This document shows positions 1 through 64,000 of a stretch of 64,000 bases of DNA, one piece after another. This DNA comes from an uncultured Clostridia bacterium (lineage in GTDB: Bacteria > Bacillota > Clostridia > Oscillospirales > Acutalibacteraceae): assembly GCA_944384985.1 (NCBI GenBank), contig CALWVM010000003.1, positions 62,001 through 126,000 of the forward strand, written 5' to 3'. The notes beneath the pieces are model-generated. The model was not told the DNA's origin and ran no database searches. It saw only the letters and a program-made list of their open reading frames with translations. The position numbers were made by a program, and so were the translations under genes. How positions within the stretch are numbered: position 1 is the stretch's first letter; each line of letters starts with the position of its first letter.

Positions 1-1344
1 TTTGTGGTTCAAGAGCTTATACGGCCCGCAGACGTTGCGGTATTCCTCAATAAAGAGGTCAAAAACCTCCTGCCCTTTCAGCTCGCGGCCGGTCTTTTCA
101 CAGGCTTCCTGCACAACTGCGCTGAATTCCGGGTGCATCGCTTTGGGCATCTTGAACCCGAATTCATGCATCACATACGCCACGCCGCCCTTGCCGGACT
201 GGCTGTTGATGCGGATGATCGGCTCATACTGCCGCCCGACGTCGGCGGGGTCGATGGGCAGGTACGGCACTTCCCAGCGGTCGGAATGCGTTTCCTCCAT
301 ATACGCCTTGCCCTTGTTGATGGCGTCCTGGTGCGATCCGGAGAACGCCGTGAACACAAGCTCGCCCGCATATGGCTGGCGCGGGCCGACTTTCATTTTC
401 GTGGTGCGCTCATAGACATCCTTAATATGGTTGATATCAGAGAAGTCCAGTTTGCAGTCTACATTCTGGGTATACATATTCAGCGCGAGCGTTACAAGGT
501 CCACATTGCCCGTACGCTCGCCGTTGCCGAACAGCGTGCCCTCGATGCGGTCCGCGCCCGCAAGCAGCCCCAGTTCCGCCGCCGCAACCGCCGTGCCGCG
601 GTCGTTGTGCGGGTGCAGGCTGATGATGGCGCTGTCGCGGCCTTTCAAATGGCGGCAGAAATATTCGATCTGGTCGGCATAGCCGTTGGGCGTGCTGCCC
701 TCGACGGTGCTCGGCAGGTTGAGGATGACCTTGTTTTCGGGTGTTGCGCCGAGCTCGTCGAGCACGCGCTGGCAGATCTCAACGGCGTAATCCGGCTCCG
801 TGCCTGAAAAGCTTTCGGGCGAATATTCATAGCGGATGCGGATATCGGAATGCTGCATCAATTCATCAGACAGCTTCTTGACGAGCCGCGCGCCGCTGAC
901 GGCGATGTCCGTGATACCGTCCTTATCCTTGCGGAACACGACCTTGCGCTGCAAAGTCGAAGTAGAGTTATAGAAGTGGATGATGACGTTCTTCGCGCCC
1001 TCCACCGCCTCAAACGTCCGTTTGATAAGATGCTCGCGGCACTGCACAAGCACCTGGATGGTCACGTCGTCGGGGATATAGTGCCCCTCGATGAGTGTGC
1101 GCAGGATCTCATATTCCGTCTCGGAGGCGGACGGGAAGCCGACCTCAATCTCTTTAATGCCGATATCCACAAGCGTCTGGAACATCTCCAGTTTTTCTTC
1201 GAGGTTCATCGGGTCAATCAGCGCCTGGTTGCCGTCGCGCAGATCGACGGAACACCAGACCGGCGCTTTTTCGATGGTCTTTGTGGGCCATGTGCGGTCG
1301 GGAATGTCCACGGGCACAAACGGGAAATACTTGTTCGTTTTCAT
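1..1344 (-). CDS. leuA: 2-isopropylmalate synthase, 5' part (C-terminus off the left edge)
   Basis: First committed step of leucine synthesis: condenses acetyl-CoA with 2-oxoisovalerate. The 448 codons present run from MKTNKYFPFVPVDIPDRTWP through WCSVDLRDGNQALIDPM (catalytic Arg-Asp and metal-binding region) and HPHNDRGTAVAAAELG (the HxH metal ligands). The layout fits the longer type-2 LeuA family, usually about 550 residues, so roughly 100 C-terminal residues including the regulatory domain are missing here. The ATG at 1342-1344 is preceded by TAAGGAG at a normal distance; another ATG 5 bases upstream is out of frame and stops at once. The gene lies directly behind a Leu-type T-box. Confidence 0.93.
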   Translation of the reverse strand, partial: MKTNKYFPFVPVDIPDRTWPTKTIEKAPVWCSVDLRDGNQALIDPMNLEEKLEMFQTLVDIGIKEIEVGFPSASETEYEILRTLIEGHYIPDDVTIQVLVQCREHLIKRTFEAVEGAKNVIIHFYNSTSTLQRKVVFRKDKDGITDIAVSGARLVKKLSDELMQHSDIRIRYEYSPESFSGTEPDYAVEICQRVLDELGATPENKVILNLPSTVEGSTPNGYADQIEYFCRHLKGRDSAIISLHPHNDRGTAVAAAELGLLAGADRIEGTLFGNGERTGNVDLVTLALNMYTQNVDCKLDFSDINHIKDVYERTTKMKVGPRQPYAGELVFTAFSGSHQDAINKGKAYMEETHSDRWEVPYLPIDPADVGRQYEPIIRINSQSGKGGVAYVMHEFGFKMPKAMHPEFSAVVQEACEKTGRELKGQEVFDLFIEEYRNVCGPYKLLNHK

Positions 1345-1374
1345 CTCATGCTTCTCCTTACTGTTTTTTGCAAT

Positions 1375-1655
1375 AAAAAATCGCCCGCATTCTGCCGTTC
1401 GGCAAAACAGGGGCGAGGAAAATTCCACGCGGTACCACCCTAATTCAGCGGCGAAAGCGCCGCCCTCTGACGACCTCCAACAAGGTCTGACCGGATAACG
1501 AGGTCAACCGTCCTAACCTATGCTTTCAGTCAGGCGACTCCGGAACGAGCTATGCGCAAACCTTCCGTACTGCCTCGCACCACACGGCAGCTCTCTGAAA
1601 CCTTCCGATTTGCCTTATTTCCTTCACAGTCTTTGACAGGCGATATTCTATTGGT
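1375..1655 (-). promoter_or_regulatory. T-box leader of leuA (probable Leu, CTC specifier)
   Basis: Read on the minus strand, the leader contains the invariant T-box sequence GGGTGGTACCGCG (about 1428-1440) followed by a terminator hairpin TCGCCC...GGGCGA with a T-run (about 1375-1416). Upstream is a Stem I with an AGAGAGCTGCC/GGTGCGAGGCAG distal part. In the lower stem, GGAA pairs with TTCC, which places CTC followed by a purine in the specifier position, a leucine codon. Uncharged tRNA-Leu would favour the antiterminator and switch on leuA. Confidence 0.92.
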
Positions 1656-1661
1656 TTTTTT

Positions 1662-1690
1662 ATTATATGCGAACACCGCACGTTTGTCAA
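1662..1690 (-). promoter_or_regulatory. SigA-type promoter of the leuA T-box transcript
   Basis: On the minus strand TTGACA (1685-1690) and TATAAT (1662-1667) are separated by exactly 17 bases, a perfect consensus. Transcription would begin just before the T-box Stem I. Confidence 0.85.
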
Positions 1691-1726
1691 GTGGGAAAAA
1701 TGCAAAATGCCGGCCGCCGCTTCGGC

Positions 1727-2977
1727 TCATTCTTCCACAAGCTCCCAATTTTTGTAGGCGAAGTGCTCCCAAGATGCGGGCACGCCCTGCTCTTTTAACA
1801 CGTCAAGAAGCGCTTGCTCATACACGGTGCTGTTGCTGCCGCAGGCCACGCAAAGCGAGACCTGCTTTCCTAAGCCTACCGCCGAGGTATTGATGCCGCC
1901 GTACCCTGCGCCGAGGTAGATTTCAAACCGCTCGACCATGTCCTTCGCCGGGCCTTCGAGCGTGTGCGCACCGAGATTGGAAAGCGTTGTCGTGATGGAA
2001 TTGCCCGCTACATGGCGATACACCTTACGGATGGCATATTCCCGCACCGCGCGCGGCACCAGACGCACACCGGGGTTGTTGGCGGTCAGATATGTCGTCG
2101 CAACGCCCGCACGCACGCCTTTCTCCTCGGCGGCTGCACGCACTTGGCTATGCACGCTCTGCATGGCGCGGACAAAATCGTCTGCGCATTCCGTCGCATG
2201 GAGCCGGACGTTCGTATAGAACGCGAAGTTGCGCTGGGTATGCGAGCCGTAAAACGCGCGCAGGTCGAGCGGAACGGAAAGGGTCACGGGCAGCTCGCTT
2301 TGCGCGGCATCCGTTGCGCGCAGAATGGCAAAATACACCGCGGCACACAGAAAATCATTGACCGTAAGCCCATGCGGCTTCGTAGCAGGCTTAATATCCG
2401 CAGCCTGCATCGAAAAGCAGGAAAAACGCACATAATATCCGCCGCTTTTCGAAACGGGCAGGCGCATACGGTAGGATTCCTTTTCGAGCAGGGACGCCGC
2501 CTTGGCGGGTTTGTAATACCGCTTGTACGGGTCTTCGAGGTCCTCCGCCTTCGGCACAACCGCAGGCGGCGCGGGTTCGCCCGCCGCAAAGCAGCAATAG
2601 GCGGTCATCAGCGCTTTCAGGAACGTGATTGCCGCTACGCCGTCGGCGTTGGCGTGAAACACATCCATCGCGAGCCGCTTTCCGCGGACATACAGGCGGA
2701 AGCTCGGCTTTTCGGTATCAAACATATCCGGATTTCGGATCATCGGCTCCCCGTAAGAGATTACGTCCAGATCCGACGCTGCCACATGGACATAGCTCAT
2801 AAATGTGCGCCTAAGATGTGAGCACATGATCGGGAACTGCGGCGCGACATGCCGCACCGCACGGCGCAGGAGCGCCCCGTCAATGTCTTCACGCAGCACC
2901 GCGCACAGGCGGAACACATAGCCGCCCATCGCCGGATAGAGGTTGGAAACAGAGTCAATCTTGTATTGTTCGGGCAT
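1727..2977 (-). CDS. condensation-fold acyltransferase (alcohol acetyltransferase-like)
   Basis: A 416-residue protein of the CoA-dependent acyltransferase superfamily, which includes NRPS condensation domains, PapA5 and alcohol acetyltransferases. The catalytic motif HxxxDG is visible as FHANADG near residue 110. Near residue 250 there is VTLSVPLDLRAFYG, resembling the N(x)VPVDLR strand of the superfamily. The ATG has GGGAGGAA upstream. No carrier-protein, adenylation or other NRPS gene is near, so it probably acts alone on a small alcohol, amine or lipid. The acyl donor and acceptor cannot be told from the sequence. Confidence 0.75.
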   Translation of the reverse strand: MPEQYKIDSVSNLYPAMGGYVFRLCAVLREDIDGALLRRAVRHVAPQFPIMCSHLRRTFMSYVHVAASDLDVISYGEPMIRNPDMFDTEKPSFRLYVRGKRLAMDVFHANADGVAAITFLKALMTAYCCFAAGEPAPPAVVPKAEDLEDPYKRYYKPAKAASLLEKESYRMRLPVSKSGGYYVRFSCFSMQAADIKPATKPHGLTVNDFLCAAVYFAILRATDAAQSELPVTLSVPLDLRAFYGSHTQRNFAFYTNVRLHATECADDFVRAMQSVHSQVRAAAEEKGVRAGVATTYLTANNPGVRLVPRAVREYAIRKVYRHVAGNSITTTLSNLGAHTLEGPAKDMVERFEIYLGAGYGGINTSAVGLGKQVSLCVACGSNSTVYEQALLDVLKEQGVPASWEHFAYKNWELVEE

Positions 2978-3065
2978 AAAAATTCCTCCCGCTTTGGAAC
3001 AAGCTTACAACCAGAAAGACGCGACGGGCGGCGTTTTGTCCGCAGATCGCGCAAAGGCTGTATAA

Positions 3066-3094
3066 ATCCTACCACAAACACGCGCCCTTGACAA
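3066..3094 (-). promoter_or_regulatory. probable promoter of the acyltransferase gene
   Basis: Minus strand TTGTCA (3089-3094), 17-base spacer, TAGGAT (3066-3071), about 90 bases before the start codon. Confidence 0.55.
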
Positions 3095-3145
3095 TCCGCT
3101 TTGCACGCAGCGCGAAAAATCGCAAAAATCTTTCGTTTCGCCGCA

Positions 3146-3173
3146 TTGACTTTTTTGAAAAGGGGACTATACT
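3146..3173 (+). promoter_or_regulatory. probable promoter of the EamA permease gene
   Basis: TTGACT (3146-3151), 16-base spacer, TATACT (3168-3173), 37 bases before the chosen start codon. Confidence 0.7.
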
Positions 3174-3210
3174 GGTAGCTGAAAATGCAGCAAAAGGAGG
3201 CCGACCGTTT

Positions 3211-4104
3211 ATGTGGGTCGTTTTTGCATTTTTGTCGGCGCTGTTCGCCGGCGCCACCGCCATCCTTGCCAAATGCGGCATTCAAAATGTCAATTCCAAT
3301 GTGGCGACTGCGCTGCGCACGGGCGTGGTACTCATTTTTTCCTGGCTTATCGTGTTTGTGGTCGGCTCGGAGGACACTATTCCCGATATCGCCCCGCGGA
3401 CTTTTCTGTTTTTGATCCTTTCAGGGCTTGCAACAGGCGGTTCCTGGCTTTTTTATTTCCGCGCGCTGCAGCTCGGCGAGGTCACGAAAGTCGCCGCGGT
3501 GGATAAATTTTCCACTGTTCTCACAATGCTGCTCGCCATGCTCTTTTTGCAGGAGCGCCCCGGCATTTGGCAGCTGGTCGGCGTTGTACTGATCGCCGCC
3601 GGCACGTATCTTATGCTGGACCGCACCGCCAAAAAGATACAGCCTGCAGCCGCGGGAAACGACGCATCGCCGTCCGCGAAGCCGCACTGGCTTTTGTATG
3701 CGCTGCTTTCCGCGTTGTTCGCAAGCCTGACCGCGATCTTCGGGCGGGTCGGGATCACGGACGTGGAATCCAATCTCGGCACCGCGCTGCGCACAGGTGT
3801 GGTGCTTATTTTTGCATGGGGTATTGTATTTGCGCAGCACCGTCAGCGTGAAATCCGCAGCATCGACCGAAAAAGCTGGGTCTTCCTGGTGCTTTCGGGG
3901 CTGACGACGGGCGGTTCATGGCTTTGCTATTACGGCGCCCTGCACGATCCGCAGGCGCTCACGAGCGTCGTTGTGCCCATTGACAAGCTCAGCGTCGTTG
4001 TAACCGTTATCTTTTCGCGCGTGTTCTTAAAAGAACGCCTGTCGCGCCGGGCGCTCTTTGGGCTCGTACTGCTCGTTGCGGGGACGCTTTTGCAGCTGCT
4101 TTGA
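3211..4104 (+). CDS. EamA/DMT-family permease
   Basis: A 297-residue inner-membrane protein of the drug/metabolite transporter superfamily with ten predicted hydrophobic segments in two similar halves. Each half begins with a tract such as LSALFAGATAILAKCGI or LSALFASLTAIFGRVGI and contains a TALRTGVVLIF(S/A)W segment followed by LSGL(A/T)TGGSWL, so the internal duplication is easy to see. The start at 3211 is chosen because AAAGGAGG lies at 3193-3200; an in-frame extension upstream crosses the promoter. The substrate is unknown. Transcribed alone, ending at the hairpin at 4173. Confidence 0.88.
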   Translation: MWVVFAFLSALFAGATAILAKCGIQNVNSNVATALRTGVVLIFSWLIVFVVGSEDTIPDIAPRTFLFLILSGLATGGSWLFYFRALQLGEVTKVAAVDKFSTVLTMLLAMLFLQERPGIWQLVGVVLIAAGTYLMLDRTAKKIQPAAAGNDASPSAKPHWLLYALLSALFASLTAIFGRVGITDVESNLGTALRTGVVLIFAWGIVFAQHRQREIRSIDRKSWVFLVLSGLTTGGSWLCYYGALHDPQALTSVVVPIDKLSVVVTVIFSRVFLKERLSRRALFGLVLLVAGTLLQLL

Positions 4105-4172
4105 TCTTCTTTGCAAGGCGGAGCGCAGCCTCGACACGGTTAGAAGCAGCAGCCTGCCGCCCGGATCACATA

Positions 4173-4216
4173 AAAACCCGACGCCATACTTCCCGTATGG
4201 CGTCGGGTTTTGCTTT
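4173..4216. terminator. bidirectional intrinsic terminator
   Basis: A 16-bp perfect stem AAACCCGACGCCATAC / GTATGGCGTCGGGTTT with loop TTCC and T/A runs on both sides. It can serve the permease gene on the plus strand and the membrane protein gene on the minus strand. Confidence 0.9.
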
Positions 4217-4301
4217 TGCATACAAGTCTTTGCATCTTGTAGAGGGGCGTCGAGCGTTTCTGCACCGCGGTTCCGCAAAATCGTTTGCGTCTCCTCTCCC
4301 C

Positions 4302-5141
4302 TTACGCCGGGCTGTTTGCCAGCCGCAGAAAAACGATTGGTTTTTGCGTCTGCGGGGTTAGATGATTTTTGTCTAAAACGAGTTTAGCGACGCTCGCCAT
4401 GCTCTGTTTGGAATACGGCGCAACATACAAAATCGGGAAAAGGAGGACACAGAGCAGCAGCCACGGTGCAAAGCGAAGCCGCTCGCGCGCACAGGCAAAG
4501 CACAGTCCCTGCGAAAGCCGTCGGCTCTCGCGCAGCGCTCCGACCACGCCGCGCGCAGGGTCGAGCGTCAAAAGCGCATCACAGAAAACGTATTTCTGCA
4601 CAGCGGCGAATCCGAAATACAACCCCGTCAAAAGCAATGCGGCAAGCCCCGCACACGAAGCGTAAAACAGATGCGGCGAAAGCCCTGTCGTGCGCAGCGC
4701 CAGCCACAGTGCGCCCGCCCCGACGAGAAACGGCAAAAGGTATCCGGCAAAATGCAGCAGCACAAGCAGCCGCCGCAGCCAGAACAAATACATGAGCTTA
4801 ATGGCTTCACGCGGCGAAAGACGGGTAAAATAGGCGGAAAAGGGCTGCACGTGCACCGCGTTTTTAAAAAACCAGCGCGCCGAGCAAAAGGATACCAGCG
4901 CATAAAGCGCCGCCGAAAACAGAGCGCCGAGGCCGAACAGCGCGTACAGCGCAACGGTCAGATACAGGTTTTCACCGGGGTCCATCAAGCGATGCAGTAC
5001 GGCGAGCATGGATAGGCTGATGAGAAGCCCTGCAAACAGCACGAGCTTTGCTGCGGCACCGAACAGCCACACCGCGGTCATGCACCCCCGATTTTGAAGC
5101 ATCCGTTTTTGCGCCGCAAGTCGTGCGTGTGCAAGCGTCAT
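4302..5141 (-). CDS. polytopic membrane protein of unknown function
   Basis: A 279-residue hydrophobic protein with about six membrane segments, for example AAAKLVLFAGLLISLSML, LYALFGLGALFSAALYALV, LLVLLHFAGYLLPFLV, AGLAALLLTGLYFGFAAV and FAPWLLLCVLLFPILYVA. Its overall pattern resembles DUF975-type membrane proteins, but I do not see a diagnostic motif. The ATG at 5139-5141 is preferred to a GTG three codons upstream because GGAGGTG sits at 5148-5154. It is convergent with the EamA gene and divergent from glmS. Confidence 0.75.
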   Translation of the reverse strand: MTLAHARLAAQKRMLQNRGCMTAVWLFGAAAKLVLFAGLLISLSMLAVLHRLMDPGENLYLTVALYALFGLGALFSAALYALVSFCSARWFFKNAVHVQPFSAYFTRLSPREAIKLMYLFWLRRLLVLLHFAGYLLPFLVGAGALWLALRTTGLSPHLFYASCAGLAALLLTGLYFGFAAVQKYVFCDALLTLDPARGVVGALRESRRLSQGLCFACARERLRFAPWLLLCVLLFPILYVAPYSKQSMASVAKLVLDKNHLTPQTQKPIVFLRLANSPA

Positions 5142-5233
5142 AAAAAGCACCTCCGCAAAGGATTTCCTGTATTCAGTATGCCCCTTTTTTGTATGGATCT
5201 ATGCTTTTTTCCACAAAATTCCACTTTTTTGAG

Positions 5234-5263
5234 TTGACAAAGCTATGCATTATTGTATATAAT
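5234..5263 (+). promoter_or_regulatory. promoter of the glmS ribozyme transcript
   Basis: TTGACA (5234-5239), 18-base spacer, TATAAT (5258-5263). It gives a transcript that starts roughly 85 bases before the ribozyme cleavage site. Confidence 0.8.
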
Positions 5264-5332
5264 GCAGATAAAGCGGATGGGTGAAGTGCGCGCCGCCGCT
5301 GAATTCGGAAGAAAGGAGAACGCCCTTTTGAA

Positions 5333-5715
5333 ATTTTCGGGTGCCATCGAAAATAGCGCCGGGCCTGCCCTGGGTAACCGCTGATACATTGGGCGTGTGC
5401 GGATTGACGAACAGATTTTTCGTCAGAGTGCATAAGCCTTTGCCGCCCATACTGGTGTATGAGCAAAAAGGATTGTGTGCTATGGCGGAAAATATGTCAT
5501 CAAGACGTGCGCTTCCAATGTATCAGGGGTTACCGACGCACTGTTGCCGCCATGCGGTATTCAGGCAGGTGACGAGGAAGAAGTCATCGAACATTTCGGC
5601 GGATGCTTCTTGCCCCGTAAGTGCGGGGGCAGGGAGGCGCGCAAAAGAGACAGCGCGCCTCCCGCGTGTTTTGCAAAAGCGGGCAGCAATGCCCGTCACA
5701 AACAAGCGCGACGCA
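5333..5715 (+). ncRNA. glmS ribozyme: glmS ribozyme/riboswitch with a large P1 insertion
   Basis: Self-cleaving RNA activated by glucosamine-6-phosphate. The conserved cleavage-site core AGCGCC lies at 5355-5360, so cleavage is expected between 5355 and 5356. The second conserved block, TGACGAGG, then ATCGAACATTTCGGCGGATG, lies at 5570-5605 and matches the family core. P1 is CCTGCC (5364-5369) with GGCAGG (5564-5569). The P1 loop, usually short, is about 194 bases here. Downstream, GGGAGGCGCGC (5632-5642) pairs perfectly with GCGCGCCTCCC (5653-5663). A 7-bp hairpin (ATTTTCG/CGAAAAT, 5333-5354) ends one base before the cleavage site. Confidence 0.93.
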
Positions 5716-5747
5716 CAAATCTATTGTTTGTAAAGGAAAAACCAAAT

Positions 5748-7574
5748 ATGTGTGGAATTGTTGGTTATATCGGAGAAAACAGTGCTTCGCCGATATTGCT
5801 GGACGGCCTTCGAAAGCTGGAGTACCGCGGGTACGACTCGGCAGGAATTGCTGTGGTCGGAGACGACGGCGTGCGCGTAGTCAAGACGCGCGGGCGCATT
5901 GCGGATCTTGACCACAAGCTGCAGGAAGTAGGCGGCTTGACGGGCTCGGTCGGCATCGGGCACACACGCTGGGCAACGCACGGCGCGCCCAACGACGTCA
6001 ACGCCCACCCGCACACGAGCACGAACGGCCGCGTGACGCTGGTGCACAACGGCATCATCGAGAATTACACAGCGATCCAGTCCATGCTCGAGGCGGCGGG
6101 CTACCGCTTCATTTCCCAAACGGACACCGAGGTGCTCGCACAGCTTTTCGACTACTACTATAAAGGCGACGCGCTCGAGGCGATGTGCAGCGTGATGCGC
6201 ACGGTGCGCGGCTCTTACGCCGTAGCCGTGCTCACAAGCGACCGCCCCGACCGCATCATCGCGGCAAAAAAAGACAGCCCGCTCATCGTTGGGCGCGGCG
6301 GCGGGGAAAACTTCCTCGCATCGGATATTCCCGCCATCCTCAAATACACGCGTGACTGCTTCCTGCTGGACGACGGCGAGATCGCGATTTTAACCAGAGG
6401 CGAGCCGAAGTTTTATAATGCGGCGGGGCAGCGCGTATATAAAGACGTCTACCACGTCACCTGGGACGCGGAGTCGGCGGAAAAGGGCGGTTACGCCCAT
6501 TTCATGAAAAAGGAGATCGCCGAACAGCCCAAAGCCGTGCGCGACACGCTGACGCCGCGCATTGAGGACGGCAAGGTTTCGATCCCCGAACTGCGCTTGA
6601 CCGATGCGGACATCCGCGCCATCGGCACCATCCATATCGTCGCCTGCGGCAGCGCCTGGCATGTGGGCACGGCGGCAAGATACATTCTGGAAGCGGCGGC
6701 GGGCATTCCGTGTGAAACGGATCTCGCCAGCGAATTCCGCTACCGCAACCCCATCGTGCGCAAGGGTGATCTGTGTATCGTCATCAGCCAGTCCGGCGAG
6801 ACCGCCGACACGCTGGCGGCGCTGCGGGAAGCCAAGGCGCGCGGCGCCCATGTGCTTTCCATCGTCAACGTCGTGGCGAGCACCATCGCACGCGAGAGCG
6901 ACGACGTGATCTACACGCTTGCCGGCCCCGAGATCGCCGTAGCGACGACCAAAGCGTTTTCCGCGCAGCTCGCCGTTGTGTATCTTCTGGCGCTGCGGTT
7001 TGCACGCGCCATGGGCACGCCGTTCTCGCAACGTGAATCCGAGCTTTGCGAGGAACTTTTGCAGCTGCCCGCGCAAATCGAATCCCTGTTGTCGCTCGAC
7101 GACGACATGGCGGCGCTCGCGCGGCAGTTTGCCGCGGCAAAGCAGGTGTTTTTCATCGGGCGCGGGCTCGACTACGCCATCGCGCTGGAAGGCTCGTTAA
7201 AGCTCAAGGAAATCTCCTACCTGCAATCCGAAGCGTACGCGGCGGGCGAACTCAAGCACGGCACGATTTCGCTCATTGAAGAGGGCACACCTGTTGTGGC
7301 GATCGCCACCCAGGACGCGCTGTTCGAAAAGATGCTCGGCAACATCAAAGAAGTGCACGCGCGCGGCGCACGGGTGATCGCGCTGGTATCCGAAGACAAT
7401 GCGGAGATCCGCGAGCTTGCGGATTATGTCATCCCCATCCCGCAGGCGGATTCGATGCTCAAGCCCTCGCTCGACGTGATTCCGCTGCAGCTGTTCGCCT
7501 ATTATATGGCGCTTGAGCGCGGCTGCGACGTGGATAAACCCCGCAACCTCGCAAAATCCGTGACGGTGGAATAA
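5748..7574 (+). CDS. glmS: glutamine-fructose-6-phosphate aminotransferase (isomerizing)
   Basis: Makes glucosamine-6-phosphate from fructose-6-phosphate and glutamine for peptidoglycan precursors. The 608 residues are full length. The N-terminus MCGIVGYIG gives the catalytic Cys2 of the glutaminase domain, with RWATHGAP and NGIIENY further on. Two SIS domains follow (CGSAWHVG, SQSGETADT, GRGLDYAIALEGSLKLKEIS), and the C-terminus DKPRNLAKSVTVE is characteristic. The start is fixed by the need for Cys2; the reading frame is open upstream through the ribozyme but that is not coding. Expression should fall when GlcN6P activates the ribozyme. Confidence 0.98.
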   Translation: MCGIVGYIGENSASPILLDGLRKLEYRGYDSAGIAVVGDDGVRVVKTRGRIADLDHKLQEVGGLTGSVGIGHTRWATHGAPNDVNAHPHTSTNGRVTLVHNGIIENYTAIQSMLEAAGYRFISQTDTEVLAQLFDYYYKGDALEAMCSVMRTVRGSYAVAVLTSDRPDRIIAAKKDSPLIVGRGGGENFLASDIPAILKYTRDCFLLDDGEIAILTRGEPKFYNAAGQRVYKDVYHVTWDAESAEKGGYAHFMKKEIAEQPKAVRDTLTPRIEDGKVSIPELRLTDADIRAIGTIHIVACGSAWHVGTAARYILEAAAGIPCETDLASEFRYRNPIVRKGDLCIVISQSGETADTLAALREAKARGAHVLSIVNVVASTIARESDDVIYTLAGPEIAVATTKAFSAQLAVVYLLALRFARAMGTPFSQRESELCEELLQLPAQIESLLSLDDDMAALARQFAAAKQVFFIGRGLDYAIALEGSLKLKEISYLQSEAYAAGELKHGTISLIEEGTPVVAIATQDALFEKMLGNIKEVHARGARVIALVSEDNAEIRELADYVIPIPQADSMLKPSLDVIPLQLFAYYMALERGCDVDKPRNLAKSVTVE

Positions 7575-7601
7575 GACTTCTCGTTTCTGCTTTATTCCCA
7601 T

Positions 7602-7635
7602 AAAAAACCGCACCCTCGTTGGGGTGCGGTTTTTG
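7602..7635. terminator. bidirectional terminator between glmS and the zinc-ribbon gene
   Basis: AAAAAACCGCACCC / GGGGTGCGGTTTTT hairpin with a short loop, placed 28 bases after the glmS stop and 17 bases beyond the end of the opposing gene. Confidence 0.9.
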
Positions 7636-7651
7636 CTTGCTGTTCTACGGC

Positions 7652-8827
7652 TTATTCCGCCGGGTACACGTCGAGCGAGATCTCTTCGACCGTCTGCCCG
7701 TCGCTTGTTACGATCTCAAAACCATTATAAACGTCGTTGTCGTCGCCCCAAGAAACGGTGGCGTATCCACTGTCCCCGGTATAGGTGCTTTCCGGTTCGC
7801 CGAATTTCTCACGGAACGCATTGAGATCATACGCGTCGCCTACCTTGACGTTCTGCGGGAACACAATATCCGCTACGGGATCGCCCCAGCCGGCATCTAC
7901 AGCTACACCGACCACAAGGCTTTCCTGCACGGAAACCGTTGCCGCGCCGCTGTTGAAGCAGCGAATATCCATTTCCTGCCCGGCGGCGTTTTCCGCCGAC
8001 ATTAAATAGGTATATTCATATTCTGCAAGCTGTCCCGCCAGATTCTCCGAATCTTCCAGCACATAGCCGGTCTTTTGTGTGAATTCGCTGTAGGTGCAGG
8101 GCAGGCTGATCTCTACATCGTCAATGACGACCGTCATATTCTGCCAGTCCAAAGCAGAGGTGTTCTGCGAATTCGTATCAGGCGTAAATGCAGGAGTTGC
8201 ATCGTCCTGCAAAACAAGACCGGGATCCGCATAATCTTCCAACGCGCGCATGCCGACGGCGAATGAAACAATAAACATAACAATGGATAAAACGATCCCA
8301 ACAATAAATCCGGCAAGCGCACATTTCCCCATGGATTTTGCCCGAATGGGTTTATCCTTCTTCGTTGTCAGATAAATGATCAAGCCGATTACCGGGAAGA
8401 AAAAGCTCAAAACGTTCAGACCGACGGATTTCTTGTCATCGGCTGCCGGCGCGTAGCCAGGCGCAGGCTGCCCATATGCATACGGCTGCCCTGCAGGCGG
8501 CGTATACGGCTGTGCGTAAGGCTGCCCCGCGGGCGGTGTAAAGCCCGGCTGTCCCTGCGGCGGGGTGTTCGGCTGTGCGGGCTGTGCCGCATTGGGTGCG
8601 GTAGCATTTGCGTTATCCGCATTGGGTGCCGTGGCATTCGCGCTGTCCGCATTCGATGCGGCGTCCGGCACAGGGACTTCCGGCGTGGAAGCCGCTTCCG
8701 GTGCAGCAGCCTCCGGTGCAGAGGCTTCCGACGCGTTTACATCCTCGGCCTGTGCCTGAGGCTCCTGATACCCACAATTCGGGCACACATTCCCTTGCAT
8801 TTCCGTCCCACAATTTCTGCAAAACAT
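7652..8827 (-). CDS. zinc-ribbon membrane protein with Pro/Ala-rich linker
   Basis: A 391-residue protein. Residues 3-20 form a zinc ribbon (CRNCGTEMQGNVCPNCGYQ). A low-complexity linker follows, rich in Ala, Pro and Asn with repeated ATAPNADNAN and PPAGQPYAQPYT units (about residues 25-125). Two hydrophobic segments (VGLNVLSFFFPVIGLIIYLT and ALAGFIVGIVLSIVMFIVSF) come next, then a C-terminal domain of about 190 residues. Topology is most likely cytoplasmic zinc ribbon and extracytoplasmic C-terminal domain. The C-terminal domain is not recognised. The ATG has AAAGGGGA upstream. Confidence 0.8.
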   Translation of the reverse strand: MFCRNCGTEMQGNVCPNCGYQEPQAQAEDVNASEASAPEAAAPEAASTPEVPVPDAASNADSANATAPNADNANATAPNAAQPAQPNTPPQGQPGFTPPAGQPYAQPYTPPAGQPYAYGQPAPGYAPAADDKKSVGLNVLSFFFPVIGLIIYLTTKKDKPIRAKSMGKCALAGFIVGIVLSIVMFIVSFAVGMRALEDYADPGLVLQDDATPAFTPDTNSQNTSALDWQNMTVVIDDVEISLPCTYSEFTQKTGYVLEDSENLAGQLAEYEYTYLMSAENAAGQEMDIRCFNSGAATVSVQESLVVGVAVDAGWGDPVADIVFPQNVKVGDAYDLNAFREKFGEPESTYTGDSGYATVSWGDDNDVYNGFEIVTSDGQTVEEISLDVYPAE

Positions 8828-9010
8828 GAAAAATCCCCTTTCTGTTTTGTAACTTTGCTTTGTATTTTTTCGGTAGGCAGAGCGTCGGAAAACCGCCCCT
8901 CCGCCGTTTTAACACACCGGATTTTATCTTTCTATGCTTATGCCACCCTTCCGCACGGCATGTGCAGTCTGCGGCGCATTTTACGGATAAAATACGGAAT
9001 CGGTAAACAC

Positions 9011-9040
9011 AGTATAGCACAGCGCCTTCCTCCTTGTCCA
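9011..9040 (-). promoter_or_regulatory. probable promoter of the zinc-ribbon gene
   Basis: Minus strand TGGACA (9035-9040), 18-base spacer, TATACT (9011-9016). It leaves a leader of about 180 bases in which I see no clear regulatory fold. Confidence 0.6.
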
Positions 9041-9109
9041 GCGTGCTATAAATAATCCGGCATATTTTTGTAATTTTTTGTTATTGTGTACAAAATTCAA
9101 GCATTTTTC

Positions 9110-9138
9110 TTGACACAGGGCAAGGCTTGCAGTATACT
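9110..9138 (+). promoter_or_regulatory. promoter of the Fur-family regulator operon
   Basis: TTGACA (9110-9115), 17-base spacer, TATACT (9133-9138). The operator at 9151-9175 lies across the expected start of transcription. Confidence 0.8.
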
Positions 9139-9150
9139 ATCCCCATTCTA

Positions 9151-9175
9151 TTTGAAAATGGTTTTCATTTTCAAA
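9151..9175 (+). promoter_or_regulatory. Fur-family operator (perfect inverted repeat)
   Basis: TTTGAAAATG (9151-9160) and CATTTTCAAA (9166-9175) form a perfect 10-bp inverted repeat with a 5-base centre, of the size and AT-rich type bound by Fur, Zur and PerR proteins. Its position just after the -10 box and before the regulator gene suggests autoregulation by metal-loaded repressor. Confidence 0.75.
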
Positions 9176-9199
9176 TATGGAAAAGGATGTGCACCGGGA

Positions 9200-9613
9200 A
9201 TGCCGTACAAAACGAAACAAAGCGAATCCATTGAACGCCTGCTGTGGGAAAATCGCGCGCGGCACCTGACGGCGGAAGAACTGTACCGTCTTTTGCGGGA
9301 AGCGGGGGTTTCCATCGGGCAGACGACCGTTTACCGCCATCTCGATAAGCTGTGCGCAGACGGCACGGTGCGCAAATTCCTCGGCGGGGACGGCGGGGCG
9401 TGCTATCAGCTTGCACAGGGCGGCGACGCCTGCCGCGCGCATTACCACCTGAAATGCACGGCGTGCGGCAAGCTCATCCATGCGCAGTGCGCGTATCTCG
9501 ACACGCTTTCTGCGCACATTCAAAAGGAACACGGATTTTTGGTAGACGGCTCGAAAACCGTATTGTACGGGCTTTGCTCGGATTGCGCGAAGAAGGAGGG
9601 AAAGGCCACATGA
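9200..9613 (+). CDS. Fur-family metalloregulator (Zur/Fur type)
   Basis: A 137-residue DNA-binding protein with a winged-helix N-terminal half (HLTAEELYRLLREAG, QTTVYRHLDKL) and a metal/dimerisation half (HYHLKCTACGKLIH, then CSDC near the C-terminus), giving the two CxxC structural zinc pairs. Which metal it senses cannot be decided from the motifs. Its stop overlaps the next start as ATGA, so it is translationally coupled to a permease with a His/Cys-rich loop; metal homeostasis is therefore the likely role. No strong ribosome site lies next to the ATG; AAAAGGA is 13 bases upstream. Confidence 0.88.
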   Translation: MPYKTKQSESIERLLWENRARHLTAEELYRLLREAGVSIGQTTVYRHLDKLCADGTVRKFLGGDGGACYQLAQGGDACRAHYHLKCTACGKLIHAQCAYLDTLSAHIQKEHGFLVDGSKTVLYGLCSDCAKKEGKAT

Positions 9614-10506
9614 CGCACACGCACGAAAGCTTAGACGCGTTTTCCGCAAGCGGGCTTTTGCACATTTTGGAGGACGCGCTTTTAGACACCTTAAAGGTCC
9701 TTCCCTTTTTATTTGCGGCGTTTTTGCTGCTGGAATTTTTGGAAAAGCACGCGGGCGAAAAAATGAACCGTTTCTTTTTGCGCGCAGGACGTGCGGGCCC
9801 ACTCGTCGGCGCGGCGCTCGGCTGCGTGCCGCAGTGCGGTTTTTCCGTGTTGAGCGCGAACCTGTATGCCGGCGGCGTCATTTCACGCGGCACGCTGTTG
9901 GCGGTGTTCCTTTCGACTTCGGACGAGGCGGTCTTGCTGCTCGCCGCACAGCCGCAGCGATACATGGATATCCTGTATTTGCTGCTGACGAAAGTGATCG
10001 TGGCGGTCCTTTTCGGCTATGTGGTGGATTTTTTTGCGCGCCGCCGCGCAAAGCAGGCCCCCACCCCGCAAATCCACGATATTTGCGACCATGAGCACTG
10101 CGGCTGTCACGACCACAAGGGAATTTTTGTACCCGCGTTGCTGCACACCGTCAAAATTTTCGCTTTCCTGTTTGCCGTCACGGCGGTGTTGAGCTTCGCC
10201 GTTGCAGCGCTCGGCACGGAGCGCATCTCCCGGCTTTTGCTGACAGACTCTTTCTTCCAGCCGTTTTTAGCGGCTGTTGTGGGGCTTATCCCGAACTGCG
10301 CGGCATCCGTGCTGCTCACGCAGCTTTATTTGGAAGGCGCTTTGAGCTTCGGTTCGGTCATCGCGGGGCTTTGCACGGGCGCCGGCGCAGGGCTTCTCGT
10401 CCTGTTCCGCGAGAACCGCCGGTCGAAAGACAACCTTTTGAATGTAGGGCTGCTGTATTTGGCTGCTGTCGCAACGGGTGTCATTTTACAGGCCTTCGGG
10501 GCATAA
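9610..10506 (+). CDS. putative 10-TM heavy-metal/manganese exporter (ArsP_2-like permease)
   Basis: A 298-residue membrane protein. Two related signature segments, GCVPQCGFSVLSANLYAGG (near residue 80) and GLIPNCAASVLLTQLYLEG (near residue 230), show an internal duplication typical of the ArsP/YraQ-like permeases. Between the halves is a metal-binding loop HDICDHEHCGCHDHKG. About ten membrane segments can be counted. It begins within the stop of the Fur-type gene (ATGA) behind GGAGG, so both are one operon. The family is annotated as a putative metal exporter; the substrate is not established. Confidence 0.8.
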   Translation: MTHTHESLDAFSASGLLHILEDALLDTLKVLPFLFAAFLLLEFLEKHAGEKMNRFFLRAGRAGPLVGAALGCVPQCGFSVLSANLYAGGVISRGTLLAVFLSTSDEAVLLLAAQPQRYMDILYLLLTKVIVAVLFGYVVDFFARRRAKQAPTPQIHDICDHEHCGCHDHKGIFVPALLHTVKIFAFLFAVTAVLSFAVAALGTERISRLLLTDSFFQPFLAAVVGLIPNCAASVLLTQLYLEGALSFGSVIAGLCTGAGAGLLVLFRENRRSKDNLLNVGLLYLAAVATGVILQAFGA

Positions 10507-10611
10507 GCGTAGAAGCCTGTACCTACGCGCGGTATGCGGTTTCCCGTTTTGCAGGCGTGGAGGACTGCCCCTACGCGCGATAAATAAAGGCATATAAAAC
10601 AACTAAAGCGA

Positions 10612-10911
10612 CACTCCGCAGCGGATACTGCGGGGTGCGTTTTTCGTTTTTCCGCGTAAAGTTTCCGCGCCGCTACGCGGCACGGCAGAGAACCCCCGGC
10701 GAGGGTTCTCCGGATGAAACAGTCCACAGGACTGTTTCATCTCCTCTCCTGCGCTTTTTAGGAGAAAAGATTTCGCGCCCCGCAGGGCGCGATCAAAGGC
10801 GCCGCCTTTGGAATCCGCGATTTTTTGTAAAAAATCGAGTAAAACTTTTATATTCGTTCTAACGCGGCTTTTGAGAAACGCACCCCGCGGCGGATGGCTG
10901 CGGGGTGCGTT
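10612..10911. repeat. palindrome-rich intergenic block flanked by two related terminator hairpins
   Basis: Within the 427 bases between the permease and the Dabb gene I find consecutive perfect hairpins: 10688-10710 (GAGAACCC/GGGTTCTC), 10713-10741 (13 bp, GATGAAACAGTCC), 10773-10792 (TCGCGCCC/GGGCGCGA), 10794-10810 (CAAAGGC/GCCTTTG) and 10818-10837 (CGATTTTTT/AAAAAATCG). They lie between two similar hairpins, 10612-10637 and 10877-10911, sharing the words GCGGAT and CTGCGGGGTGCGTT. The outer two can act as terminators for the permease and for the opposing operon. No gene is supported here. Confidence 0.85.
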
Positions 10912-10933
10912 AATTGCCCATATGATGTTTTGT

Positions 10934-11245
10934 TCAATCCGCCGGTTTGGTGATATCCACGGCCGCGCGGCCCTCGGTCACTTTGGCGACAAAAGCGGCG
11001 ACTTTTTGGTGCGCCGGGTGCGTTTTATACGCCTCGAGCGCGTCGCCGTCGCGGACGGTGACTTGCAGCATCGCATCGAAGTTGCGGCCGCATTCGACTT
11101 CGTTTTCATAAAAATGCAGTTCGTCGAGCACGGGCACCACGCCGACGAGGTTTTCAAGCCCTGTGCGCACGGTCGCGATATTTTCCGCTTTGGTATGTCC
11201 CTCGGCGTTTTCTTTAAATTTCCACATTACGGTATGCAGCAGCAT
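10934..11245 (-). CDS. Dabb-domain (stress-responsive A/B barrel) protein
   Basis: A 103-residue ferredoxin-like dimeric barrel protein. The start MLLHTVMWKFKE and the later YKTHPAHQKVAAFV are family hallmarks. Dabb proteins are small cytoplasmic proteins, often of unknown substrate. AAGGAG lies 7 bases before the ATG. It is the last gene of the ddl-DUF1934-argS operon, 16 bases after the argS stop, and is followed by the 12-bp hairpin at 10877-10911. Confidence 0.9.
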   Translation of the reverse strand: MLLHTVMWKFKENAEGHTKAENIATVRTGLENLVGVVPVLDELHFYENEVECGRNFDAMLQVTVRDGDALEAYKTHPAHQKVAAFVAKVTEGRAAVDITKPAD

Positions 11246-11261
11246 AAGCGTACTCCTTTTC

Positions 11262-13004
11262 TCACATGCTTTCGGGCACGGTGATCTTAAACATGGTCAA
11301 AACGTTTGTCAGCGCCTGTTTGACCGCGAGACACAGGTTCAAGCGCGCCTGCATGAGGGATTCGTCCTCAACAGCGATCTTCTGGGCGTTGTAATATTTG
11401 TGGAAGAGCGTCGCAAGCCCCACCGCATAGCGCGTGATGCCCGCGGGGTCGAGATCCTTTGCCGCCTGCTCGATCTCGCCGGTCAAAGATGCCAGATGCC
11501 GGATAAGCTCGTGCTCTTCGGGGGTTTGCAGCTGCAAGAGCTCTTCGCGCGTGCATTGGCGCGGGGAAACGCCCTCGGCGGCAAGCTTTTTGAGGATGCT
11601 GCAAATGCGCGCGTGCGCATATTGGCAATAGTACACGGGATTTTGCGCATTCTGGCTTACGGCAAGCCCCAAATCGAAGTCGATGGTCGAGCCGGGCTCG
11701 CGCATATTGAAAAAGAAGCGCGCCGCGTCCACGGGGACTTCGTCGAGCAGGTCGGTAAGCGTCACGGCGTTGCCGGTGCGCTTGGACATGCGGACGGGTT
11801 CGCCGTCCTTCATCAAATTGACAAGCTGCATGAGCACGACCTGCAAGCGGCTACCGTCAAGCCCGATCGCATCGAGCGCGCCCTGCATGCGGGCAACGTG
11901 GCCGTGATGGTCCGCGCCCCAGACGTCGATCGCGCTTGAAAAGCCGCGGTCCACAAGCTTGTTTTTATGGTATGCGATATCCGCCGCAAAATAGGTCGGG
12001 TTGCCGTTCTGGCGGATGAGCACGTCGTCCTTGAGTTCCAGCTTTTCGATCTGTTCAGGCGTTTTGCCCTGTTTTTGCAGCCGCTCGGTCTGCACTTCAA
12101 TATTCTTATACCAAAGCGCGCCGTCTTTTTCATAGGTCTTGCCCTTTTCGGTCAGCTCGTCCACAACCGCCCGGATCGCGCCTTTATGCAGCTCGCTTTC
12201 GCGGAACCACACGTCGTACTTTATGCGGTATTTCGAAAGCGTATCCTGCATATTCTGAATATTCTTCGGCAGCGCAAAGTCCACAAGCGCCTTGCGGCGT
12301 TCGGCTTCGGACCTGTCCAGATAGGTGTCGCCGTACTGCGCGGCGAATTCCTTCGCGCGTTCGGTGATGTCCGCACCGTGGTAGCTGTCCTCCGGCAGCT
12401 CGACCGCGTCCTCCCCCTTGAAAAGCTGCTGATAACGGATATCGAGCGACAGCCCGAATTTTTCGATCTGGTTGCCCGCGTCGTTGATATAAAATTCCCG
12501 CGTCACATCGTAGCCCGCCGCTTCGAGCACCGCCGCCAGGCAGTCGCCCAAAGCGCCGCCGCGTGCGTTGCCCATGTGCATAGGCCCTGTGGGGTTTGCC
12601 GAGACGAACTCCACATTGACGCGTTCGCCGCGGCCCATATCGCTCTTGCCGTAATCCGCACCGCTCGTGAGCACGTCCTGCACAATATCCGCATAAAAGC
12701 CGTCGTTCAAGCGGAAATTGATAAAGCCCGCACCTGCCACGGTGCAAGAAGCAAAGGCGCTGCCGGTGAGATCCATATGCGCCTCCACCGCCTGCGCAAT
12801 TTTAACGGGTGCCATCCGGAAGGCGCGCGCGCCTGCAAAGGCGACGTTGGTTGCGTAGTCGCCATTCGCGCGGTCCTGCGGGATCTCGACAATAAATCCG
12901 GGCAGCTCTGCGGCGGGCAGCTCGCCTGCGGCAATCGCCTCGCCTAAGGCGTCTAAAATCCTTGTATGCAAATCCTTTTCAATCTCTTTGACCAGTTTCG
13001 ACAT
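11262..13004 (-). CDS. argS: arginine-tRNA ligase
   Basis: Charges tRNA-Arg with arginine. The 580 residues are full length for a class I ArgRS. The HIGH-type signature is HMGNARGG within NPTGPMHMGNARGGALGD near residue 120, and the KMSKS-type motif is RMSKRTGN near residue 400. The C-terminal helical DALR anticodon domain ends at PESM. The start overlaps the upstream DUF1934 gene by 26 bases. Confidence 0.97.
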   Translation of the reverse strand: MSKLVKEIEKDLHTRILDALGEAIAAGELPAAELPGFIVEIPQDRANGDYATNVAFAGARAFRMAPVKIAQAVEAHMDLTGSAFASCTVAGAGFINFRLNDGFYADIVQDVLTSGADYGKSDMGRGERVNVEFVSANPTGPMHMGNARGGALGDCLAAVLEAAGYDVTREFYINDAGNQIEKFGLSLDIRYQQLFKGEDAVELPEDSYHGADITERAKEFAAQYGDTYLDRSEAERRKALVDFALPKNIQNMQDTLSKYRIKYDVWFRESELHKGAIRAVVDELTEKGKTYEKDGALWYKNIEVQTERLQKQGKTPEQIEKLELKDDVLIRQNGNPTYFAADIAYHKNKLVDRGFSSAIDVWGADHHGHVARMQGALDAIGLDGSRLQVVLMQLVNLMKDGEPVRMSKRTGNAVTLTDLLDEVPVDAARFFFNMREPGSTIDFDLGLAVSQNAQNPVYYCQYAHARICSILKKLAAEGVSPRQCTREELLQLQTPEEHELIRHLASLTGEIEQAAKDLDPAGITRYAVGLATLFHKYYNAQKIAVEDESLMQARLNLCLAVKQALTNVLTMFKITVPESM

Positions 13005-13458
13005 CGTTTTCTCCTGTTGTTTCTTCTTTTTCCGACGGCCGTACCGTCAACGTCATATGGTGGTGGATCGCGGGCTGCGACGGGAACTCCAGCGTATAGG
13101 AAAAGCGCAGCGTGCCGCCGGCAGGCGTCAGCCGGTTCTCCACGGATTCCGTGCGGATAGCGAGCGCAATCACGCCATACGGCGTTTCATATGCCGTTTT
13201 GTGCACCGTGCCCGCTTCAAAATGCATCGCACTGCGCACGCCGCCGCTGCGCGTCACAAGCACGCGGTCTTTTCCGATGGTCTGCACCGTGGTGCGCGTG
13301 GATATGCCGCCGTCCTTGTGCGTGTAGGTCACCCGAAACCCGTCCGGCGTTTCCAAAAGCATCCCGGCCGCGTGCTGCTCCATGGTGTCGTGCGCGCCGT
13401 CCATATGCTGGACGGCATGCACATGGATCTTGGCGCGGCGCGCTCGTTTTTCGCTCAT
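12979..13458 (-). CDS. DUF1934 (YwiB-like) beta-barrel protein
   Basis: A 159-residue protein resembling the lipocalin-like DUF1934/YwiB family, which often lies beside argS in Bacillota. Visible features are YTHKDGGISTRTTVQTIGKDRVLVTRSG and YGVIALAIRTESVENRLTPAGG-type strands. The ATG at 13456-13458 overlaps the ddl stop as ATGA, and the 3' end overlaps argS by 26 bases, so translation of the three genes is coupled. The function is not known. Confidence 0.8.
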   Translation of the reverse strand: MSEKRARRAKIHVHAVQHMDGAHDTMEQHAAGMLLETPDGFRVTYTHKDGGISTRTTVQTIGKDRVLVTRSGGVRSAMHFEAGTVHKTAYETPYGVIALAIRTESVENRLTPAGGTLRFSYTLEFPSQPAIHHHMTLTVRPSEKEETTGENDVETGQRD

Positions 13459-14519
13459 CGCTGTTCGAGCGCGAGCTTGAACAGGCGGTCCAGAAGCTTC
13501 GGGTACGGCACGCCGCTCTGTTCCATAAGTTTCGCGTACATACTGATGGAGGTAAAGCCCGGGATGGTGTTGATCTCGTTGAACAGCACGCGGCCGGTAT
13601 CCTTCTGATAGAAGAAGTCCACGCGCGCCATCCCCCGGCACCCGAGCAGCGCGAACACGCGCAGCGCCGTCGCACGGATCTCCTCCTGCGCGGCGGGCGG
13701 GATCTGCGCGGGGATCTGCAAAACGCTGCCTTCGTCTATGTACTTTGCCTCGTAATCATAAAATTCCTTGCAGGGCACGATCCCGCCGACAACGGATACC
13801 ATGGGCGCTTCGTTGCCGAGCACCGCACACTCGACCTCAAGCGGGTTTTCCACAGCCGCCTCAAGCACCAGTTTCCGGTCGTGCGCAAATGCCGTCTTGA
13901 TCGCTTCGGGCAGGTCTTCTTCCCGGTTCACTTTGGAGATCCCGCGCGAAGAACCCGCGTTAGCGGGCTTGACGAACAACGGCAGAGAAAGCGTTTCCAC
14001 TGCGCGTGCGCAAAACGCCGCTTCGTCTTTTTGATATTCGGTTGCTGTAACTGTCAGCCATTTTGTCTGCGGAATCCCGACGGTATCCGCCAAAAGGTTC
14101 GTGACCGCCTTATCCATGCACATCGCGGACGCAAGCACGCCGCAGCCCACGCACGGGATCCCTGCAAGCTCCAAAAGGCCTTGTACGGTGCCGTCCTCGC
14201 CGTTCTTGCCGTGCAGCACGGGAAACGCCACGTCAACGGGGATGCGCTCAACGCCCGTCTCGCGGAACACGAGCACGCCGCCGTTTTCACGGTCGGGCGA
14301 GAGCGCCGCGGGGGTGCATTTGCCGCTTTCGACCCAGCGGTCTTTCGGGAGATCCGCCGTGTCGCCTTCGTAGAAAAGCCACGCACCGGCTTTGGTAATA
14401 CCGAGCAGCAGGACGTCGTATTTGTCCCGCGGGATATGCTCGACGACCGACTGCGCCGACACGCAAGAAACATCGTGCTCGCTGGAAACACCGCCGAACA
14501 GGATCAGAGTTTTCGTCAT
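13455..14519 (-). CDS. ddl: D-alanine-D-alanine ligase
   Basis: Joins two D-Ala for peptidoglycan pentapeptide, using ATP. The 354-residue ATP-grasp enzyme shows LFGGVSSEHDVS at the N-terminus, PVLHGKNGEDGTVQGLLEL, FVKPANAGSSRGISK and VLFNEINTIPGFTSISMY (metal and D-Ala site). The start at 14519 has GAGGTGA just upstream, whereas the frame open further upstream crosses the promoter. It is the first gene of the operon. The Tyr/Phe residue that separates D-Ala from D-Lac specificity was not resolved. Confidence 0.96.
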   Translation of the reverse strand: MTKTLILFGGVSSEHDVSCVSAQSVVEHIPRDKYDVLLLGITKAGAWLFYEGDTADLPKDRWVESGKCTPAALSPDRENGGVLVFRETGVERIPVDVAFPVLHGKNGEDGTVQGLLELAGIPCVGCGVLASAMCMDKAVTNLLADTVGIPQTKWLTVTATEYQKDEAAFCARAVETLSLPLFVKPANAGSSRGISKVNREEDLPEAIKTAFAHDRKLVLEAAVENPLEVECAVLGNEAPMVSVVGGIVPCKEFYDYEAKYIDEGSVLQIPAQIPPAAQEEIRATALRVFALLGCRGMARVDFFYQKDTGRVLFNEINTIPGFTSISMYAKLMEQSGVPYPKLLDRLFKLALEQR

Positions 14520-14553
14520 CTCGTTCACCTCAAGGTTATACATATACAGATTA

Positions 14554-14582
14554 ACTATACCATATGCCCGGTTTTTTCGCAA
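14554..14582 (-). promoter_or_regulatory. promoter of the ddl operon
   Basis: Minus strand TTGCGA (14577-14582), 17-base spacer, TATAGT (14554-14559). Confidence 0.65.
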
Positions 14583-14601
14583 TCGGAATTGCAAAAAAAT
14601 A

Positions 14602-14630
14602 ATGACAAACCGCATATTCTGTGGTACAAT
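14602..14630 (+). promoter_or_regulatory. promoter of the 302-residue hypothetical gene
   Basis: ATGACA (14602-14607), 17-base spacer, TACAAT (14625-14630), 36 bases before the start codon and back to back with the ddl promoter. Confidence 0.65.
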
Positions 14631-14666
14631 AAAATGCAATTCTAAAACGATAAGGCAGGTAAGGCT

Positions 14667-15575
14667 ATGCTTACTTTTGACGACGCAGTGTCCATGGTGC
14701 TGCACGGCACGGCGCAGACCTTAGAAAGCAACGGGTTTTCGGCCGTCGTGCCCGAGGGCACGAAAAAGGGCGAACGCCCGATACAGACCGACGGCGACAC
14801 GAAGTATATTGATTTTGAAGGCGGCAAGGGCAAAATCCGCTTTGCCTTTTCCGGCAGCCAGGCGGTGCTTTCGTTTGCGTCCGTCGCCGAAAACGGCGAA
14901 GAAGAAGAGCTCAAGAAGGCTTCCACCAACTACTTTGATCCCGAAAGCTTCGACGAGCGCGACATCAAGTCGCTTTGCAACGAATTCAACGACACGATCA
15001 ACGCAAAATTCGCAAAGGCCAAGGCAAAGGCAAAATCCACAAAAATGCCCACGCCCGTTTCGCGTTCCGCTGCCAAAAGCGGTTCGCAAAGCTACGACGG
15101 CAACACGCTCGCCAACCGGCTGGTCGCCATGTACCCCGATCTCAAAGAACCGTACCATGAAAATTACGAGCGGTACGGCGAGTTCCTGGCGGAAGAATTC
15201 TTTACCGAATACGGCACAAAGCGCATCATCGGCACCATCCGCGAGGGGAACAAACAATCCTGCAACAAGCTGTTCCGCATCCTCAACGACATCTATGAAA
15301 ACGGCTCGAACGACACGCAGAGCCTCATTGCCGTGACTATCCTCGGCGAGATGCACAACGACCCGCAGCTTTTGGAGACGGCGAAGGAATATATGTGTGA
15401 GGATATGAGCGAGACGGTGGTGCTCGTCAACAAATACCTGGCTTCTTCCGCGGGCAAGCGCGCACAGAAGAAACTGCTTGATCCCCCGCCGTACAAGCCC
15501 AAAAAGCAGAAAAAGCCCAGCGCGTTCGCGCAGGCGCTCGCGGGCGGCGGGCAGGGTATGCCCCCCACCATGTAA
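14667..15575 (+). CDS. conserved-looking cytoplasmic protein, function unknown
   Basis: A 302-residue soluble protein that I do not recognise. The N-terminal half (to about residue 100) is a small alpha/beta region with a DGDTKYIDFEGGKGKIRFAF beta stretch. A Lys/Ala-rich linker (AKAKAKAKSTKMP) follows at about 115-130. The second half is helical (YERYGEFLAEEFFTEYGTKR, ITIRE-like and RILNDIYENG), and a basic Pro/Lys tail (PPPYKPKKQKKP) ends at MPPTM. No signal peptide or membrane segment. It has its own promoter and terminator, so it is monocistronic. The ribosome site (AAGG) is weak. Confidence 0.7.
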   Translation: MLTFDDAVSMVLHGTAQTLESNGFSAVVPEGTKKGERPIQTDGDTKYIDFEGGKGKIRFAFSGSQAVLSFASVAENGEEEELKKASTNYFDPESFDERDIKSLCNEFNDTINAKFAKAKAKAKSTKMPTPVSRSAAKSGSQSYDGNTLANRLVAMYPDLKEPYHENYERYGEFLAEEFFTEYGTKRIIGTIREGNKQSCNKLFRILNDIYENGSNDTQSLIAVTILGEMHNDPQLLETAKEYMCEDMSETVVLVNKYLASSAGKRAQKKLLDPPPYKPKKQKKPSAFAQALAGGGQGMPPTM

Positions 15576-15582
15576 TATTTTG

Positions 15583-15612
15583 GGACGCTCTTAAAAAGGG
15601 CGTCCTTTTTTT
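15583..15612 (+). terminator. intrinsic terminator after the 302-residue gene
   Basis: GGACGCTC (15583-15590) pairs with GGGCGTCC (15598-15605), allowing a G-T pair, and a run of seven T follows. Confidence 0.9.
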
Positions 15613-15717
15613 GTCTTTGCATTCGGAAAAATTTTTCTAAAATCCTGCAACACTTTGGCGCATAACGCAGTCTGTTTTTATGAAAGGGCTTTGAAAAAAA
15701 ACAAAGGGGGCGTTTGT

Positions 15718-16257
15718 ATGGAATCTACTGCCGCGGCACTGCTTTTGCGCGCGAAATCGGCGGACGCCGAGGCGTTCGGCGCGCTTTACGCGCTGTATGC
15801 CAAGGAGCTTTACGCCTATGCGCTCGCCGTTCTGCGGAACCCCCACGACGCCGAAGACGCTGTGCAGGAGGCCTGCGTGCGCGTGTACCGTTCCACTCGC
15901 AATGTGCGAAACCCCGAACGATTCAAAGCCTATTTTTTCAAAACCCTTTCCAATACCGTAAAAACACTTGCGCGAAAGCGGGCGCTGACCGTCGCGTCCG
16001 GCGAGATCGAGCCGACTGTGCCTGACAGCACCGACGGCGTACATACCGCAGAATTGCGCGCCGATCTGCAAAATGCACTCGCCGCCTTAAAAGACGACGA
16101 ACGGCAGGTGGTGCTGCTTTCCGCCATAGCGGGGCTGCGCTCTGCGGAGATCGCCGAAGCTTTGGGGCTGACGGCGGGTGCGGTGCGCTCCAAGCTCTCG
16201 CGCGCACTTCGCAAAATGCGGCCTTTCCTTGCAGAATCCGGGAGGGAATCCGAATGA
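15718..16257 (+). CDS. ECF-type RNA polymerase sigma factor
   Basis: A 179-residue sigma-70-family protein with region 2 (ALYALYAKELYAYALAVL, then DAEDAVQEACVRVYRS) and region 4 (LSAIAGLRSAEIAEALGL, then VRSKLSRALRKM). The ATG at 15718 has AAAGGGGG at 15702-15709. The stop overlaps the next gene as ATGA, placing the membrane beta-propeller protein as its direct partner and probable antagonist. I did not find a convincing ECF-type promoter upstream. Confidence 0.92.
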   Translation: MESTAAALLLRAKSADAEAFGALYALYAKELYAYALAVLRNPHDAEDAVQEACVRVYRSTRNVRNPERFKAYFFKTLSNTVKTLARKRALTVASGEIEPTVPDSTDGVHTAELRADLQNALAALKDDERQVVLLSAIAGLRSAEIAEALGLTAGAVRSKLSRALRKMRPFLAESGRESE

Positions 16258-18338
16258 AACGACAAAACCCGAATCAAGATATTTTAGACCGAATCAAAGC
16301 CGAAACCGCCGCGCCGCTGCCCGAAAATCTCGCGCCCGAGCGCATTGCAGAGCGTGTGCAGGCGGAAAGCCAACAGCCGAAAAAGCGGCACATTGCGCGG
16401 TATGTGTCCGCCGCCGCGGCGTTCGTGGTGCTTGTGCTCGCAGGCTTCGCCGTTTGGCGGCTCGCCAGCGGCACGCCGACGCTGGAAACGCCCGCCGAAA
16501 CGCAGAGCGCACAGGCGGCAGATGCAGGTGACGCGTACTTGCAAACAGCACAAAGCTACGAAGAAATTGAAAGCCTGTTTTTCACCCTGCGCGACGATGA
16601 AGCCGCGAAAGACCGGTTTTCTTTTGACAAAATTTTCAACGGCTCAACCAAGAGCGCAATTGCCGATAACGTGAGTGGCAGCGTGGAGGGCGCAGATCTG
16701 AGTGCAAACACGGGCACGGGCGGTTCCGACGATTTCGGTACGACAAACGTACAGGTCGAGGGCGTGGACGAGGGAGATATCCTCAAAAACGACGGCTCGT
16801 ACCTGTATGTCCTGCGCTGGACGAACGAGACGGGCTATGTGGATATCGTGGATATCTGCGACCAGGCGCAAATGCGCTCCGCATCCCGCTTCGAGGTTTG
16901 CCGCGCGGAGACGGTCGACGGAACCGGCACCTATGCAAACATCTCGGAGCTTTTTATCACGGGCGACACGCTGACGGTGCTGTATACGGTATCCACATTC
17001 CCCGCTTCGGGTGAAATGCCGGACATCTACGGCGCAGGCAGTGCGGGCACGACGCAGACCGTCGCCGCCGTATATGACGTCACAGACCGCGCCGCGCCCG
17101 TCCTTCGATACACTTATGCTGTGGACGGAAGCCTGATCTCCTCGCGCATGATGAACGACACGCTGCTGCTGGTGACGGAATACAGCGTGCCGCTTTACAA
17201 AAACGACAGCGACCTGAAAAACGCCAGCGTCCCCTGCTTTTATAAAGACGGGGTGAAAACACGCTTCCCCGCAAACACAGTCTGCCTGACGGCAAACACC
17301 GAATCGCAGAGCTATCTCACGGTTACGCTTTTGGACACAGCTACCGATGGCACAAATGCACAGATGAAGGCAGTGCTCGGCGGCGGCACGGATATTTACT
17401 GCACCGCGAATACGCTGCTGGTCGCCGCACCGGACTGGAGCGACGCGGTCACCTACTCGAACGTGGCGGGCGGCGAGATCGCAGCCTACAACGGCAGTGC
17501 GGTCGACACCCGGTTGTTTGCCTTTTCGCTTTCGGACGGCATCCGCTACACGGGCAGTGCCGAGATCGACGGCAGAGTACTCAACCAGTTTTCCATGGAC
17601 GCCTACGACGGCTATTACCGCATCGCCACCACAACGGAAGACGGCAGCTGCCTCACAGTTTTAAACGAATCGCTCGAAACGGTCGGGAAACTCGGCGGTA
17701 TCGCGCCCGGCGAGGACATCTATGCCGCGCGATTTATGGGGGATACAGCGTATCTTGTAACCTTCTTCCAAACCGACCCGTTGTTTATTGTGGATTTAAG
17801 CGACCCCGCAAATCCTGCGGTCACGGGCGAATTAAAAATCCCCGGCTTTTCCAGCTACCTGCACCCTTATGCGGAAAACTTGCTTATCGGCATCGGCGAG
17901 GACGGTGACGAAAGCGGTACAAATGGAAAGCTGAAAATCTCGCTGTTCGACGTCAGCGATATGCAAAGCCCCAAAGAGATTTCTTCGCTCGTATTCGACG
18001 ATGCGCAATACACGTCCAGCACGGCGCAGTCGGATCACCACGCCTATTTGACGCTGCCCGACGGGGCGTTCGCCATCCCGGTTTATGAAGGCGCTTTTGC
18101 CTCCTCGCAGTTTGGTGCGAGCAAGGCGTGTGTGCTTACGGTCGAGGACGGCACGCTGCGCGTGATCGAAACCTATTCGCCAGACATCAAGGGAAAAACA
18201 GTTTACGCCATCTCGCGCATAACCTATGCGGGGGACACTCTGTATACGCTCTCGGACACGGCGCTGGTCGCGTTTGACCGAAGCACGGGCGAGACGCTTT
18301 CGCGTATTGAATACCCGGAAAGGGGCGTAATCGAATGA
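16254..18338 (+). CDS. membrane-anchored beta-propeller protein, probable sigma regulator
   Basis: A 694-residue protein. A cytoplasmic segment of about 45 residues (QDILDRIKAETAAPLPENL) precedes one membrane segment (YVSAAAAFVVLVLAGFAVW). The large extracytoplasmic part carries the hallmark VEGVDEGDILKNDGSYLYVL of the beta-propeller family PF09826, with repeated strands ending near YPERGVIE. Immediate coupling to an ECF sigma gene and the short cytoplasmic N-terminus suggest that it works as, or with, an anti-sigma factor whose sensor is the propeller. No zinc-binding HxxxCxxC anti-sigma motif is present, so this role is an inference. Confidence 0.82.
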   Translation: MKRQNPNQDILDRIKAETAAPLPENLAPERIAERVQAESQQPKKRHIARYVSAAAAFVVLVLAGFAVWRLASGTPTLETPAETQSAQAADAGDAYLQTAQSYEEIESLFFTLRDDEAAKDRFSFDKIFNGSTKSAIADNVSGSVEGADLSANTGTGGSDDFGTTNVQVEGVDEGDILKNDGSYLYVLRWTNETGYVDIVDICDQAQMRSASRFEVCRAETVDGTGTYANISELFITGDTLTVLYTVSTFPASGEMPDIYGAGSAGTTQTVAAVYDVTDRAAPVLRYTYAVDGSLISSRMMNDTLLLVTEYSVPLYKNDSDLKNASVPCFYKDGVKTRFPANTVCLTANTESQSYLTVTLLDTATDGTNAQMKAVLGGGTDIYCTANTLLVAAPDWSDAVTYSNVAGGEIAAYNGSAVDTRLFAFSLSDGIRYTGSAEIDGRVLNQFSMDAYDGYYRIATTTEDGSCLTVLNESLETVGKLGGIAPGEDIYAARFMGDTAYLVTFFQTDPLFIVDLSDPANPAVTGELKIPGFSSYLHPYAENLLIGIGEDGDESGTNGKLKISLFDVSDMQSPKEISSLVFDDAQYTSSTAQSDHHAYLTLPDGAFAIPVYEGAFASSQFGASKACVLTVEDGTLRVIETYSPDIKGKTVYAISRITYAGDTLYTLSDTALVAFDRSTGETLSRIEYPERGVIE

Positions 18339-18604
18339 AAAAGCGGATCGCCGAGATTTCCGCCTTTTGCGGCACGGGGCTGCTTTCCTGGCTGCTTTTG
18401 AGTTTTTACTTCTTTCCCATAAAATGGTCGTTCCCCGAAACGGGTGTGACATCGGCGGAATTTCAAGCGTTTTTCTTCACCTCTCTTGCGGACATGGCGG
18501 CGCTCAAAGCCCTCATTTCCCTGCTGTTCGCCGTATTCGCGCTGTTCGTGCTGGAACGCCGATACGAAAAGCGGGCGCGCAAAAATTCCGAAAAAAAGGA
18601 TTGA
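18335..18604 (+). CDS. small two-TM membrane protein in the sigma operon
   Basis: An 89-residue protein with two hydrophobic segments (ISAFCGTGLLSWLLLSFYFF and ALKALISLLFAVFALFVL) and a basic C-terminal tail (ERRYEKRARKNSEKKD). Its start overlaps the propeller gene stop as ATGA, so the three genes form one unit. Not recognised as a family. The stop overlaps the -35 box of the following T-box promoter. Confidence 0.75.
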   Translation: MKKRIAEISAFCGTGLLSWLLLSFYFFPIKWSFPETGVTSAEFQAFFFTSLADMAALKALISLLFAVFALFVLERRYEKRARKNSEKKD

Positions 18605-18629
18605 CAAAGCGAAAAATCTGTGTTTTAAT
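18601..18629 (+). promoter_or_regulatory. promoter of the malQ-trpB T-box transcript
   Basis: TTGACA (18601-18606), 17-base spacer, TTTAAT (18624-18629). Confidence 0.75.
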
Positions 18630-18634
18630 TAGCT

Positions 18635-18888
18635 AAACCGATGAAACGGAAGTAAAACTGCACGACGCGCTTACAGAGAGCGGGCGGCGCTGAGAGCCCC
18701 GCAGCAAACGCGGCAGACAAATGGTCCGTTGAGGGCGCATTGAAAAGATGCGACGGGGCTTTCCCGTTAACGAAAGAGGGATATGTTTGTATCCTGTTTG
18801 AGCGGGCGGCGTATTTGCCGTCAAGCAAGGTGGTACCGCAGGTATAATTTTCGCCTGTCCTTGTATGATACAAGGGCAGGCTTTTTTG
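18635..18888 (+). promoter_or_regulatory. T-box leader upstream of malQ and trpB (probably Trp)
   Basis: The T-box sequence AAGGTGGTACCGCA lies at 18827-18840, followed by the terminator GCCTGTCCTTGT / ACAAGGGCAGGC and a T-run (18853-18887). Stem I begins with AACGGAAGTA and contains AGAGAGCGGG and GCTGAGAGCCC. Its lower stem pairs AACGGA with TCCGTT, leaving AAATGG in the specifier region. TGG (Trp) is supported by the trpB gene downstream; strict spacing from the helix would instead read ATG (Met), so the amino acid is not fully certain. Confidence 0.9.
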
Positions 18889-18918
18889 TTTTTCTTTTCC
18901 CTTAAAGGAGGGTTTCCA

Positions 18919-20424
18919 GTGCTAAACACCAGAGCGAGCGGCGTATTGATGCCGCTTTCGTCCCTGCCGTCGCGCTACGGCTGCGGGACATTCGGTGAGG
19001 ACACACGGCAGTTCGTGCGCACAATCAAAGAGATGGGCTTTTCCTACTGGCAGGTGCTGCCCTTAAACCCGCCCGATATGCACGGTTCGCCTTACGCTTC
19101 TTTCGCGGCGTTTGCCGTGTCGGCGCTGTATATCGACCCGGACGCGCTTGTAAAAGCGGGGCTCCTGACGCAGGCGGATGCAGACCGCGCCGCCTACGAC
19201 GGTTCGCCGTTTACGGCAAATTATGATTTTGCCGCCGAGGCGCACCGCATACTTTTGCAAACGGCGTACCAAAACGCGCCCGAAGCACTGCGCGAAGAGG
19301 TGCGCGCCTTTTGCGCGAAGCACCGATGGTGCGCGGATTATGCGCGCTTCGCGGCGCTGCGCGAGCACTTTGGGGGTAAGCCGTGGTACGAATGGGACGC
19401 GGATTTTGCCTGTTACGAAAAGGCGCTGCAAAACATGGACGATGCGTTGCAGCAAAAAGCGGATTTTTACGCTTTTGAACAATACATTGCCTGCACGCAG
19501 TGGTACGCGCTGAAACAATTTGCCAACGAAAACGGCGTGAAAATCCTCGGTGATATGCCGATCTATGTTTCCGCCGACAGCGTGGATGTCTGGAGCAACC
19601 GGCAGCTGTTCGAGCTGGATAAGCGCACCTACCAGCGCAAGCGCGTTTCGGGTGTGCCGCCCGACTACTTTTCTGCCGACGGCCAGCTCTGGGGCAACCC
19701 GCTTTACGACTGGGTGGCAATGGAAAAGGACAATTACCGATGGTGGTGCGACCGCATCGCCACCGCAAGGACGCTCTATGACACGGTGCGCATCGACCAT
19801 TTCCGCGCGTTCGCTTCGTATTGGGCGGTGCCCGCAAGCGCCGAGACCGCGCGCGAGGGCGTTTGGGAACAGGGCCCCGGCATGAAGCTTTTTCACGCGG
19901 TGGAAAAAGCGTTCGGCGAAGTGCCCATTGTTGCGGAGGACCTCGGCACCTACGGCGAGGACGTGGTGCAGCTTTTGGAGGACACGGGCTTTCCCGGGCT
20001 GCTCGTCATCCACTTCCGCTTGGCACCCGACACGGACTCCACGCACCTGCCGCACAATTACCCGCAAAACTGCGTCGCCTACGTCGGCACGCACGACAAC
20101 AACACCCTGCTTGCTTGGCTTTGGGAAGCATCGGAACGCGACCGCCGTTTCGCGCTCGACTACTGCGGCTTTGAGGGCGGCAACTGGGGCGAGGGCGGTT
20201 TTCACAGCCCCGCCTGCCGCAAGATCATTGAAACGGTCTGGCGCTCGAGCGCAAAGCTCGCCGTCATCGCCTTTCAGGACCTGTGCGGCTTCGGCTCAGA
20301 CGCGCGCATGAACGTGCCCGGCCGCGCCGGCGGCAACTGGCTGTTCCGCACGACCAAAGAAACCATCGAGCAGATCGACAAAGCCTATTATCAAAAAATC
20401 AACCGACTTTTCAAACGAGGATAA
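18919..20424 (+). CDS. malQ: 4-alpha-glucanotransferase (amylomaltase)
   Basis: Transfers alpha-1,4-glucan segments in maltodextrin or glycogen metabolism. The 501-residue GH77 enzyme shows SGVLMPLSSLPSRYGCGTFG at the N-terminus, VSGVPPDYFSADGQLWGNPL, the nucleophile region VRIDHFRAF, the acid/base region VAEDLG and the stabiliser YVGTHDNNT. The GTG at 18919 is chosen because AAAGGAGG lies 7-15 bases upstream; an earlier in-frame ATG falls inside the T-box terminator. Odd placement: it is the first gene behind an amino-acid-sensing T-box and 13 bases before trpB. Confidence 0.95.
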   Translation: MLNTRASGVLMPLSSLPSRYGCGTFGEDTRQFVRTIKEMGFSYWQVLPLNPPDMHGSPYASFAAFAVSALYIDPDALVKAGLLTQADADRAAYDGSPFTANYDFAAEAHRILLQTAYQNAPEALREEVRAFCAKHRWCADYARFAALREHFGGKPWYEWDADFACYEKALQNMDDALQQKADFYAFEQYIACTQWYALKQFANENGVKILGDMPIYVSADSVDVWSNRQLFELDKRTYQRKRVSGVPPDYFSADGQLWGNPLYDWVAMEKDNYRWWCDRIATARTLYDTVRIDHFRAFASYWAVPASAETAREGVWEQGPGMKLFHAVEKAFGEVPIVAEDLGTYGEDVVQLLEDTGFPGLLVIHFRLAPDTDSTHLPHNYPQNCVAYVGTHDNNTLLAWLWEASERDRRFALDYCGFEGGNWGEGGFHSPACRKIIETVWRSSAKLAVIAFQDLCGFGSDARMNVPGRAGGNWLFRTTKETIEQIDKAYYQKINRLFKRG

Positions 20425-20437
20425 GGAGAGAATTCAA

Positions 20438-21817
20438 ATGGCAAAAATTCCACACAGATTATATTTGACCGAAGACCAGATGCCCAAGCAATGGTATAAC
20501 CTGCGCGCGGATATGAAAGAGCTGCCCGACCCGATGCTCAACCCCGCGACGCTGCAGCCCGCAAAAGAAGAGGACCTGTACCCCGTGTTCTGCAAGGCGC
20601 TTGCGCATCAGGAAATGGACGACAAAACGCGCTATGTGGACATTCCGGACGAAGTTCTGGAAATGTATAAGGTCTACCGCCCCTCGCCGCTGATTCGTGC
20701 TTACAATCTCGAAAAGGTGCTGGGCACGCCCGCGAAAATTTATTACAAATTTGAAGGCAACAACACCTCCGGCAGCCACAAGCTCAACTCTGCCATCGCG
20801 CAGGCATACTACGCGAAAGAAGAGGGGTTAACCTCGCTGACTACCGAGACGGGCGCGGGGCAGTGGGGCACAGCGCTTGCAGAGGCCTGCGCCTACTTCC
20901 ACCTGCCGCTGACGGTTTACATGGTCAAGGTCTCCTACGAGCAAAAGCCGTTCCGCAAGGCGATCATCCACACCTTCGGCGCGGACGTGATCCCGAGCCC
21001 CTCAAACACCACCGAAGCAGGCCGTAAGATCCTTGCCGAAGATCCGAACAATTCCGGCTCTCTCGGCACGGCGATCTCGGAAGCGGTCGAAAAAGCGGTC
21101 ACGACCGACGGCTGCCGCTATGTGCTGGGCTCCGTGCTCAACCAGGTGCTGCTGCACCAGTCCATCATTGGCCTGGAAAGCAAGATCGCCATGGAGATGC
21201 TCGACGAATACCCCGACATCGTCATCGGTTGTGCGGGCGGCGGTTCGAACCTCGGCGGGCTTATCGCGCCGTTCATGCAGGATAAGCTCTTAGGCAAAGC
21301 GAACCCGCGCTTCATCGCCGTCGAACCCGCCTCCTGTCCGTCGCTCACGCGCGGAAAATATGCCTACGACTTCTGCGACACGGGCAAGATCACGCCTATG
21401 GCAAAGATGTATACCCTCGGCTGCGAGTTCAAGCCCTCGCCCAACCACGCGGGCGGGCTTCGCTACCACGGCATGTCGCCGATCCTCTCGAAGCTCTATC
21501 ACGACGGCTATATGGAAGCTGTTGCCGTCGAGCAGACCAAGGTTTTCGAAGCCGCGACCATGTTTGCGAAAGTTGAGACCATCCTCCCTGCCCCCGAAAG
21601 CGCGCACGCCATCCGCGCCGCGGTAGACGAAGCGCTCAAATGCAAAGAGACCGGCGAAGCCAAAACCATCCTCTTCGGGCTTACGGGCACGGGCTATTTC
21701 GACATGACCGCTTATACCGCCTATAACGAAGGGAAAATGACGGATTACACCCCCACCGACGCGGATTTACAGGTTGGCTTTGATAAGCTGCCGAAGATCC
21801 CGGGCATCCAGGAATAA
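20438..21817 (+). CDS. trpB: tryptophan synthase beta chain, TrpB2 type
   Basis: A PLP enzyme condensing indole with serine to tryptophan. The 459 residues, and a long N-terminal segment (KQWYNLRADMKELPDPMLNP), fit the TrpB2 group rather than the usual 390-residue TrpB1. The PLP lysine lies in NNTSGSHKLNSA, the reactive loop is ETGAGQWGTAL, and the phosphate-binding loop is CAGGGSNLGG. AAGGAGAG precedes the ATG. No trpA or other trp gene is in the window, which suggests indole salvage or action with a distant TrpA. Confidence 0.94.
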   Translation: MAKIPHRLYLTEDQMPKQWYNLRADMKELPDPMLNPATLQPAKEEDLYPVFCKALAHQEMDDKTRYVDIPDEVLEMYKVYRPSPLIRAYNLEKVLGTPAKIYYKFEGNNTSGSHKLNSAIAQAYYAKEEGLTSLTTETGAGQWGTALAEACAYFHLPLTVYMVKVSYEQKPFRKAIIHTFGADVIPSPSNTTEAGRKILAEDPNNSGSLGTAISEAVEKAVTTDGCRYVLGSVLNQVLLHQSIIGLESKIAMEMLDEYPDIVIGCAGGGSNLGGLIAPFMQDKLLGKANPRFIAVEPASCPSLTRGKYAYDFCDTGKITPMAKMYTLGCEFKPSPNHAGGLRYHGMSPILSKLYHDGYMEAVAVEQTKVFEAATMFAKVETILPAPESAHAIRAAVDEALKCKETGEAKTILFGLTGTGYFDMTAYTAYNEGKMTDYTPTDADLQVGFDKLPKIPGIQE

Positions 21818-21835
21818 CTTTTCTGATACTTAAAT

Positions 21836-21880
21836 AAAGAACGGCTCTGTGTCTTTGCTGACACAGAGCCGTTCTTTCTG
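21836..21880. terminator. bidirectional terminator between trpB and rarA
   Basis: An 18-bp perfect stem AAAGAACGGCTCTGTGTC / GACACAGAGCCGTTCTTT with loop TTTGCT, between convergent operons. Confidence 0.92.
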
Positions 21881-21903
21881 CTCTTCTAAGCGGGACATTT
21901 GCG

Positions 21904-23184
21904 TTATTTATCCTGCTGTTTCCCTTTGATCGCGTCCCAATACGCTTTGGCGGCCTGCTCGTTGCGGTTGTCGCCGTAAAAATAATACTGCTTTCCCAAA
22001 AGCGCGTCGGGCATATACTGCTGCTCGACCCAGCGGTGCGGGAAGTCGTGCGGGTATTTGTAAAACTGGCCCGGGTGCGCGGCGTCCGCACCGTCGTAAT
22101 GCTGATTCTGCAAACAGCGCGGGATACGCCCGTAATTGCCTTTCTCGACGTCCTCCATTGCGGCGGTGATCGCCATATCGCCCGTGTTGGATTTCGGCGA
22201 GGTTGCCACCAGAATGACCGCGTCCGCAAGCGGGATCTTCGCTTCGGGCAGCCCCACGGACAGCGCAATGTCGCACGCCGCCTTAACGATGGGGATGATC
22301 TGCGGGTAGGCAAGCCCCACATCCTCGCACGCGCAGACCATCAGCCGCCGCACGGCGGAGGGCAGGTCACCGCCCTCTAAAAGCCTTGCGAGATAATGGA
22401 GCGCCGCGTCGGGGTCGGAGCCGCGCATGGACTTTTGGAAAGCGGAAATCACGTCGTAGTGCTCGTCGCCGTTCCGGTCATAGCGGAAGGTGTTGCCGCC
22501 CGTAAGCTTTGCCGCCGCTTCGAGCGTAACGGTCTTGCCGCCGTCCCCGTCACGCGGGACGGCAAGGACGGAGAGCTCCGTAAAATTGAGCGCACGGCGC
22601 ACGTCGCCGCCGCAAGACTGCGCAATATGCGCAACGACTTCGTCCGGGGCGGTGATGCGCACGCCCTGTTCGGCTTCGAGAAAGGCGAAGCCGCGGCGCA
22701 CGGCGGGTTCGATTTCTTTTGCGGTGAGAGCCTTGAACTCGAACACCGTTGAACGGCTGAGCACGGCGTTATAGACGTAAAAATACGGATTTTCCGTGGT
22801 AGAGGCAATCAGCGTGATCTTGCCGCTCTCCATGTATTCGAGAAGCGATTGCTGCTGTTTTTTATTGAAATACTGAATTTCATCCAAATACAACAGTACG
22901 CCATTCGGTGCGGCGAGCGTGCCGATTTCCGAAACGATCTCCTTGATGTCCGCCGTGGAGGCGTTCGTACCGTTGAGCTTGCGCAGCGTCAAGTTCGTTG
23001 TCCTGGCAAGGATGCGCGCGAGCGTCGTCTTGCCCGTGCCGGGCGGACCGTAAAACACCATGTTGGGAAGCGTCCCGGACTGCGCGATATTCCGAAGCGG
23101 CGCACCCTCGCCCAAGAGATGGCGCTGCCCGACCATATCGTCGATTGTTTCAGGGCGGAGCCTGTCCGCCAGCGGTGCTGCCAT
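21904..23184 (-). CDS. rarA: replication-associated recombination protein A (RarA/MgsA AAA+ ATPase)
   Basis: Acts at stalled replication forks as a clamp-loader-like ATPase. The 426 residues contain Walker A GPPGTGKTT near residue 48, Walker B LLYLDEIQYF, sensor 1 IASTTENP and sensor 2 GGDVRRALN, then the helical tetramerisation domain ending with the conserved HDFPHRWVEQQYMP region. The ATG at 23182-23184 with GAGG upstream is preferred; a TTG two codons earlier overlaps the HAD gene stop. It is the last gene of the 25.2-21.9 kb transcript. Confidence 0.95.
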   Translation of the reverse strand: MAAPLADRLRPETIDDMVGQRHLLGEGAPLRNIAQSGTLPNMVFYGPPGTGKTTLARILARTTNLTLRKLNGTNASTADIKEIVSEIGTLAAPNGVLLYLDEIQYFNKKQQQSLLEYMESGKITLIASTTENPYFYVYNAVLSRSTVFEFKALTAKEIEPAVRRGFAFLEAEQGVRITAPDEVVAHIAQSCGGDVRRALNFTELSVLAVPRDGDGGKTVTLEAAAKLTGGNTFRYDRNGDEHYDVISAFQKSMRGSDPDAALHYLARLLEGGDLPSAVRRLMVCACEDVGLAYPQIIPIVKAACDIALSVGLPEAKIPLADAVILVATSPKSNTGDMAITAAMEDVEKGNYGRIPRCLQNQHYDGADAAHPGQFYKYPHDFPHRWVEQQYMPDALLGKQYYFYGDNRNEQAAKAYWDAIKGKQQDK

Positions 23185-23186
23185 AG

Positions 23187-23861
23187 TCAATCCTCAAAAA
23201 GCAATTTTTGCACGTCGGCCGGGGTTTCAGCGACAAAATCCGCGTCGTACTTTTCAAATTCTTCGCAGCTGCCGAACCCATACAGCACAGCGATGCAGGG
23301 GATCCCCGCAGCCTTCGCACCGAGGATGTCGTAAAGGCGGTCGCCGACCATGACCGTCTCCACCGGGGTCGCATCCAGATGCCGCATGGCGTCGCGGATG
23401 ATCGCTGCCTTTTCAACATGTTTTTCGTCAAACCGCGTGCCGCCGATGTAATTCATATACTCAAAAAGCCCCTGCTCGCGCAGGATCTGCTCGATATACG
23501 GGGTAGGCTTGGAGGAAGCCGTCGCTATGGATACGCCGTTTTCGTAAAGCGTGCGCAAAAGGGCGGGGATGCCTTCATAAATGCGCGCTTCGCGCCAGCC
23601 CTTTTCCCGGTAGCGTTCGCGGTATTTGCGCACCATGAAGTCGATTTTCTCCTCCGGATAGCCAAACAGCGTCCGAAAGCTGTCATAAATCGGCGGACCG
23701 ATGAATTTGCGCAGCGTAGCGAGGCCCGGCGATGGTTTCCCGTCCGCTTCAAATGCATATTGCAGGCTTTTGAAAATCCCTTCTGAGGTGTCTGCCAGTG
23801 TGCCGTCAAAATCAAACAACACGGCTTTGTAACGTGGGTGTATCATAGTCATTTGCGGCAA
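23187..23861 (-). CDS. HAD-superfamily phosphatase (Gph-like)
   Basis: A 224-residue hydrolase with motif I AVLFDFDGTLADTSEG, a helical cap (IGPPIYDSFRTLFGYPEEK), motif II in ATASSKPTPYIEQIL, and motif IV MVGDRLYDILGAKAAGI. It resembles phosphoglycolate phosphatase or PpaX, but the substrate cannot be named. A TTG start at 23861 is chosen since AAAGGAG lies 6 bases upstream; ATGs at 23852 and 23846 are alternatives. It overlaps or abuts rarA. Confidence 0.88.
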   Translation of the reverse strand: MPQMTMIHPRYKAVLFDFDGTLADTSEGIFKSLQYAFEADGKPSPGLATLRKFIGPPIYDSFRTLFGYPEEKIDFMVRKYRERYREKGWREARIYEGIPALLRTLYENGVSIATASSKPTPYIEQILREQGLFEYMNYIGGTRFDEKHVEKAAIIRDAMRHLDATPVETVMVGDRLYDILGAKAAGIPCIAVLYGFGSCEEFEKYDADFVAETPADVQKLLFED

Positions 23862-23924
23862 ATACCGCTCCTTTCTTCGTGCTGCCGGCGTGTTTTCGGC
23901 ATATCGGTTTCGACGCTCGGCAGC

Positions 23925-25232
23925 TTAGCGAACCGCCGACAGATCCAGCACCACATTTTCGAAGCCTTCCACATTGATCACATAGAACATGACCGTCGTA
24001 TCATTGATAAAACGCATGTTGCCGTGCTCGGCATAGTTGGTCTCGGTGTATGTGACGGACCGGCCCGTTTCGGTATTGTAGACATAGATCTGGTAGTCCA
24101 GCGCGTTTGCCACCGTACCCCCCATAACGATATATTTCCCGTCGGGGCTGACGGCGAACACAAGCGGGTTGATCTTGTAGTCCTGCGGCGTGAGCACCGT
24201 TTTGTCATAGGTGGTGTAGACGCGGCCGTCCTCTTTGGAGAGGATGTAGTCGCCGCTGCGGATATACGACGTACCGTAGCCCGCATAGAAAGAGGAAATC
24301 ACGCTTTCCTCGCCGTTTTCATAGCGCACGGTCTCGAAACCGTTGTTCGTTTCGCGCACGAAGGCAAACGCATCGTTTTCCAGCGGCTTGACATAGCATT
24401 CCGCCACCGAGACAGCCGCGGATGTCTCGCGGTTGTCCACCTTGGTGTAAATATCGATCGGCGTGTCGCCGTTTTGGCTCTGCTCGTGGTTGCGGCTGGA
24501 GAAAAACGGGATAGATTTGCCCGTGGCGGTGAGCGCCTCGTCCGTGATCATACAGAAATCCTCGCGCATACCGCCGTTGATCCCGATGGTACGGTTGTTT
24601 TCGCTTAAGAAGCGGGTCATGGAGCCGTCCGCACGGTTGACGATATACGATTCCTCCCAGACGGGTTCTTGCGCATATGCCTGCGTGCGGTCGGTGTGCG
24701 CAAGCAGCAGGCAGCGCCCGTCGGCGGCGTAGGCGGCGGGGAGGTCTGTGACCTTAAACATCATAAAGCTGTAAATATAGACGTCCTCGTCGTCCGAACC
24801 TTCCGTTGAGAACACGCCGTAGCCGCAGATGTGCCCGTCGCGCTCGATGTAGTGGATCTTCGCGGGGATCTGCTGGCCGCTCAACGGAACAGAAAGGTCC
24901 ATTGTACCGGTCTCGGCGAGCTCCACAAAATCCGCGCCGTCAAATTCATAAAACAGCACGTTGCCTGCCGCGTCCGCGGTATAGAACACGTTGTCAAAAT
25001 CAGTGGACATATAAGGGATGGAAGTGATGGTGCGCGAAAGCTGCACCGTTTCGAGCTTCTCCGGGTCGCCGAGCACCCTGTCGTTTTCTTCCGGCGGATT
25101 GCGGTACAGCCACACGGCGGCAAGCACCGCCGCAATCGCCAGAACGGCGATCAGGATCGTGACCACATTCTTTTTTGCCGATGTCTTATTTTTGCCGCTC
25201 GGCGCGACGTCTTCTGTGAAAAGCATTTGCAT
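23925..25232 (-). CDS. membrane-anchored protein with propeller-like repeats, unknown function
   Basis: A 435-residue protein with a short basic cytoplasmic start (SGKNKTSAKKN), one membrane segment (VVTILIAVLAIAAVLAAVWLY) and a large extracytoplasmic domain. That domain contains repeated strand motifs such as VFYTADAAGNVLFYEFDG and FAVSPDGKYIVMGG, suggestive of a DUF5050- or TolB-like propeller. The ATG at 25230-25232 is 5 bases after AAAGG. First gene of the operon leading to the HAD phosphatase and rarA. The family was not identified. Confidence 0.7.
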   Translation of the reverse strand: MQMLFTEDVAPSGKNKTSAKKNVVTILIAVLAIAAVLAAVWLYRNPPEENDRVLGDPEKLETVQLSRTITSIPYMSTDFDNVFYTADAAGNVLFYEFDGADFVELAETGTMDLSVPLSGQQIPAKIHYIERDGHICGYGVFSTEGSDDEDVYIYSFMMFKVTDLPAAYAADGRCLLLAHTDRTQAYAQEPVWEESYIVNRADGSMTRFLSENNRTIGINGGMREDFCMITDEALTATGKSIPFFSSRNHEQSQNGDTPIDIYTKVDNRETSAAVSVAECYVKPLENDAFAFVRETNNGFETVRYENGEESVISSFYAGYGTSYIRSGDYILSKEDGRVYTTYDKTVLTPQDYKINPLVFAVSPDGKYIVMGGTVANALDYQIYVYNTETGRSVTYTETNYAEHGNMRFINDTTVMFYVINVEGFENVVLDLSAVR

Positions 25233-25329
25233 GCCGCCTTTCCCGCATAAAATCGCCGTCCGGCCTTCCCCTGCGCTGTGCCGCAAAAGGCTTTTCGGGC
25301 TTCGGTATCCGTACAAAACTACGCACATC

Positions 25330-25358
25330 ATTTTAGCATGTTCCCTATGAAAAAGCAA
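25330..25358 (-). promoter_or_regulatory. probable promoter of the anchored-protein/HAD/rarA transcript
   Basis: Minus strand TTGCTT (25353-25358), 17-base spacer, TAAAAT (25330-25335). Confidence 0.6.
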
Positions 25359-25454
25359 GCAGCACGGTACGTTTCTATTTTGCCGCGCGCACGCATATAT
25401 ATTTGGTAGCCGTGCGCGCAAAACGCCGGAAGAATAGAAAACGGGTGAACGAAT

Positions 25455-26390
25455 ATGCAAGAATTTCTGCCGGAAGGCATCCGCTTTGAGACGGAGGAAA
25501 ACCGAAAAAGGATCGCAAGCTTCCCGCGGCTTCGGGAAGCGTTTTATGAAAATGCGGTGCTCGAAGCGCGCGCCGTGCTGTGCGACCGCGCGCATAACCT
25601 GCACGTGGACCTGGGCGATACGAAGGGCTTTATGCCGCACGCCCAATGCGCGCTGGGGCTTGCGGAAGGGAAGGTTCGCGACATTGCGGTGATCTCCCGC
25701 GTGAACAAGCCTGTCTGTTTTCGTATTACCGCGTTTTATGACGACGACGCGGGCGTACGCACTGCCGTGCTCAGCCGGCGCGCCGTGCAGGAGGCGTGCA
25801 TGCAGCAATATGTTTCGCACCTTTGCGCGGGGGACGTGATCGACGCCGCCGTCACGCGCAACGAGGCGTTCGGTACATTCTGTGACATCGGCGCGGGGCT
25901 GACGGCGCTGCTGCCCATCGACGGCATTTCCGTTTCACGCATCCCCCACCCAAGCGTGCGCTTTGCCACCGGGCAGCGCATCCGAGCCGTGGTGCGCGGA
26001 CGCGACGACATGGGGCGCATCACGCTTTCGCACAAGGAGCTTTTGGGCACCTGGCAGGAGAACGCCGCGCGCTTTTCGGTGGGCGAGACCGTGCCCGGTA
26101 TCGTGCGTTCGGTGGAAAGCTATGGCATTTTTGTGGAGCTTGCGCCAAACCTTGCGGGGCTTGCAGAATTGTCGCCCGGCGTGCAGGCGGGCGACGGCGC
26201 AAGCGTATACATCAAAAGCATCTCGCCGGAGCGCATGAAGATCAAGCTGATCTTAGTCGATCATTTCCCTGCGCCCGAACAGCCGCTGCACATCCGGTAC
26301 CCGGACATCCGGCACATTGACCGCTGGGTCTATTCGCCGCCGGGGTGCGTAAAAACAGTGGAAAGTGTTTTTTCGGATGCAGATGCGTGA
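25455..26390 (+). CDS. S1 RNA-binding-domain protein (RpsA-like)
   Basis: A 311-residue protein with at least two S1 (OB-fold) repeats: GDVIDAAVTRNEAFGTFCDIGAGLTALLP at about residues 125-155 followed by ISLS-like MGRITLSHKELLGTW, and GETVPGIVRSVESYGIFVELAPNLAGL at about 210-235. A degenerate third repeat (EARAVLCDRAHNLHVDLGDTKGFMP) lies near residue 35. In Clostridia such proteins are often annotated as 30S ribosomal protein S1-like. It binds RNA, but its role is not known. The ribosome site (GGGTGA) is weak. Confidence 0.85.
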   Translation: MQEFLPEGIRFETEENRKRIASFPRLREAFYENAVLEARAVLCDRAHNLHVDLGDTKGFMPHAQCALGLAEGKVRDIAVISRVNKPVCFRITAFYDDDAGVRTAVLSRRAVQEACMQQYVSHLCAGDVIDAAVTRNEAFGTFCDIGAGLTALLPIDGISVSRIPHPSVRFATGQRIRAVVRGRDDMGRITLSHKELLGTWQENAARFSVGETVPGIVRSVESYGIFVELAPNLAGLAELSPGVQAGDGASVYIKSISPERMKIKLILVDHFPAPEQPLHIRYPDIRHIDRWVYSPPGCVKTVESVFSDADA

Positions 26391-26416
26391 CAGAAGATAA
26401 TTTTTGTCCGCTTTGT

Positions 26417-26445
26417 TTGCATTTTTTTGTGGAATATGTTAGGAT
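26417..26445 (+). promoter_or_regulatory. probable promoter of the lipase gene
   Basis: TTGCAT (26417-26422), 17-base spacer, TAGGAT (26440-26445). Confidence 0.55.
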
Positions 26446-26492
26446 ATATTTGTACATTTCCCCAAGGGCTTTCCACGAGGGAGGAATTTGAA

Positions 26493-28430
26493 ATGAAAAA
26501 GGGTCTTTTCAGAAAATCGGTCAGCCTGCTGCTTTCGGCGGCGCTTCTTCTGCTGCTGTTTGTTCCGGCGCTGGCAGCTTCCGACAAACAGGGCAAGAAC
26601 CCGCTTTTGATCGTTACCGGCTTTACAGAGTACACGCTGGTGGATACGACGACGGGCACAGCGGCGTTCCCGCCCGACACGCAAAACATTGTCAACACCG
26701 TAGCGGCAGCCGCACCTGCGCTTTTGCAGCTGCTTGTAAGCGGCAGGACGCAAGCGGACTTCGACGCGCTCTGCGACGCGGTGCTGCCCGTCGTGAACGC
26801 GCTGTTCGACCCGATCGCCTGCAATCCGGACGGCACGATCAAACACAACGAAGTGGGGCTGGCGGTCCAATATCCCGAATCGGTCGCCGAATACGGCCTG
26901 GAAACGATCATGCAGCCCGAAGCCTTTGACAAAGACCTCCTGCCCGCCGCCGTGAATGCAGTCGGCGCCGAAAATGTCTATGTCTACGGGCTTGACTGGC
27001 GGCTGGACCCCATGGACATCGCCGATGAAATAAACGAATGGGTCCAGCACATCCAAGCGCAGACGGGCGCCGAAAAAGTCTCCCTCGCAGGCATCAGCAT
27101 GGGCGGCGTCATGGTCTCGGCGTATCTTGCAAAATACGGCACAGCGGACGTTTCGAACGTCACCATGATCTCAAGCGCCTTTACGGGGCTGGAATACGTC
27201 GGGCGACTGTTCCGCGGGGAACTGGAGATCGACGAAAACGGGCTGTATCTGCTTTTAGAACAGCTCATCGGTTCGGATGTGCTCACGCGCATTTTCGGTT
27301 CGACGGGGATCGTGCGCGACCTTATCGCGCTTGTGGATGATCTGTACGCCGCTTGCGGCGACCGCATTTTTACGGAATGCCTGATCCCTGCGTTCGGCTA
27401 TAACCCCGGCATGTGGTCGTTCGTGCCCGCGGCGGATTATGCATCCTGCAAAGCGTTCATGTTCAGCCGCATGGATTCGACCGACGCCGAAAAAGCGGCG
27501 TTGGAAGCGAAGCTCGACGCCTACCACGAGGTGCAGGCGAACGTCGGCAACACGCTGAAAGCAGCCAAAGCGGCGGGTGTCAACGTTGCGATCGTCTCCA
27601 ACTACAACTGGCAGATGCCGCCCGTCTCCACCGCGTCGGAAATGACCGGTGACCAGGTGATCGAGACGATGCACACGAGCGGCTTTGCCACCTGCGCGAA
27701 CATCGGAGAAACGCTGCCCGAAGGTGTGACCAGCGGCTACGTCTCCCCCGACCGCATGATCGATGCATCTACCTGCCTTCTGCCGGATGAGACCTGGTTC
27801 ATCAAGAATATGAAGCATGTGGACTTCTCCATTGCGCAGAACCAATGCGACTTTTATATCTGGCTGATGACAACCGAAACACCCGTCAACATCCACTCAA
27901 ATGCGGCCTATCCGCAATTCCTGCTTTATAACCCCGAAACGAAGGTGCTCACGCCCCAGACGATGCTGCGCGGCGACGTGAACTTTGACGGGCGCGTGGA
28001 CCTTGTGGATGCAAGGCTGGTGCTGCGGCATGTCCGCTCGTTCATCACGCTTTCCGCTGTGGCGCTGGAGGCCGCGGATATGGACGGGAACAATATGGTC
28101 CTGCACGCGGACGCGCAGGCGATTATGGACAGCTATGCGGGCACAAAGTCCCAAACGGCAAGCGCGCTGTTTGCCATGGAAAGCCTTACGCAGACGCCGG
28201 AAGAGGATACGGGCAGCACGGGCGGCACGCTTCGCAGCGCCGCTGAAGACGTTGCCGGGCAGATCCGCGACGCGCTCGGTTCCCTCGGCTCTGTTTTGCA
28301 GCGCAGCGCTTCGGCAGCCCCCTCCAAGGAAGCGGACACGACCACGCCTGACGCACAGGCAGACGACGAGACAGCCGAAGCCGCTTCTGCGGCCGCGCAA
28401 GCCTGCACCGAAACCAGCACTGCCGCGTAA
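26493..28430 (+). CDS. secreted alpha/beta-hydrolase (lipase/LCAT-like) with a dockerin-like domain
   Basis: A 645-residue exported protein. Residues 1-30 are a signal peptide (basic KKGLFRK, then hydrophobic LLLSAALLLLLFVPALA). The hydrolase domain carries the nucleophile elbow SLAGISMGG (GxSxG) near residue 205 and resembles lecithin:cholesterol acyltransferase or PGAP1-type lipases. Near residue 490 a dockerin type I-like pair of calcium loops appears (DVNFDGRVDLVDARLVLRHV, then AADMDGNNMVLHADAQAIM). The tail is Ala/Thr/Glu-rich and low complexity. GAGGGAGGAA precedes the ATG. No cohesin is in the window. Confidence 0.82.
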   Translation: MKKGLFRKSVSLLLSAALLLLLFVPALAASDKQGKNPLLIVTGFTEYTLVDTTTGTAAFPPDTQNIVNTVAAAAPALLQLLVSGRTQADFDALCDAVLPVVNALFDPIACNPDGTIKHNEVGLAVQYPESVAEYGLETIMQPEAFDKDLLPAAVNAVGAENVYVYGLDWRLDPMDIADEINEWVQHIQAQTGAEKVSLAGISMGGVMVSAYLAKYGTADVSNVTMISSAFTGLEYVGRLFRGELEIDENGLYLLLEQLIGSDVLTRIFGSTGIVRDLIALVDDLYAACGDRIFTECLIPAFGYNPGMWSFVPAADYASCKAFMFSRMDSTDAEKAALEAKLDAYHEVQANVGNTLKAAKAAGVNVAIVSNYNWQMPPVSTASEMTGDQVIETMHTSGFATCANIGETLPEGVTSGYVSPDRMIDASTCLLPDETWFIKNMKHVDFSIAQNQCDFYIWLMTTETPVNIHSNAAYPQFLLYNPETKVLTPQTMLRGDVNFDGRVDLVDARLVLRHVRSFITLSAVALEAADMDGNNMVLHADAQAIMDSYAGTKSQTASALFAMESLTQTPEEDTGSTGGTLRSAAEDVAGQIRDALGSLGSVLQRSASAAPSKEADTTTPDAQADDETAEAASAAAQACTETSTAA

Positions 28431-28458
28431 CGGTACAAAGCACAACAAGCTTCTTTTC

Positions 28459-28480
28459 CCGCCCCGAAAACCCGGGGCGG
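28459..28480 (+). terminator. hairpin after the lipase gene (first copy of a repeated terminator stem)
   Basis: CCGCCCCG (28459-28466) pairs with CGGGGCGG (28473-28480). The identical 22-base hairpin recurs at 28715-28736, where a T-run follows; this first copy lacks the T-run. Confidence 0.7.
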
Positions 28481-28500
28481 TGAGTATGTCGAAAAAATAA

Positions 28501-28714
28501 CTTTTGCTCCCCTTGTCAGGGGTGATCCCCGTGGTGCGGGGAAATGTCGCGAAGCGACAAAGGGGACGGCCGCCGTCAGCGGCTGTCGAGCGAAGCGAGA
28601 CTGAGGGGTAGTCAAAGCCCTTGAATTTTCAAGACTTCTCTCCCTTCGGCACGCGCTTTGCGCGTGCCACCTCCCTCGTCAGAGGGAGGAAAAATTACTT
28701 TATCCACAGTCTGC
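28501..28714. repeat. palindromic intergenic repeat element between duplicated hairpins
   Basis: A gene-free stretch packed with small palindromes: CCCCT/AGGGG (28509-28522), TCCCCG/CGGGGA (28526-28542), TGTCGC/GCGACA (28545-28559), CTTGAA/TTCAAG near 28620, GGCACGCGC/GCGCGTGCC (28648-28668) and CTCCCTC/GAGGGAG (28671-28688). The last two, together with the adjoining CTCTCCCTTC, look like a dispersed repeat family of clostridial genomes. The element is bracketed by two identical 22-base hairpins. Confidence 0.7.
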
Positions 28715-28743
28715 CCGCCCCGAAAACCCGGGGCGGTTTTTTT
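28715..28743 (+). terminator. intrinsic terminator (second copy)
   Basis: The same CCGCCCCG/CGGGGCGG stem as at 28459-28480, here followed directly by seven T. Confidence 0.88.
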
Positions 28744-28840
28744 GCGTGTGCCGCAAGCTGTCGAAATCTGCCCACCCCGAACAACCCCTCGCAGGACAGC
28801 CGGCGGCTGCTCCGTAATAAAATTGTAACCATTCTGCCGC

Positions 28841-28868
28841 TTGTTTTGTTAGAAAATCTTGTTACAAT
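28841..28868 (+). promoter_or_regulatory. possible promoter of the two-component system
   Basis: TTGTTT (28841-28846), 16-base spacer, TACAAT (28863-28868). TTGTAAC (28823-28829) and GTTACAA (28861-28867) form an inverted repeat over it, a possible regulator site. Confidence 0.45.
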
Positions 28869-28955
28869 ACAGAAAACGGGCGAGAAAGGCTTTCACTTTG
28901 CCGGTAAATTTGGTATGATACAGTAGGCAATTTGAAGATAAAGAGGGAAAACAGT

Positions 28956-29645
28956 ATGTATACGGTTTTGGTTTGTGACGATGACAAGGCGATCCTGGAT
29001 TCTCTGGAGATCTATCTGCATCTTGAGGGGTACGAGGTCATCAAAGCGACCAACGGCAAGGAAGCGCTTGCGGCTGCTGCAAGCAACACCCTGCACTGCA
29101 TCATTCTCGATATCATGATGCCGGGGCTCGACGGTCTGAACGCTACGCTCAAACTGCGCGAGCACCACAACGTGCCCATCATCCTGCTCTCCGCCAAAAG
29201 CGAGGACACCGACAAGATCACCGGCCTCTCGTTCGGCGCGGACGACTACGTCACAAAGCCGTTCAACCCGCTCGAGCTCATGGCGCGCGTCAAATCGCAG
29301 ATCCGCCGCTATGCTACGCTTGGGAGCCTCGAAGTGCGCGAAAACGTGCTGACCACCGGCGGGCTTTCGCTCGACCCCGATTCCAAGGAAGTCACGCTCG
29401 ACGGCGAACCCGTGCGCCTGACCGCCACGGAATACGGGATTCTGGAATTTTTGATGAAAAATATGGGCAGGGTGCTTTCCACGAACCAGATCTACGAGGC
29501 GGTCTGGAACGAGCCCGCCTTTTCCACCGAAAAAACCGTGACCGTACACATCCGCCGCATCCGTGAAAAAATCGAAATCAATCCCAAAGACCCGAAGTAT
29601 CTGAAGGTGGTGTGGGGCATTGGCTACAAAATCGAAAAATATTAA
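28956..29645 (+). CDS. OmpR/PhoB-family response regulator
   Basis: A 229-residue regulator. The receiver domain shows VLVCDDDKAILDSLEIYL (acidic pocket), the phospho-acceptor in LDIMMPGLDG, LLSAKSE (Thr/Ser switch) and DDYVTKPF (Lys). A winged-helix domain follows (GILEFLMKNMGRVLSTNQIY, TVTVHIRRIREKIE, VVWGIGYKIEKY). The ATG at 28956 with GAGGGA upstream is preferred to a TTG eight codons earlier. It overlaps the kinase gene by 26 bases, which identifies its partner. Confidence 0.94.
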   Translation: MYTVLVCDDDKAILDSLEIYLHLEGYEVIKATNGKEALAAAASNTLHCIILDIMMPGLDGLNATLKLREHHNVPIILLSAKSEDTDKITGLSFGADDYVTKPFNPLELMARVKSQIRRYATLGSLEVRENVLTTGGLSLDPDSKEVTLDGEPVRLTATEYGILEFLMKNMGRVLSTNQIYEAVWNEPAFSTEKTVTVHIRRIREKIEINPKDPKYLKVVWGIGYKIEKY

Positions 29646-32157
29646 ATACTCCTACGGCCTGAAGACCATCGCATTCCTGCTGGCAGCGGTGTGCGTGTTC
29701 TCGGGCGCGTGGATCACGGGCAGCATGTTGAAAATTTTGAATGATTTCGGCTGGGAGAACACCATGGTGCGCGAAAAGCCCGTATTCACGGATACCGCGC
29801 TGTTCCAGAACGAGGTCGGCAATGCTGTGCTCAACGTATACAACGCCTGCATCTACAACGACTGGGAAACCGACGCCCTGCCGACATTTGCCACGCTTGA
29901 AGAGGAGCAGGCCGCCGCCGAGCAGATGCGGCAAAACCTGCGTGAACGCGTATATGAGGAGCTTTCGGGAGAATATCGCTACGTCTATAACGAATACGGC
30001 GAGCCCGTTACCGCCGTTTCGGGCGGGACGGCGCAGACCTATACGCCCACCCAAGCGGAATTGGAGGAAGCGTATCAGACGGCGTCCACCACCTACGAAC
30101 TGCGGGATTTCACCAACGCTTCCGTTTTTATCAACGCGGCAATGACCGAAGAGGAACTTGCCGATGCGGTTGCGGAAGTGTATAACGCGCAGCTAAGCTT
30201 TGCACAGCGCACATTCCGTGCGGGCGTGCTGCGCGCGCAGGAATCGCTTGCCGCGCTGCAAAACTTTCGGTATTTCCTGATCGATACACAGACCGGGGAA
30301 TGGATAACCAACATGGAGGGCGTTGCTTCCGCCGACGACTTTTTCAACGCCTTTTCCGACGACGACTGGTTTTTCGGCTACACGGTCGAAAGCGGTCTGA
30401 TCCGTTATTCCGAATCCGCTTCGCAGATGCTGTTGAACGACGTCTGGAACGGGGGCGTCTCCGAAAATTTTGCGTCGTTTCTGGATGCCAATTTTTCGGA
30501 AGCGGGCTATGACATCTATGTCGGCGTTCCGCGGTCACTTGTGGCGGGCGACAGTTTTTGGGACGCCGCGCAGACTTTCCAGAAAAGCTCCGACCAGATC
30601 GACCAGCTGCTGGCGGCGCTGGTGAGCACACTGACCGTTGCACTGGCGCTTTCCATCTATTTGCTGCTGACCGCTGGGCGTGTGCGCGGGAGCGAGGATG
30701 TACAGTTCCTGCCGCAAGACCGTCTGCCGGGCGACGTGCATTTTCTGTTCTCCGCAATTCTCTGCACAATCTCTGGGCTTCTGGCTTTCGGTTTGATGGA
30801 AGAATTCATCGGCGTTACAGACGACACCACTTACCAGATCCGCAGCGTCTCGCTTTTGCAGCTGGGCGCCTCCCTCTGCGCAGCACTGCTGTATGCCTTT
30901 ATTACGGAATGGATCTTATCGGTCGCAAAATATGCGAAATCCGACCGCTCGTATTTCGCCTCCATGCTGCTTGTTCGCGGCGGACGGCGGTTCTGGCGCT
31001 GGTGTAAGCGCTTGTACGGCGGGCGGCATCGGTTGACGCACATCACAAGGAAAACCGTCGTGTTTGTCGTTTTGTATCTGCTTATCAATTTCCTGCTGCT
31101 GGCAACGGGCAACTCGGCAATGATCCTCCCGGTACTGCTCTTTAACATCGTGGTACTGCTGCTGGTGCGGCGGTATCTGTCCGCACTGGATCAAATCATG
31201 GATGCGGCCGAGGCGGGCAAGCGCGGTGAAACGCCGAAGCCGCTCGACGCAGACCACATGCCCGAACCGCTCGGAAACTTGGCGCGCAACCTGCGCATCA
31301 CGCAGGAGGAAATGCAAAAAGCGGTGCAGGAGGCAATCAAAGGAGAGCGGATGAAAGCGGAACTCATCACCAACGTTTCGCACGACCTGAAAACGCCGCT
31401 GACCTCCATTATCTCGTATGTGGACCTGCTCAAGAAGTGCGACATCCAAGACCCGAACGCGCAGGACTATATCAATGTGCTCGATGAAAAGTCCACCCGC
31501 CTTAAACGGCTCATTGAAGATCTGGTCGAGGCATCGAAAGCGTCGTCGGGCGCGATAACGCTGCACAAAATGCACGTCAACCTCTATGAACTGGCGGTGC
31601 AGGCGATCGGCGAGCTGGAGGACAGCTTTGAAGAACGCGATCTGCAAATCGTGCTCAACACCCCCGAAGAAGCGCCTGTCGTGTTTGCCGACAGCCAGAA
31701 GACCTGGCGCGTCATCGACAACCTGCTGAACAACGCACGCAAATACTCCCTGCCGGGTTCACGGGTCTATGTAGATGTGTTTTCCGCAGGCGATTGCGGC
31801 GTGTTCCGCATCAAAAACGTATCCGGCGAGCCGCTGAACATCGACCCGGAGGAGCTGACCCAGCGCTTTGTGCGCGGCGACGCTTCACGAACCCTCGAGG
31901 GCAGCGGGCTGGGGCTTTCGATCGCCAAAGACCTGTGCAAATTACAGGGCGGTGAACTAAAGCTCGAGATCGACGGCGATCTATTTAAGGCGACCGTATC
32001 TTTACCCGCCTCGGGCGGTGCGGAACTTGCAGCCGCGGCGCAGGCGCAGCAGCAGGAGCTGCAAGCGCAGCTGCCGCAGGCTGTTACAGAAAAAGCGCCC
32101 GTACCTGACCAAGACGCGGAGCCCGGCACAGCGCCGGCAGAAGAAAGGAAGGCTTGA
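29620..32157 (+). CDS. sensor histidine kinase with large extracytoplasmic region and multi-TM core
   Basis: An 845-residue membrane kinase. The first membrane segment (TIAFLLAAVCVFSGAWITG) is followed by about 280 extracytoplasmic residues and then six or so further membrane segments (LAALVSTLTVALALSIYLLL, FLFSAILCTISGLLAFGL, LLINFLLLATGNSAMILPVLLF). The catalytic core has the H-box VSHDLKTPLTSIISYVDLL, the N-box DNLLNNARKYS and the G-box GSGLGLSIAKDL, ending in an Ala/Gln-rich tail. A TTG start (29620) is needed to keep the first membrane segment; the next ATG falls after it. The signal sensed is unknown. Confidence 0.88.
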   Translation: MATKSKNIKYSYGLKTIAFLLAAVCVFSGAWITGSMLKILNDFGWENTMVREKPVFTDTALFQNEVGNAVLNVYNACIYNDWETDALPTFATLEEEQAAAEQMRQNLRERVYEELSGEYRYVYNEYGEPVTAVSGGTAQTYTPTQAELEEAYQTASTTYELRDFTNASVFINAAMTEEELADAVAEVYNAQLSFAQRTFRAGVLRAQESLAALQNFRYFLIDTQTGEWITNMEGVASADDFFNAFSDDDWFFGYTVESGLIRYSESASQMLLNDVWNGGVSENFASFLDANFSEAGYDIYVGVPRSLVAGDSFWDAAQTFQKSSDQIDQLLAALVSTLTVALALSIYLLLTAGRVRGSEDVQFLPQDRLPGDVHFLFSAILCTISGLLAFGLMEEFIGVTDDTTYQIRSVSLLQLGASLCAALLYAFITEWILSVAKYAKSDRSYFASMLLVRGGRRFWRWCKRLYGGRHRLTHITRKTVVFVVLYLLINFLLLATGNSAMILPVLLFNIVVLLLVRRYLSALDQIMDAAEAGKRGETPKPLDADHMPEPLGNLARNLRITQEEMQKAVQEAIKGERMKAELITNVSHDLKTPLTSIISYVDLLKKCDIQDPNAQDYINVLDEKSTRLKRLIEDLVEASKASSGAITLHKMHVNLYELAVQAIGELEDSFEERDLQIVLNTPEEAPVVFADSQKTWRVIDNLLNNARKYSLPGSRVYVDVFSAGDCGVFRIKNVSGEPLNIDPEELTQRFVRGDASRTLEGSGLGLSIAKDLCKLQGGELKLEIDGDLFKATVSLPASGGAELAAAAQAQQQELQAQLPQAVTEKAPVPDQDAEPGTAPAEERKA

Positions 32158-32159
32158 CA

Positions 32160-32357
32160 ATGCTGACTTCTCTTTGTGTTTTTGTCATTCTGAGCGGCGC
32201 GGCGGCCGCGCTGCTCATTGCTCGCCGGCTGCGCCGCAGCCCCTCGGAGGGCGTAGTGTGCGACGTGCTGGAGGGTGTGCAGGTTTTCGGCTACTGTATG
32301 GTCGCGTTAGAAAGCGTGGCGTTATACGGCGTGCTTTCAGGACAGATTCAATTTTAG
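32160..32357 (+). CDS. small membrane protein after the sensor kinase
   Basis: A 65-residue protein with two hydrophobic stretches (LTSLCVFVILSGAAAALLIA and VQVFGYCMVALESVALYGVL). It begins 2 bases after the kinase stop, with AGGAAGG inside the kinase 3' end, so it is co-translated. Not recognised; it may modulate the kinase. Confidence 0.65.
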   Translation: MLTSLCVFVILSGAAAALLIARRLRRSPSEGVVCDVLEGVQVFGYCMVALESVALYGVLSGQIQF

Positions 32358-32383
32358 ATATTGCATATTCGCAATCAAACACA

Positions 32384-32424
32384 AAAACACCGGGCGCAGT
32401 CAGTGGACTGCGCCCGGTGTTTTT
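32384..32424. terminator. bidirectional terminator
   Basis: AAAACACCGGGCGCAGTC / GACTGCGCCCGGTGTTTT, a perfect 18-bp stem with loop AGTG, between convergent operons. Confidence 0.93.
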
Positions 32425-32442
32425 GCATGTTTCTGTTTTGGT

Positions 32443-33117
32443 TTATGCCGATTTTTTTGTTTTGCCCTTCGGCGGCTTGTCGCCAAGCTCTACCAGCTTG
32501 TTCGCCCCCGCCCACAAAAGCATGGCGATGAACAGGAACAGCATAAGGAAGAACGCCGTCGTCAGGCGGAGTGTTTCGACCGTTATCAACCCGCCAAAAA
32601 GAACGCCAATGACCGATTCCGGGAAGAACGCCGAAAGGTTCAGCGTCCCGTCTAAAAACGGCGCTGCCACATAGTGGAACGAAATATACATCGCGATCAT
32701 CGAAAGGATCCCGCCGCCTGCGATGCACATTGGGACGGTTTTCTTTTTTGATACGATCGCAAAGACCAGGATCACAAGCGCCAGCACCACCGCCAATGCG
32801 AAGAACACGACGAATGAGATCGCCGCAGGCTTCACGATATTCAGCGAATCCGACACCTGCACGGACCCTTCGCCCAGATACTGTTCCAGCGTCGGCAGAA
32901 ACTCTGTAAAGATTTTATGCAAGCTTAAAGTCTCTTTCGTCTCGCCGGTGTCCGCCGTGTTGCCCTGCAGCTGCGAAAGCAGCTGAAATGCAGAGGACTG
33001 AGTCAAAATATACACCAAGTTGCTGAAATATGCCGATATCGGCACGCACACGGCAAGAATCGCCATTATCAGGCGGTACAGCACCTCTTTGCCGCCTTTT
33101 TGCTTTGTTTTTGCCAT
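32443..33117 (-). CDS. four-TM membrane protein, unknown function
   Basis: A 224-residue protein. Membrane segments are visible at LYRLIMAILAVCVPISAYFS, AAISFVVFFALAVVLALVIL, CIAGGGILSMIAMYISFHYV and LTTAFFLMLFLFIAMLLWAG, with an extracytoplasmic loop of about 60 residues after the first and a basic tail (KPPKGKTKKSA). AAGGAGA lies upstream of the ATG. It follows glnS by 44 bases and is probably the last gene of the gltX-glnS transcript. Family not recognised. Confidence 0.72.
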   Translation of the reverse strand: MAKTKQKGGKEVLYRLIMAILAVCVPISAYFSNLVYILTQSSAFQLLSQLQGNTADTGETKETLSLHKIFTEFLPTLEQYLGEGSVQVSDSLNIVKPAAISFVVFFALAVVLALVILVFAIVSKKKTVPMCIAGGGILSMIAMYISFHYVAAPFLDGTLNLSAFFPESVIGVLFGGLITVETLRLTTAFFLMLFLFIAMLLWAGANKLVELGDKPPKGKTKKSA

Positions 33118-33161
33118 AACCGGTTCTCCTTTACTGCTCCTGATTCACATGCGCGCAAAGC

Positions 33162-34853
<1,692 letters not shown>

Positions 34854-34906
34854 TCGAAAGCCTCCTTTGGGGGCGCCTGCGCGCCGCCATTCTCCGTTTT
34901 TCGGGG

Positions 34907-36574
34907 TCAAATGCTTTTATAATAGTCCGCCGCCGCCTGCAGCCGCGCGCGCACGGTCTTTTCCCCCAAGAGCCGCAGGATCGTGCAGAGATCCGGGGTG
35001 TTGGTGCGCCCTGTGACTGCCACGCGGATGACCGTGGACACGTCGCTGACATTGCCCTTATAATTTTCCGGATTGGCTTTCCAGTCGCGCATCTCCGGTG
35101 CAAAGCCCAGCGGCGCGCAAATGGATTTTACCTTGGCAAACCATTCGGGATTGTCATCTTCGGGCGACCAGACCGTCAAATACTGTTCTAAGATCGCCGC
35201 CGCATCCTGCGGATTGATCGATTCCGGCAGCGTGTAGTCCGGCGTGTAAAGGTCGTCATACATATAGGAAAAATACATTGGCACTTCCGAGAATGCCGCA
35301 ATATCCTTGCGCGGCTTTTTGCCGCCGCGGTCGAGCGCGAACATCCCCATGGCCTTGTCTTTATTCGCTTCGAGCCGTTTTGCAAAATCCGGGTCAAACG
35401 CTTTTGCCCAGGCAAGCGTGCCGTCGTATACCGCTTCGGCACTCATGCGGGAAATGCAGTTTTTGCTGACGTCACGCAGCTTCTGCATATCGAACAGCGC
35501 GCCCGACACGGAAAGCTTTTTGAGGTTAAAGGGGAACGCGGTGAGTTCTGCGGTCGGGTTCGCGCGCCGCCAGTCCTCGAAATTGGAGTTGAGCAGGGTC
35601 AGCAGGTATTCCTTGACGCTCTCTGCCGGGTATCCCTCTTCGGCAAAATGGCTGACCGCCGCTTCGGGGTCCTTGCGCTTGGAAATTTTACGCTTACCGC
35701 CCGTTTCCGCATCGATCTTCATGATCTGCGGGGTGTGGGCGTATTTCGGCACGCGGAACCCACACGCGCGAAACAGCGCGATGTGCTTGGGCAGCGAGGG
35801 CAGCCATTCCTCGCCGCGGATGACGTGCGTGGTGCGCATATAGTGGTCGTCGCAGACGTGCGCGAAGTGGTAGGTCGGCACGCCGTCGCTTTTGAGAAGC
35901 ACCTCGTCAATGATGTTTTCCGGCATTTCAAGTTTTCCGCGCGCCATGTCCTCAATCGTAATGCGGCGCGATTCGTCGCCGTCGGAACGAAGCCGCAGCA
36001 CATAGGGCTTGCCGGCTTTCAGGTTCGCTTCGATCTCTTCATCCGAAAGGTCGCGGCATTTCGCGTATTTTCCGAAATATCCGCGCAAAAGCGCCCCCTC
36101 GCGTTCCTGCCGGTCGCGCAATTCTGCGAGCTCTTCCGCCGTGCAGAAGCACGGATAAGCAAGGCCGCAGCGCACCAGGTCCTTTGCGACGGTCTGATAA
36201 ATTTCCACACGCGCGGACTGCGTGTATGGCCCGTATGTACCTTTCTCGCCGTCCTTGGTCACGCCCTCGTCAAAGGTGATGCCGAACGCTTCGAGCCCAT
36301 CTAAGATCGCCGCCACGCCGTCGCCGATCTCGCGTTTTTTATCCGTATCTTCAATACGCAGGTACACAACGCCTTTCGACTGCCGCGCGGTCATATAATC
36401 CGCAAGCGCCCCAAACAGCCCACCGATATGCAGATACCCCGTGGGGCTCGGTGAAAAGCGGGTCACGCGCGCGCCCTCGGGAAGACGACGCGGCGGATAC
36501 TGCGCCTCCAGATCGGCGGGTGTTTTTTGGATATGCGGGAACAAAAGCTCCGCGATTTTTTGCGTGTCTGTCAC
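34907..36574 (-). CDS. gltX: glutamate-tRNA ligase
   Basis: Charges tRNA-Glu. The 555-residue class I synthetase has [19 protein letters not shown] (HIGH-type), [12 protein letters not shown], a Cys-containing insert [32 protein letters not shown] and the KMSKS motif as [12 protein letters not shown]. It is longer than the usual 480-500 residues. The GTG start at 36574 has GAGGTG at 36584-36589. First gene of the transcript, followed by glnS after 53 bases. Confidence 0.95.
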
Positions 36575-36611
36575 AGCCGTTCACACCTCGCAATTTCAGG
36601 TATACTGTTAT

Positions 36612-36640
36612 ATTATCGCAGAAAACCGCCAAAGTATCAA
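36612..36640 (-). promoter_or_regulatory. promoter of the gltX-glnS operon
   Basis: Minus strand TTGATA (36635-36640), 17-base spacer, GATAAT (36612-36617). Confidence 0.65.
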
Positions 36641-36723
36641 CTGTTTTTTTTGCGGAAAGCGCGCGCAGCGGTACTTTTTCCCCGTATTTTTGCACGAATC
36701 GCCTGCCGTACACACACAAAATG

Positions 36724-36753
36724 TTGCTTTTTGCTTCGCGCAGATGATACAAT
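36724..36753 (+). promoter_or_regulatory. probable promoter of the alpha/beta hydrolase gene
   Basis: TTGCTT (36724-36729), 18-base spacer, TACAAT (36748-36753). Confidence 0.5.
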
Positions 36754-36796
36754 AGACATATATCGGTAAAATGATGATTTGAAATGGGGTATGGCT

Positions 36797-37777
36797 ATGC
36801 GAGAAAAATCGGCAGATTGGTTCAAAGCGCATAAGGTCCCGGTCGCCATTGCGGCGGCAGCTGTAGCGGTGGTGATCGTCGCCGTGATGGTTGTGGTCGT
36901 TGTGACACAAAAAGGGGACAGTGCGCCGGCAAGCGGCACGACCGTTTCGGCTGTGCAGACGACCGCACCGACCACCGCCCCTGCCACAACCGCAGTCGAG
37001 ACAACGGCGGCAGCCACGCAGGCGGCAAGGCCGAGCGCCTCCGCGCAGTCTTCCGGTGGCGGCCAAACCACGCCCGCAGCGACGGAAACGGCAGCAAGCC
37101 TGACGGACGGCAGCAAGACCGTGTACTATCCGCAAAGCCTGACCTCCATGGATCGGAAATACCCCGTCATCGTCTGGGCAAACGGCACGGGCTGCGCAAC
37201 GGCGACATACAACGCCTTGCTGGAGACTTTTGCCGAAGCGGGGTATATCGTCGTGGCAGACGCCTCTGTGATGACGGCGGACGGCACGGCACAGCGGGAT
37301 TCCATAGATTATATTCTCGGGGAAGCGACCCGTTCCGGCAGCCCATTCTACAACAAAGTGGATATGTCAAACATCGGTGCGGCAGGGCACTCCCAGGGCG
37401 GGCGCAGCGCGGTGAACGCCGCGCAGGCCGACAGCCGCATTCGCTTCGTGCTCTCCATCGCGGGCGCAAGCTCTGCAGACGAAGCGCGCGGGCTTAACAC
37501 GCCGATCTTCTTCATGACCGGCACGTCCGACGCCATTGTGCTCTCCTCCATGTGGGTCGAACCCTCGTATGCGGCCGTAACGGGCCGCGCCGTATACGCT
37601 TCGCTGACCGGCGGCGTGCACACCACCTGCATGACCAATCCCGAAAAGATCTCCGATTATGCCGTGGAATGGTTCGACGCGTATTTGAAAAACGACCGCG
37701 CGGCGATGAACACGTTTGCGGCGGACGGGGCGCTCTCGAAAGACGGCGACTGGCAGGACTTCGCGTGTAAAAACTAA
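36797..37777 (+). CDS. membrane-anchored alpha/beta hydrolase (PET-hydrolase/chlorophyllase-like)
   Basis: A 326-residue protein. A cytoplasmic start (REKSADWFKAHK) is followed by one membrane segment (VAIAAAAVAVVIVAVMVVVV) and a Thr/Ala-rich spacer of about 70 residues. The hydrolase domain has the nucleophile elbow GAAGHSQGGRSA near residue 205, the acidic residue in FFMTGTSDAIV and the histidine in GGVHTTCM. This Ser-Asp-His layout fits cutinase/PET-hydrolase-like esterases acting outside the membrane. The start is uncertain: ATGs at 36791 and 36797 both follow a weak GGGG. Confidence 0.8.
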   Translation: MREKSADWFKAHKVPVAIAAAAVAVVIVAVMVVVVVTQKGDSAPASGTTVSAVQTTAPTTAPATTAVETTAAATQAARPSASAQSSGGGQTTPAATETAASLTDGSKTVYYPQSLTSMDRKYPVIVWANGTGCATATYNALLETFAEAGYIVVADASVMTADGTAQRDSIDYILGEATRSGSPFYNKVDMSNIGAAGHSQGGRSAVNAAQADSRIRFVLSIAGASSADEARGLNTPIFFMTGTSDAIVLSSMWVEPSYAAVTGRAVYASLTGGVHTTCMTNPEKISDYAVEWFDAYLKNDRAAMNTFAADGALSKDGDWQDFACKN

Positions 37778-37790
37778 ATGCGGCGCACAC

Positions 37791-37820
37791 AAAAAGGCTC
37801 CCTTCGTAGGGAGCCTTTTT
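37791..37820. terminator. bidirectional terminator
   Basis: AAAAAGGCTCCCT / AGGGAGCCTTTTT with loop TCGT, between convergent genes. Confidence 0.92.
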
Positions 37821-37845
37821 CATTGCTTCGTATGTAAGGAAACGC

Positions 37846-39054
37846 TTATTCCTCGATCTTGAGCTTGCGCACGATCGCGCACAGATGCTCTTTCGTGAAG
37901 ATGACCGGCGTAGGATACAGCGGATGTGCTTCTTTCATGGCGCGTTCCACGATCAGGTCGATGTCCTCATCCTTGATCTGCGTAAAGCCCGTGGGGATGT
38001 TCATGCGCGCGTTCATGCCCTTGATCGCTTCAATGAACTTGCACGCTTTATCCGCTTCGCTCACGCCGGCGACACCCGCAATGTCGGCAAGCTTTGCCAG
38101 ACGCGGATAGATCGCGCTGCCGTATTCCTCGAGCACGACGGGTAAAATGACCGCGTTCGCAAGGCCGTGTGCAATGCCGTACATGCCGCCGAGGTTATGC
38201 GCGATGGCATGGACATAGCCAACGTAGGCGCGCGTAAACGCCATGCCGGCATAGAACGACGCGAGCAGCATGTTGTTGCGCGCTTCGATGTTCTTGCCGT
38301 CGTTATATGCAACCTCCAGATTGTCGAAAATCAGCTTGGTTGCCTTTTCCGCATATTCGGACGTGGATTTCACGTTGCTCTTGCCGATATACGCTTCCAC
38401 CGCGTGGGTAAGCGCATCCATGCCCGTTGTTGAAGTGATGTGCGGGGGCAGGCCGACGGTCAGTTCCGGGTCGAGCACCGCGAATTTCGGGCGCAGGCAG
38501 GGGTCGTTGATGGCATATTTTTCATGCGTCTGCGTGTTGGAGACGACTGCCGCAAGCGTGGTTTCCGAGCCCGTGCCCGCCGTGGTGGGCACCGCATAGA
38601 ACGGCGGCAGCTTGTGCATGACCTTCATCACGCCGCGCATCTGCGGGATCGTTTTGTTCGGGCGCACCACACGCGCCGCCGCGGCCTTGGCGCAGTCCAT
38701 CGGGCTGCCGCCGCCGAACGCGATGATGCCTTCGCAGTTGTTCTGCACGAACATTTCGCGCGCTTCCTCGATATTTTCGATCGAGGGGTTCGGATGCACG
38801 CCGTCATACACGACATAATGGATGTTCTTTTCTTTCAGCTTTTCAAAAAGCCCGTCGAGCAGATGCAGGCTCATAAGACCCTTATCCGTCACGATCAGAA
38901 TGTTCTGGATACCTTTGCCCGCGATAACGTCCGGAAGCTGTTTGATGCACCCGGGACCGGTCAGCAGCTGCGGCTCGGACCAGTCGAGAAAGTACATGAA
39001 TACCTTCATGATTTTTTGGAATGCGCGGTAATACGCAACCTTCAAAGCCCACAT
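37846..39054 (-). CDS. iron-containing alcohol dehydrogenase
   Basis: NAD(P)-dependent reduction of an aldehyde to an alcohol. The 402-residue protein shows the nucleotide-binding FGGGSPMDCAKAAA, PTTAGTGSETT, GMDALTHAVEAYI and the iron-ligand stretch HAIAHNLGGMYGIAHGLANA. The N-terminus starts with a YYRAFQKIMKVFMYFLDWSEP segment, longer than in many relatives. The ATG at 39054 has AAAGGA 12 bases upstream; a TTG at 39099 is an alternative. It carries its own promoter inside the end of ribF. Confidence 0.92.
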   Translation of the reverse strand: MWALKVAYYRAFQKIMKVFMYFLDWSEPQLLTGPGCIKQLPDVIAGKGIQNILIVTDKGLMSLHLLDGLFEKLKEKNIHYVVYDGVHPNPSIENIEEAREMFVQNNCEGIIAFGGGSPMDCAKAAAARVVRPNKTIPQMRGVMKVMHKLPPFYAVPTTAGTGSETTLAAVVSNTQTHEKYAINDPCLRPKFAVLDPELTVGLPPHITSTTGMDALTHAVEAYIGKSNVKSTSEYAEKATKLIFDNLEVAYNDGKNIEARNNMLLASFYAGMAFTRAYVGYVHAIAHNLGGMYGIAHGLANAVILPVVLEEYGSAIYPRLAKLADIAGVAGVSEADKACKFIEAIKGMNARMNIPTGFTQIKDEDIDLIVERAMKEAHPLYPTPVIFTKEHLCAIVRKLKIEE

Positions 39055-39107
39055 AGCTTCGCACCATCCTTTATTGATTTTGGCAGAAACATTTGCCAAT
39101 TTGATAT

Positions 39108-40010
39108 TTATTTTACAGGATTTTCACAAATATTGCAAGCCTTTTCCAAATATTCCCGTGCGCATTGCGCATCGTGGGCGATGGCGGCGGAAAGCGCGTC
39201 GAGCGAAGGGAACTTCTGCTCGGGGCGCAGGTATTTCAGCAGCTCCACGCGCGGGTGTTTTCCGTAAAGGTCGCCTTCATAATCGAGAATGCTCGTTTCG
39301 CTGCGCACCGTGTTTGTGCCGATGGTCGGGCGCACGCCGAAATTCGTCACCGCCGGATGATACACGCCGTCGAGCTGCACGCGCGCGGCGTAAACGCCGT
39401 ACTTCGGGCGCACAAAGCCGTCCGGGAAAAACTGGTTGATGGTTGGGAAATGCAGCAGCCTGCCGCGGCGGTCGCCGTGTTCGACCAAAAACGCATAGGA
39501 AAAGGGCCTGCCGAGCATGGCGGTTGCCTGTTCGGTTTCGCCGTTTTCGAGCGCACGGCGGATGCGTGACGAAGAGATCGGCGCGCCGTCAAAACAGGCG
39601 GTCTGCGCCACGCGAAGCTCTATGCCTGCTTCTTCGCAGAAGCGGCGCAGGAGGTCTGTGTTGCCCGCTTTATCTTTGCCGAACGTGTAATTTTCACCGC
39701 AGCAAAGCGCGCCCGCCGAAAAGCGCTTTTGCAAAATTTCGTCAAAAAATTCCCGCGCTGAAAGTGCGTGGATGGCGCCAAAATCCACATATAAAGGGTT
39801 TATGCCGTTTTCGCGCAGCAGCGTCTCGCGGTCCTCGGCGGTCATAAGCGCCGGCGGTGCTTTGCCGAACAGGACTTTCGCGGGGTGCTCCGGAAACAGC
39901 AGTGCCGAAGGCTCGCCGCCGCCGCGTTTGGTAAGCTCCAGCACCTGCATATGCCCGCGGTGCAGGCCGTCAAAGGTGCCCAACGCGATGCTGTTTTTTG
40001 GTTCAGCCAT
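39108..40010 (-). CDS. ribF: bifunctional riboflavin kinase/FAD synthetase
   Basis: Makes FMN and FAD from riboflavin. The 300 residues have an N-terminal nucleotidyltransferase domain (ALGTFDGLHRGHMQVL, ISSSRIRRALENGE) and a C-terminal kinase domain (GRLLHFPTINQF, KYGVYAARVQLDG, VTNFGVRPTIG). The PTIN form of the flavokinase motif replaces the common PTAN. The ATG at 40010 overlaps the truB stop by 8 bases. Last gene of the rimP-ribF operon. Confidence 0.95.
   Translation of the reverse strand: MAEPKNSIALGTFDGLHRGHMQVLELTKRGGGEPSALLFPEHPAKVLFGKAPPALMTAEDRETLLRENGINPLYVDFGAIHALSAREFFDEILQKRFSAGALCCGENYTFGKDKAGNTDLLRRFCEEAGIELRVAQTACFDGAPISSSRIRRALENGETEQATAMLGRPFSYAFLVEHGDRRGRLLHFPTINQFFPDGFVRPKYGVYAARVQLDGVYHPAVTNFGVRPTIGTNTVRSETSILDYEGDLYGKHPRVELLKYLRPEQKFPSLDALSAAIAHDAQCAREYLEKACNICENPVK
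39110..39138 (-). promoter_or_regulatory. promoter of the alcohol dehydrogenase gene, within ribF
   Basis: Minus strand TTGCAA (39133-39138), 17-base spacer, TAAAAT (39110-39115), located in the last codons of ribF. Confidence 0.65.
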
Positions 40011-40893
40011 CGACAAACACCCTCTTTACAAGCAGGCTGTCCCCTTCTTCGGGCATCTCACCTATCCCTAAGAATCGGTCTTCCGGCGCATATACACGGT
40101 AAAGCCCCGGTGCATGCAGCCCGTTCACGCGCGATGCGAGCAAATCGCCGCCGTTTTGAAAGCGCACACCCTGCGCCGCCGTTACATGCAGCGCGGGATA
40201 AGCGGACAGGCATACATCCACGGGATGCAGGACTTCCCCGAGTCGGTTTTCGTCGCGCAGGCGCTCAAGCTCTTCGAGTGGGACGCAGTCCGTTTCGGAA
40301 AACCCGTTCGCTGCCGTGCGGCGCAGCGCCGTAAGCACTGCCCCGGTCCCGAGTTTCTGCCCGATATCAGAAGCGAGTGAACGGATATAGGTCCCTGCCG
40401 AGCAAGTGACGCGCAACGTGAATTCGGTTTCGGTCAGATCCGTCAGTTCCAGCCCGGAAATCCGGATCTGCCGCGCCTTGCGCTCGACCGTCTCGCCGCG
40501 GCGTGCAAGCTCATACAGCCGCACCCCGTTTTGCGACACGGCGGAATACATCGGCGGCAGCTGTTCGCTCTCCCCGAGAAAGCCCTGCACGACCTCTCGC
40601 ACCTGTTCGGGCGAGACGTGCACGGGAAATTCGCCCGTCACCTTGCCCGTGATGTCGAGCGTGTCGGTCGTGACCCCCAACCGCACGCGGGCAACATAGG
40701 TTTTTTCATGCGCGGGCAGCAACGCAATAAAACGCGAAGCGCCCGAAAGCGCCACGGGGAGCACCCCGGTCGCCATCGGGTCGAGCGTGCCGGTATGCCC
40801 GGCTTTTTTTACACCGAGGATCGCCCTTGCGCGGTTTGTCGCGGTAAACGAAGTAATCCCCTGCGGTTTGTCTATACAGATAAATCCCGTCAT
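40003..40893 (-). CDS. truB: tRNA pseudouridine(55) synthase
   Basis: Forms pseudouridine 55 in the T-loop of tRNAs. The 296-residue protein has FICIDKPQGITSF, the catalytic Asp in GHTGTLDPMATGVLP, and GTYIRSLASDIG. Its start overlaps the nrnA stop as ATGA. Confidence 0.97.
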   Translation of the reverse strand: MTGFICIDKPQGITSFTATNRARAILGVKKAGHTGTLDPMATGVLPVALSGASRFIALLPAHEKTYVARVRLGVTTDTLDITGKVTGEFPVHVSPEQVREVVQGFLGESEQLPPMYSAVSQNGVRLYELARRGETVERKARQIRISGLELTDLTETEFTLRVTCSAGTYIRSLASDIGQKLGTGAVLTALRRTAANGFSETDCVPLEELERLRDENRLGEVLHPVDVCLSAYPALHVTAAQGVRFQNGGDLLASRVNGLHAPGLYRVYAPEDRFLGIGEMPEEGDSLLVKRVFVDG

Positions 40894-41849
40894 GGTGTTT
40901 CCAATTCTGATCTGACCGCGTCCAAAAGCCGGTTTTTTCCCGCTTCGAGCGCGCCTGCTTCAATTTCGCAGCCTGCGGCGCGCGCATGCCCGCCGCCGCC
41001 GAGCTTCGCACAGATGCGCGAGGCGTCATACGGCGCGTAGGTGCGCACCGAGACCTTGTAGCTGCCATCCTCGCGCTCGCGCAAAGTCAGCCCCACTTCG
41101 ACGCCTTCGATCTTACGCGGAAGCGAAGCAATGCCGTCGCACTCCGACTCGTTTGAACCGCTTTTGCGGAACATCTCCTGTGTGATGACCACCATTGCGC
41201 AGCACCCGTTGAACTGCAGTTCCAGCGCGTCGAGCACCAGCGCTTCCAGCTTCAAATAGGTTTTGGTCTTGGTCTCGAACATGACGCGGTTGATCTCATC
41301 AAAATCCGCGCCTTTCCGCAGCATCTCGGCGGCGAGCTCCAGCGTTTCGGGCGTGACATTGGAATAGCGGAAGCAGCCCGTGTCGGTGGAAAGCCCCGTG
41401 TAGATGCAGTCGGCGATTTCGGGTGTGATCTCCACCCCGAGTGCTTGGATCACGCGGTAGATCAGTTCACAGGTCGCCGCGCATTCCTCCAGAAACAGCG
41501 CGTCTGCGTATTTTGTGTTGGAAAGGTGGTGATCGATGCACAGATCGACACGACCTCCATAGGCTTCGCAGAGCTTTGCGCCCAGAAGCTTTGTGTCGGC
41601 GATATCCACCGCGACCACAAACGATGCTTCAAACACCTGTTCCGTGATCCCTTTGCGCATATAATCATATTTCGGCGGGATCGCGTCATTGCAGACGACG
41701 CGCGCCGTTTTGCCGAGATGTTGCAGCGCATGCAGCAGCGCAAACCCGCTGCCGAGCGTATCGCCGTCGGGGTTGCGGTGCGTCAAGATGAGGATACGGT
41801 CCTTTTGCGCCAGCAGCCCTGCTGCCTCGGCCGCATTTACGTTACGCAT
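40890..41849 (-). CDS. nrnA: bifunctional oligoribonuclease/PAP phosphatase (DHH family)
   Basis: Degrades short RNA oligomers and dephosphorylates pAp. The 319-residue protein shows HRNPDGDTLGSGFAL, the DHH motif IDHHLSN, TDTGCFRYSNVTPE, and the DHHA1 C-terminus GGGGHARAAGCEI. It overlaps rbfA by 8 bases. Position between rbfA and truB is the common clostridial order. Confidence 0.94.
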   Translation of the reverse strand: MRNVNAAEAAGLLAQKDRILILTHRNPDGDTLGSGFALLHALQHLGKTARVVCNDAIPPKYDYMRKGITEQVFEASFVVAVDIADTKLLGAKLCEAYGGRVDLCIDHHLSNTKYADALFLEECAATCELIYRVIQALGVEITPEIADCIYTGLSTDTGCFRYSNVTPETLELAAEMLRKGADFDEINRVMFETKTKTYLKLEALVLDALELQFNGCCAMVVITQEMFRKSGSNESECDGIASLPRKIEGVEVGLTLREREDGSYKVSVRTYAPYDASRICAKLGGGGHARAAGCEIEAGALEAGKNRLLDAVRSELETP

Positions 41850-42198
41850 CGTTTCCTCCTGAAATGTGCTTCATCTTCTCAAAGATTTCCATGCCGCGTT
41901 CAACGGAATCATCCGCAACAAACCGCAGTTCGGGCGTTTTGCGCAAATGCAGCCGCTGCCCGATTTCCCGGCGCAGATAGCCCGTCGCGCTTTTCAATCC
42001 TTTGACCGCCTCTTTGGCAGTATCCAACCCTTCCAGCGCGCTGACATATACCTTTGCCACCGATAGGTCGCGGCTGACCTCCACACGCACAACCGTGAGC
42101 ATTTTCTCTTTCACACGCGGGTCTTTGAGCTCGCGCAGGAGAGCGACCAACTCACGCTTGATGTCCTCGGAAGTTCTGTCTGTTTTATAGCCTGCCAT
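41842..42198 (-). CDS. rbfA: ribosome-binding factor A
   Basis: A KH-like factor for 16S rRNA 5'-end maturation and 30S assembly. The 118 residues include RTSEDIKRELVALLRELKDPRV, VSRDLSVAKVYVSAL and RRE(I)GQRLHLRKTPELRFVAD. It follows infB by 41 bases. Confidence 0.96.
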   Translation of the reverse strand: MAGYKTDRTSEDIKRELVALLRELKDPRVKEKMLTVVRVEVSRDLSVAKVYVSALEGLDTAKEAVKGLKSATGYLRREIGQRLHLRKTPELRFVADDSVERGMEIFEKMKHISGGNDA

Positions 42199-42239
42199 CC
42201 TTATCCCCTGCCGTTGCTAAAGTATTCGTAGTATGTGCG

Positions 42240-44546
42240 TTAATCGCGGTATTCTTCCATGACGAACGCTTCCAAAACGTCGCCTTCTTTGATGTCATTG
42301 AATTTTTCGAGCCCGATGCCGCACTCATAGCCCTGCGCGACCTCTTTGACGTCGTCCTTGAAACGTTTGAGCGAGGCAATCGCATCTTCGGCAATGACCA
42401 CCCCGTCGCGCACGACGCGGATCTGGGCATTGCGCGTGACCTTGCCTTCAAGCACATAGGAACCCGCGATCATCCCCGCCGAAGAGAGCTTGAACACATT
42501 GCGCACCTCGGCGCGGCCAAGCTGTACTTCGCGGTATTTCGGCGCAAGCATGCCCTTGATGGCGGCTTCGATCTCTTCAATGCAGTCATAAATGACGCGG
42601 TACATGCGCATATCGATGCCGTCGCGTTCGGCAAGCTGCTGCGCCACCGGGTCGGGCCGCACGTTGAAGCCGACGATGATGGCGTTCGAGGCGTTGGCAA
42701 GCATGACGTCGGATTCGCTGATCGCGCCGACGCCGCCGTGAATGACCTTGACGTGGACTTCGTCGTTCGAAAGTTTTTCGAGGCTCTGGCGGACCGCTTC
42801 CACGGAGCCTTGCACGTCTGCCTTGACGATGATGTCGAGTTCCTTGATCTCGCCCTCGTTGATGGAGGCGAACAGGTTGTCAAGCGTGACCTTATGGAAC
42901 TGCTTGAACTCCTCTTCCTTGGCTTCGCGTTTGCGCTGTTCCACGAGCTCGCGCGCAAGCTTCTCGTCAGAGACCGCGTCAAAGGTATCGCCCGCCTGCG
43001 GCACATCCACAAGGCCGGTGATCTCGACCGGGACCGAAGGACCGGCTTCCTGCACGCGCTGCCCGCGGTCGTTGGTCATCACGCGCACGCGGCCGACCGA
43101 CATGCCCGCGACGATGGTGTCACCGGTTTTGAGCGTCCCGTTCTGCACGAGCAGCGTTGCCACGGGGCCGCGGCCTTTGTCCAGCCGCGCTTCAATGACC
43201 ACGCCTTTGCCGGGGCGGTTCGGGTTTGCTTTGAGCTCTTTAATCTCCGCCACAAGCAGGATCGCTTCCAGCAGTTTGTCGATATTCTGATGCGTTTTGG
43301 CGGAAACCGGTACGCAGATGGTGTCACCGCCCCATTCTTCGGGGATCAACTCATATTCGGTGAGCTGCTGCATGATCTTTTCGGTCGAAGCGCCGGGTTT
43401 ATCCATTTTGTTGATGGCGACGATGATACTGACGTTCGCCGCTTTCGCATGGTTGATGGCTTCGATGGTCTGCGGCATGATGCCGTCATCCGCTGCCACC
43501 ACCAGCACGGCGATGTCCGTCGCCTGCGCGCCGCGCGCACGCATAGCCGTAAACGCCGCGTGGCCAGGGGTGTCGAGGAAGGTGATCTTTTGGCCGTCCA
43601 CATCCACGCGATATGCGCCGATGTGCTGCGTGATGCCGCCCGCCTCGGTCTCGGTGACCGCCGTGTGGCGGATGGCGTCGAGCAGCGACGTCTTGCCGTG
43701 GTCAACGTGGCCCATGACCACCACGACCGGGTCGCGCGGGACAAGGTCTTCTTCGGCATCCTCGGTGTCGTCGATGATGCGTTCCTCAATGGTGACAACG
43801 ACCTCTTTTTCGACCTTTGCGCCGAGTTCCGTGGCGACGATTGCCGCCGTCTCGTAGTCGATGACCTCGTTGACGGTCGCCATCTGCCCCAAAGAGAGCA
43901 GCTTTTTGATGACCTCCGCCGCTGTCATTTTCAGGCGGGAGGCAAGTTCGCCGACGGTGATCTCATCGGGAATGGTGACCTTGATCGGCTTTTTCGCGCG
44001 CTCAGCGGCGATGCGCGCCATGCGCTCTTTTTCGGTCTCGCGTTTGCGCGAACGCATGCCCTGCCGGCGGTACTGCTGCGATTTTTGCTTCAGCTTCTGC
44101 TTGTGCACGACATTGTCGCCGTTGTTGCGGTTGTTGACGGGCGCGATATTTTCATAGCGCTCGTTGTATTTGTCGAGTTCGACATTGCCCGCGCGCGTAT
44201 CCACATGGCGCACCGCGCCTTTCGTGCGCGCCTGCATGGGCTTTGCCGGGTCCTTCGCCGGTTTCGCGGGCGCGGCATCCTTTTTGCCTGCCGGCGCCGC
44301 TTTCGGGGCTTCCGGCGCTTTTTCCTTTTTCGGTGCGGCGGTGCGCTGCATGGCAAAGTAGCTGTCTAAGGACTCGACCGCATTTTCAGCAGTCAGCACG
44401 TCGAACAGCACATCCAGTTCCTTTTCCTCCAGCGCGGTCTGCGACTTCTTTTCGCCGGGGAAGTATTTCCCTAACAAATCCGCCAGCTTTTTGCTGGGCA
44501 TATTAAAATCTTTAGCTGCTTCATGGAGTTTGTATTTTTTCGTCAT
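42240..44546 (-). CDS. infB: translation initiation factor IF-2
   Basis: GTPase that brings initiator tRNA to the 30S subunit. The 768 residues comprise an N-terminal IF2_N module (1-50), an Ala/Pro/Lys-rich linker (70-150), a second IF2_N module (about 195-245), the GTPase with G1 GHVDHGKTS (279-287), G3 DTPGH and G4 NKMD, and the C-terminal beta-barrel domains. The ATG at 44546 has GGGAGGG upstream; an earlier ATG is out of frame. The start lies 4 bases after the ylxQ stop. Confidence 0.97.
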
Positions 44547-44550
44547 CCTA

Positions 44551-44868
44551 TCATTCCCTCCCGATGTGGTCTTGTATGCTCGCGGCAAAGCCTGCGTCGT
44601 TAACGGTGAGCACCGCCGTGGGTTTTGCGCCGATCGCCTTGCCGAGCTCCTGCATCGTCCATGCGCTGCGGCGCAGCGTGGTGTTCGGGGAAAAACGAGC
44701 TGTGGCGCGTTCCATCTCCCCGCCGAGACGCACAGAGGCGTCAGACGCAAGCAGGCACAGGCACGCCGATCCGTTTTGTATCGCGCCGAGCGCCGCGTCA
44801 TGCCCGACGCTCAAGCACCCCGCGCGGCGGGCGATCCCCAAAAGCCCGCTTGCTTTGTTATCCGTCAC
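44551..44868 (-). CDS. ylxQ: L7Ae-family RNA-binding protein (YlxQ)
   Basis: A 105-residue protein of the L7Ae/L30e fold: [34 protein letters not shown] and [15 protein letters not shown]. Such proteins bind kink-turn RNA. It overlaps ylxR by 11 bases and precedes infB, the usual nusA-operon order. Confidence 0.9.
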
Positions 44869-45127
44869 GCTGCAGCGCCTCCTCCAATTCGGCGTAAACG
44901 CTGTCGGGGACAGTGCAGCCGAAAACGCGGTCGAGCCGCTTCGCTTTTTTCGCTTTCAAAAGGCAGCCGACATCGGGGCAGATGTAAGCGCCTCTGCCCG
45001 GTTTTTTGCCGGTCGTGTCCAGGCTGATGACGCCGTCGGGCGATTTGACCACCCGCACGAGTTCACGCTTCGGCTTTTGCGCGCCGCAGCCCGTGCAAAG
45101 GCGCATCGGTATGTTTTTGGTTTTCAC
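44858..45127 (-). CDS. ylxR: YlxR/RnpM (DUF448) RNA-binding protein
   Basis: An 89-residue protein with the family signatures MRLCTGCGAQKPKRELVRVV and GRGAYICPDVGCLLKAKK. Recent work on the family names it RnpM, a modulator of RNase P. It stands between nusA and ylxQ, as is usual. Confidence 0.92.
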   Translation of the reverse strand: MKTKNIPMRLCTGCGAQKPKRELVRVVKSPDGVISLDTTGKKPGRGAYICPDVGCLLKAKKAKRLDRVFGCTVPDSVYAELEEALQRDG

Positions 45128-45166
45128 GCTGTCAGCTCCCTTGTTGCCTGCAAATAGGACGGGCCT

Positions 45167-46216
45167 TTAGCCCTCGTAAAACCCACTTTCGGGCTTGATG
45201 TCGATCTTCCAGCCGGTAAGGCGCGCCGCAAGGCGGGCGTTCTGCCCTTTGTTGCCGATGGCAAGCGAAAGCTGGTTGTCGGGTACGGTCGCCTGGCAGG
45301 AACGCGCTTCGGCATCCACGATCTCCACCTTGAGCACCTTAGCGGGTGCGAGCGCCGCGGCGACAAATTCCTGCGGGTCGTCGCTGTATACAACGATGTC
45401 GATCTTCTCGCCGCCGAGTTCCTCGACGATCTTATTGACACGCGCGCCGCGCGGCCCGATGCACGCGCCGACGGCGTCTACGTTTTCATCCTTGCTTTGC
45501 ACGGCGATCTTCGTGCGCGCGCCCGCTTCCCGCGAGACCGCTTCGATCGTCACGGTGCCGTCATAGATTTCGGGCACTTCGGTTTCAAACAGCCGTTTGA
45601 CAAGGCCGGGGTGCGTGCGCGAGATCATGGCCTTCGGCCCTTTTTCGGTGTCGCGGACATCCACGATAAAGACCTTCGTCAGGCTGCCTTCGGTGAACGT
45701 CTCGCCGGGGACCTGCTCGCCTTTCGGGAGGATCGCCTCCGCCTTGCCGATTTCGAGCGTCACGTTGCCGGTCACAGGGTCGATGCGCTGCACCTTCGCC
45801 GTGACAAGCTCCTGCTGTTTGGACTGGAATTCCATCATGATCTGCCCGCGCTCCGCATCGCGGATGCCCTGGCGGATGACGTGCTTTGCCGTCTGCGCCG
45901 CGATCCGGCCGAAGTCTTTCGCTTCGAGCGCGATCTGGATCTCGTCGCCCACCGCCGCGTCGGGCTTATACTTCTGCGCCTCTTCGACGGTGATTTCGCA
46001 GTCCGGGTCCTCGACCGTTTCCACGACCTTCTTGTGCAGGAACACGTTCATGATGCTATTTTCGGGGTCGATCTCGCAGGAGATGACATCCTTGCCGTTG
46101 TAATCCTTTTTGACTGCGACCAAAATCGCCGCCTTGATCTTTTCATATAGATATTCCGCAGGGATGCCCTTTTCTTTTTCCAGCGCTTTGACCGCTTCAA
46201 AAAACTCCTTGTTCAT
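45167..46216 (-). CDS. nusA: transcription termination/antitermination protein NusA
   Basis: Binds RNA polymerase and nascent RNA. The 349 residues contain the N-terminal polymerase-binding domain (EFFEAVKALEKEKGIPAEYL), an S1 domain (VQRIDPVTGNVTLEIGKAEA), and two KH domains (GACIGPRGARVNKIVEELGGEKID, QLSLAIGNKGQNARLAARLTGWKIDI). No C-terminal acidic repeats, as in Bacillota. It starts 2 bases after the rimP stop. Confidence 0.97.
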   Translation of the reverse strand: MNKEFFEAVKALEKEKGIPAEYLYEKIKAAILVAVKKDYNGKDVISCEIDPENSIMNVFLHKKVVETVEDPDCEITVEEAQKYKPDAAVGDEIQIALEAKDFGRIAAQTAKHVIRQGIRDAERGQIMMEFQSKQQELVTAKVQRIDPVTGNVTLEIGKAEAILPKGEQVPGETFTEGSLTKVFIVDVRDTEKGPKAMISRTHPGLVKRLFETEVPEIYDGTVTIEAVSREAGARTKIAVQSKDENVDAVGACIGPRGARVNKIVEELGGEKIDIVVYSDDPQEFVAAALAPAKVLKVEIVDAEARSCQATVPDNQLSLAIGNKGQNARLAARLTGWKIDIKPESGFYEG

Positions 46217-46218
46217 CT

Positions 46219-46698
46219 TTAAAAACCTCCAAAATCATCGAGCTTTACCCACGATGCTTCTTTTTTGTCAAACATACGAACGGCGCCGTCGTCGCACTGC
46301 ACGGTCACAACGCCGTCCGCGTAATCTTCCAGAACGCCCTTGTATTCACGTCTGCCGTCCACCGCACGGATGAACCGCACCATCACGTCCGCACCAAGGT
46401 AGCGTTCAAAGTGAAAGTCCCGCGTCAGTTCGCGTTCGATCCCCGGGGACTGCACCTGCAAGCTGTAACTGCGGTCGATGGGGTCCGCTTCATCGAGCGG
46501 TTCGTCGAGCGCCTGACTCATCGCCACGCAGTCTTCAATCGAGACGGCGCTGTCTTCTTTATCAATAATGATGCGCAGGTACCACTCGGTCCCCTCTTTC
46601 AAAAAGCGCACATCCCAAAGCACCAGTCCCAGCGCCTTTGCGATCGGTTCGGCGATCTCCCAGACCACCGCCGCCGTATTCTGCTTTTTTTCCGCCAT
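46219..46698 (-). CDS. rimP: ribosome maturation factor RimP
   Basis: Needed for 30S subunit maturation. The 159-residue protein shows LGLVLWDVRFLKEGTEWYLR, ISIEDC-like VSIEDCVAMSQALDEPLDE and the conserved LQVQSPGIERELTRDFHFER. The ATG at 46698 marks the conserved N-terminus, but the strong AGGAGA lies 33 bases upstream, separated by a GC-rich hairpin. First gene of the operon running to ribF. Confidence 0.94.
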   Translation of the reverse strand: MAEKKQNTAAVVWEIAEPIAKALGLVLWDVRFLKEGTEWYLRIIIDKEDSAVSIEDCVAMSQALDEPLDEADPIDRSYSLQVQSPGIERELTRDFHFERYLGADVMVRFIRAVDGRREYKGVLEDYADGVVTVQCDDGAVRMFDKKEASWVKLDDFGGF

Positions 46699-46710
46699 AT
46701 CGGTCTTTGG

Positions 46711-46788
46711 CGCGCCGACTTCCGCGGCGCGTCTCCTTTCTCCCACAAAGTCCTGACAAAACGAGGAGAGCGGGTCGCCCCACTCTCC
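46711..46788 (-). promoter_or_regulatory. structured 5' leader of rimP
   Basis: Two hairpins lie in the leader. GGAGAGTGGG/CCCGCTCTCC (46765-46788, one G-T pair, loop GCGA) is near the 5' end. CGCGCCG/CGGCGCG (46711-46731) lies between the ribosome site AAAGGAGA (46732-46739) and the ATG, shortening the effective spacing from 33 to about 12 bases when folded. Confidence 0.6.
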
Positions 46789-46815
46789 AATCGCAGCCTG
46801 TATTCTTACTTTGCC

Positions 46816-46844
46816 ATCATAGCACAAGTGCCCATAAATTGCAA
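46816..46844 (-). promoter_or_regulatory. promoter of the rimP-nusA-infB operon
   Basis: Minus strand TTGCAA (46839-46844), 17-base spacer, TATGAT (46816-46821). Confidence 0.7.
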
Positions 46845-46858
46845 GCCTTTTTTCCCGC

Positions 46859-47053
46859 TCACAGGTCGTCGGCGTCCTGCACGGGGTTTTCGGTGTGGTC
46901 CTTCGGCGTGCCGGTGTAGCTGCCGAGCACGTCGGTGCGGGCGGTCTCGGTGTCAAAGCCGTGCCAGATGTCGGCGATCTCCTCGGTGACCTCGCTGATC
47001 TTTTCGACCGCGCGCTGCGACGGTTTTTTATTCTTATCCTTTTCCTTTGGCAT
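46859..47053 (-). CDS. small acidic protein, unknown function
   Basis: A 64-residue soluble protein: a Lys-rich start (PKEKDKNKKPSQRAV), a predicted helix (EKISEVTEEIADIWHGF) and an acidic tail (TENPVQDADDL). AGGAG lies 8 bases before the ATG. It stands alone upstream of the rimP promoter, transcribed in the same direction. No family recognised. Confidence 0.65.
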   Translation of the reverse strand: MPKEKDKNKKPSQRAVEKISEVTEEIADIWHGFDTETARTDVLGSYTGTPKDHTENPVQDADDL

Positions 47054-47175
47054 TTTTGTGCTCCTTTCCGCTTTTGCGCGATTTCGGGCGTTCACCCAAA
47101 TTAGCTTTTGCGGAAAAGGCGCAAACATACGCACGCTTTCGGTTTTGCGCATCTAATATCTAACATCTAATACCT

Positions 47176-47203
47176 AAAACGGGCAGCCGAAGCTGCCCGT
47201 TTT
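47176..47203 (-). terminator. terminator of the rlmB-mgtC operon
   Basis: AAAACGGGCAGC / GCTGCCCGTTTT with loop CGAA, beginning at the mgtC stop codon. Confidence 0.88.
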
Positions 47204-47925
47204 CAGTCCAGATACACGTCTACGACGTTTTCGTCCGCCTGCAGGGTGGAGACGATGATCTTCAGTGCGTTGTCCGTTTTCGGGAAGATGATCGCCTTGA
47301 TCGTGGAGGTGTCCTTTTTTCTGCGGAACTTGGAATCGTTGTCGTAAAGGATCTCCATGGAGTGCACCACCGTGCCCGTGCGCTTGATGAGGCTGGAGAT
47401 CTTCGGTACCTGCTCGGCGAGGTCCTTGACCTCGATATACAGCGCCTTGCCTGCCTTGCCGCGGACAACGACTTTTTTGAGCGAATTGAGCGTCATATAG
47501 ATGACAAAGGTCGCGACCACGGCCCCCGTTACGAAGCCTGCGCCAACGGCGATGCCGATGCACGAGACCGCCCAGAGGCTTGCCGCCGTGGTAAGTCCCT
47601 TCACGGAAAAGCCCTCGCGCAAAATGGTGCCCGCGCCTAAAAAACCGATGCCGCTGACGACCTGCGCCGCCATACGGGTGATGTCTACGTTCGCCTGGTT
47701 CGCATAGGTTTTAGAGATGTATACGGAGGTCAGCATAATCAGCGTCGAACCGACCGCCACAAGGATGTGCGTGCGGAAACCCGCCGGACGGTGCGAGTGC
47801 TCGCGCTCAAAGCCGATGATGCCGCTGAGCAGGACACTTAAAGCCAGTTTCCACGCCGCGTCCAGCGCAAAGCGGAATTCCTGGTTGTTCCAAAGCCATA
47901 GCGCGGCTTCTTTGAGCCATTCCAT
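47203..47925 (-). CDS. mgtC: MgtC/SapB-family membrane protein
   Basis: A 240-residue protein. The membrane part has the family hallmark GFEREHSHRPAGFRTHILV, then GSTLIMLTSVYIS, VVSGIGFLGAGTILREG and GLTTAASLWAVSCIGIAVG. A cytoplasmic ACT-like domain follows (YIEVKDLAEQVPKIS, ADENVVDVYLD). MgtC proteins are linked to magnesium limitation, membrane potential and, in pathogens, survival in macrophages. AAAGGAGG precedes the start. It is 13 bases after a degenerate P-type ATPase gene. Confidence 0.92.
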   Translation of the reverse strand: MEWLKEAALWLWNNQEFRFALDAAWKLALSVLLSGIIGFEREHSHRPAGFRTHILVAVGSTLIMLTSVYISKTYANQANVDITRMAAQVVSGIGFLGAGTILREGFSVKGLTTAASLWAVSCIGIAVGAGFVTGAVVATFVIYMTLNSLKKVVVRGKAGKALYIEVKDLAEQVPKISSLIKRTGTVVHSMEILYDNDSKFRRKKDTSTIKAIIFPKTDNALKIIVSTLQADENVVDVYLD

Positions 47926-47938
47926 TGGGGCACCTCCT

Positions 47939-50900
47939 TTACACTTTTTTGAATTTCGGAATCAGCAGCACGATGGCCGCCCAGAACAGTTCGAATACCA
48001 GAAGCTCGGCAACGCCCGCCTGCCCGAGCCCCGAGAAAAAGCTGAGCACCGCCATGAGCAATACACTGAGCCCTACGCCGATGTAGAGCAGGACCTGTGA
48101 CAGGCGGTATTTTTCCTCAAGCACAAACGCCGCCAAAAACGCGCGCAGGGCAGCGGCGGTCGAGCCGCTGTGCAAAATTGCGCAGGGTTCCGCGCGCGGG
48201 GGCTCTTCGCAGAGCTCGCGGAACATATCACCCGCGACGGGATTGATGATCTTCACAAGGTTATGCGGCAGGTCAAAATACTGCTCCACAAGCCCTTCGG
48301 TAATGTTCGGGTCCGACGTGCGCAGCAAAATGGTCACACCGTATTTTTCGAGCCGCTGTAAATAGACGGAGATCTGCTTGTCGGACGCATACTCCACTAC
48401 GAACAGCGCGGCAGTCTTGCCCTCGACGGCGAGGTACAGCACCTGGCAGCCGTCTTTTTTGAACCGCTGTTCTTCTTCGCGCGACGGGGCGTCCACATTG
48501 TGCTTCAAAAGCAGGTCGCGGCTGCCCACGAGCACGCGCTGGTTATAGATCCAGCCCGAACAGCCGAGCCGTTCTTCATAGACCAGAGATTCAACAGGCG
48601 GCAGAATCTCGCGTTTGGAAAGAATGACTGCATCAAACACGTCGGAAAGCGTCCCGCCCGACTGGATGGTCATGGCGGCCGTGTACAAAAGCGCCTCGTC
48701 CACGCGCATCTTATGATAGGTCTTCATGCCGCACAGCCGGCACTGGCAGCCGTCGAACAGCTCGGCGGCATCGAGCACCACAGCGTTTGCCGTGACCGCA
48801 TCGAACGCGGCGTCATAGCTGCTCAAAAGCGAGTTCTGCGCACGCAGGCGGCGGTTGACGCTGCCAAACGCGGCGGCAGAACCCGGCACGGCGGCAAGCG
48901 GAAGTCCCACGAGCACCGTGGCGGCAATGGCGGAAACGCCGGCGAACACATCGTTGCGCACGAAGCTCGTCACAGCACCGATGAGAAAAGCGGCAATAAG
49001 CACCGCGGGGAGTGCGTTTGCGTATACATCGAAATCGCGGTTGTTGGTTTTGGAAACACGCACGAAATCCGACGGAAATGCGATCTTTCTGGAATAGCGC
49101 ACGTCCGGGTCCCCAAGCAAAAGCCCGCGCCCGATCTCAAACGCCGTCTCCGGCGACTCGATGCGCGCAACGCTCGAAAAGCGCCCGCTGCGTTCGGCGA
49201 CCATCATAAAGTCGGCAATATCTTCTTTCAGTTTGCGGTGTCGGCCCGCAAAATACAGGGTCAAAAGCAGAAACGCCGGCGCGGAATAGAGCGGGATTTC
49301 CGTCAGCCGTTCGGGATACGCCAAAGAGATGGCTGCCTGCGCGAGCGCGAACAGCAACGCAACGAACAGGCCGGTTTCCGCCGTTACGCGGCGGCGCGCC
49401 ATCCCGACAAATGCCGTTTTCAACTGCGGCAGGCAAATGAGGAACCCGCCAAACAGCAGCACCAGATGCAGGGCACTGTACACTGCGGGGCTACCACCCA
49501 AAAGGGCAAAGCTCCCCGTATATTGCACGAGCAGCGCCGACGCGGCAGCAGCAAGCAAAAACACAAGGCTCAGCCACAGGCGCACGGTAAAGCCGCGTTT
49601 TTCCGAAAGAAAAATATCAAAAACCGCTTGTGCGTCTTTCGGTCCGTAAAACTCACGAAGCACCCGCACCGGCTCGTTGTCGGGCTTCGGCACGCGGCGT
49701 CTGCGGCGGCGAGACGTTTGTGCGTCTTCGGGCGGTACGTCTTCATCGAAATCCGCAGCATCCGCCTGCGGCACATCGGGTATGGCGCGGGTTCGCGCGT
49801 CATCCTCGTCTGTCGGCTCGTCGTCAACCGGCGCTTCCCCTGCGGCAGGCGCGTCGTCCGCTGTCTCCAGCCCCGGAAACAGACGGAATCCCTTCGCCCG
49901 CTCGCGGCGGCGCACACGAAGCGAGCGTTCCGCCGTCTCCTCGTCGATCTGCTCCACGGGATCTTCGCGGTTGTCAAAGCCTTCCAGCACCATCTGATTT
50001 TCCAGCTGCTCGTCCGCATCCGCCTGCGGCGCGGCGTAGGCTTTTAAATCACCCGCCTGCACGTCCGATTTCTCCTGCTCGGCCTTCAAAACCGCTTCGG
50101 GCGTTACGAGGGTCGGGATCGCTTCCAGTTCGCCTTGGGCTGCCGACCCCGACTTCCGCACGATCACGCCGGGCTTTTCGATCGTCTTCGGCGGCAACTG
50201 TTCCAAAAGCCGCCTGTGGTCCTGCGTCTTTTCAAGGTTCTGCTGCGGCCGGTTCAAAAAACGGTCGCGCTGGGCATCCGTTTCCATGACATGCCGTTTG
50301 GGCACAGGATCGAACTCACCCGTCGTGGTGCGTAAGACACGGTTGCCGATTTGATGCTCGATCCCGCTGTTATGTACGGCATGGGACTCCACTTCGTTGA
50401 ATACGCGGGTCTTTTCAATAGAGATCTGCCCCGGCAGCGCCTCGGGCGGGGTCTCCTGCGCCTCTTCCTGCGGTTTTTCCGCCTGCGGGGTCGCGCCCGC
50501 AAGCAAAGGTTCGACTTCGCCGTCTTCCGCCTCTGCGCGCGGCGGTCTGTCTGAATGTGCATGGGGTTTTGCTTCGGGCGACGATTCTTCGGCAGTTTCC
50601 AGCATGGCGGCGCGGCGCGCCGCCTCCTTTAAGGACGTCCGCTTTTTCGGCGGCTGCTCCACCGGTTTTTCCGGCGCCGGCTTTTCGGAAGGCTGTGCGC
50701 CGGCTGGCACTTTCACTTGCGCCTTTGGCGCAGACGGTTCGGTATGCGCGGCCTTGCGCGGCGGCTCGGTGGGTTCGGGATGCGTCGCATTAGGCGTTTC
50801 GGGGCGCGGCGAAGCCGCCCTGCCGTTTTGTGCGGCGGGCTTTTCTTCATCGGCAAGCAGCGCGTCCACTTCGGAAAGCGACCAGACCTTGCTCCCTTTT

Positions 50901-50974
50901 TCGCCGTGCAGGTGCTTGACGTCGTCTAAAATCTTATCCACCGCAAGCCCCGACAGGATATCCTTTTGCGACAT
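47939..50974 (-). CDS. degenerate P-type (P1B-like) ATPase with long disordered N-terminus
   Basis: A 1011-residue protein. Residues 1-435 are Pro/Ala/Glu-rich and predicted disordered, ending in a basic run SRRRRRRVPKP. Residues 465-1008 have eight membrane segments in the order 4+2+2, the topology of P1B heavy-metal ATPases. Where such pumps have DKTGT this protein reads VVLDAAELF (D735). The actuator TGE, the Cys-Pro-Cys segment and the GDGxND hinge are absent. Yet N-domain-like NQRVLVGSRDLL (811-822), YLAVEGK, LLRTSDPN (like TGDN, 883-890) and HSGST (935-939) remain aligned in order. It should therefore not pump by the normal cycle. Three bases after rlmB and 13 before mgtC. Confidence 0.8.
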   Translation of the reverse strand: MSQKDILSGLAVDKILDDVKHLHGEKGSKVWSLSEVDALLADEEKPAAQNGRAASPRPETPNATHPEPTEPPRKAAHTEPSAPKAQVKVPAGAQPSEKPAPEKPVEQPPKKRTSLKEAARRAAMLETAEESSPEAKPHAHSDRPPRAEAEDGEVEPLLAGATPQAEKPQEEAQETPPEALPGQISIEKTRVFNEVESHAVHNSGIEHQIGNRVLRTTTGEFDPVPKRHVMETDAQRDRFLNRPQQNLEKTQDHRRLLEQLPPKTIEKPGVIVRKSGSAAQGELEAIPTLVTPEAVLKAEQEKSDVQAGDLKAYAAPQADADEQLENQMVLEGFDNREDPVEQIDEETAERSLRVRRRERAKGFRLFPGLETADDAPAAGEAPVDDEPTDEDDARTRAIPDVPQADAADFDEDVPPEDAQTSRRRRRRVPKPDNEPVRVLREFYGPKDAQAVFDIFLSEKRGFTVRLWLSLVFLLAAAASALLVQYTGSFALLGGSPAVYSALHLVLLFGGFLICLPQLKTAFVGMARRRVTAETGLFVALLFALAQAAISLAYPERLTEIPLYSAPAFLLLTLYFAGRHRKLKEDIADFMMVAERSGRFSSVARIESPETAFEIGRGLLLGDPDVRYSRKIAFPSDFVRVSKTNNRDFDVYANALPAVLIAAFLIGAVTSFVRNDVFAGVSAIAATVLVGLPLAAVPGSAAAFGSVNRRLRAQNSLLSSYDAAFDAVTANAVVLDAAELFDGCQCRLCGMKTYHKMRVDEALLYTAAMTIQSGGTLSDVFDAVILSKREILPPVESLVYEERLGCSGWIYNQRVLVGSRDLLLKHNVDAPSREEEQRFKKDGCQVLYLAVEGKTAALFVVEYASDKQISVYLQRLEKYGVTILLRTSDPNITEGLVEQYFDLPHNLVKIINPVAGDMFRELCEEPPRAEPCAILHSGSTAAALRAFLAAFVLEEKYRLSQVLLYIGVGLSVLLMAVLSFFSGLGQAGVAELLVFELFWAAIVLLIPKFKKV

Positions 50975-50977
50975 GGT

Positions 50978-51739
50978 TTACACCTCAGCCTCCAGAGATC
51001 TGCGCGAAGAAATTTCATATAGCAAAATGCCCGCCGCCACCGAGGCGTTGAGCGAATTGATCTTCCCCTTCATGGGCAAAGAAACGATAAAATCGCATTT
51101 TTCCCGCACGAGCCGCCCGAGGCCCTTGCCCTCTGCGCCGACCACCAGCGCGACGCCGCCGGAAAAATCCGTTTGTTTGTAGTCCGTTCCGTCCATATCC
51201 GCGCCGTAGACCCAGCAACCGTGCGCTTTAAGCTCATCGAGCGCCGCCGGGAGATTCGGCACGCGGGCGACACGGATGTACTCGAGCGCACCCGCCGAGG
51301 TCTTGCCGACCGTGGCGGAAAGCGAAGCGCTGCGGCGTTTGGGGATAATCACCCCGTGCGCACCCGCCGCTTCCGCAGTGCGTAAGATCGCGCCGAGGTT
51401 GTGGGGGTCCTCCAGTTCGTCGCAGACGACCACAAACGGCGGCTCGCCCCGCTCTTCGGCAACGGCGAGGATCTCTTCCAAAGTCGCATAGGTGTGCGCC
51501 GCGGCAAACGCCGCCACGCCCTGATGGTTCGCGCCATCGCAGAGCGCATCGAGCTTTTTGCGGTCCGTCTCCTTAACGACTGCACCGTTTTCGCGGCACG
51601 CCGCCATCAAGCGGCGGACAGCCGGGGCGTGCTCCCCGCGCAGCACGTAGAGCGTGTCGATCGCGCGGCCCGCCCGCAGCGCTTCCGCTACGGCGTTGCG
51701 CCCGATGATGAGATCTTCGTTTTTCGCATTCCGCTGCAT
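50978..51739 (-). CDS. rlmB: 23S rRNA 2'-O-methyltransferase, TrmH/SpoU family (RlmB-like)
   Basis: A 253-residue SPOUT enzyme that methylates a guanosine ribose in 23S rRNA. It has the N-terminal substrate-binding domain (IIGRNAVAEALRAGRAIDTLYV) and the knotted domain (CDELEDPHNLGAILRTAEAAG, VVGAEGKGLGRLV, SLPMKGKINSLNASVAAGILLYE). The ATG at 51739 with AAAGGAG 7 bases upstream is preferred to the ATG at 51760, which precedes that site. First gene of the operon with the degenerate ATPase and mgtC. Confidence 0.93.
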   Translation of the reverse strand: MQRNAKNEDLIIGRNAVAEALRAGRAIDTLYVLRGEHAPAVRRLMAACRENGAVVKETDRKKLDALCDGANHQGVAAFAAAHTYATLEEILAVAEERGEPPFVVVCDELEDPHNLGAILRTAEAAGAHGVIIPKRRSASLSATVGKTSAGALEYIRVARVPNLPAALDELKAHGCWVYGADMDGTDYKQTDFSGGVALVVGAEGKGLGRLVREKCDFIVSLPMKGKINSLNASVAAGILLYEISSRRSLEAEV

Positions 51740-51786
51740 AGTCCGCTCCTTTGACGCCATTGCGAAATGGGTATAGTTATTATAAG

Positions 51787-51815
51787 ATTATACCATATCT
51801 TGTGTGCTTGTACAA
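51787..51815 (-). promoter_or_regulatory. promoter of the rlmB operon
   Basis: Minus strand TTGTAC (51810-51815), 17-base spacer, TATAAT (51787-51792). Confidence 0.75.
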
Positions 51816-51864
51816 CCATTTTTTCTGCCGGTTTTTGGCGGCGCAGGCATGCCACCGCCGTAAA

Positions 51865-51893
51865 TTGACAGCGCGGAAGATTTTGGATAGAAT
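51865..51893 (+). promoter_or_regulatory. promoter of the GNAT acetyltransferase gene
   Basis: TTGACA (51865-51870), 17-base spacer, TAGAAT (51888-51893). The -10 box covers an ATG that would otherwise look like a start codon, so translation must begin downstream. Confidence 0.7.
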
Positions 51894-51918
51894 GGAAGAA
51901 AAAAAGGGGGCGCTCGAT

Positions 51919-52410
51919 GTGTTCGAATACAGAAAAGCAACTGAAAAAGTGCTTTGCCGCCTTTGGAACCGGAACATTCGGATGCACCCGTTCGACCGCC
52001 GTTACCGCGCGTGGAAGCAGGACTTCCTGCGGATGAACCGGGATGGCACAGGCGCAACTTTCGCAATCCTGTACAATGAGGCGCCTGTCGGCGAGGGAAC
52101 GCTTCTGTTTTCGCCGCAGTGTACCGCAATCCGCGGGCGGGAATGGCTTGCCGACGGCGTACGCACGGCAAACATAAACGCCCTGCGCATTCGCAAAGCT
52201 TACGAAGGGCAGGGCCACGTTTCGGCGCTCATGAAAGAAATGGAGCGGTATGCCGCCGAACAGGGGGTTGTGCGCCTGACCATCGGCGTCGCCGCGCCGG
52301 AAGCGCGCACCCGCGCCATTTACCGGCACTGGGGCTACACGGAATTTTTGAGAGAAACGGTCGAGGATGGCGATACAGTGCTGTACTATGCCAAAACGCT
52401 GTCCGCGTAG
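51919..52410 (+). CDS. GNAT-family N-acetyltransferase
   Basis: A 163-residue acetyl-CoA-dependent acyltransferase. Visible are the substrate region (FRKAT-like FEYRKATEKVL), NALRIRKAYEGQGHVSALMKEM (acetyl-CoA-binding pyrophosphate loop, here RKAYEGQGH) and the C-terminal ARTRAIYRHWGYTEF. The GTG at 51919 is 8 bases after AAAGGGGG and fits the promoter position; an ATG at 51892 lies inside the -10 box. Substrate unknown. Divergent from rlmB. Confidence 0.85.
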   Translation: MFEYRKATEKVLCRLWNRNIRMHPFDRRYRAWKQDFLRMNRDGTGATFAILYNEAPVGEGTLLFSPQCTAIRGREWLADGVRTANINALRIRKAYEGQGHVSALMKEMERYAAEQGVVRLTIGVAAPEARTRAIYRHWGYTEFLRETVEDGDTVLYYAKTLSA

Positions 52411-52412
52411 AG

Positions 52413-52560
52413 CGTATGGGATAGGGCGATTCCGTTTTGCCCCCGCCCTACACGGTTTCTGCAAACTTCCGCCTTTCGCAAAATTCCCTGCCGCATTTCT
52501 GGCGCCTAATATCTGATGTCCGCACTCTGATCTACGGACAAGCCGCAAGGGCTTTCCCTA
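52413..52560. repeat. intergenic repeat-like sequence (copy 1)
   Basis: A gene-free stretch with GATAGGGCG...CCCCCGCCCTAC, CGCAAAATTCCCTGCCGCATTTCTGG and CTAATATCTGATGTCCGCACTCTG-type words that reappear in similar order at 60010-60207. Reported as a possible dispersed intergenic repeat. Confidence 0.5.
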
Positions 52561-52581
52561 CGGCACGCACATAACGCGCCT

Positions 52582-52628
52582 AAAAGCAAGAACGGTCCCG
52601 TATGGTAACGGAACCGTCTTTTGCTTTT
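52582..52628. terminator. bidirectional terminator between GNAT gene and phoR
   Basis: A near-perfect stem AAAAGCAAGAACGGTCCCGT / ACGGAACCGTCTTTTGCTTTT with a 6-base loop. Confidence 0.88.
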
Positions 52629-52650
52629 TGTTTATTCTTTTTCTCTCGCC

Positions 52651-53889
52651 TCACGCGCGAAACAACACACGGATGGTCGTGCCCACGCCCGGGGTGCTTT
52701 CCACGGAAAGCTGTGCGTCGTGCAGCTCGGCATCGTGCTTGACGATGGAAAGCCCGAGCCCCGTGCCGCCGGTGTCCTTGGAATGGCTTTTGTCCACGCG
52801 GTAAAACCGCTCGAAAATGCGCCCGAGGTGTTCTTCGGCGATGCCGATGCCATCGTCGGAGACGGAAAGCTGCGGTCTGCCGTCCACCGTTTCCAGCACG
52901 ACACGCACCCCGCCGCCCGGGCGGTTATAGGCAATGGCGTTGTCACAAAGGTTGTGCACCATTTCGTAAAGCGCGGGTTCAAACCCGTTGACCACCGTTT
53001 CCCCACCCGAAAGCGCGAGCGTCACCTGCGATTTTTCGGCTTTTGCGGCAAGCTCGCCGAGCACCGCTTCGCACAGCGCGTGCAGCTCGACGGGCGCAAA
53101 TTCCGCACGCAATTCGTCTTCATCCAGCCGCGAGAGCTTGATGATGTCCTCAATGAGCGTCAAAAGCCGGGCGGCCTCCTTGCGGATGCGTCCCGCAAAT
53201 TTCGGGATGTCCTCCGGCTTTACAAGCCCGTTGCCGATGATCTCGGCGTAACCGAGGATCGAGGTCAGCGGCGTTTTCAACTCATGTGAGACGTTGGCGG
53301 AAAATTCGCGGCGCATTTTTTTGGAAAGCTCTGCATCCGTGACGTCCACAATGAACAGCACGGCGGCGGTGTTTTCCTCCGTGCCCGCCGCGGGCGCCGC
53401 CGACAGCGAATAGACCCGCCCCGCGCGCTTCATTTTTTTGGTTTTCGTTTTGCCTGCCAGTGCGCTTTCCACCACGGAAAGGTAGTGCTTGTCGCGGCTG
53501 AGCGACCGATAGCCGCCCGTCGCGTCGCCCGCCAGGATCTCGCGTGCGGCGGGATTGGCAGAGACGATCGAACCGTCGGCAGCGAATACGACCAGCCCGT
53601 CGGGCATGCCGGCGACGATCGCGTTGAACTCCTCTACGCTCTGCGCAAGCTGTTTTTCGCGGTTTGCGGCTTCCGCATCATGCGCTTTCAACTGCTTCGC
53701 GTAATCCGCTTCCAGCTTGAAGCAATAGCGCATGAGCGCCAGCATCATGCAGGAAAACAGCGCCAAAACGCCCGCGCACACCAAAGCCCAAACATCATAG
53801 AGCGGCAGCGCCAAAAGGATGAGTCCCGCGATACCGGGCAGCAGCGCTACGATATAGGTCAAAACGATTTTCATCGGGCCTTGTCGCAT
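52651..53889 (-). CDS. phoR: phosphate-regulon sensor histidine kinase PhoR
   Basis: A 412-residue membrane kinase with two N-terminal membrane segments (IVLTYIVALLPGIAGLILL, VWALVCAGVLALFSCMMLAL), a PAS domain (FNAIVAGMPDGLVVFAADG), H-box VSHELKTPLTSILGYAEI, N-box HNLCDNAIAYNRPGGG, and G-boxes SDDGIGIAEEHL and GGTGLGLSIVKH. It has no large external sensor domain, as expected where PstSCAB-PhoU provides the signal. The start shares one base with the phoP stop (TGATG). Last gene of the pst operon. Confidence 0.93.
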   Translation of the reverse strand: MRQGPMKIVLTYIVALLPGIAGLILLALPLYDVWALVCAGVLALFSCMMLALMRYCFKLEADYAKQLKAHDAEAANREKQLAQSVEEFNAIVAGMPDGLVVFAADGSIVSANPAAREILAGDATGGYRSLSRDKHYLSVVESALAGKTKTKKMKRAGRVYSLSAAPAAGTEENTAAVLFIVDVTDAELSKKMRREFSANVSHELKTPLTSILGYAEIIGNGLVKPEDIPKFAGRIRKEAARLLTLIEDIIKLSRLDEDELRAEFAPVELHALCEAVLGELAAKAEKSQVTLALSGGETVVNGFEPALYEMVHNLCDNAIAYNRPGGGVRVVLETVDGRPQLSVSDDGIGIAEEHLGRIFERFYRVDKSHSKDTGGTGLGLSIVKHDAELHDAQLSVESTPGVGTTIRVLFRA

Positions 53890-54563
53890 CAGCCTTCACC
53901 GCCGATCCGATAGCCGACGCCGCGGACGGTCTCGACATATTTGCCGGCGTCGCCGAGCTTTGCGCGCAGGGTGCGGATATGTACGTCGGCGGTGCGCGTC
54001 TCGCCGTCGAAATCATAGCCCCAGATCTTTTCAAGCAGCATGTCGCGCGTGAGTGCAATGCCCTCGTTTTGCAAAAGGTACTTGAGCAGGGCAAATTCTT
54101 TATAGGTCAATTCCACCGGGCTGCCGTCCACATACACGCGGTGCGTTTTGACGTTGAGCTCTATGGGTCCGCAGCGATAGATCTCGCCGTCTTCACGGCG
54201 CTGGGAACGCCGCAGCACGGCGCGCACACGCGAGACGGTCTCCATCATGCCGAAAGGCTTGGTGATGTAGTCGTCCGCGCCGCAGTCGAGCCCCTTGACC
54301 TTGTCGTATTCCGAGCCTTTCGCGGTCAGCAGGATCACGGGAATGTCTTTGGTGGCGTCCGCTTCGCGCAGCTTCTTGAGAATCGAGATGCCGTCCTCGC
54401 CGGGCAGCATGATGTCCAGAAGGATCAGCTCCGGGCGTTCGGCTTTTATGGCGGCGAACAGCGCCTCGCCGTTTTCGAAGCCGCGCGCTTCGTATCCGGT
54501 GCTTTGCAGCGTATAAACGACCAGTTCGCGTATGCTTTTGTCGTCCTCGGCGTAATAGATCAT
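53889..54563 (-). CDS. phoP: phosphate-regulon response regulator (PhoP/PhoB)
   Basis: A 224-residue OmpR/PhoB-type regulator. The receiver has YYAEDDKSIRELVVYTL, acceptor LLDIMLPGEDG, VILLTAKGSE and DDYITKPFG; the winged helix has LTYKEFALLKYLLQNEG, GETRTADVHIRTLRAKL and TVRGVGYRIGG. Its start overlaps phoU as ATGA. With PhoR it should activate the pst genes when phosphate is low. Confidence 0.93.
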   Translation of the reverse strand: MIYYAEDDKSIRELVVYTLQSTGYEARGFENGEALFAAIKAERPELILLDIMLPGEDGISILKKLREADATKDIPVILLTAKGSEYDKVKGLDCGADDYITKPFGMMETVSRVRAVLRRSQRREDGEIYRCGPIELNVKTHRVYVDGSPVELTYKEFALLKYLLQNEGIALTRDMLLEKIWGYDFDGETRTADVHIRTLRAKLGDAGKYVETVRGVGYRIGGEG

Positions 54564-55243
54564 ACGTTTCCTTTCTCTTCGGGCGGCGCTTCCTGCGCGT
54601 CATCGGGGCGCTTGCCCGTCACGGTGAACAGCGCCCATTCGGCGATGTTTTCGGCGTGGTCGCCGATGCGTTCGAGGTATTTGGCGACCATCAAAAGATC
54701 CACCGCTTCCTCGCCGCCGGCGGGATTTTGGGAGATCATGTCAATTATATCACGCCGCAGCTTGAAAAACAAGCGATCCACCGCATCATCCGCCGCAAGC
54801 ACGGCGCGCGCCTTTGCCGCATCCTCGTGCACAAACGCGTCGATGCTCTCGTCCACCATCGATTTGACGGCGTCCGCCATTTTGGTGATATGCCGTTCGC
54901 TTGCGGGGTCCTCCGGCAGGCGGAAGTGGCGCGTGATCTCGGCGATGTCCGCCGCCTGGTCGCCGATGCGCTCCATATCCGTAATCATTTTAAGCGCTGC
55001 GGAGATGTGCCGCAGATCACTCGCCACGGGCTGCTGCTGCAGCAAAAGGCGCAGACAGAGCTCCTCGATCTCACGCTCCATGCGGTCCACCTCGCGGTCG
55101 CCGCGCACCACCTGCTTTGCCGCTTCGCGGTTGGCGGAAAGCAGCGCGCGCACCGCTTCGGCAATGGCCTCTTCACAAAGATCGCCCATGGCGATCATAT
55201 CCTCATGTAATCTGGAAAGCTGTTGTTCAAACCGGCTTCGCAT
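54560..55243 (-). CDS. phoU: phosphate signalling complex protein PhoU
   Basis: A 227-residue all-helical negative regulator linking PstSCAB to PhoR. Two PhoU repeats are seen with the metal-binding signatures EVDRMEREIEELCLRLLL and DAVDRLFFKLRRDII, and the paired MERIGDQAADIAE and LERIGDHAENIAEW motifs. The C-terminus is slightly extended by an acidic tail. Its start overlaps the pstB stop by one base. Confidence 0.96.
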   Translation of the reverse strand: MRSRFEQQLSRLHEDMIAMGDLCEEAIAEAVRALLSANREAAKQVVRGDREVDRMEREIEELCLRLLLQQQPVASDLRHISAALKMITDMERIGDQAADIAEITRHFRLPEDPASERHITKMADAVKSMVDESIDAFVHEDAAKARAVLAADDAVDRLFFKLRRDIIDMISQNPAGGEEAVDLLMVAKYLERIGDHAENIAEWALFTVTGKRPDDAQEAPPEEKGNV

Positions 55244-55995
55244 CAGCCAAACCTCCCCGTAATATAGTCCTCGGTGCGGCGGTCACGAGGCGTCGCGAAC
55301 AGCCGCTCCGTCGCATCCGCTTCCACAAGCTCCCCCAAAAGGAAGAACGCCGTGCGGTCGGAAATGCGCGTCGCCTGCTGCATATTGTGCGTCACAATGA
55401 CGATGGTATACGTTTTCCGAAGTGAAAGCGCGAGTTCCTCGATTTTGCCCGTCGAAATGGGGTCGAGCGCACTTGTGGGCTCGTCCATCAAAAGCACCTC
55501 CGGCTCGACGGCGAGCGCCCGCGCGATGCAAAGACGCTGCTGCTGTCCGCCGGAAAGCCCGAGTGCGGATTTTTTGAGACGGTCCTTGACCTCGTCGAAG
55601 ATTGCCGCCGCCGTGAGGGCGCGTTCCACGATCTCATCGAGTTCTGCTTTTTTGCGTACGCCGTGCGTGCGCGGGCCGTAAGCGATGTTGTCGTAGACGC
55701 TCATCGGGAACGGATTCGGCTTTTGGAACACCATCCCCACGCGCCGGCGCAGGACGTTGGGGTCCATTTGGCGGATGTTTTCGTTATCCAGCGTGATGTC
55801 GCCGGTCGTGCGGCAGCCCTCCACGAGGTCGTTCATGCGATTGAGGGATTTTAAAAGCGTGGATTTCCCGCAGCCGGACGGGCCGATGAACGCCGTGATG
55901 CGCCGCTTCGGGATTTGCAGGCTGACGTTTTTGAGCGCCTGAAAATCGCCGTAAAACAGGTCAAAATTTTGTATGTCGATGCAAACGTTATCCAT
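55243..55995 (-). CDS. pstB: phosphate ABC transporter ATP-binding protein
   Basis: A 250-residue ABC ATPase with Walker [20 protein letters not shown], signature [16 protein letters not shown], Walker [14 protein letters not shown] and H-loop [14 protein letters not shown], all typical for PstB. It overlaps pstA by 8 bases. Confidence 0.98.
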
Positions 55996-56860
55996 GTGTT
56001 TTTCCTTTCGTCCATTTCGAGGTGATCACCGAGGAGAGCGTATTGATGCCCGCCACGAGCACCAGCAGGATGACCGCCGTGGCATAGGCCTTTTCCGTGT
56101 TCAGCCCTTCATTCCACAAGGCGTACAGGTGCACGGCGAGCGTGCGGCCCGAACCTAAGAGACTGTCCGGTGACTGCGCCACCGTGCCCGCCGTAAATAT
56201 GAGCGCTGCCGTCTCCCCGACAAGCCGCCCGACGGCAAGGATCACACCGGCGAGGATGCCGGGCGCGGCAGAGGGCAGGACGATGCGGAACACCGTGCGC
56301 AGCTTGCCCGCACCCAGGCCGAACGACCCTTCGCGGTAGAGGTCCGGCACGCTTTGCAGCGCTTCTTCCGTCGTGCGCAGAATGACGGGCAAAATCATCA
56401 GGCTCAGCGTGAGCGCCCCCGCCAGCAGCGAATAGCCAAAGCCCAGCGTCGTAACAAACAGCAGATAGCCGAACAGCCCGTACACAATGGACGGGATGCC
56501 CGAGAGCGTTTCCGCCGTGACGCGCACGACTTTCACAAAGCGGTTGCCTTTTTTGGCGTATTCGACCAGATAGATGGCGGAAAATATCCCAAGCGGTACG
56601 GCGATCGCAAGGGACAGCGCCACCACAATGAGCGTATTGAGAAGCGCAGGCACGACCGAGCCGTTCTCCGAGGTATAGTGCAAAGAGAACAGCCCCGGCG
56701 ACAGATTCGGCACGCCCTTGGCCAAAATGTAAATCAAAATCCCGACGAGCACCGCAACGCAAACGCCCGCGCCCGCATAGACCGCCGCGCGCAGGCCTAT
56801 CGCACTGCGTTTGGCGCGGCGCGCCGCCTGTTCCGGGGAAAGCGAAGTCTTTTTGCGCAT
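55988..56860 (-). CDS. pstA: phosphate ABC transporter permease PstA
   Basis: A 290-residue membrane protein with the phosphate-permease pattern [59 protein letters not shown] and [19 protein letters not shown]. The start shares a base with the pstC stop (TGATG), so both permeases are coupled. Confidence 0.97.
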
Positions 56861-57711
56861 CAGCCTTTCCTCCTTTTCACCGCGGAAAACGACAGGTTGA
56901 TGAGCAGCACAAACACAAACAGCACAACCGCCGTCGCAATGAGCGCTTCGCGGTGCAGGTCCGTGGCATACCCCATTTCCAGCACGATGTTTGCCGTCAT
57001 CGTGCGAAGCCCTTTGGTAAGGGAGGAGGGCATGACCGCCTGATTGCCCGCGACCATAATGACCGCCATCGTCTCGCCGACCGCGCGCCCCACACCCAAA
57101 ATCACGGCAGAAAGCACCCCTGAGCTTGCGGCGGGCAGCATGGTGCGGAACACACTGCGCTCATGCGTTGCGCCCAAAGCGAGGCTGCCCTCATAATAGC
57201 TTTTCGGCACAGCGCGCAGCGCCGCTTCGGATACGCCGATGACCGTCGGCAGGATCATGATCCCTAAAACCAGACTCGCCGCCAGGAGGCTTGTGCCGCT
57301 GCCGCCGAAGGTGTTGCGGATAAACGGCACGATCACCATTAAGCCAAAAAAGCCGTAAACCACCGAAGGAATGCCCGCAAGCAGCTCTACGGCGGGTTTC
57401 AAAAAGCGGTACAGCCGCTTGGGGCAGAAAAATGCGAGGAACACCGCCGTCAAAATTCCCACGGGCACCCCGACCGCAATCGCCCCCGCCGTGACGTACA
57501 GGCTCCCGATAATCATCGGAAAAATCCCGTACAGCTCGGAGGAGGGTTTCCAGACTTTACCCAGCAGAAAATCCTGCACCCCGATCTCACGGATGGCGGG
57601 TATCCCGCGGGAAAACAGAAAAATACAAATGAGCAGCACCGCAGCGATGCTCATACACGCCGACAGAAAAAAGAGCGCATGCATACCCTTTTCCCGAATC
57701 TTTTGAAGCAT
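56860..57711 (-). CDS. pstC: phosphate ABC transporter permease PstC
   Basis: A 283-residue membrane protein with six membrane segments: HALFFLSACMSIAAVLLICI, then FRGIP-like FSRGIPAIREIGVQDFLLG, AVELLAGIPSVVYGFFG, GVSEAALRAVPKSYYEGSLA and MLPAASSGVLSAVILGVGRA. The ATG at 57711 with AGGAAAGGA upstream is preferred to a longer frame. Confidence 0.97.
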   Translation of the reverse strand: MLQKIREKGMHALFFLSACMSIAAVLLICIFLFSRGIPAIREIGVQDFLLGKVWKPSSELYGIFPMIIGSLYVTAGAIAVGVPVGILTAVFLAFFCPKRLYRFLKPAVELLAGIPSVVYGFFGLMVIVPFIRNTFGGSGTSLLAASLVLGIMILPTVIGVSEAALRAVPKSYYEGSLALGATHERSVFRTMLPAASSGVLSAVILGVGRAVGETMAVIMVAGNQAVMPSSLTKGLRTMTANIVLEMGYATDLHREALIATAVVLFVFVLLINLSFSAVKRRKG

Positions 57712-57739
57712 AAAATTCCTTTCCTGAAAACGCACAGAG

Positions 57740-57769
57740 CTCCCGCCGCGTTTTTGCGCGCGACGGGAG
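57740..57769 (-). other. intercistronic stem-loop between pstS and pstC
   Basis: CTCCCGCCGCG and CGCGCGACGGGAG can pair, with a two-base offset, around a TTTTTG loop. No T-run follows, so partial termination or protection of pstS mRNA is more likely than full termination. Confidence 0.55.
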
Positions 57770-57786
57770 TATAAGTATACGGTTTC

Positions 57787-58674
57787 TTATTTTGCAACGT
57801 CTTCCATAACGTCCGCCCAGACGGCGGCGTCGCCGGTATAGATCGCCTTGACCTGTTCGCTTGTAAGCTCGGTCAGCGGATTTTCCGTGTTGACGATGAC
57901 CGCGATACCGTCCAGCGCAATTTCCGTACCCGTAATTCCGGAGGAAAGCTCGCTGTCTTTGAGCGCGCGGCTCGCCATGCCGATGTCACAGTTGCCGCCC
58001 GCCGCATCCGTCATGCCGGTGGTGGAATCGCTCATGTTGACCTCCACGGTAATGTTCGGGTTCACGGCGGCGAACGCCTCTTTGAGCTTTTCCATGACCG
58101 GCGTCACGGAGGACGATCCGGAAACCGTCACCGTACCCGAAGCGCCCGTGCCCGCAAAAGCGGCGGCATCCTGTGAAACGGGGATATAGCCCTCGTTTTC
58201 AATAACCTGCTGCCCTTCGGCGGAAAGGATGTAGGCGATAAATTCACGTGCGGCGCTTGAGAGTGAATCTTCTCTGTATGCGATGTTGAACGGCCGCGCG
58301 ATCTTGTAGCTGCCGTCCTTGACCGCTGAGACCGAGGGCGCAACGCCGTCGATGGAGAGCGCCTTGACCGTGTCGTTCAAGGAACCCAGCGAAATATAGC
58401 CGATGGCGTTCGGATTATCCGAAACGCTTGTGAGCACCACGCCCGTGCTCGTCTGCACGTCGGCGGTCGCCACGGTATTGTCCACCTTTTCGCCGTTTGC
58501 GTTCTCTTCCTCCACGCCGAACAGCTCTACAAATGCGCCGCGCGTGCCGGAGCCTTCCTCGCGGGAGATCACCGTGATCTCGTTTTCAGGAGCAAACCTG
58601 CTTCCCGCGCAGCCGGTCAGCAGCAGCGCAAACGCCAGAGCACCCGCCAAGACACCTAAAATCACTTTTTTCAT
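57787..58674 (-). CDS. pstS: phosphate-binding lipoprotein PstS, apparently circularly permuted
   Basis: Periplasmic-type binding protein for phosphate, 295 residues. The lipobox LLTGCAG puts the lipidated Cys at 22. The order of lobes is unusual: residues 32-170 (ITVISREEGSGTRGAFVELF to AYILSAEGQQVIENEGYIPV) match the second half of ordinary PstS, while residues 180-295 (GTVTVSGSSSVTPVMEKLKE to VKAIYTGDAAVWADV) match the first half. The phosphate-binding loops SGSSSVTP and EEGSGTRG are both present. The ATG at 58674 has AAGGAG 7 bases upstream. First gene of the phosphate operon. Confidence 0.92.
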   Translation of the reverse strand: MKKVILGVLAGALAFALLLTGCAGSRFAPENEITVISREEGSGTRGAFVELFGVEEENANGEKVDNTVATADVQTSTGVVLTSVSDNPNAIGYISLGSLNDTVKALSIDGVAPSVSAVKDGSYKIARPFNIAYREDSLSSAAREFIAYILSAEGQQVIENEGYIPVSQDAAAFAGTGASGTVTVSGSSSVTPVMEKLKEAFAAVNPNITVEVNMSDSTTGMTDAAGGNCDIGMASRALKDSELSSGITGTEIALDGIAVIVNTENPLTELTSEQVKAIYTGDAAVWADVMEDVAK

Positions 58675-58724
58675 ATGCATTCTCCTTCTACCTCTTTCGG
58701 TACGGGATTAGCTTATCGGACAAA

Positions 58725-58793
58725 TGTAAAGGCTGCAAGCGCAGTTACGTTAAAAATGTGTAAAGCCAAATCCGCCGTGTTAAACGGTGTAAA
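58725..58793 (-). promoter_or_regulatory. candidate Pho boxes upstream of pstS
   Basis: Read on the minus strand, TTTACA/TTAACA-type hexamers begin at 58793 (TTTACA), 58783 (TTAACA), 58764 (TTTACA), 58753 (TTAACG) and 58730 (TTTACA). The 10-11-base steps within the first two pairs match the direct-repeat spacing described for PhoP boxes in Bacillus. Confidence 0.6.
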
Positions 58794-58874
58794 CCCGCAT
58801 TTAGTATGCGTCGCGCGGCGGCAGGCATACAAAATGCCAATTTGCGGGACTTCCAGGAAATTCACCCCGCTTTA

Positions 58875-58903
58875 TTGACAAGCCGCCCCTTTGCGCATAT
58901 ACT
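58875..58903 (+). promoter_or_regulatory. promoter of the L,D-transpeptidase gene
   Basis: TTGACA (58875-58880), 17-base spacer, TATACT (58898-58903). Confidence 0.78.
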
Positions 58904-58941
58904 GTGTTTACAATAGATTTCAACTGTAAAGGAAGAGCGAC

Positions 58942-59943
58942 ATGGAGTTTTCCTCAACGTATAAAAAACGAGGCCCGGGCGGTCCGCGCAGGCGCAAACG
59001 TGGCTTGGATAAAAAGAAAAAGATCGTGCTGATCGTTCTGGCGGTCGTGCTGGTGCTTGCCGCCGTCGTCACCACGGTGCTCGTTGTGCGGCACAACCGC
59101 GCGGCGGACCCGGCAGTCGGCGCGCAAATTGAAACGCAGACGCAAGCCGTCACGACCACTGCGCCCGTCACGCAGGCGCCCACCGAAGCGCCGCAAGCCG
59201 TCGGGGACGTCACAATCACGGACATGCAAGCGACGATGTATTCCACCGTCGTGACGCTCAACGTCCGCGCCACCCCTTCTTCGGACGGGCAAAAGCTCGG
59301 CATGGTCGGGCAGGATACGCCGCTTTCCGTCACGGGGCGGTGCTCAAACGGCTGGTATCGCATCGATTATGACGGCGGCGTGGGCTACGTTTCGGGCGAA
59401 TATGTGGAAGAAGCGCCCGGCGGCGAGCAGAACGACAATGCGCCGTATCTCATTCGCGTCAACCGCCAGCAGAATATCGTCACCGTGTACAGCAAGGATG
59501 CAAACGGCGACTATACCGTCCCCTACAAGGCGATGGTCTGCTCGGTCGGGACGGACGGCAAAACGCCCACCGGCACATACACCACCAGCGACCAGTACAC
59601 CTGGCGGCTGCTTTCGGGCAATGTGTACGGGCAGTATGCAACGCGCATCACCGGGCATATCCTGTTCCACTCCGTTCCGTATTTCACGCAGGACAAAACC
59701 GACCTCGAATACGAGGAATACAATAAGCTGGGGCAGGCCGCTTCGCTCGGGTGCATCCGCCTGAGCGTGGAGGACGCAAAGTGGATCTACGACAACTGCC
59801 CGAAGGGCACAACGGTCGTGATCTATGACAGCGCCGAAGCCGAACCTCTCACCCCGCCTGCGCCCATCCGCATCGACACGAACGACAGCCGCCGCGGCTG
59901 GGACCCCACGGACCCCGACCCGGATAACCCGTGGAAACAGTAA
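58942..59943 (+). CDS. membrane-anchored L,D-transpeptidase with SH3 domain
   Basis: A 333-residue envelope enzyme that cross-links or modifies peptidoglycan. A very basic start (YKKRGPGGPRRRKRGLDKKK) is followed by a membrane segment (IVLIVLAVVLVLAAVVTTVL), a Thr/Ala/Gln linker, a bacterial SH3 domain (TLNVRATPSSDGQKLGMV to VGYVSGEYV), and a YkuD catalytic domain with YLIRVNRQQNIVTVY, TPTGTYTT, HSVPYF and the nucleophile in AASLGCIRLSVEDA. The C-terminus is Pro/Asp-rich. AAAGGAAG lies before the ATG. Confidence 0.92.
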   Translation: MEFSSTYKKRGPGGPRRRKRGLDKKKKIVLIVLAVVLVLAAVVTTVLVVRHNRAADPAVGAQIETQTQAVTTTAPVTQAPTEAPQAVGDVTITDMQATMYSTVVTLNVRATPSSDGQKLGMVGQDTPLSVTGRCSNGWYRIDYDGGVGYVSGEYVEEAPGGEQNDNAPYLIRVNRQQNIVTVYSKDANGDYTVPYKAMVCSVGTDGKTPTGTYTTSDQYTWRLLSGNVYGQYATRITGHILFHSVPYFTQDKTDLEYEEYNKLGQAASLGCIRLSVEDAKWIYDNCPKGTTVVIYDSAEAEPLTPPAPIRIDTNDSRRGWDPTDPDPDNPWKQ

Positions 59944-59973
59944 GCGGGTTAAAATTGCACTGCATAAACGTTC

Positions 59974-60009
59974 CACGCCCCGTGTGCAAATGCACACGGG
60001 GCGTGTTTT
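59974..60009 (+). terminator. terminator of the L,D-transpeptidase gene
   Basis: A perfect 15-bp stem CACGCCCCGTGTGCA / TGCACACGGGGCGTG with a 2-base AA loop and a TTTT run. Confidence 0.9.
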
Positions 60010-60207
60010 AGATGTCAGAGATTAGATATTAGAAATCAGATGCGGTGCGGGCAGGGTTCATGCATTTCCGCTGCTGCGTAGAAAAATTCGTAGTGGTAGG
60101 GGCGGATTTCGTGTCAAGCCCCGCCCTACGGGACTGCGCCGATTTTCAGCTTGCGGAAAACTTCTCTGTCCCACATTGAATCTCTAACACCTGCTATCTA
60201 ACATCTA
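60010..60207. repeat. intergenic repeat-like sequence (copy 2)
   Basis: A gene-free stretch starting GATGTCAGAGATTAGATATTAG and containing GTAGGGGCGG...GCCCCGCCCTAC, CAGCTTGCGGAAAACTTC and CTATCTAACATCTAA. It parallels 52413-52560, and the ATCTAAT/ATCTAAC words also occur at 47150-47172. Confidence 0.5.
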
Positions 60208-60239
60208 AAAAGCCGCCCCTTTCGGGACGGCTTCTTTTT
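60208..60239 (-). terminator. terminator of the NifU-like/GGGtGRT operon
   Basis: Read on the minus strand, AAGCCGTCCC / GGGGCGGCTT with loop GAAA (one G-T pair), followed by a T-run. Confidence 0.82.
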
Positions 60240-60280
60240 GAATATTTGCTTTTTGCTTGTTCGTACAATAAGACGAAAGC

Positions 60281-61288
60281 TTATTTCATCGCTTCTTCGA
60301 CTGCGACCGCGCAGGCGACCGTGGCGCCGACCATGGGGTTGTTGCCCATGCCGATGAGACCCATCATTTCAACGTGCGCCGGGACCGAAGAGGAACCCGC
60401 AAACTGCGCGTCGCCGTGCATTCTGCCCATGGAGTCCGTCAGGCCATAAGAAGCGGGGCCCGCCGCGACGTTGTCGGGGTGCAGGGTTCTGCCCGTGCCG
60501 CCGCCGGATGCCACGGAGAAGTACTTGACGCCGTTCTCGTTCGCCCATTTCTTATAGGTGCCCGCGACCAGGTGCTGGAAGCGCGTCGGGTTGGTGGAGT
60601 TACCCGTGATGGAAACATCCACGCCCTCTTTCTTCATGATGGCGACGCCTTCAAGCACGTCGTTCGCGCCGTAGCACTTGACTGCCGCGCGCTCACCTTC
60701 GGAATACGCCGTTTCGCTGACCACCGTCAGCTCGCCGGTATAGAAATCATAATCGGTCTTGACATAGGTAAAGCCGTTGATGCGCGAAATAATCATGGCC
60801 GCATCTTTCCCTAAGCCGTTGAGGATGACGCGCAGAGGCGTTTTGCGAACCTTGTTCGCGGTCTTGGCAATGCCGATCGCACCCTCCGCTGCGGCGAAGG
60901 ATTCGTGGCCGGCAAGGAATGCGAAGCACTTGGTCTCTTCATTCAAAAGCATTGCGCCGAGGTTGCCGTGGCCAAGGCCGACGTTTCTCTGCTCAGCGAC
61001 GGAGCCGGGCACGCAGAATGCCTGCAGGCCCTTACCGATGGTGGCTGCCGCTTCGGAAGCGGTCTTCACACCGGCTTTGATCGCCAGCGCCACGCCGAGG
61101 GTGTATGCCCAGACGGCGTTGTCAAACGCAATGGGCTGCACGCCCTTGACAATGCTTTCGACATCAATGCCCTTTTCGGTGCAAAGGGCTTTGGCTTCTT
61201 CGAGGCTTGCAATGCCGTTTTCGGCAAGGCATTTCTCGATTTTCGCCATTCTTCTTTCTTTACCTTCAAACATTACATCGTTAGCCAT
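60281..61288 (-). CDS. GGGtGRT-family protein
   Basis: A 335-residue soluble protein of the family named for its motif, here ASGGGTGRTLHPDNVAAG near residue 265. Other conserved-looking stretches are VPGSVAEQRNVGLGHGNLGA, LAGHESFAAAEGAIGIAK and NGLGKDAAMIISRINGFTYV. The family occurs in anaerobes next to a NifU-like scaffold, as here (15 bases apart). Its biochemical role is not known; the Gly-rich motifs suggest a nucleotide or cofactor site. GGGAGGG lies before the ATG. Confidence 0.88.
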   Translation of the reverse strand: MANDVMFEGKERRMAKIEKCLAENGIASLEEAKALCTEKGIDVESIVKGVQPIAFDNAVWAYTLGVALAIKAGVKTASEAAATIGKGLQAFCVPGSVAEQRNVGLGHGNLGAMLLNEETKCFAFLAGHESFAAAEGAIGIAKTANKVRKTPLRVILNGLGKDAAMIISRINGFTYVKTDYDFYTGELTVVSETAYSEGERAAVKCYGANDVLEGVAIMKKEGVDVSITGNSTNPTRFQHLVAGTYKKWANENGVKYFSVASGGGTGRTLHPDNVAAGPASYGLTDSMGRMHGDAQFAGSSSVPAHVEMMGLIGMGNNPMVGATVACAVAVEEAMK

Positions 61289-61303
61289 TGAGTTGTCCCT
61301 CCC

Positions 61304-61999
61304 TTATTCTTCACGAGGGTCGATGTATTTTGCAGCGTTTGCAAAACGACCGTACGTACCTGTGTTCTTCTTGAGCGCTTCGTCCGCGGAGACGCCGTGG
61401 CGGATGTCCTCGAGCATCTTGCCGACCTTGATGAACTCATAGCCGATGACCTCGTTGTTTTCATCCAGCGCCATCTTGGTGACATAGCCTTCCGCCATTT
61501 CCATATAGCGGACGCCCTTTAACTTCGTGGAGAACATCGTGCCGACCTGGGAGCGAAGGCCCTTGCCGAGATCCTCCAGCGCCGCGCCGACGACAAGCCC
61601 GTCCTCGGAGAACGCGGACTGCGAACGGCCGTAAACGAATTGCAGGAAAATCTCACGCATGGCGACGTTGATCGCGTCGCACACAAGGTCTGTATTCAGG
61701 CACTCCAGCAGCGTTTTGCCGGGCAGAATTTCTGCCGCCATCGCCGCGGAATGCGTCATGCCGGAGCAGCCGATGGTCTCGACAAGCGCTTCTTCTACGA
61801 TGCCGTTTTTCACGTTGAGCGACAGCTTGCAGGCACCCTGCTGCGGGGCGCACCAGCCCACACCGTGCGAGAAACCGGAAATATCCTTGATCTCATACGC
61901 TTTGACCCATTTGCCCTCCTCGGGGATCGGGGCCGGACCGTGCTTGGGGCCTTTGGCAACACAGCACATTTTTTCAACTTCTTCGGAATAATGAATCAT
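61304..61999 (-). CDS. NifU-like iron-sulfur cluster assembly scaffold protein
   Basis: A 231-residue protein with an N-terminal NifU/IscU-related domain. Cysteines lie in EKMCCVAKGPKHGPAP, GVGWCAPQQGACKLSLNV and ETIGCSGMTHSAAMAAEIL, and a further one in NTDLVCDAINVAMREIF, the pattern of a scaffold binding a cluster. The C-terminal 90 residues (SQVGTMFSTKLKGVRYMEMA onward) are specific to this group. The ATG at 61999 follows AAAGGAG; the frame upstream crosses the promoter. Operon partner of the GGGtGRT gene. Confidence 0.88.
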   Translation of the reverse strand: MIHYSEEVEKMCCVAKGPKHGPAPIPEEGKWVKAYEIKDISGFSHGVGWCAPQQGACKLSLNVKNGIVEEALVETIGCSGMTHSAAMAAEILPGKTLLECLNTDLVCDAINVAMREIFLQFVYGRSQSAFSEDGLVVGAALEDLGKGLRSQVGTMFSTKLKGVRYMEMAEGYVTKMALDENNEVIGYEFIKVGKMLEDIRHGVSADEALKKNTGTYGRFANAAKYIDPREE

Positions 62000-62035
62000 G
62001 TTTTTTGAAACTCCTTTCTCAACAAGACTGCATAT

Positions 62036-62064
62036 ATTATACAGATTTAACGCCCGATTATCAA
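62036..62064 (-). promoter_or_regulatory. promoter of the NifU-like/GGGtGRT operon
   Basis: Minus strand TTGATA (62059-62064), 17-base spacer, TATAAT (62036-62041). Confidence 0.78.
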
Positions 62065-62083
62065 TAGAAAAAATCACAAACTG

Positions 62084-62338
62084 CTAATTCTTTCCATAAA
62101 AATATTGTCGATTATCGCGATAGACCCGCCTTGCCGGGCGATCCGTATAATAATTTTCCAACAGTCCCGCCGTCATGCGCACATCGCGCCGCATTTCGTA
62201 AAGGCAGGCGAGGCGGCGGTATGCCTCGTGGCGTTTTTCGCCCGTAAGCGACTTTGCATAGGGCAAAAAACGGTCGATCTGCCGCGTTAAGGTCTCTTCG
62301 TCTTTTCGATAAGTTTGTGCCATTTGGGTCAAAGTCAT
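62084..62338 (-). CDS. small basic protein under a LexA-type operator
   Basis: An 84-residue soluble protein that I do not recognise. It is predicted helical (MAQTYRKDEETLTRQIDRFL, EKRHEAYRRLACLYEMRRDV) and has a basic, Tyr-rich tail (RPARRVYRDNRQYFYGKN). GAGGGAG lies upstream of the ATG at 62338. A consensus promoter and a GAAC-N4-GTTC operator precede it, suggesting induction in the SOS response. No membrane segment, LysM or catalytic motif, so it is not a YneA-type division inhibitor by sequence. Confidence 0.7.
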   Translation of the reverse strand: MTLTQMAQTYRKDEETLTRQIDRFLPYAKSLTGEKRHEAYRRLACLYEMRRDVRMTAGLLENYYTDRPARRVYRDNRQYFYGKN

Positions 62339-62363
62339 ACGCTCCCTCTCTTCCGTATTGACA

Positions 62364-62375
62364 GAACAAATGTTC
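62364..62375. promoter_or_regulatory. LexA-type SOS operator
   Basis: GAACAAATGTTC, a perfect palindrome of the GAAC-N4-GTTC type used by LexA in Bacillota, 14 bases downstream of the -10 box and 25 bases before the start codon. Confidence 0.7.
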
Positions 62376-62389
62376 GATTGCTGTGTCCG

Positions 62390-62418
62390 ATTGTAACATC
62401 CCGTGTTGTGTTTGGCAA
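62390..62418 (-). promoter_or_regulatory. promoter of the 84-residue protein gene
   Basis: Minus strand TTGCCA (62413-62418), 17-base spacer, TACAAT (62390-62395). Confidence 0.72.
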
Positions 62419-62640
62419 GACTTGTCCGCCGGTAAAGTCCGCTTTTTGGGACTTTGTTTGTGGTAAAAGGAAGTCTAGCTTTTTTTGCAGATTCACACAA
62501 ACCGCGGCCGGGATTTATAGACATTTGTTGAGAATCCCCTCTTCCCTTTTGGGCACAAGTGTGTTAAAATAATCACAGATTCGACAGATTTGACCGCAAA
62601 CAGAAATTACGAGACGCGCAATAGAAAGGAGCTGCTGCGA

Positions 62641-62850
62641 ATGGATTTTTCCGATGTATTTCGTTTCTTTTCGGAAGCGGCGGAATTGACCCCCGAACGG
62701 CGCATGGCGGAGCTGTTCTGCGTTGCCGCAGCGGCGGTTCTGCTTGGCATCACGCTCGGCGTGCTGCTTGCGCGGCGGACTCGGGAACACAGAGTGGAGG
62801 AAGCGCATGCCCATACCCCAAAAGAACCAGACGGTCACGCTGAAAATTGA
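62641..62850 (+). CDS. small single-TM protein upstream of rlmD
   Basis: A 69-residue protein with an amphipathic start (DFSDVFRFFSEAAELTPE), one membrane segment (LFCVAAAAVLLGITLGVLLA) and a His/Glu-rich cytoplasmic-type tail. AGAAAGGAG lies upstream of the ATG. It overlaps the next gene by 44 bases and is probably co-transcribed. A weak promoter (TTCCCT-17-TAAAAT, ending near 62573) may drive both. Not recognised. Confidence 0.65.
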   Translation: MDFSDVFRFFSEAAELTPERRMAELFCVAAAAVLLGITLGVLLARRTREHRVEEAHAHTPKEPDGHAEN

Positions 62851-64000
62851 ATCGTTGACCGCCGAGGGCAGCGGCGTTGGGCATCTGGATTCCTTTGCGG
62901 TATTTGTACGCGGCGGCGTGCCCGGCGACACGGTCGAGGCGCTCGTCATCAAGGCAAAAAAGAACTATGCGATCGCGAAAGTGACGCGGATTTTGTCCGC
63001 CTCGCTCCACCGCATCCAAAACGACTGCCCGCTGTTCCCACGCTGCGGCGGCTGCGCCCTGCGCGAGATGGACTATGCCTTTGAAGCGGGAGAAAAAAAG
63101 CGGCGCGTAGAGGAGGCGTTCCGACGTCTTGCGCATGTGGACGCCGCCTGCGAGGAAATACTCGTACCAACAGCTACCGAGCGGTACCGCAACAAAGCGC
63201 AATACCCGGTCGCGCTCGCGAACGGCCGCGTGCAGATCGGCTTCTATGCGCCACGCTCGCACCGCGTGATCGACTGCACGGACTGCCGTTTGCAGCCCGC
63301 GGAATTTGCGGATATCGTGCGGGAGTTCCGCACTTTTTTGGAAGAATTCCGTGTTCCCGTCTACGATGCACAAGCACACAGCGGGCTGGTGCGCCACTTG
63401 TATTTGCGCAAAGGCTTTGAAAGCGGCGAAATTCTGGTATGCGTGGTCATCAACGGCGAAACGCTGCCGCATACGGATATTCTGGTAACGCGGCTGCGCG
63501 AACTGGGTATCGGTATTGCGAGCATCCAGCTCAATCACAACCTCGAGCATACAAACGTCATTCTCGGGCGGCGCTGCACCGTGCTTTGGGGCGCGCCGTA
63601 CATCACGGATACGCTTTGCGGGATTCGGGTACGGCTGTCGCCGCAGTCATTTTATCAGGTCAACCGCGACATGGCAGAACGACTGTACCGAAAGGCGGCG
63701 GAATTCGCCGGGCTGAACGGCGAACAGACCGTTCTCGACCTCTACTGCGGGGCGGGACTGATCGGACTTTCGATGGCGCGGCGAATGAAGCAGCTTTACG
63801 GCGCGGAGATCGTGCCCGAGGCGGTGGAGGACGCCCGCCGCAATGCCGCGGAAAACGGCATTTTGAACGCACAGTTTTTCTGCGGCGATGCAGGCGACGC
63901 GGCGGCGCGCTTGGATGCTTTGGGCGTGCATCCGGACGTTGTTTTGCTCGACCCGCCGCGCAAGGGCTGCGACGAATCGGTCTTGCAGACCGTTGCCGCG
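62807..64000 (+). CDS. rlmD: 23S rRNA/tRNA (uracil-C5)-methyltransferase, RlmD/TrmA type (3' end off the window)
   Basis: SAM-dependent formation of 5-methyluridine. The 398 codons present begin MPIPQKNQTVTLKIESL at an ATG with GTGGAGG 6 bases upstream. A TRAM domain (about residues 5-60) is followed by an iron-sulfur cysteine set (NDCPLFPRCGGCALREMDY), the SAM site VLDLYCGAGLIGLSMA, and LLDPPRKGCDESVLQ just before the window ends. Only the last part of the catalytic domain, about 50 residues, is missing. Whether it modifies rRNA or tRNA is not certain; many Clostridia have two such paralogues. Confidence 0.92.
   Translation, partial: MPIPQKNQTVTLKIESLTAEGSGVGHLDSFAVFVRGGVPGDTVEALVIKAKKNYAIAKVTRILSASLHRIQNDCPLFPRCGGCALREMDYAFEAGEKKRRVEEAFRRLAHVDAACEEILVPTATERYRNKAQYPVALANGRVQIGFYAPRSHRVIDCTDCRLQPAEFADIVREFRTFLEEFRVPVYDAQAHSGLVRHLYLRKGFESGEILVCVVINGETLPHTDILVTRLRELGIGIASIQLNHNLEHTNVILGRRCTVLWGAPYITDTLCGIRVRLSPQSFYQVNRDMAERLYRKAAEFAGLNGEQTVLDLYCGAGLIGLSMARRMKQLYGAEIVPEAVEDARRNAAENGILNAQFFCGDAGDAAARLDALGVHPDVVLLDPPRKGCDESVLQTVAA

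Follow-up and report, generated by a model that had tools for sequence, protein, structure and literature searches.

The window, by which we mean the whole 64,000-nucleotide stretch analysed here, carries a gene for a relative of P1B-type ATPases with a long acidic N-terminal tail, preceded by rlmB and followed by a MgtC/SapB-family gene (Table 1). An earlier note, made from the letters of the DNA, had described the product as a degenerate P1B-type ATPase with a long tail, and the open reading frame, the homology and the missing motifs all confirm this observation. A long plus-strand open reading frame opposite the gene, at 48500-50047, was taken for a shadow frame.

Table 1. Features of the pseudo-P1B-ATPase locus, in the order of transcription (positions of the window).
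Feature	Positions	Strand	Basis
Promoter-like site TGTACA - 16 - TATAAT, just upstream of rlmB	51787..51814	-	Consensus match only
rlmB, 23S rRNA G2251 2'-O-methyltransferase	50978..51760	-	TIGR00186, 246 bits, cut-off 160; 3 bases upstream of the gene
Pseudo-P1B-ATPase gene, 1011 aa	47939..50974	-	Open reading frame from ATG to stop; P1B homology; selection
Acidic low-complexity tail, residues 1-435	49670..50974	-	Sequence; tails of the family
Short motif LAVDKILDDV near the N-terminus	50918..50947	-	Window's copy of the loose family form
Second short motif WSLSEVDALL	50855..50884	-	Window sequence; similar motif in 21/115 tails
Membrane block MA, MB, M1, M2, about residues 460-578	49241..49597	-	Profile alignment with LpCopA 75-217; hydropathy
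Shrunken actuator-region remnant without TGE, about residues 579-650	49025..49240	-	Profile alignment
M3 and M4, residues 654-694	48893..49015	-	Profile alignment; CPC replaced, proline P692 kept in 101/116
P/N domain remnant, about residues 695-945, with most conserved positions	48140..48892	-	Alignments
DAAELF, residues 735-740, at the DKTGT site	48755..48772	-	Alignment; Phe740 in 103/116
TSDPNIT, residues 886-892, at the TGDN site	48299..48319	-	D888 in 115/116, N890 in 107/116
M5 and M6, residues 961-1005, with family-specific W998	47960..48094	-	Hydropathy, alignment
MgtC/SapB-family gene	47203..47925	-	Models matched below cut-offs; 13 bases downstream of the gene

The gene is under purifying selection

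Six pairwise comparisons within the genus, in the farther three of which synonymous change is near saturation, gave dN/dS values of 0.065-0.185 for the core of the protein, 0.144-0.313 for the acidic tail and 0.101-0.153 for rlmB. The pseudo-P1B family is under purifying selection. As the constraint on the core is about that of the neighbouring rlmB, we rejected the idea that the 1011-residue open reading frame is a chance frame. Decay into a pseudogene would account for the loss of catalytic motifs, and among the matches listed two genomes of the order (G057 and G545) have an internal stop in the gene; however, the low dN/dS of the core and the retention of the gene across the order rule it out, and we regard it as extremely improbable.

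The protein is homologous to CopA-type pumps

Homology to P1B pumps was significant from the single sequence, as the earlier note had proposed, and far stronger from the family profile. The NCBIfam CopA model matched residues 655-893 of the window protein (E = 1.3e-11, far under the curated cut-off), and LpCopA (3rfu) was matched among the PDB sequences (E = 4.2e-9); Pfam gave no match for the window protein, and no Pfam or NCBIfam family claimed it over a cut-off. A profile built from 26 members (A1) aligned collinearly with LpCopA (E = 7.3e-35) in three pieces: profile positions 24-164 with LpCopA 75-217 (MA to M2), 217-492 with 336-613 (M3, M4, P, N, P) and 503-547 with 656-700 (M5), the last piece scoring 0.1 bits and not being significant alone. 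The helices and domains are named here by what we take to be their places on LpCopA coordinates. Alignment of the profile against nine P1B pumps with hhalign gave a probability of 99.9% over 557 columns. When the 26 members were scanned singly, matches at 1e-3 numbered 17 for the CopA model and 15 for the heavy-metal pump model. At E ≤ 1, some P1B model was matched by nine of ten full-length members, in one case only at 0.21, and the tenth (L031) matched none at that threshold; none of the ten rose over an NCBIfam or Pfam cut-off. As judged from these sequence comparisons, the family descends from P1B pumps.

The eight membrane segments in 4+2+2 order described in the earlier note were recovered in part: hydropathy gave seven at a cut of 1.5, and the eighth would be the stretch aligned with M2. 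At a laxer cut, 8 to 10 hydrophobic segments were counted in 105 of the 115 other members. Polar residues recur at a few membrane positions, with Gln or His at 546 in 77/116 members, Gln or Glu at 995 in 71/116 and Asp or Glu at 533, on a segment edge, in 85/116; well within the segments, no one polar residue is shared by half of the members by weight.

Catalytic motifs are lost and other residues are fixed

Residues were counted over 116 aligned members, window included, and compared with 24 true pumps. The collinear remnants named in the earlier note fell where it had placed them, VVLDAAELF at the DKTGT site, NQRVLVGSRDLL in the N-domain stretch and LLRTSDPN at TGDN. HSGST aligned to the stretch before M5 and is not a counterpart of GDGxND, which is deleted. 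At the phosphorylated-Asp position, Asp is present in 52/116 members compared to 24/24 pumps, and the Lys found at 736 in 24/24 pumps occurs in none of the 116; the family form of the site is approximately [DTS][DA]x[DE][LIV]FP. Homologues carrying DKTGT, which the earlier note had named as the case that would speak against it, were not seen among the 116 aligned members. TGE in the aligned actuator columns and GDG in its own columns are each present in 0/116 members and 24/24 pumps, bare TGE and bare GDG occurring off-site in 10/116 family cores and 5/116 members respectively. Of the motifs reported as missing, KTGT, CPC and GDGxND are indeed absent from the window protein, whereas TGE is absent at the actuator site but present at tail residue 218. 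The deletions are large: about 52 profile positions remain of an actuator region of about 118 residues in LpCopA, and about 10 of the 42 residues of the GDGxND segment.

Other signature sites have changed as well. The CPx site in M4 reads L-P-L in the window, Cys being found at 691 in 2/116 members and at 693 in 6/116. The column of the SEHP histidine holds Gly (62) or Ser (26) in most of the 116 members and His is outside its six commonest residues, the following proline being kept in 37/116. In the N-domain GxG, the second Gly is kept in 113/116 and the first in 29/116, and TGDN has become TxDxN. The family has in turn fixed residues of its own: Y862 in 113/116 members, where 24/24 pumps have Asp, and W998 in 113/116, where 24/24 pumps have Leu.

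In 63 further rows, from 61 distinct genomes, the last 575 residues were searched by letter for DKTGT, TGDN, GDGxND and TGES/TGEP, and none was present; across L001-L055, the single DKTG lay in the tail of L020. By comparison, true P1B pumps carry DKTGT, TGD and GDGxND in 26/26 cases and TGES/TGEP in 25/26, the exception being a 502-residue protein. No active homologue was found in the same place in the samples of the order, class and phylum. By these alignments, the residues of the phospho-aspartate cycle are lost, with no phosphorylation site, actuator motif or GDGxND left, and a protein so built could not run the cycle as pumps do.

The family is near-universal in the sampled genomes of the order

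Close relatives of the window gene were found at eight loci (L001-L008; 32-79% identity), one labelled Candidatus Fimenecus and most others uncultured Clostridia. The taxonomy assigns that genus to Clostridia with no order given; in GTDB we take it to belong to the Oscillospirales. A single-sequence search at E ≤ 1e-3 matched 57/59 of the relatives' genomes, a figure that includes weak matches to far relatives, which the profile search decides. Within the order, the profile at E ≤ 1e-40 matched 275/295 genomes, 220/226 high-quality genomes and 143/148 genera, with one match per genome in 272 of the 275 (about four candidates scored per genome). In a sample of the class, all 9 genomes of the order matched at 330-686 bits and nearly full length. 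The best match in the 236 genomes of other orders was at most 129.5 bits; 13 of these genomes had none at all, and those among the matches listed span only the pump-like middle of the profile (about 186-508). The profile matched 3/299 genomes of the phylum sample at 1e-40, all three of the order, with 276 unmatched genomes lying outside the listing and some class genomes standing in both samples. The window gene has the marks of the family: a full-length profile match far above those of true pumps, rlmB upstream and the usual single copy.

Apparent absences number 20 of the 295 order genomes, six of them high-quality. In five of these six, RlmB is also without a match over the TIGR00186 cut-off and the family profile finds only pump-level matches; in the sixth (G302), rlmB is followed by the start of the gene, which is cut off by the contig end. 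The genomes sampled are mostly draft assemblies, and assembly gaps explain the absences at least as well as loss. In a tree of the region from M3 to the P domain, one 100/100 branch parted 31 members from 24 pumps. As branches inside the family are long, long branches meet (L043 lies beside the pumps) and the root is at the midpoint, the tree is consistent with, rather than proof of, a single origin. Taken together, these results bear out the earlier proposal of a pseudo-pump kept for another job: (i) the P1B homology, (ii) the absence of the aligned catalytic motifs in 116/116 members, (iii) the usual single copy, (iv) purifying selection, (v) a tree consistent with a single origin and (vi) the fixed residues Y862, W998, N890 and F740 all agree with it.

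The acidic tail and its motif

P1B pumps usually carry HMA domains where the tail stands. In the 115 other members, the first hydrophobic segment is preceded by a median of 326 residues (range 23-903), and by at least about 80 in 114 of the members, L036 alone being under 80, so the tail is not peculiar to the window gene. The tail is net negative in 101/115 members. A loose motif, approximately [FYL]S[LIV][DE][DE]IL.E[FYV], was found in 34/115 other tails, and its strict form in 15/115, whereas 200 shuffles gave the loose form in 0.03 tails on average; as the pattern was written post hoc and the rows are related, the shuffle control flatters the motif. Its fixed place near the N-terminus, always starting at residues 5-103, is the better argument. 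The other 81 tails lack it in the form searched. No other protein carried the motif among 2595 open reading frames of 116 sequences or among 1202 open reading frames in 400 kb of one genome, and we therefore rejected a wider role for it. The one match outside the family's tails in the larger search was the front piece of a split L048 gene.

The earlier note had taken the long arm for the output of the protein. In agreement with this, the tail is near-universal and mostly acidic, with the motif in about three tails of ten; however, as L036 has almost no tail, the tail is not the sole working part.

rlmB is the constant neighbour

After removal of duplicates, 124 family loci remained, six of which had less than 200 bases upstream and were left out. 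Of the resulting 118, 117 have rlmB no more than 1300 bases upstream and in the same orientation, and in nearly all it is directly adjacent. In the exception (L029, of genome G036), rlmB is elsewhere in the genome and the family gene stands directly behind L21, L27 and ObgE (L27 identified by eye). Downstream neighbours vary. In the window, the MgtC-family gene is followed by RimP, NusA and, by eye, YlxR-like and IF2-like open reading frames; a MgtC-family gene is at this place in 10/70 loci, all of the window's genus. The nearest downstream gene is EF-G-like, as assigned by reading, in 10/59 loci over seven families, and two of these genes were confirmed by NCBIfam, over the subfamily cut-off but below the main EF-G equivalog cut-off. 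It is Era in two loci (one confirmed) and YebC in one (confirmed). Most downstream neighbours look unrelated (by eye: nitroreductase, Lon, B12 radical-SAM, ribulose-phosphate epimerase). The neighbours are a modest hint of ribosome maturation or translation, and the linkage to rlmB could be mere co-transcription.

Discussion

The role as receptor, scaffold or regulator proposed in the earlier note is an inference. With a probability of roughly 0.58, this old pseudoenzyme family, derived from a P1B metal pump, serves at the membrane as a scaffold or receptor without catalysis. The protein would be anchored by its membrane domain, and the P/N remnant, which holds most of the family-specific conserved residues (F740, Y862, D888 and N890), would serve for docking or for binding a ligand; the acidic tail, variable among members, would extend into the cytoplasm and expose short motifs, close to its tip, for a partner. 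This picture of a membrane-bound binding module comes from the conserved positions, which lie mostly in the cytoplasmic P/N remnant, and from the tail, which is nearly always present. From the constancy of rlmB beside the gene, and the recurrence nearby of EF-G-like genes, Era, ObgE/L21, YebC and RimP/NusA, we suggest tentatively that the partner process may be the maturation of ribosomes, or translation, at the membrane. In a fuller but unlikely version, the whole order would have converted a metal pump into a near-universal, non-catalytic hub coupling the membrane to ribosome maturation or translation; RlmB would be its constant partner in the operon, and the acidic tail, with its N-terminal motif, would give it its reach. 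A scaffold is partly a default reading for dead enzymes. Counting against it are the mostly non-ribosomal downstream neighbours, the tailless L036, the many tails without the motif and the polar membrane positions.

Other functions have been considered. Inactive relatives often regulate active kin, and the protein could regulate or dimerise with true P1B pumps, or be a metal sensor made from a pump. All 147 genomes of the order that were searched do have true P1B pumps, 144 of them over the curated cut-off; however, this co-occurrence says little, as 14/14 control genomes also have them (13 over the cut-off). Furthermore, CPC is gone, no position conserved at half or more is a Cys or a His, and the recurrent neighbours in the flanks examined are rlmB and translation genes, all of which makes such a role rather improbable. 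We give a similarly low standing to transport without ATP, by a channel or passive transporter formed from the retained membrane domain. The alignment of the membrane segments with those of pumps, the M4 proline, the polar character of positions 503, 533, 546, 990 and 995 in most members and the MgtC gene that follows in the window's genus would all suit transport, but polar residues well inside the membrane are not shared by half of the members by weight, and conservation is concentrated in the cytoplasmic P/N remnant.

A remodelled P domain with a new phosphohydrolase or ligand-dependent activity is slightly less probable again. Acidic residues at 736 and 738 gather with D888 at the former active site (D at 736 in 62/116 members, D or E at 738 in 106/116), where many members read DxD, the motif of HAD phosphatases; yet the Mg-binding GDGxND segment of pumps is deleted, with GDG at its own columns in 0/116 members, and 32/116 members, window included, have Ala at 736.

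The family is collinear with P1B-ATPases (LpCopA 3rfu; archaeal CopA 3j09; a zinc pump, 4umv) over MA-M2, M3-M4, the P and N domains and M5. It differs from them by the absence of DKTGT, TGE, CPC, the SEHP histidine and GDGxND and by the shrunken actuator region, and in having the acidic tail and the fixed Y862, N890 and W998. In the window's genus, the pairing of a P-type-ATPase-like gene with a MgtC-family gene recalls MgtC/MgtB-type operons, in which a P-type-ATPase gene and a MgtC-family gene stand together. MgtB, however, is an active pump of another class, whereas the relative described here is P1B-derived, and among 70 loci MgtC takes this place in that genus only. The nearest described case is human TMEM94/ERMA, which is reported to be P-type-like with A-, P- and N-like domains, to be without TGES and to show no catalytic cycle in six cryo-EM structures (PMC12134183). 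In contrast to the family, it is a eukaryotic protein of ten helices, most similar to SPCA, with the A-like domain kept (PMC12134183). It bound an ATP analogue at micromolar affinity, and the authors do not exclude activity (PMC12134183); an opposing report claims TMEM94 as the ER Mg ATPase (PMC13322241). Searches of the open-licence literature turned up no bacterial family of P-type-ATPase pseudoenzymes, and no bacterial case of rlmB with P-type ATPases or of such order-specific families.

P-type ATPases are among the best-studied pumps. As this family has lost the parts for pumping and yet nearly all sampled members of the order keep the gene, usually in one copy beside rlmB, it probably does a different, useful job. 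Being near-universal in the sampled order, unmatched outside it in the sampled genomes and without a Pfam or NCBIfam family over a cut-off, the gene qualifies as a candidate core gene, its function undescribed, and its linkage to rlmB is a first testable lead.

Polar membrane positions and the opposite strand

Across the family alignment of 116 members, residues 503, 533, 546, 990 and 995 (numbered as in the 1011-aa window protein) are polar in the majority of members, with no single residue fixed at any of them. A 515-aa open frame runs antisense to the family gene, and is probably a mere shadow of the codon use of that gene.

Coordinates of the features in the window
Feature	Position	Strand	Context
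515-aa open frame	48500-50047	+	antisense to family gene
RimP, NusA, YlxR-like, L7Ae-like and IF2-like genes	42240-47152	- (same strand)	beyond MgtC-family gene
Membrane residues 503, 533, 546, 990, 995	about 47990-49468	-	family alignment

In-frame TGA codons and apparent absences in Oscillospirales

In two genomes of the order among those listed, G057 (locus L048) and G545 (G545:C178), a TGA codon interrupts the reading frame of the family gene as assembled; it may be a sequence error, a genuine lesion or a recoding site. Five high-quality genomes (G375, G335, G361, G404 and G544) contain neither the family gene nor an RlmB above the curated TIGR00186 cut-off; this double absence may reflect a joint assembly gap or a joint loss.

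Translation-related neighbours

An EF-G-like translation GTPase gene is the nearest downstream gene in 10 of 59 family loci, across 7 families (L039, L044, L045, L048, L117, L128, L131, L147, L148 and L150), the assignment being confirmed by profile match at two of the ten. Among the window genes beyond the MgtC-family gene, RimP and NusA were identified by model match, and the YlxR-like, L7Ae-like and IF2-like genes by eye. In one genome, G036, the family gene (locus L029, 1469-5784) is separated from rlmB, which was found at a different site. There, L21, L27 (named by eye) and ObgE genes, another ribosome-related cluster, lie directly ahead of the family gene.
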